A stretch of DNA of 8,346 bases, from positions 1 to 8,346 of the forward strand of contig JAJRSX010000136.1 in assembly GCA_024278555.1 (NCBI GenBank). The letters are read 5' to 3'. Below, in pieces: positions 1 through 8,346 of the stretch. The notes below the pieces were generated by a model. That model did not search any database, was not told where the DNA came from, and worked only from the letters and a program-made list of their open reading frames with translations. Made by a program: the position numbers and the translations under genes. The stretch's first letter is position 1. Each line of letters opens with the position of its first letter. The DNA comes from a bacterium. GTDB taxonomy: Bacteria; CG2-30-53-67; CG2-30-70-394.

Positions 1-103
1 GCGGACAGCGGACAGCGGACAGCGGACAGCGGACAGCGGACAGCGGACAGCGGACAGCGGACAGCGGACAGCGGACAGCGGACAGCGGACAGCGGACAGC
101 GGA
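1..103. repeat. Heptamer tandem repeat (GCGGACA)n
   Basis: Fourteen exact copies of the 7-nt unit GCGGACA fill positions 1-98, followed by a partial unit and a variant end (GCGGAAACAGCG). The array starts at the window edge, so its true length is unknown. No plausible coding frame crosses it, and a 7-nt period would make copy-number changes shift any frame. It is best read as an intergenic simple repeat prone to slippage and so variable in length between strains. The units are directly adjacent with no spacers, so it is not a CRISPR array. Confidence 0.97.
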
Positions 104-188
104 AACAGCGTCGCCTCTCAGCAAGCGAATCGGAGGCCGTGGCGCCACCGCAAGCCCCCCTCTCCACCGCCCCCCCGGCGCCTCTCCA

Positions 189-211
189 CTGAAAGCTGTT
201 CGCTGAAAGCT
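189..211. repeat. Short direct repeat CTGAAAGCT x2
   Basis: CTGAAAGCT occurs at 189-197 and again at 203-211, separated by GTTCG. It lies just past the stop codon of the tautomerase gene, in a 113-nt stretch (104-216) with no gene. That stretch also contains the 10-bp palindrome GTGGCGCCAC at 139-148. AGCTTTCAGC-type motifs of this kind are frequent intergenic filler in some GC-rich gammaproteobacteria (recollection, not checked). No function is assigned. Confidence 0.6.
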
Positions 212-216
212 ATCAA

Positions 217-396
217 CTACCCAAGCAGCTCCCCCCCCTTCGCCCAGTTCTCGCGCGGGACCTCCTCGATCACCACATAGGTCGCCTCGGGCGGCTTGCT
301 CGCCACCCGCTCCAAGGTAGCGGTGAACTCGCGAGCGATCTTCTCCTTCTGTTCGCGGGTGAGGGATCCGGCGACGCGCAGATGGCAGTACGGCAT
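217..396 (-). CDS. 4-oxalocrotonate tautomerase-like protein (59 aa)
   Basis: This is a small tautomerase-superfamily protein. These enzymes use an N-terminal proline, exposed when Met is removed, as a general base in keto-enol tautomerisation. The sequence begins MPYCHLRV, giving Pro1, and ends with the family pattern VPRENWAKGGELLG. Its length matches the usual 58-65 aa. Compared with classical 4-OT, numbering from Pro1, the two arginines that contact the dicarboxylate substrate (Arg11, Arg39) align with Leu11 and Tyr39, and Phe50 aligns with Trp50. It is therefore unlikely to be a 2-hydroxymuconate tautomerase proper, and the substrate is unknown. No aromatic meta-cleavage genes are nearby. 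The start is fixed by the Pro1 requirement and by an AAGGAG Shine-Dalgarno 5 nt upstream. Longer readings in this frame run antisense through ssrA and are rejected. It is divergent from ssrA. Confidence 0.9.
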   Translation of the reverse strand: MPYCHLRVAGSLTREQKEKIAREFTATLERVASKPPEATYVVIEEVPRENWAKGGELLG

Positions 397-401
397 GGTG
401 G

Positions 402-407
402 CTCCTT
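402..407 (-). promoter_or_regulatory. Ribosome binding site of the tautomerase gene
   Basis: CTCCTT on the plus strand is AAGGAG on the minus strand, with 5 nt to the ATG at 396. This perfect Shine-Dalgarno decides the start codon. It overlaps the candidate ssrA -35 box on the opposite strand. Confidence 0.85.
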
Positions 408-434
408 GTTTACGGGGAAGAGGATCACTAGATT
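406..434 (+). promoter_or_regulatory. Candidate sigma70 promoter of ssrA
   Basis: TTGTTT at 406-411 (4 of 6 matches to TTGACA) and TAGATT at 429-434 (4 of 6 to TATAAT) are separated by 17 nt. Transcription would begin near 440-443 and give a precursor with a leader of about 57-60 nt before the mature tmRNA end at 500. The leader is very GC-rich and holds the 12-nt palindrome GGGCGCGCGCCC at 451-462. No better promoter was found between the tautomerase start and ssrA. The predicted start coincides with the left edge of the 77-bp repeat. Confidence 0.45.
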
Positions 435-442
435 GGAGTTGT

Positions 443-519
443 ACCGTAGCGGGCGCGCGCCCCACCACCCTGTCCTGGGGCCGGCCGCCGAACCGACACG
501 GGGGTGAAATGGATTCGAC
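443..519 (+). repeat. 77-bp direct repeat, copy 1 (ssrA leader and 5' end)
   Basis: These 77 bp match 4181-4257 at 72 positions in the same orientation, 3738 bp apart and without gaps. Copy 1 covers about 57 nt of ssrA leader and the first 20 nt of mature tmRNA. It is the functional parent, because the intact ssrA continues from it. Similarity stops abruptly on both sides. Confidence 0.93.
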
Positions 520-846
520 GGGGATCAGAAGCCTGTGGTGCATGTCGAGGTCCGGCGGCCTCGTTAAACAGCCGGAAAACACAACAGCCGAGCCTGAGCT
601 CGCACTCGCGGCGTAGAACCCGCGACGTCCCCACCCGCTGGTACCTACGGCACGGGTGATGGATGTCAGAAACCGTAGGATGCAGTCCGCGGACGCCCCG
701 ACGCGGACCCAAGCCAAGGGGCTCCGGGCCACGCCATTGCCCCGTCTGTGGGACCGGCGCGGCCGACAACAAACGCAGACTACACATGTAGTGCCACAGT
801 AGCGGAAGGTTTCCGGACGCGGGTTCGAGTCCCGCCACCTCCACCA
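500..846 (+). ncRNA. ssrA: Transfer-messenger RNA (tmRNA, 10Sa RNA)
   Basis: tmRNA rescues ribosomes stalled on mRNAs without stop codons. It enters as an alanyl-tRNA mimic with SmpB, then serves as the template for a degradation tag. The 5' end has the conserved block GAAATGGATTCGACGGGGAT. The 3' end has GGACGCGGGTTCGAGTCCCG followed by CCACCTCCACCA. The acceptor stem pairs 500-506 (GGGGGTG) with 836-842 (CACCTCC, one G-U), followed by ACCA at 843-846 with CCA encoded. The T arm is GCGGG/CCCGC (819-823 with 831-835) around the loop TTCGAGT. The length of 347 nt is normal for a one-piece tmRNA. The tag-coding part lies at 587-616, between the GTGCATGTCGAGG region and the pseudoknot domain. 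smpB is not in this window. The ends are supported by base pairing, so confidence is very high. Confidence 0.98.
587..616 (+). other. tmRNA tag-peptide reading frame (AEPELALAA)
   Basis: Placing the resume codon by alignment with Escherichia coli ssrA (16 nt from the shared GCCG block to GCA) puts it at GCC, 587-589. The frame reads A-E-P-E-L-A-L-A-A and ends at TAG 614-616. With the alanine carried by tmRNA the full tag would be AAEPELALAA. The C-terminal ALAA is the ClpXP/ClpAP recognition end. The first half departs from the common ANDENY/ANDDNY pattern that SspB binds in E. coli. The frame is also open upstream (TT, ENTT), so the resume codon is an inference. Confidence 0.8.
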
Positions 847-868
847 TTTTTTTGCTGCGCAAAAAAAA
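847..868 (+). terminator. T7-GC-TGC-GC-A8 palindrome after ssrA
   Basis: Directly after the CCA end of tmRNA comes a run of seven T, then GCTGCGC, then eight A. The two halves are complementary around a TGC loop. In the plus direction the U-run immediately follows the GC-rich T arm and acceptor stem, so transcription may stop here. On the minus strand the A8 is the U-tract for the hairpin at 874-887. A bidirectional terminator between the convergent ssrA and ATPase genes is the simplest reading. Confidence 0.55.
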
Positions 869-887
869 TTGATCACCCTACCGGGTG
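861..887 (-). terminator. Rho-independent terminator of the ATPase gene
   Basis: On the minus strand CACCC-GGTA-GGGTG (887-874) forms a 5-bp stem with a 4-nt loop. After ATCAA it is followed by eight T (868-861). It lies about 40 nt past the stop codon of the ATPase gene. The stem is short, so strength is uncertain, but position and U-tract fit. Confidence 0.6.
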
Positions 888-925
888 CACCTCAACATCT
901 TCTTTGACACCGACCCAGCTCGTAA

Positions 926-2287
926 CTACCCCAGCAGCGCCAGCGCCACCGGCAACGGCAGGGTCTCGGTCCCTTGAAGCCTGCCGGGGTGCTTCGAGCA
1001 GTTGAAAATCCGGGCGTTGGGGTACTTGGCGATCTGCTTGAGCTCCTTGGGCCGGAGCTGCTCGGTCCACTTCACCTCCACCGGCCAGAAGCGGCCCTGG
1101 TCCACATAGGCCACGTCCACCTCGCCCTCCGCCTTGATGTAGTAGGTGGGGTAGAGGCGCCGGTAGTGGGTGGCCACACACGCCTCGGCCAGGTGGCCCG
1201 CGGTGGCGGGATCGGCGACGGCGGGGAGGATCTGGTCCTCGAACGGTCGGCCGGCGGGATGCAGCCAGGCGCGAACGGCGTGAAAGATGAAGGGGTCGGT
1301 AAAGACCAGCTTCCGTGCCTTCTTCGGGGCGGCGGTGAGCTTGTCTTCCAGGAGGGCGGACTGGATGAACAGGGCATCCATGGAGGCGAGGAGCGCGGCG
1401 TAGTCGGCGACGGTCTTGGGGTGGTCGATGGAGAGGTCCCGGGCGAGGGCATTCCAGGAGACCTGGCTGCCGAGGCGGCGGATGACCGCGGTCAGGACCT
1501 CCCGCAGGTAGTGCTCCTGCCGGCCCCGTTTGAGCACGTCGCCGCGGATCCAGTCGGAGTAGGTATGGAGGGTGGCCTCGGAGATGCGCCCGGTGGCGGC
1601 GAGGTCGTTGATGGCGGTGAGATAGCCACCGTGGGCGAGGTAGCGGTCGAACTCCTCGAACAGGACCTCCACCACGGCCGGGGCCACCTCGGCGGGCGGT
1701 GCAGCCAGGGCGGTCCCGATCTCGCCGCCGCGCTTCAGATCTACGGCCTCGCGAAAGGAGAGCGGGTAGAGATGGAAGTCCACCGCCGCCGCCGTGCCCC
1801 GGCGACCCGGCAACCGCATGCGGGCCTCCTGGATGAGCACCAGGTCGGAGCCGGTGAGCACCAGCACGCACTGCTCCAAAAAGCCCGCGTCGGCGGCGTA
1901 CTTCACCGCCTTGTCCCAGTCGCGGATGTAGCTCACCTCGTCGACCAGCAAGTAGGTCCGCCCGCGCGGCATCTCCTCGATCTGGCTCTGTAATAGGTAG
2001 AGGAGGGCGTGATGGTCGTCGATCAGCTCGCCTGAAAAAAAGCCGATGGCCGCGGGCGCCACGCCACGGTCCAGCAGCTCGCCCATCCACTGCTTGAGCA
2101 GGGTGGTCTTGCCCACCTGGCGCCCTCCCCCCACGGTGTAGATGCCCGGCAGGTCGGGAAGCCGGTCGAGGAGGGACGGACGATGGATGTAGGTCTGCCG
2201 GGCCAACAGACGGAGCTGCGGATCCCGCTCCGCGAAGCGTTGGGGCTCTTCGAGGTGGGCGTTGTGCGGCAGGAATCGGGGGTCCAT
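926..2287 (-). CDS. AAA_14/DUF4143-type stand-alone ATPase (453 aa)
   Basis: This is a cytoplasmic P-loop ATPase of the AAA_14 plus DUF4143 type. The family is widespread in bacteria and archaea, often scattered singly, and its cellular role is not established. Walker A is GGGRQVGKTT (residues 53-62, Lys60). Walker B is TYLLVDEV (111-118, Asp116, Glu117). LTGSD at 144-148 is a sensor-1-like strand. The middle (about 250-340) is helical and winged-helix-like, as in DUF4143. The C-terminus has EVDVAYVDQGRFWPVEVKW (389-407), resembling the core of a restriction-endonuclease-like fold with Asp391, Glu404 and Lys406. Length is typical for the family (about 400-480 aa). The ATG has AAAGG about 8 nt upstream. 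No partner gene is adjacent: ssrA converges on it, and a gene-poor region and a pseudogene lie upstream. It appears intact, and a laterally acquired single gene is a reasonable inference. Confidence 0.9.
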   Translation of the reverse strand: MDPRFLPHNAHLEEPQRFAERDPQLRLLARQTYIHRPSLLDRLPDLPGIYTVGGGRQVGKTTLLKQWMGELLDRGVAPAAIGFFSGELIDDHHALLYLLQSQIEEMPRGRTYLLVDEVSYIRDWDKAVKYAADAGFLEQCVLVLTGSDLVLIQEARMRLPGRRGTAAAVDFHLYPLSFREAVDLKRGGEIGTALAAPPAEVAPAVVEVLFEEFDRYLAHGGYLTAINDLAATGRISEATLHTYSDWIRGDVLKRGRQEHYLREVLTAVIRRLGSQVSWNALARDLSIDHPKTVADYAALLASMDALFIQSALLEDKLTAAPKKARKLVFTDPFIFHAVRAWLHPAGRPFEDQILPAVADPATAGHLAEACVATHYRRLYPTYYIKAEGEVDVAYVDQGRFWPVEVKWTEQLRPKELKQIAKYPNARIFNCSKHPGRLQGTETLPLPVALALLG

Positions 2288-2608
2288 GGGCCGCCTTTAT
2301 ATTTGGATACTGGTTACTGACTAAATTTGAGCACTCACCGTTGTCAATTCATCGACAATGGAGCCTCGGTTCACTACGGCCCCCAGGCCACCCCCTTCGT
2401 GCCGGCGCCCAGCGCCCTTCGGGGGACTTCGTGGATCAATCCGCAACCGTAGCCACCTGTCCCACTGATCGGCCCAGCCCTTACGAGCCTCGTCGCGCCA
2501 CGCCTGGGATCTCTCGCGCGTCCGGATCCCGCACCGATTGGCAGACCTGAGATGGTGTGGGGCGCCTGTCGAACTGTGCATGACCGCGCTCTCGATCCCC
2601 GGGCGGGC
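2288..2608. other. Gene-free stretch upstream of the ATPase gene
   Basis: There is no convincing coding region in these 321 nt. Positions 2288-2360 hold the AT-rich promoter patch. The rest (2360-2608) is GC-rich, and its small open frames (69-90 codons) have low-complexity, Arg/Pro-rich translations resembling nothing I know. It separates the 3' end of the pseudogene from the ATPase promoter. It could be remnant coding sequence too eroded to recognise. Confidence 0.5.
2320..2347 (-). promoter_or_regulatory. Candidate promoter of the ATPase gene with overlapping inverted repeat
   Basis: On the minus strand TTGACA (2347-2342, perfect -35) is followed after 16 nt by TTTAGT (2325-2320, 4 of 6 to TATAAT). 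This would give a leader of about 25-30 nt before the ATG at 2287. The -35 box overlaps the inverted repeat TTGTC-8 nt-GACAA at 2341-2358, a possible operator. The area is the most AT-rich patch in the left half of the window. Confidence 0.5.
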
Positions 2609-3832
2609 TCACTCCGACCCCAGCTCCCTTCCGAGGACCCGGCTGACGAAGTGGTCGCCGCCGGGGGGCTCGTGGGCGACGAGGGTGCGGATGCGCGCCT
2701 TCGTCGCCGCCACACAGCCGGCGTTGGTGGCGGCCTGCAGGGTGTATGTAGGCGTCGTGCACGTCGCTGCTGGTGATGTCGTAGCCGTACCCCTCGACGA
2801 GCCAGCGTAGGGCGGTGATGCCGGCATCGAGGGCGAAGGCGGGATTGCTCTCGGCGAAGTCGCGCGCCGCCCGGGTGAGGGTCTGGGGGCTGCCGGGGGT
2901 GTGGTTGGCGAGGGCGATCGCCGCATCGAAGAGCTTCGCCGCCGAGGCGGCGGCGAACCAATTGCCCTCCTCCCCCGGGGTCTGGGCGACGAGGTCGGTG
3001 AGGATCTCGGTGCCCTCCTTGTCCGGCTACTTGCGCGCCACGGCGCGGAACCAGGCGAGATAGGTGTTCGCTTGGTTGGCGCGCAGGCCGTAGCGGCGGT
3101 ACGCCTCGTCGGTGCGGCCGTCGGCAAGGAGGACCTCCTCGCACACCCGGGCGACGGCGTTGCTCCCCAGGTAGGGCTCCTCGCCCTCCTCGGCGTAGCG
3201 GATCGCCGCGTCGACCTCACCCATGGCCGCGAGGGCCTTCACCCCGTACCGGCGGTAGCTCCAGAAGGGACGCCGTTCCCTGGCGAGGAGGTCGAGGATC
3301 TCCTGCTCGCGGCCGGCCGCGAGCAGGGCGCTCAGGCAGTTGGGCGCACCGTGGAAGAAGGCGCCGGGAGGCGCCTCCGCCTGCCACACCTGCCGGCAAC
3401 CAGGCAGGAGCCGGTCGGCCCACTGGGAGGCGACCTCCGGCGACGCGCACAGCTCCCCCAGCGGTCGCCGAGGGCCTCGATGTAGGGGATCTCGTCCTCC
3501 TCATACGCCTGCCAGAGCCGCTCGAGCCAGGCGTCACGCTGCTCGCGCGTTGCCGGCGCCGCGGCGATGATGGGCACCAGCGCCGCGATGGCCCGGTTGA
3601 CCGCGGTGCCGATCGCCCCCGAGGAGCTGTCGACCAGCTCCAGCGCCGTTGAGAGCCGCTCGAGCAGGAGGACCGCCCCCTCGGCGGCGACCTCGGGCTC
3701 CTTGCGCGCCACCCGCTTGATCTCCGAGACCGCCTCGCGGATCCGGGTGATCGCCGGCTTCGAGCGCCAGCCGAAGGCACGGGCACGGAAGCGCCGCCGG
3801 AACTCCCACTGGTGGCTCCTGAGTTGCGTCAT
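2609..3832 (-). pseudogene. Broken gene for a helical-repeat-like protein (about 408 codons)
   Basis: One protein can be followed across two reading frames and an amber codon. Segment A runs from the ATG at 3832 (MTQLRSHQWEFRRR) to EALGDRWG near 3460. A one-base loss in the C-run at 3455-3459 moves reading to segment B (ELCASPEVASQWADRLLPG... to FRAVARK). B ends at TAG 3027-3029, where the flanking frame suggests an original Tyr codon (K-stop-PDKEG). Segment C continues in the same frame (TEILTDLVAQTPGEEGNWFA ... YGYDITSSDVHDAY). Near 2745 an extra base restores the first frame, giving segment D (TLQAATNAGCVAATKARIRT ... LGRELGSE) and TGA at 2609. The translation is rich in paired helices (VKALAAMGEVDAAIRYAEEG, VDEAYRRYGLRAN), as in TPR/HEAT-like proteins. 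I recall similar unnamed proteobacterial proteins but cannot name a function. An AAGGAG at 3841-3846 sits 8 nt before the ATG. Sequencing error could explain the two indels but less easily the amber codon. Confidence 0.82.
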
Positions 3833-4180
3833 CGCCAGCGCTCCTTCGGGGGCAGATCGAGAAGGGGAATGGGCGGCGTCGACCCTACCTGGACCACCCG
3901 GCCGGGGAAAGGTACGGCTCCCGCGTGCGCGGCGACCCGTGGACAGGGGAGGACGAAGAGCGGGTGATGCCCTCTCCTCGCGCGGCGGCGCCGAGACGCG
4001 GAGGGGGAGATCGGCGATGCGCCGCCGGACCAGCGGCATGGAGGTAGGAGCGGGCTCCTGCCCGCGATACCGTCGGCCCCATGGCACGGCGACGCAGCCC
4101 GGGGAGGCAGATTGCGGCACGGGTGGTCCACGAGGCCCTGGCCCAGCGCGGAGTGAGGCAACCGTAGCCTCGGGGTCAGA
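3833..4180. other. Gene-free stretch between the pseudogene and repeat copy 2
   Basis: I see no gene in these 348 nt. They hold the AAGGAG ribosome binding site of the pseudogene (minus strand, 3841-3846) and a REP-like hairpin at 4044-4069. The remaining GC-rich sequence has open frames on both strands only because stops are rare. No clear promoter for the pseudogene was seen. Confidence 0.5.
4044..4069. repeat. REP-like palindromic element
   Basis: The sequence GTAGGAGCGGGC at 4044-4055 is followed by TCCT and GCCCGCGATA. GCGGGC (4050-4055) and GCCCGC (4060-4065) form a 6-bp stem with a 4-nt loop, preceded by the GTAGGA head. This matches the layout of Pseudomonas-type REP elements, which are mobilised in trans by RAYT (TnpA_REP) transposases. 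Only one unit is present, with no inverted partner, and no RAYT gene is in the window. Confidence 0.7.
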
Positions 4181-4257
4181 ACCGCAGCGGCCGCGCGCCC
4201 CACCACCCTGTCCCGGGGCCGACCGCCGAACCGACACGGGGGTGAAATGGAATCGAC
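4181..4257 (+). repeat. 77-bp direct repeat, copy 2 (ssrA 5' fragment)
   Basis: This copy repeats 443-519 with five substitutions and no gaps. It contains the equivalent of the tmRNA start (GGGGGTGAAATGGAATCGAC), in which the near-invariant GGATTCGAC has become GGAATCGAC. Beyond 4257 nothing resembles tmRNA: there is no tag frame, pseudoknots or 3' tRNA half. It is therefore a partial, non-functional ssrA duplicate. The segment upstream of 4181 does not match the ssrA promoter. The end can form a weak hairpin (GTGAA 4242-4246 with TTCAC 4258-4262). It lies 53 nt past the stop of the TPR lipoprotein gene and would be transcribed antisense by read-through from it. Confidence 0.92.
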
Positions 4258-4310
4258 TTCACTGAAACTCTTCGTTGTCTTGTGCCTCTCGCGGTTTATC
4301 ACGATCGACA

Positions 4311-5651
4311 TTATTCGACGGGCTTGGCGATGCGCGCCAGGATGCGTTCCACGTAGGGGCGCTCCACCGCGTCGGGGGCCATCTTGAGGTAGGCGTGGAA
4401 GGCGTCGAGGGCGTGGGGGTAGTCGCCCTTGAGGGTGTAGCTGAGGCCGAGGTTGTAGTACGCCTTGGCGGTCTCCGGGTGGTCCTCCAGGAGCCGCTGG
4501 AGCTCACGGATGGCGGCGTCGTAGGCACCCATGTCGTGGTAGGTGACCGCCAGGTTCATGCGCGCAAAGAGGTGGTCGGGCTCGCGGGTCAGGGCCCGCT
4601 GGAACCACTGGACCGCGGTCTCGTACTCCTTGGCGGCAAAGTAGGTGTAGCCGAGGTTGTTCATCGCCCAGGCGTGGTCCGGGGCGAGTTCCAGGGTCTT
4701 GCGGTAGAGGGCGCGCGCCCGGTCGAGCTGCATGGTGGCGAAGTAGGCGTTGCCAAGGTCGTTGTAGACCTCCGGGTCGGTGGGATCGAGCTGCGCCGCC
4801 CGCTGATAGGCGTCGATCGCCTCTTCGTAGTGGCCGGCGCGGGCGAGGGCGGTGCCGCGCGCCATCCAGGTGGGCGCCCCGTCCGCCGGCGACACCACCG
4901 AGGGGGGCACCGCCGGCGGTCGCGCCGCCTCCTCTGGCGGGGGCGTGCGCCTAGGCGGATCGACCGCCCCGTCGCCGTAGCTGGAGGCGATCAGCGACCG
5001 GCGTGCGGCCGACACCGGGCGGTCGGCCGCCGGGTCCGGGCGGCCGTGGGCGGGCGGCAAATCGACCCGGGTGCGCGGCGGCTCGGAGGCCGGGTGGAGG
5101 TGGGCGAGGAGGTCGTGGTCGCCCTCCTCGGGGAAGACGATCTCGTGGGTCGGCGGCCCCAGCGCCGCCACTACCCGCTCTTTACGCGCCACCGCCGCGG
5201 TCTGCGGTCGCAACCGAGCGAGCTGCACCGGGTCGAGCTTCACCACCCGGCGGAAGGCGGCGAGGGCCTTTTCCCCTTCCCCGGCGCCGCGATACGCCTG
5301 CCAGAGGCCGTTTTCGGTGGCCGCGTCGTCGGGGCGCAGGCGTGCGGCGACCTCCAGCTCGCGGATCGCCTCGCGGTAGTGGCCGAGGCGCAGGGCCGCC
5401 TGGCCGGCGTAGTGGTGCAGGGCGAAGGAGTCACCGCCCGCGGCGAGCGCCGCGTGGAAGGCCTCGGCCGCCTCCCGCCAGCGCGCCTCGCGGAAGGCGG
5501 TGAGGCCGCGGTCGAAATGGCTCTCCCACGCCGGTTGGCGGTGGGGCAACAGGCCGTCGAGCCGCGGCAGCGCGACGCCCGCGCCGTGGGTCGGGGCGCA
5601 CGCCGGTAGCACGAGCACACAGATCAGCAAAAAGAAGGGGATACGGGTCAT
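4311..5651 (-). CDS. TPR-repeat lipoprotein (446 aa)
   Basis: This is probably an envelope lipoprotein built from tetratricopeptide repeats, which act as protein-docking scaffolds. The N-terminus MTRIPFFLLICVLVLPAC is a lipoprotein signal peptide with lipobox LPAC, so Cys18 would be lipidated. About three TPR-like helix pairs occupy residues 41-142 (for example HYREAIRELEVAARLRPDD). A Pro/Arg/Ala-rich, probably disordered linker spans about 143-258. Five regular TPRs cover 260-428 (for example YNDLGNAYFATMQLDRARAL, YYNLGLSYTLKGDYPHALDA). The linker splits the protein into two TPR domains. The ATG is chosen because the signal peptide starts there; no good Shine-Dalgarno is visible. It is divergent from the thioredoxin-like gene with only 64 nt between starts. 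No particular complex (pilus, secretion, outer-membrane assembly) is indicated by the neighbours. Confidence 0.88.
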   Translation of the reverse strand: MTRIPFFLLICVLVLPACAPTHGAGVALPRLDGLLPHRQPAWESHFDRGLTAFREARWREAAEAFHAALAAGGDSFALHHYAGQAALRLGHYREAIRELEVAARLRPDDAATENGLWQAYRGAGEGEKALAAFRRVVKLDPVQLARLRPQTAAVARKERVVAALGPPTHEIVFPEEGDHDLLAHLHPASEPPRTRVDLPPAHGRPDPAADRPVSAARRSLIASSYGDGAVDPPRRTPPPEEAARPPAVPPSVVSPADGAPTWMARGTALARAGHYEEAIDAYQRAAQLDPTDPEVYNDLGNAYFATMQLDRARALYRKTLELAPDHAWAMNNLGYTYFAAKEYETAVQWFQRALTREPDHLFARMNLAVTYHDMGAYDAAIRELQRLLEDHPETAKAYYNLGLSYTLKGDYPHALDAFHAYLKMAPDAVERPYVERILARIAKPVE

Positions 5652-5715
5652 GGTGGGACGTCACCGACAAGCGGAGGTGCACGGTCGAACGCGCTTGGGG
5701 CAAGATAGGCCCTGC

Positions 5716-6051
5716 ATGAAGATTGAGGCCACCCTCCACGATGACAACTTCCACGACGCGGTCCTCGAGGCCGCGGGACCGGTGGTGGTGGAGTTCACCG
5801 CCACCTGGTGCTGGCCGTGCCTCCGGTACGAGCCGGTCCTCGCCGCCGCGCACGCCGCCTTCGGCCACGGCATCCGACTGATGCGTATGGACATCGACAA
5901 GAACCGCGTCATCCCGACGCGATACGGGGTGGTCAATGTTCCCACCCTCCTGGTCTTCCACCGCGGCAAGCTGCTCAAGGCGATCGAGGGGATTCGTGAC
6001 CAGGGGTCCCTGGTGGAGACCTTCCGCTCCCTGACGGCGCAGACGGTATAG
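5716..6051 (+). CDS. Thioredoxin-like protein with CWPC active site (111 aa)
   Basis: This is a single-domain thioredoxin-fold protein of standard length (about 105-112 aa), probably a cytoplasmic dithiol-disulfide oxidoreductase. The core reads VVVEFTATWCWPCLRYEPVL, with catalytic cysteines Cys32 and Cys35 in W31-C-W-P-C35. Classical thioredoxin has WCGPC, so the Gly between Cys and Pro is replaced by Trp. The conserved MDIDKN strand (58-63), the cis-proline loop NVPTLLVF (74-81, Pro76) and the FHRGK turn are present. The ends fit a complete domain with no signal peptide or membrane segment. The ATG at 5716 has a weak TAGG-type ribosome site about 6 nt upstream; an upstream in-frame ATG adds non-homologous sequence. 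The residue between the cysteines affects redox potential in this family, so the specificity may be altered. It is followed after 74 nt by ribF. Confidence 0.9.
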   Translation: MKIEATLHDDNFHDAVLEAAGPVVVEFTATWCWPCLRYEPVLAAAHAAFGHGIRLMRMDIDKNRVIPTRYGVVNVPTLLVFHRGKLLKAIEGIRDQGSLVETFRSLTAQTV

Positions 6052-6125
6052 AGTTCGGCGACGACCGACGCCGTCTCCTCCATGAGCCTCATGCCACCGG
6101 AAGGGCTCTCGTTACCTCACGACCC

Positions 6126-7073
6126 ATGAATATCATCCGCGACCTAAGCGAGCTCGATGCACCCCTGCCGTACCCGGTGGTCACCATCGGCAACTACGAC
6201 GGCGTCCACCTGGGCCACCAGGAGATCTTCCGCCGGGTCCGGGCCCGCGCCGACGCGGCGGGCGGCACCGCGGTGGTGATCACCTTCGACCCCCACCCCC
6301 TGAAGCTCGTCGCCCCGGACCGCTGCCCGCCGATCATGGTGACCTGCGAGCAGAAGATGCGCCTCATCGAGGCGCACGGCATCGACCTGGTGGTGTGCCA
6401 GCCCTTCACCAAGGCGTTCGCCGCCCAGCCGCCGCCCTCCTTCGCGCGCGACTACCTCGCCCGGGGGCTCGGCGCCCGCTGGGTGGTGGTGGGGTACGAC
6501 TACAGCTTCGGCCGCGGGCGGGAGGGGACCATCGACTCCCTGCGCGAGCTCGGCCTGGAGAACGGCTTCGACCTGGAGGTGGTGCCGCCGGTGGAGGTGG
6601 AGGGCGAGATCGTCTCCTCCACCCGGGTGCGCCAGCTCATCACCGACGGCCACCTCAGGGAGGCGAACCGCTGCCTCGGCCGCCCCTACTCCATCGCCGG
6701 CGAGGTGATCCACGGCGACCAGCGGGGCCGCACCCTCGGCTTCCCCACCGCCAACATCCGCTCCACCGACGAGCTCCTGCCGGCCCGCGGCGTCTACGCG
6801 ATCCGCGTCGCCTGGCACGGCCGCTTCTTCGACGGCGTCCTCAACCTCGGGGTCAACCCCACCTTCGGCAAGCGCGAGGTGACCATCGAGCCCCACCTCT
6901 TCGACTTCCACGAGGACCTCTACGGCGACACCATCGAGGTCTACTTCATCAAGCGGCTGCGCGACGAGATGCGCTTCCCCTCCGCCGACGCCCTGGTGAA
7001 GCAGATCGAGGTGGACGTGGCCGAGGCGCGGGCGCTGCTCACCGCCTGCCCCGACCCCCTCACCGTCCTGTAG
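6126..7073 (+). CDS. ribF: Bifunctional riboflavin kinase / FMN adenylyltransferase RibF
   Basis: RibF phosphorylates riboflavin to FMN and then adenylylates FMN to FAD in the cytoplasm. The N-terminal nucleotidyltransferase domain (about 15-170) has GNYDGVHLGH (22-31; Tyr where Phe is commoner), TFDPHP (53-58), GYDYSFGRGREG (123-134) and the VSSTRVR signature (163-169). The C-terminal flavokinase domain (about 183-310) has GDQRGRTLGFPTAN (197-210), RGVYAIRV (221-228), NLGVNPTFG (240-248), IEPHLFDF (254-261, with the expected catalytic Glu255) and YGDTIEVYFIKRLRDEMRF (266-284). The length of 315 aa is full. No close Shine-Dalgarno is seen; a GGAAGGG lies about 20 nt upstream. The ATG fits the family N-terminus. 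I found no FMN riboswitch in the upstream region. In many proteobacteria ribF sits beside ileS and lspA; here it lies between a thioredoxin-like gene and larE. Confidence 0.97.
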   Translation: MNIIRDLSELDAPLPYPVVTIGNYDGVHLGHQEIFRRVRARADAAGGTAVVITFDPHPLKLVAPDRCPPIMVTCEQKMRLIEAHGIDLVVCQPFTKAFAAQPPPSFARDYLARGLGARWVVVGYDYSFGRGREGTIDSLRELGLENGFDLEVVPPVEVEGEIVSSTRVRQLITDGHLREANRCLGRPYSIAGEVIHGDQRGRTLGFPTANIRSTDELLPARGVYAIRVAWHGRFFDGVLNLGVNPTFGKREVTIEPHLFDFHEDLYGDTIEVYFIKRLRDEMRFPSADALVKQIEVDVAEARALLTACPDPLTVL

Positions 7074-7129
7074 CGCCCCCCAAGGCGGTAGCCGCAGAGA
7101 GGACACCGCACCGGCGCCGCGTACCCCCG

Positions 7130-7906
7130 ATGGACCGCCTCGCCCCCATCCTCATCGCCCACCAGCCGCTCCTCGTCGCCCTCTCGGGCGGTGTCGACTC
7201 CAGCCTCCTCCTGGCGCTAGCGGCGGAGGTGGTCGGCAAGCAGCAGGTCGCGGCGGCCATCATCGTCTCCGAGGGGGTGACCGGCGAGGAGCTGATTCGC
7301 GCTCGGCGGGTAGCCACACAGATCGGCGTCCGCCTCTACGTCGCCACCGAGCCGCTCCTCGACGACCCCCTCTACACCGCCAACGACGGCGGCCGCTGCT
7401 ACTACTGCCGCACCCACATGTACCGCGCCCTGCGCGACATCGCCCTGGCCAACGCCATCCCGTGGATCGCCGACGGCACCCAGGCCGACGACCAGCCGGG
7501 GGAGCGGCCCGGCTTCATCGCCCGCGAGGAGGCGGGGGTGATCGCCCCCCTGTGGGAGGCCGGCTGGGGCAAGACGCGGATTCGCGCCGAGGCGGCGAAA
7601 CGAGGCCTGATCTCCGCGGACACCCCATCGAACGCCTGCCTCGCCTCGCGCCTCCCCACCGGCACGCCGGTCACCGCGGCGCTCCTCGACCAGGTCGCCC
7701 GCGCCGAGGCCGCCCTGCGCAATGCCGGTCTGCGCCAGGTACGGGTCCGCCACCACGGCACCAAAGCCCGGGTGGAGCTCGGCGCCGACGACCTCGCCAC
7801 CCTCCCTGACGGCCGCCTCTCCGACACCCTGGAGGCGGCGGTCCGTGCGGCCGGGTTCAGCGAGGTCACCGTGGCGCCCTACGGCGGCGACGCCGCCGAC
7901 CGGTGA
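7130..7906 (+). CDS. larE: LarE-type ATP-dependent sulfur transferase (258 aa)
   Basis: LarE adenylates a carboxylate of the pyridinium biscarboxylate mononucleotide made by LarB and replaces it with sulfur. LarC then inserts nickel to give the pincer cofactor of LarA-type lactate racemase and related enzymes. The N-terminal PP-loop is SGGVDSS (19-25). GRCYYCRTHMY (88-98), DGTQADD (115-121), the EEAGVIAPLWEAGWGKTRIR block (133-152) and SNACLASRLPTGTPVT (167-182) follow the family order. Cys170 sits where the sacrificial cysteine of Lactobacillus plantarum LarE lies. Cys90 and Cys93 add a CxxC, a set of three cysteines reminiscent of LarE proteins that bind a [4Fe-4S] cluster and use external sulfur (inference). 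No larA, larB or larC is in the window. The ATG lies 56 nt after ribF; the same frame is open upstream through ribF but reads antisense-like filler there. Length is slightly below the usual 265-280 aa. Confidence 0.87.
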   Translation: MDRLAPILIAHQPLLVALSGGVDSSLLLALAAEVVGKQQVAAAIIVSEGVTGEELIRARRVATQIGVRLYVATEPLLDDPLYTANDGGRCYYCRTHMYRALRDIALANAIPWIADGTQADDQPGERPGFIAREEAGVIAPLWEAGWGKTRIRAEAAKRGLISADTPSNACLASRLPTGTPVTAALLDQVARAEAALRNAGLRQVRVRHHGTKARVELGADDLATLPDGRLSDTLEAAVRAAGFSEVTVAPYGGDAADR

Positions 7907-7913
7907 GGCCTGC

Positions 7914-8159
7914 ATGTCCATCCGCCTGATCGTCATCCTCCTGCTCCTCTGGCTCGCCCGCCAGGCGTGGCGCCGCCTCACCCAGCCGGAGCCGCCCAAG
8001 AAGGTCGCCACCATGGTGGCGTGCGCCACCTGCGGCAGCTACATCGCCGACGACCGCGCCGCCTCCGCCCTCTTCGACGGCAAGCGCCGCCACTTCTGCG
8101 ACACCGCCTGCCTGGAGCGCTACGCCAAGGGCGAGCGGCTCGACGGACCGCAGGGATAG
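7914..8159 (+). CDS. PP0621-type small zinc-ribbon membrane protein (81 aa)
   Basis: This is a small protein with one N-terminal hydrophobic segment (residues 3-17, IRLIVILLLLWLARQ), a basic and Pro-rich linker, and a C-terminal zinc-ribbon-like domain. Four cysteines, C37 and C40 (VACATC) and C62 and C66 (FCDTAC), are placed to bind zinc. The layout matches the PP0621 family of gamma- and betaproteobacterial proteins of unknown function, related to MYM/TRASH-type metal-binding fingers. It starts 7 nt after the larE stop, and its ribosome site GTGAGG overlaps that stop, so it is almost certainly co-transcribed with larE. The role is unknown. Confidence 0.85.
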   Translation: MSIRLIVILLLLWLARQAWRRLTQPEPPKKVATMVACATCGSYIADDRAASALFDGKRRHFCDTACLERYAKGERLDGPQG

Positions 8160-8346
8160 TCGGACGGCGATCGCAGGCTCTCGGAGACCGTGCCGCCCGG
8201 CAGGGAAACAGCCACGGAATCCACGGAAGCACACGGAAGCAGGGATCTCCCGTTGGGTTGAGCGAGCGCCCCGGACCCCACTATTGCTCGAAGCAGGACC
8301 GGCGCCACCCCGTTCCCTTCCCTCCACTACGCTTCTCGCCCCTTCC
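8160..8346. other. Gene-free right end
   Basis: No gene is recognised after the small membrane protein. A hairpin TGCC-GCCC-GGCA at 8191-8202 lies 31 nt past the stop but has no T-run, so it is at best a weak or Rho-assisted end. The CACGGAA repeat follows at 8213-8238. The rest to the edge is pyrimidine-rich with no clear motif. Confidence 0.5.
8212..8239. repeat. CACGGAA short tandem repeat x3
   Basis: CACGGAA occurs at 8213-8219, 8222-8228 and 8232-8238, with spacing of 9 and 10 nt. It resembles the CCACGAAG-AACACGAAG-type intergenic arrays common in some purple sulfur and related gammaproteobacteria (recollection, not checked). No function is assigned. Confidence 0.7.

Follow-up and report, generated by a model that had tools for sequence, protein, structure and literature searches.

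Why does a short piece from the 5' side of the tmRNA gene (ssrA) recur 3.7 kb downstream of that gene, in the same orientation? The window studied here, that is, the whole stretch of DNA analysed, is one complete contig of 8346 bp from a 3.06-Mb genome that is available as a draft assembly of 211 contigs. We compared the locus with one congeneric genome, G001, and weighed the ways in which the second copy could have arisen.

The repeat pair and the native ssrA locus

Positions 443–519 (copy 1) and 4181–4257 (copy 2) share 72 of 77 bases in an ungapped alignment and stand in direct orientation; coordinates, orientation and identity were all exact in the original prediction that called attention to the repeat. 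Self-comparison of the window (+1/−2) gave the pair a score of 62, against a maximum of 17 in 20 first-order Markov sequences derived from the window; the duplication is real and far beyond chance. ARAGORN and Rfam placed the tmRNA at 500–846, which confirmed that the duplicated piece consists of a 57-nt leader (443–499) and the first 20 nt of tmRNA (500–519). A search with the 77-mer returned exactly two copies from the source genome, the remaining matches being at chance level, and the many unrelated copies that were to speak against the prediction did not appear. The features of the locus are as follows.

217–396, minus strand: 4-oxalocrotonate tautomerase-like gene (Pfam PF01361), the divergent neighbour of ssrA and a conserved upstream anchor
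406–434, plus strand: predicted ssrA promoter, TTGTTT-17-TAGATT, the top-scoring sigma-70-like site on the plus strand of the window
443–519, plus strand: copy 1, native, leader (443–499) and tmRNA nt 1–20 (500–519)
500–846, plus strand: ssrA (tmRNA), intact, with tag AEPELALAA (ARAGORN; Rfam RF00023, 164.5 bits)
847–4180, no strand: lineage-specific segment from the ssrA 3' end to copy 2, counterpart not found in G001
926–2287, minus strand: intact ATPase gene with AAA_14 and DUF4143, not found in G001
2640–3832 (left limit approximate), minus strand: pseudogene of an uncharacterised protein, carrying one in-frame stop codon and, apparently, two changes of frame
4181–4257, plus strand: copy 2, a promoterless, decaying leader with tmRNA nt 1–20; no Rfam match at 4000–4700
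4258–4310, no strand: unique sequence that separates copy 2 from the renewed homology to G001
4311–5651, minus strand: gene for a TPR-repeat protein; orthology to G001 extends as far as the stop codon

The region from the tautomerase gene through the promoter and leader to the end of ssrA (217–846) is 88% identical to G001, and the block of flagellar genes, HDOD gene, tautomerase and ssrA is syntenic between the two genomes (apart from the tautomerase, gene names in the synteny comparison come from reading translations by eye). In the source genome, the flagellar/HDOD genes found upstream of the tautomerase in G001 lie on contig C130, and the bases that open the window, with the GCGGACA array among them, recur at the end of this contig. 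The conserved synteny and the matching contig end indicate that copy 1 belongs to ssrA at its ancestral place, and this ssrA is the only working tmRNA gene of the genome. Judged from the shared end sequence, C130 and C112 are probably neighbouring contigs in the genome. The GCGGACA array is a 7-bp tandem array of 14.7 copies that opens the contig (1–103), and a shorter version with the same flank occurs at the C130 end (L084). G001 itself is probably the MAG Nitrospirae bacterium CG2_30_70_394, a contig of which gave the same window matches as the G001 TPR locus.

The promoter is a prediction, and a strict consensus scan did not report the site at 406–434; its equivalent in G001, TTGTTT-17-TACATT, is the best of its region. 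From this predicted promoter, transcription of ssrA would start at about 441–443, and the repeat begins at 443. This agreement was noticed post hoc, and by our estimate an edge within one base of the start would be met by chance about 1 time in 20, given the 57-nt leader.

The downstream segment and the synteny breakpoint

Homology to G001 is lost at 846, where ssrA ends, and picks up again 54 bp past copy 2, with the stop codon of the TPR gene (4311). In G001, ssrA without the segment is followed by different genes and then by a stretch identified as pdxA by reading of its translation; in the source genome this pdxA-like stretch lies on another contig, beside other neighbours. The loss of homology at 846, its return at 4311 and the differing downstream neighbours place copy 2 at or near a rearrangement breakpoint. 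The 3.7 kb between the copies had been described as accessory; this holds for the lineage-specific part (847–4180), while 520–846 is native ssrA body. As predicted, the interval carries ssrA, an ATPase gene and a decayed gene, found here as an intact ssrA, the AAA_14/DUF4143 gene and the pseudogene.

The ATPase matches models of the PADLOC candidate PDC-S01 (best E 1.4e-29), a match that is uninformative on the repeat. Relatives of the pseudogene product are annotated as hypothetical and occur on plasmids, and a family search with it gave no significant match. The lineage-specific segment also contains short dispersed repeats, and there are further repeats elsewhere in the window. A stretch of about 60 bp at 2375–2436 has matches of about 84% identity on contigs C8, C148 and C77 and represents a dispersed repeat; a REP-like palindromic stretch, TAGGAGCGGGCTCCTGCCCGCGA, at 4043–4068 has several near-identical copies in the source genome; and a short imperfect repeat, ccacggaatccacggaagcacacggaagc, at 8209–8245 is apparently of the same style as the other intergenic repeats of this genome. 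The G001 contig carrying the TPR locus ends (L035, 1–110) in a different tandem array, of 6.5 copies of a 17-bp unit, about 200 bp beyond the end of the TPR gene at its stop codon.

Age and origin of copy 2

Copy 2 lies 3.7 kb downstream of ssrA in direct orientation, its left edge corresponding to the predicted ssrA transcription start and its right edge to tmRNA nt 20. With G001 as outgroup, the five differing positions could be polarised. G001 agrees with copy 1 at 447, 476, 484 and 513 (window numbering), making four changes derived in copy 2, and with copy 2 at 453, making one change derived in copy 1; one copy 2 substitution falls in the GGATTCGAC motif. In the leader, the two copies have bases in common where G001 has others, and the simplest reading is that the duplication took place after the split from G001. 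On these base comparisons, the pair most simply represents an aged duplication, made after divergence from the G001 lineage, and not an assembly echo, from which identical copies would be expected.

The original prediction regarded duplication of the 5' end of ssrA, rather than the 3' end, as unusual, and the available counts agree. We searched complete E. coli genomes with the 77-mer made of 57 nt upstream plus the first 20 nt of ssrA and with the last 77 nt of the gene, at what we took to be the ssrA position, which the annotation under the matches confirmed. The 5' 77-mer was found at 5379 places in 5375 genomes, hence at most 4 extra copies, whereas the 3' 77-mer was found at 5969 places in 5375 genomes, giving 594 extra copies. 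A pattern for orphan tmRNA 5' ends matched 19 of 386 genomes, none of them twice, but was too strict to be informative; no 5' tmRNA duplication was found among the papers listed in a literature search. Among the islands in Islander, 159 of 3919 have a 5' tDNA fragment (PMC4383910), and integration of the Dehalococcoides ssrA islands takes place at the 3' end (PMC3146451).

These figures bear on the reading of the two copies as attL and attR of an island integrated at the ssrA 5' end. An intact tmRNA gene and its cognate fragment in direct orientation around lineage-specific DNA are what such a site would leave, and the Islander cases include 5' fragments. However, an island integrated at the 5' end would have its fragment on the upstream side of the intact gene. 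The 5' fragment here lies downstream, where a 3' fragment would match that side of an island; the Dehalococcoides islands also use the 3' end. The segment proteins examined, from ORFs picked by eye, include no integrase and consist of the AAA_14/DUF4143 ATPase and the pseudogene. Of all the readings, we give this one the least credence. A candidate empty site in G001, an ssrA without the segment, has different downstream neighbours. Recombination at the repeat, an origin proposed earlier, does not fit the layout, as site-specific insertion there would result in an ssrA body lying beyond the right-hand copy, on its right. An assembly or binning artefact is also quite improbable, even in a draft of this many contigs with the window spanning one whole contig. 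Copy 2 retains one ancestral base lost from copy 1, a chimera would need a source with the GGAATCGAC variant, i.e., a damaged tmRNA, and the contig's left end is in agreement with the end of C130. The idea that 77 is the length of an assembler k-mer overlap was rejected, since the copies differ at five sites and copy 2 is thus not an exact overlap. It is very improbable, too, that copy 2 is functional, for instance by being transcribed, by acting as terminator for the TPR gene or by serving as a decoy. Its place just beyond the TPR stop codon, on the opposite strand, would suit such a role, but sigma-70-like scoring found no promoter-like site upstream of it, RNA from either strand of the repeat folded no better than shuffles, the sequence is decaying and has no Rfam match, and copy 2 is absent beside the TPR gene of G001 as far as that contig extends. 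We infer that copy 2 is functionless.

Two further origins had been suggested. Tandem (segmental) duplication of ssrA and downstream DNA, followed by deletion from tmRNA base 21 onwards and joining of the stump to the TPR locus, is possible and would explain the direct orientation; tandem duplications are ordinary events in bacteria, and the breakpoint beside copy 2 could be the deletion end. We nevertheless consider it unlikely. Two events are required, with independent breakpoints at the transcription start and 20 nt into the tmRNA; ARAGORN and Rfam (the latter at 4000–4700, with a relaxed E-value) found no remnant of a tmRNA body after 4257; and the window holds no second copy of other parts of 443–4180. 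In an RNA-derived origin, the 5' end of unprocessed pre-tmRNA would have been reverse transcribed to its 5' end and inserted. The left edge fits the predicted transcription start, and the copy includes the leader, which RNase P would remove, and excludes the promoter. On the other side, the start is itself a prediction, no priming site is obvious at the right edge, and a search for RVT_1 (PF00078) gave no match in the source genome or G001, although the same search found matches in control genomes; a transient source of reverse transcriptase is conceivable. This origin is highly unlikely, and its specific form, a run-off reverse transcript of the pre-tmRNA 5' end in a genome where RVT_1 was not detected, is more doubtful still. 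Ku was likewise not found, and the absence of Ku and RVT_1 disfavours both Ku-dependent end joining and reverse transcription.

Our preferred reading, held with modest confidence, is that copy 2 is a scar with no function, left at the rearrangement breakpoint by a non-homologous, templated duplication that happened once. The rearrangement would have brought new DNA (the ATPase gene and the pseudogene) to the downstream side of ssrA, together with the TPR-trx-ribF block. In its course, a polymerase or repair intermediate may have copied 77 bp of ssrA-locus DNA, beginning in the region of the transcription start and reaching about +77, and this copy would have gone into the breakpoint a few kb off and then been joined to unrelated sequence. 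With neither promoter nor tmRNA body, it would have been decaying ever since. A single templated step would explain why the copy is short and directly oriented, why an intact donor lies nearby and why machinery is lacking. As in known templated insertions, a short segment has been copied from nearby and its donor is intact. Microhomology at the junction is less clear: the 8-mer ACCGTAGC at the start of copy 1 (443–450) recurs on the plus strand at 4161–4168, 20 bp before copy 2 and hence off the junction. It could be a trace of microhomology, and we leave it unexplained. A search for a target-site duplication around copy 2 gave only 5-bp chance matches. A 12-mer, GCAACCGTAGCC, with ACCGTAGC as its core, is present at 2443–2454 and 4158–4169 and may be due to chance. 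Three points weigh against the templated scar: the 8-bp microhomology is 20 bp off the junction, one step cannot be told from two without the ancestral uninserted sequence, and the model does not call for a left edge that coincides with the predicted transcription start.

Comparison with known systems and consequences for ssrA

The locus resembles the tDNA/tmRNA islands of Islander and Dehalococcoides (PMC4383910, PMC3146451) in having an intact gene and a direct fragment flanking lineage-specific DNA. It differs from them in that copy 2 is a 5' fragment on the wrong side for 5' integration, includes the leader and is accompanied by no integrase among the proteins examined. Templated insertions and short-range template-switch duplications, described for eukaryotes (for example PMC7954356, PMC5120786), similarly copy a short nearby segment into a breakpoint with no mobile-element machinery; the mechanism here is deduced, with neither an ancestral sequence nor precise junction microhomology. 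Partial tRNA genes (PMC9897764) are likewise non-functional fragments of a stable-RNA gene beside an intact one. Those fragments were explained by element integration or CRISPR activity (PMC9897764), neither of which is supported for copy 2.

In principle the repeat exposes the tmRNA gene to deletion: recombination of copy 1 with copy 2 would take out ssrA, as noted in the original prediction. The longest identical run between the copies is only 28 bp, so such recombination should be rare. Beyond what had been predicted, copy 2 proved to start at the position of the predicted transcription start and to lie at a synteny breakpoint, and its substitutions could be polarised with a congener. Taken together, copy 2 is most likely a scar of DNA rearrangement, rather than a functional element or the junction of a mobile element; it is best read as an uncommon but ordinary scar, unusual in its position and not a new kind of system. 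Fragments of tmRNA are used to find genomic islands; as the present locus shows, such a fragment can lie in direct orientation without being a sign of integration. The downstream flank of ssrA is a breakpoint region in this little-sampled lineage.
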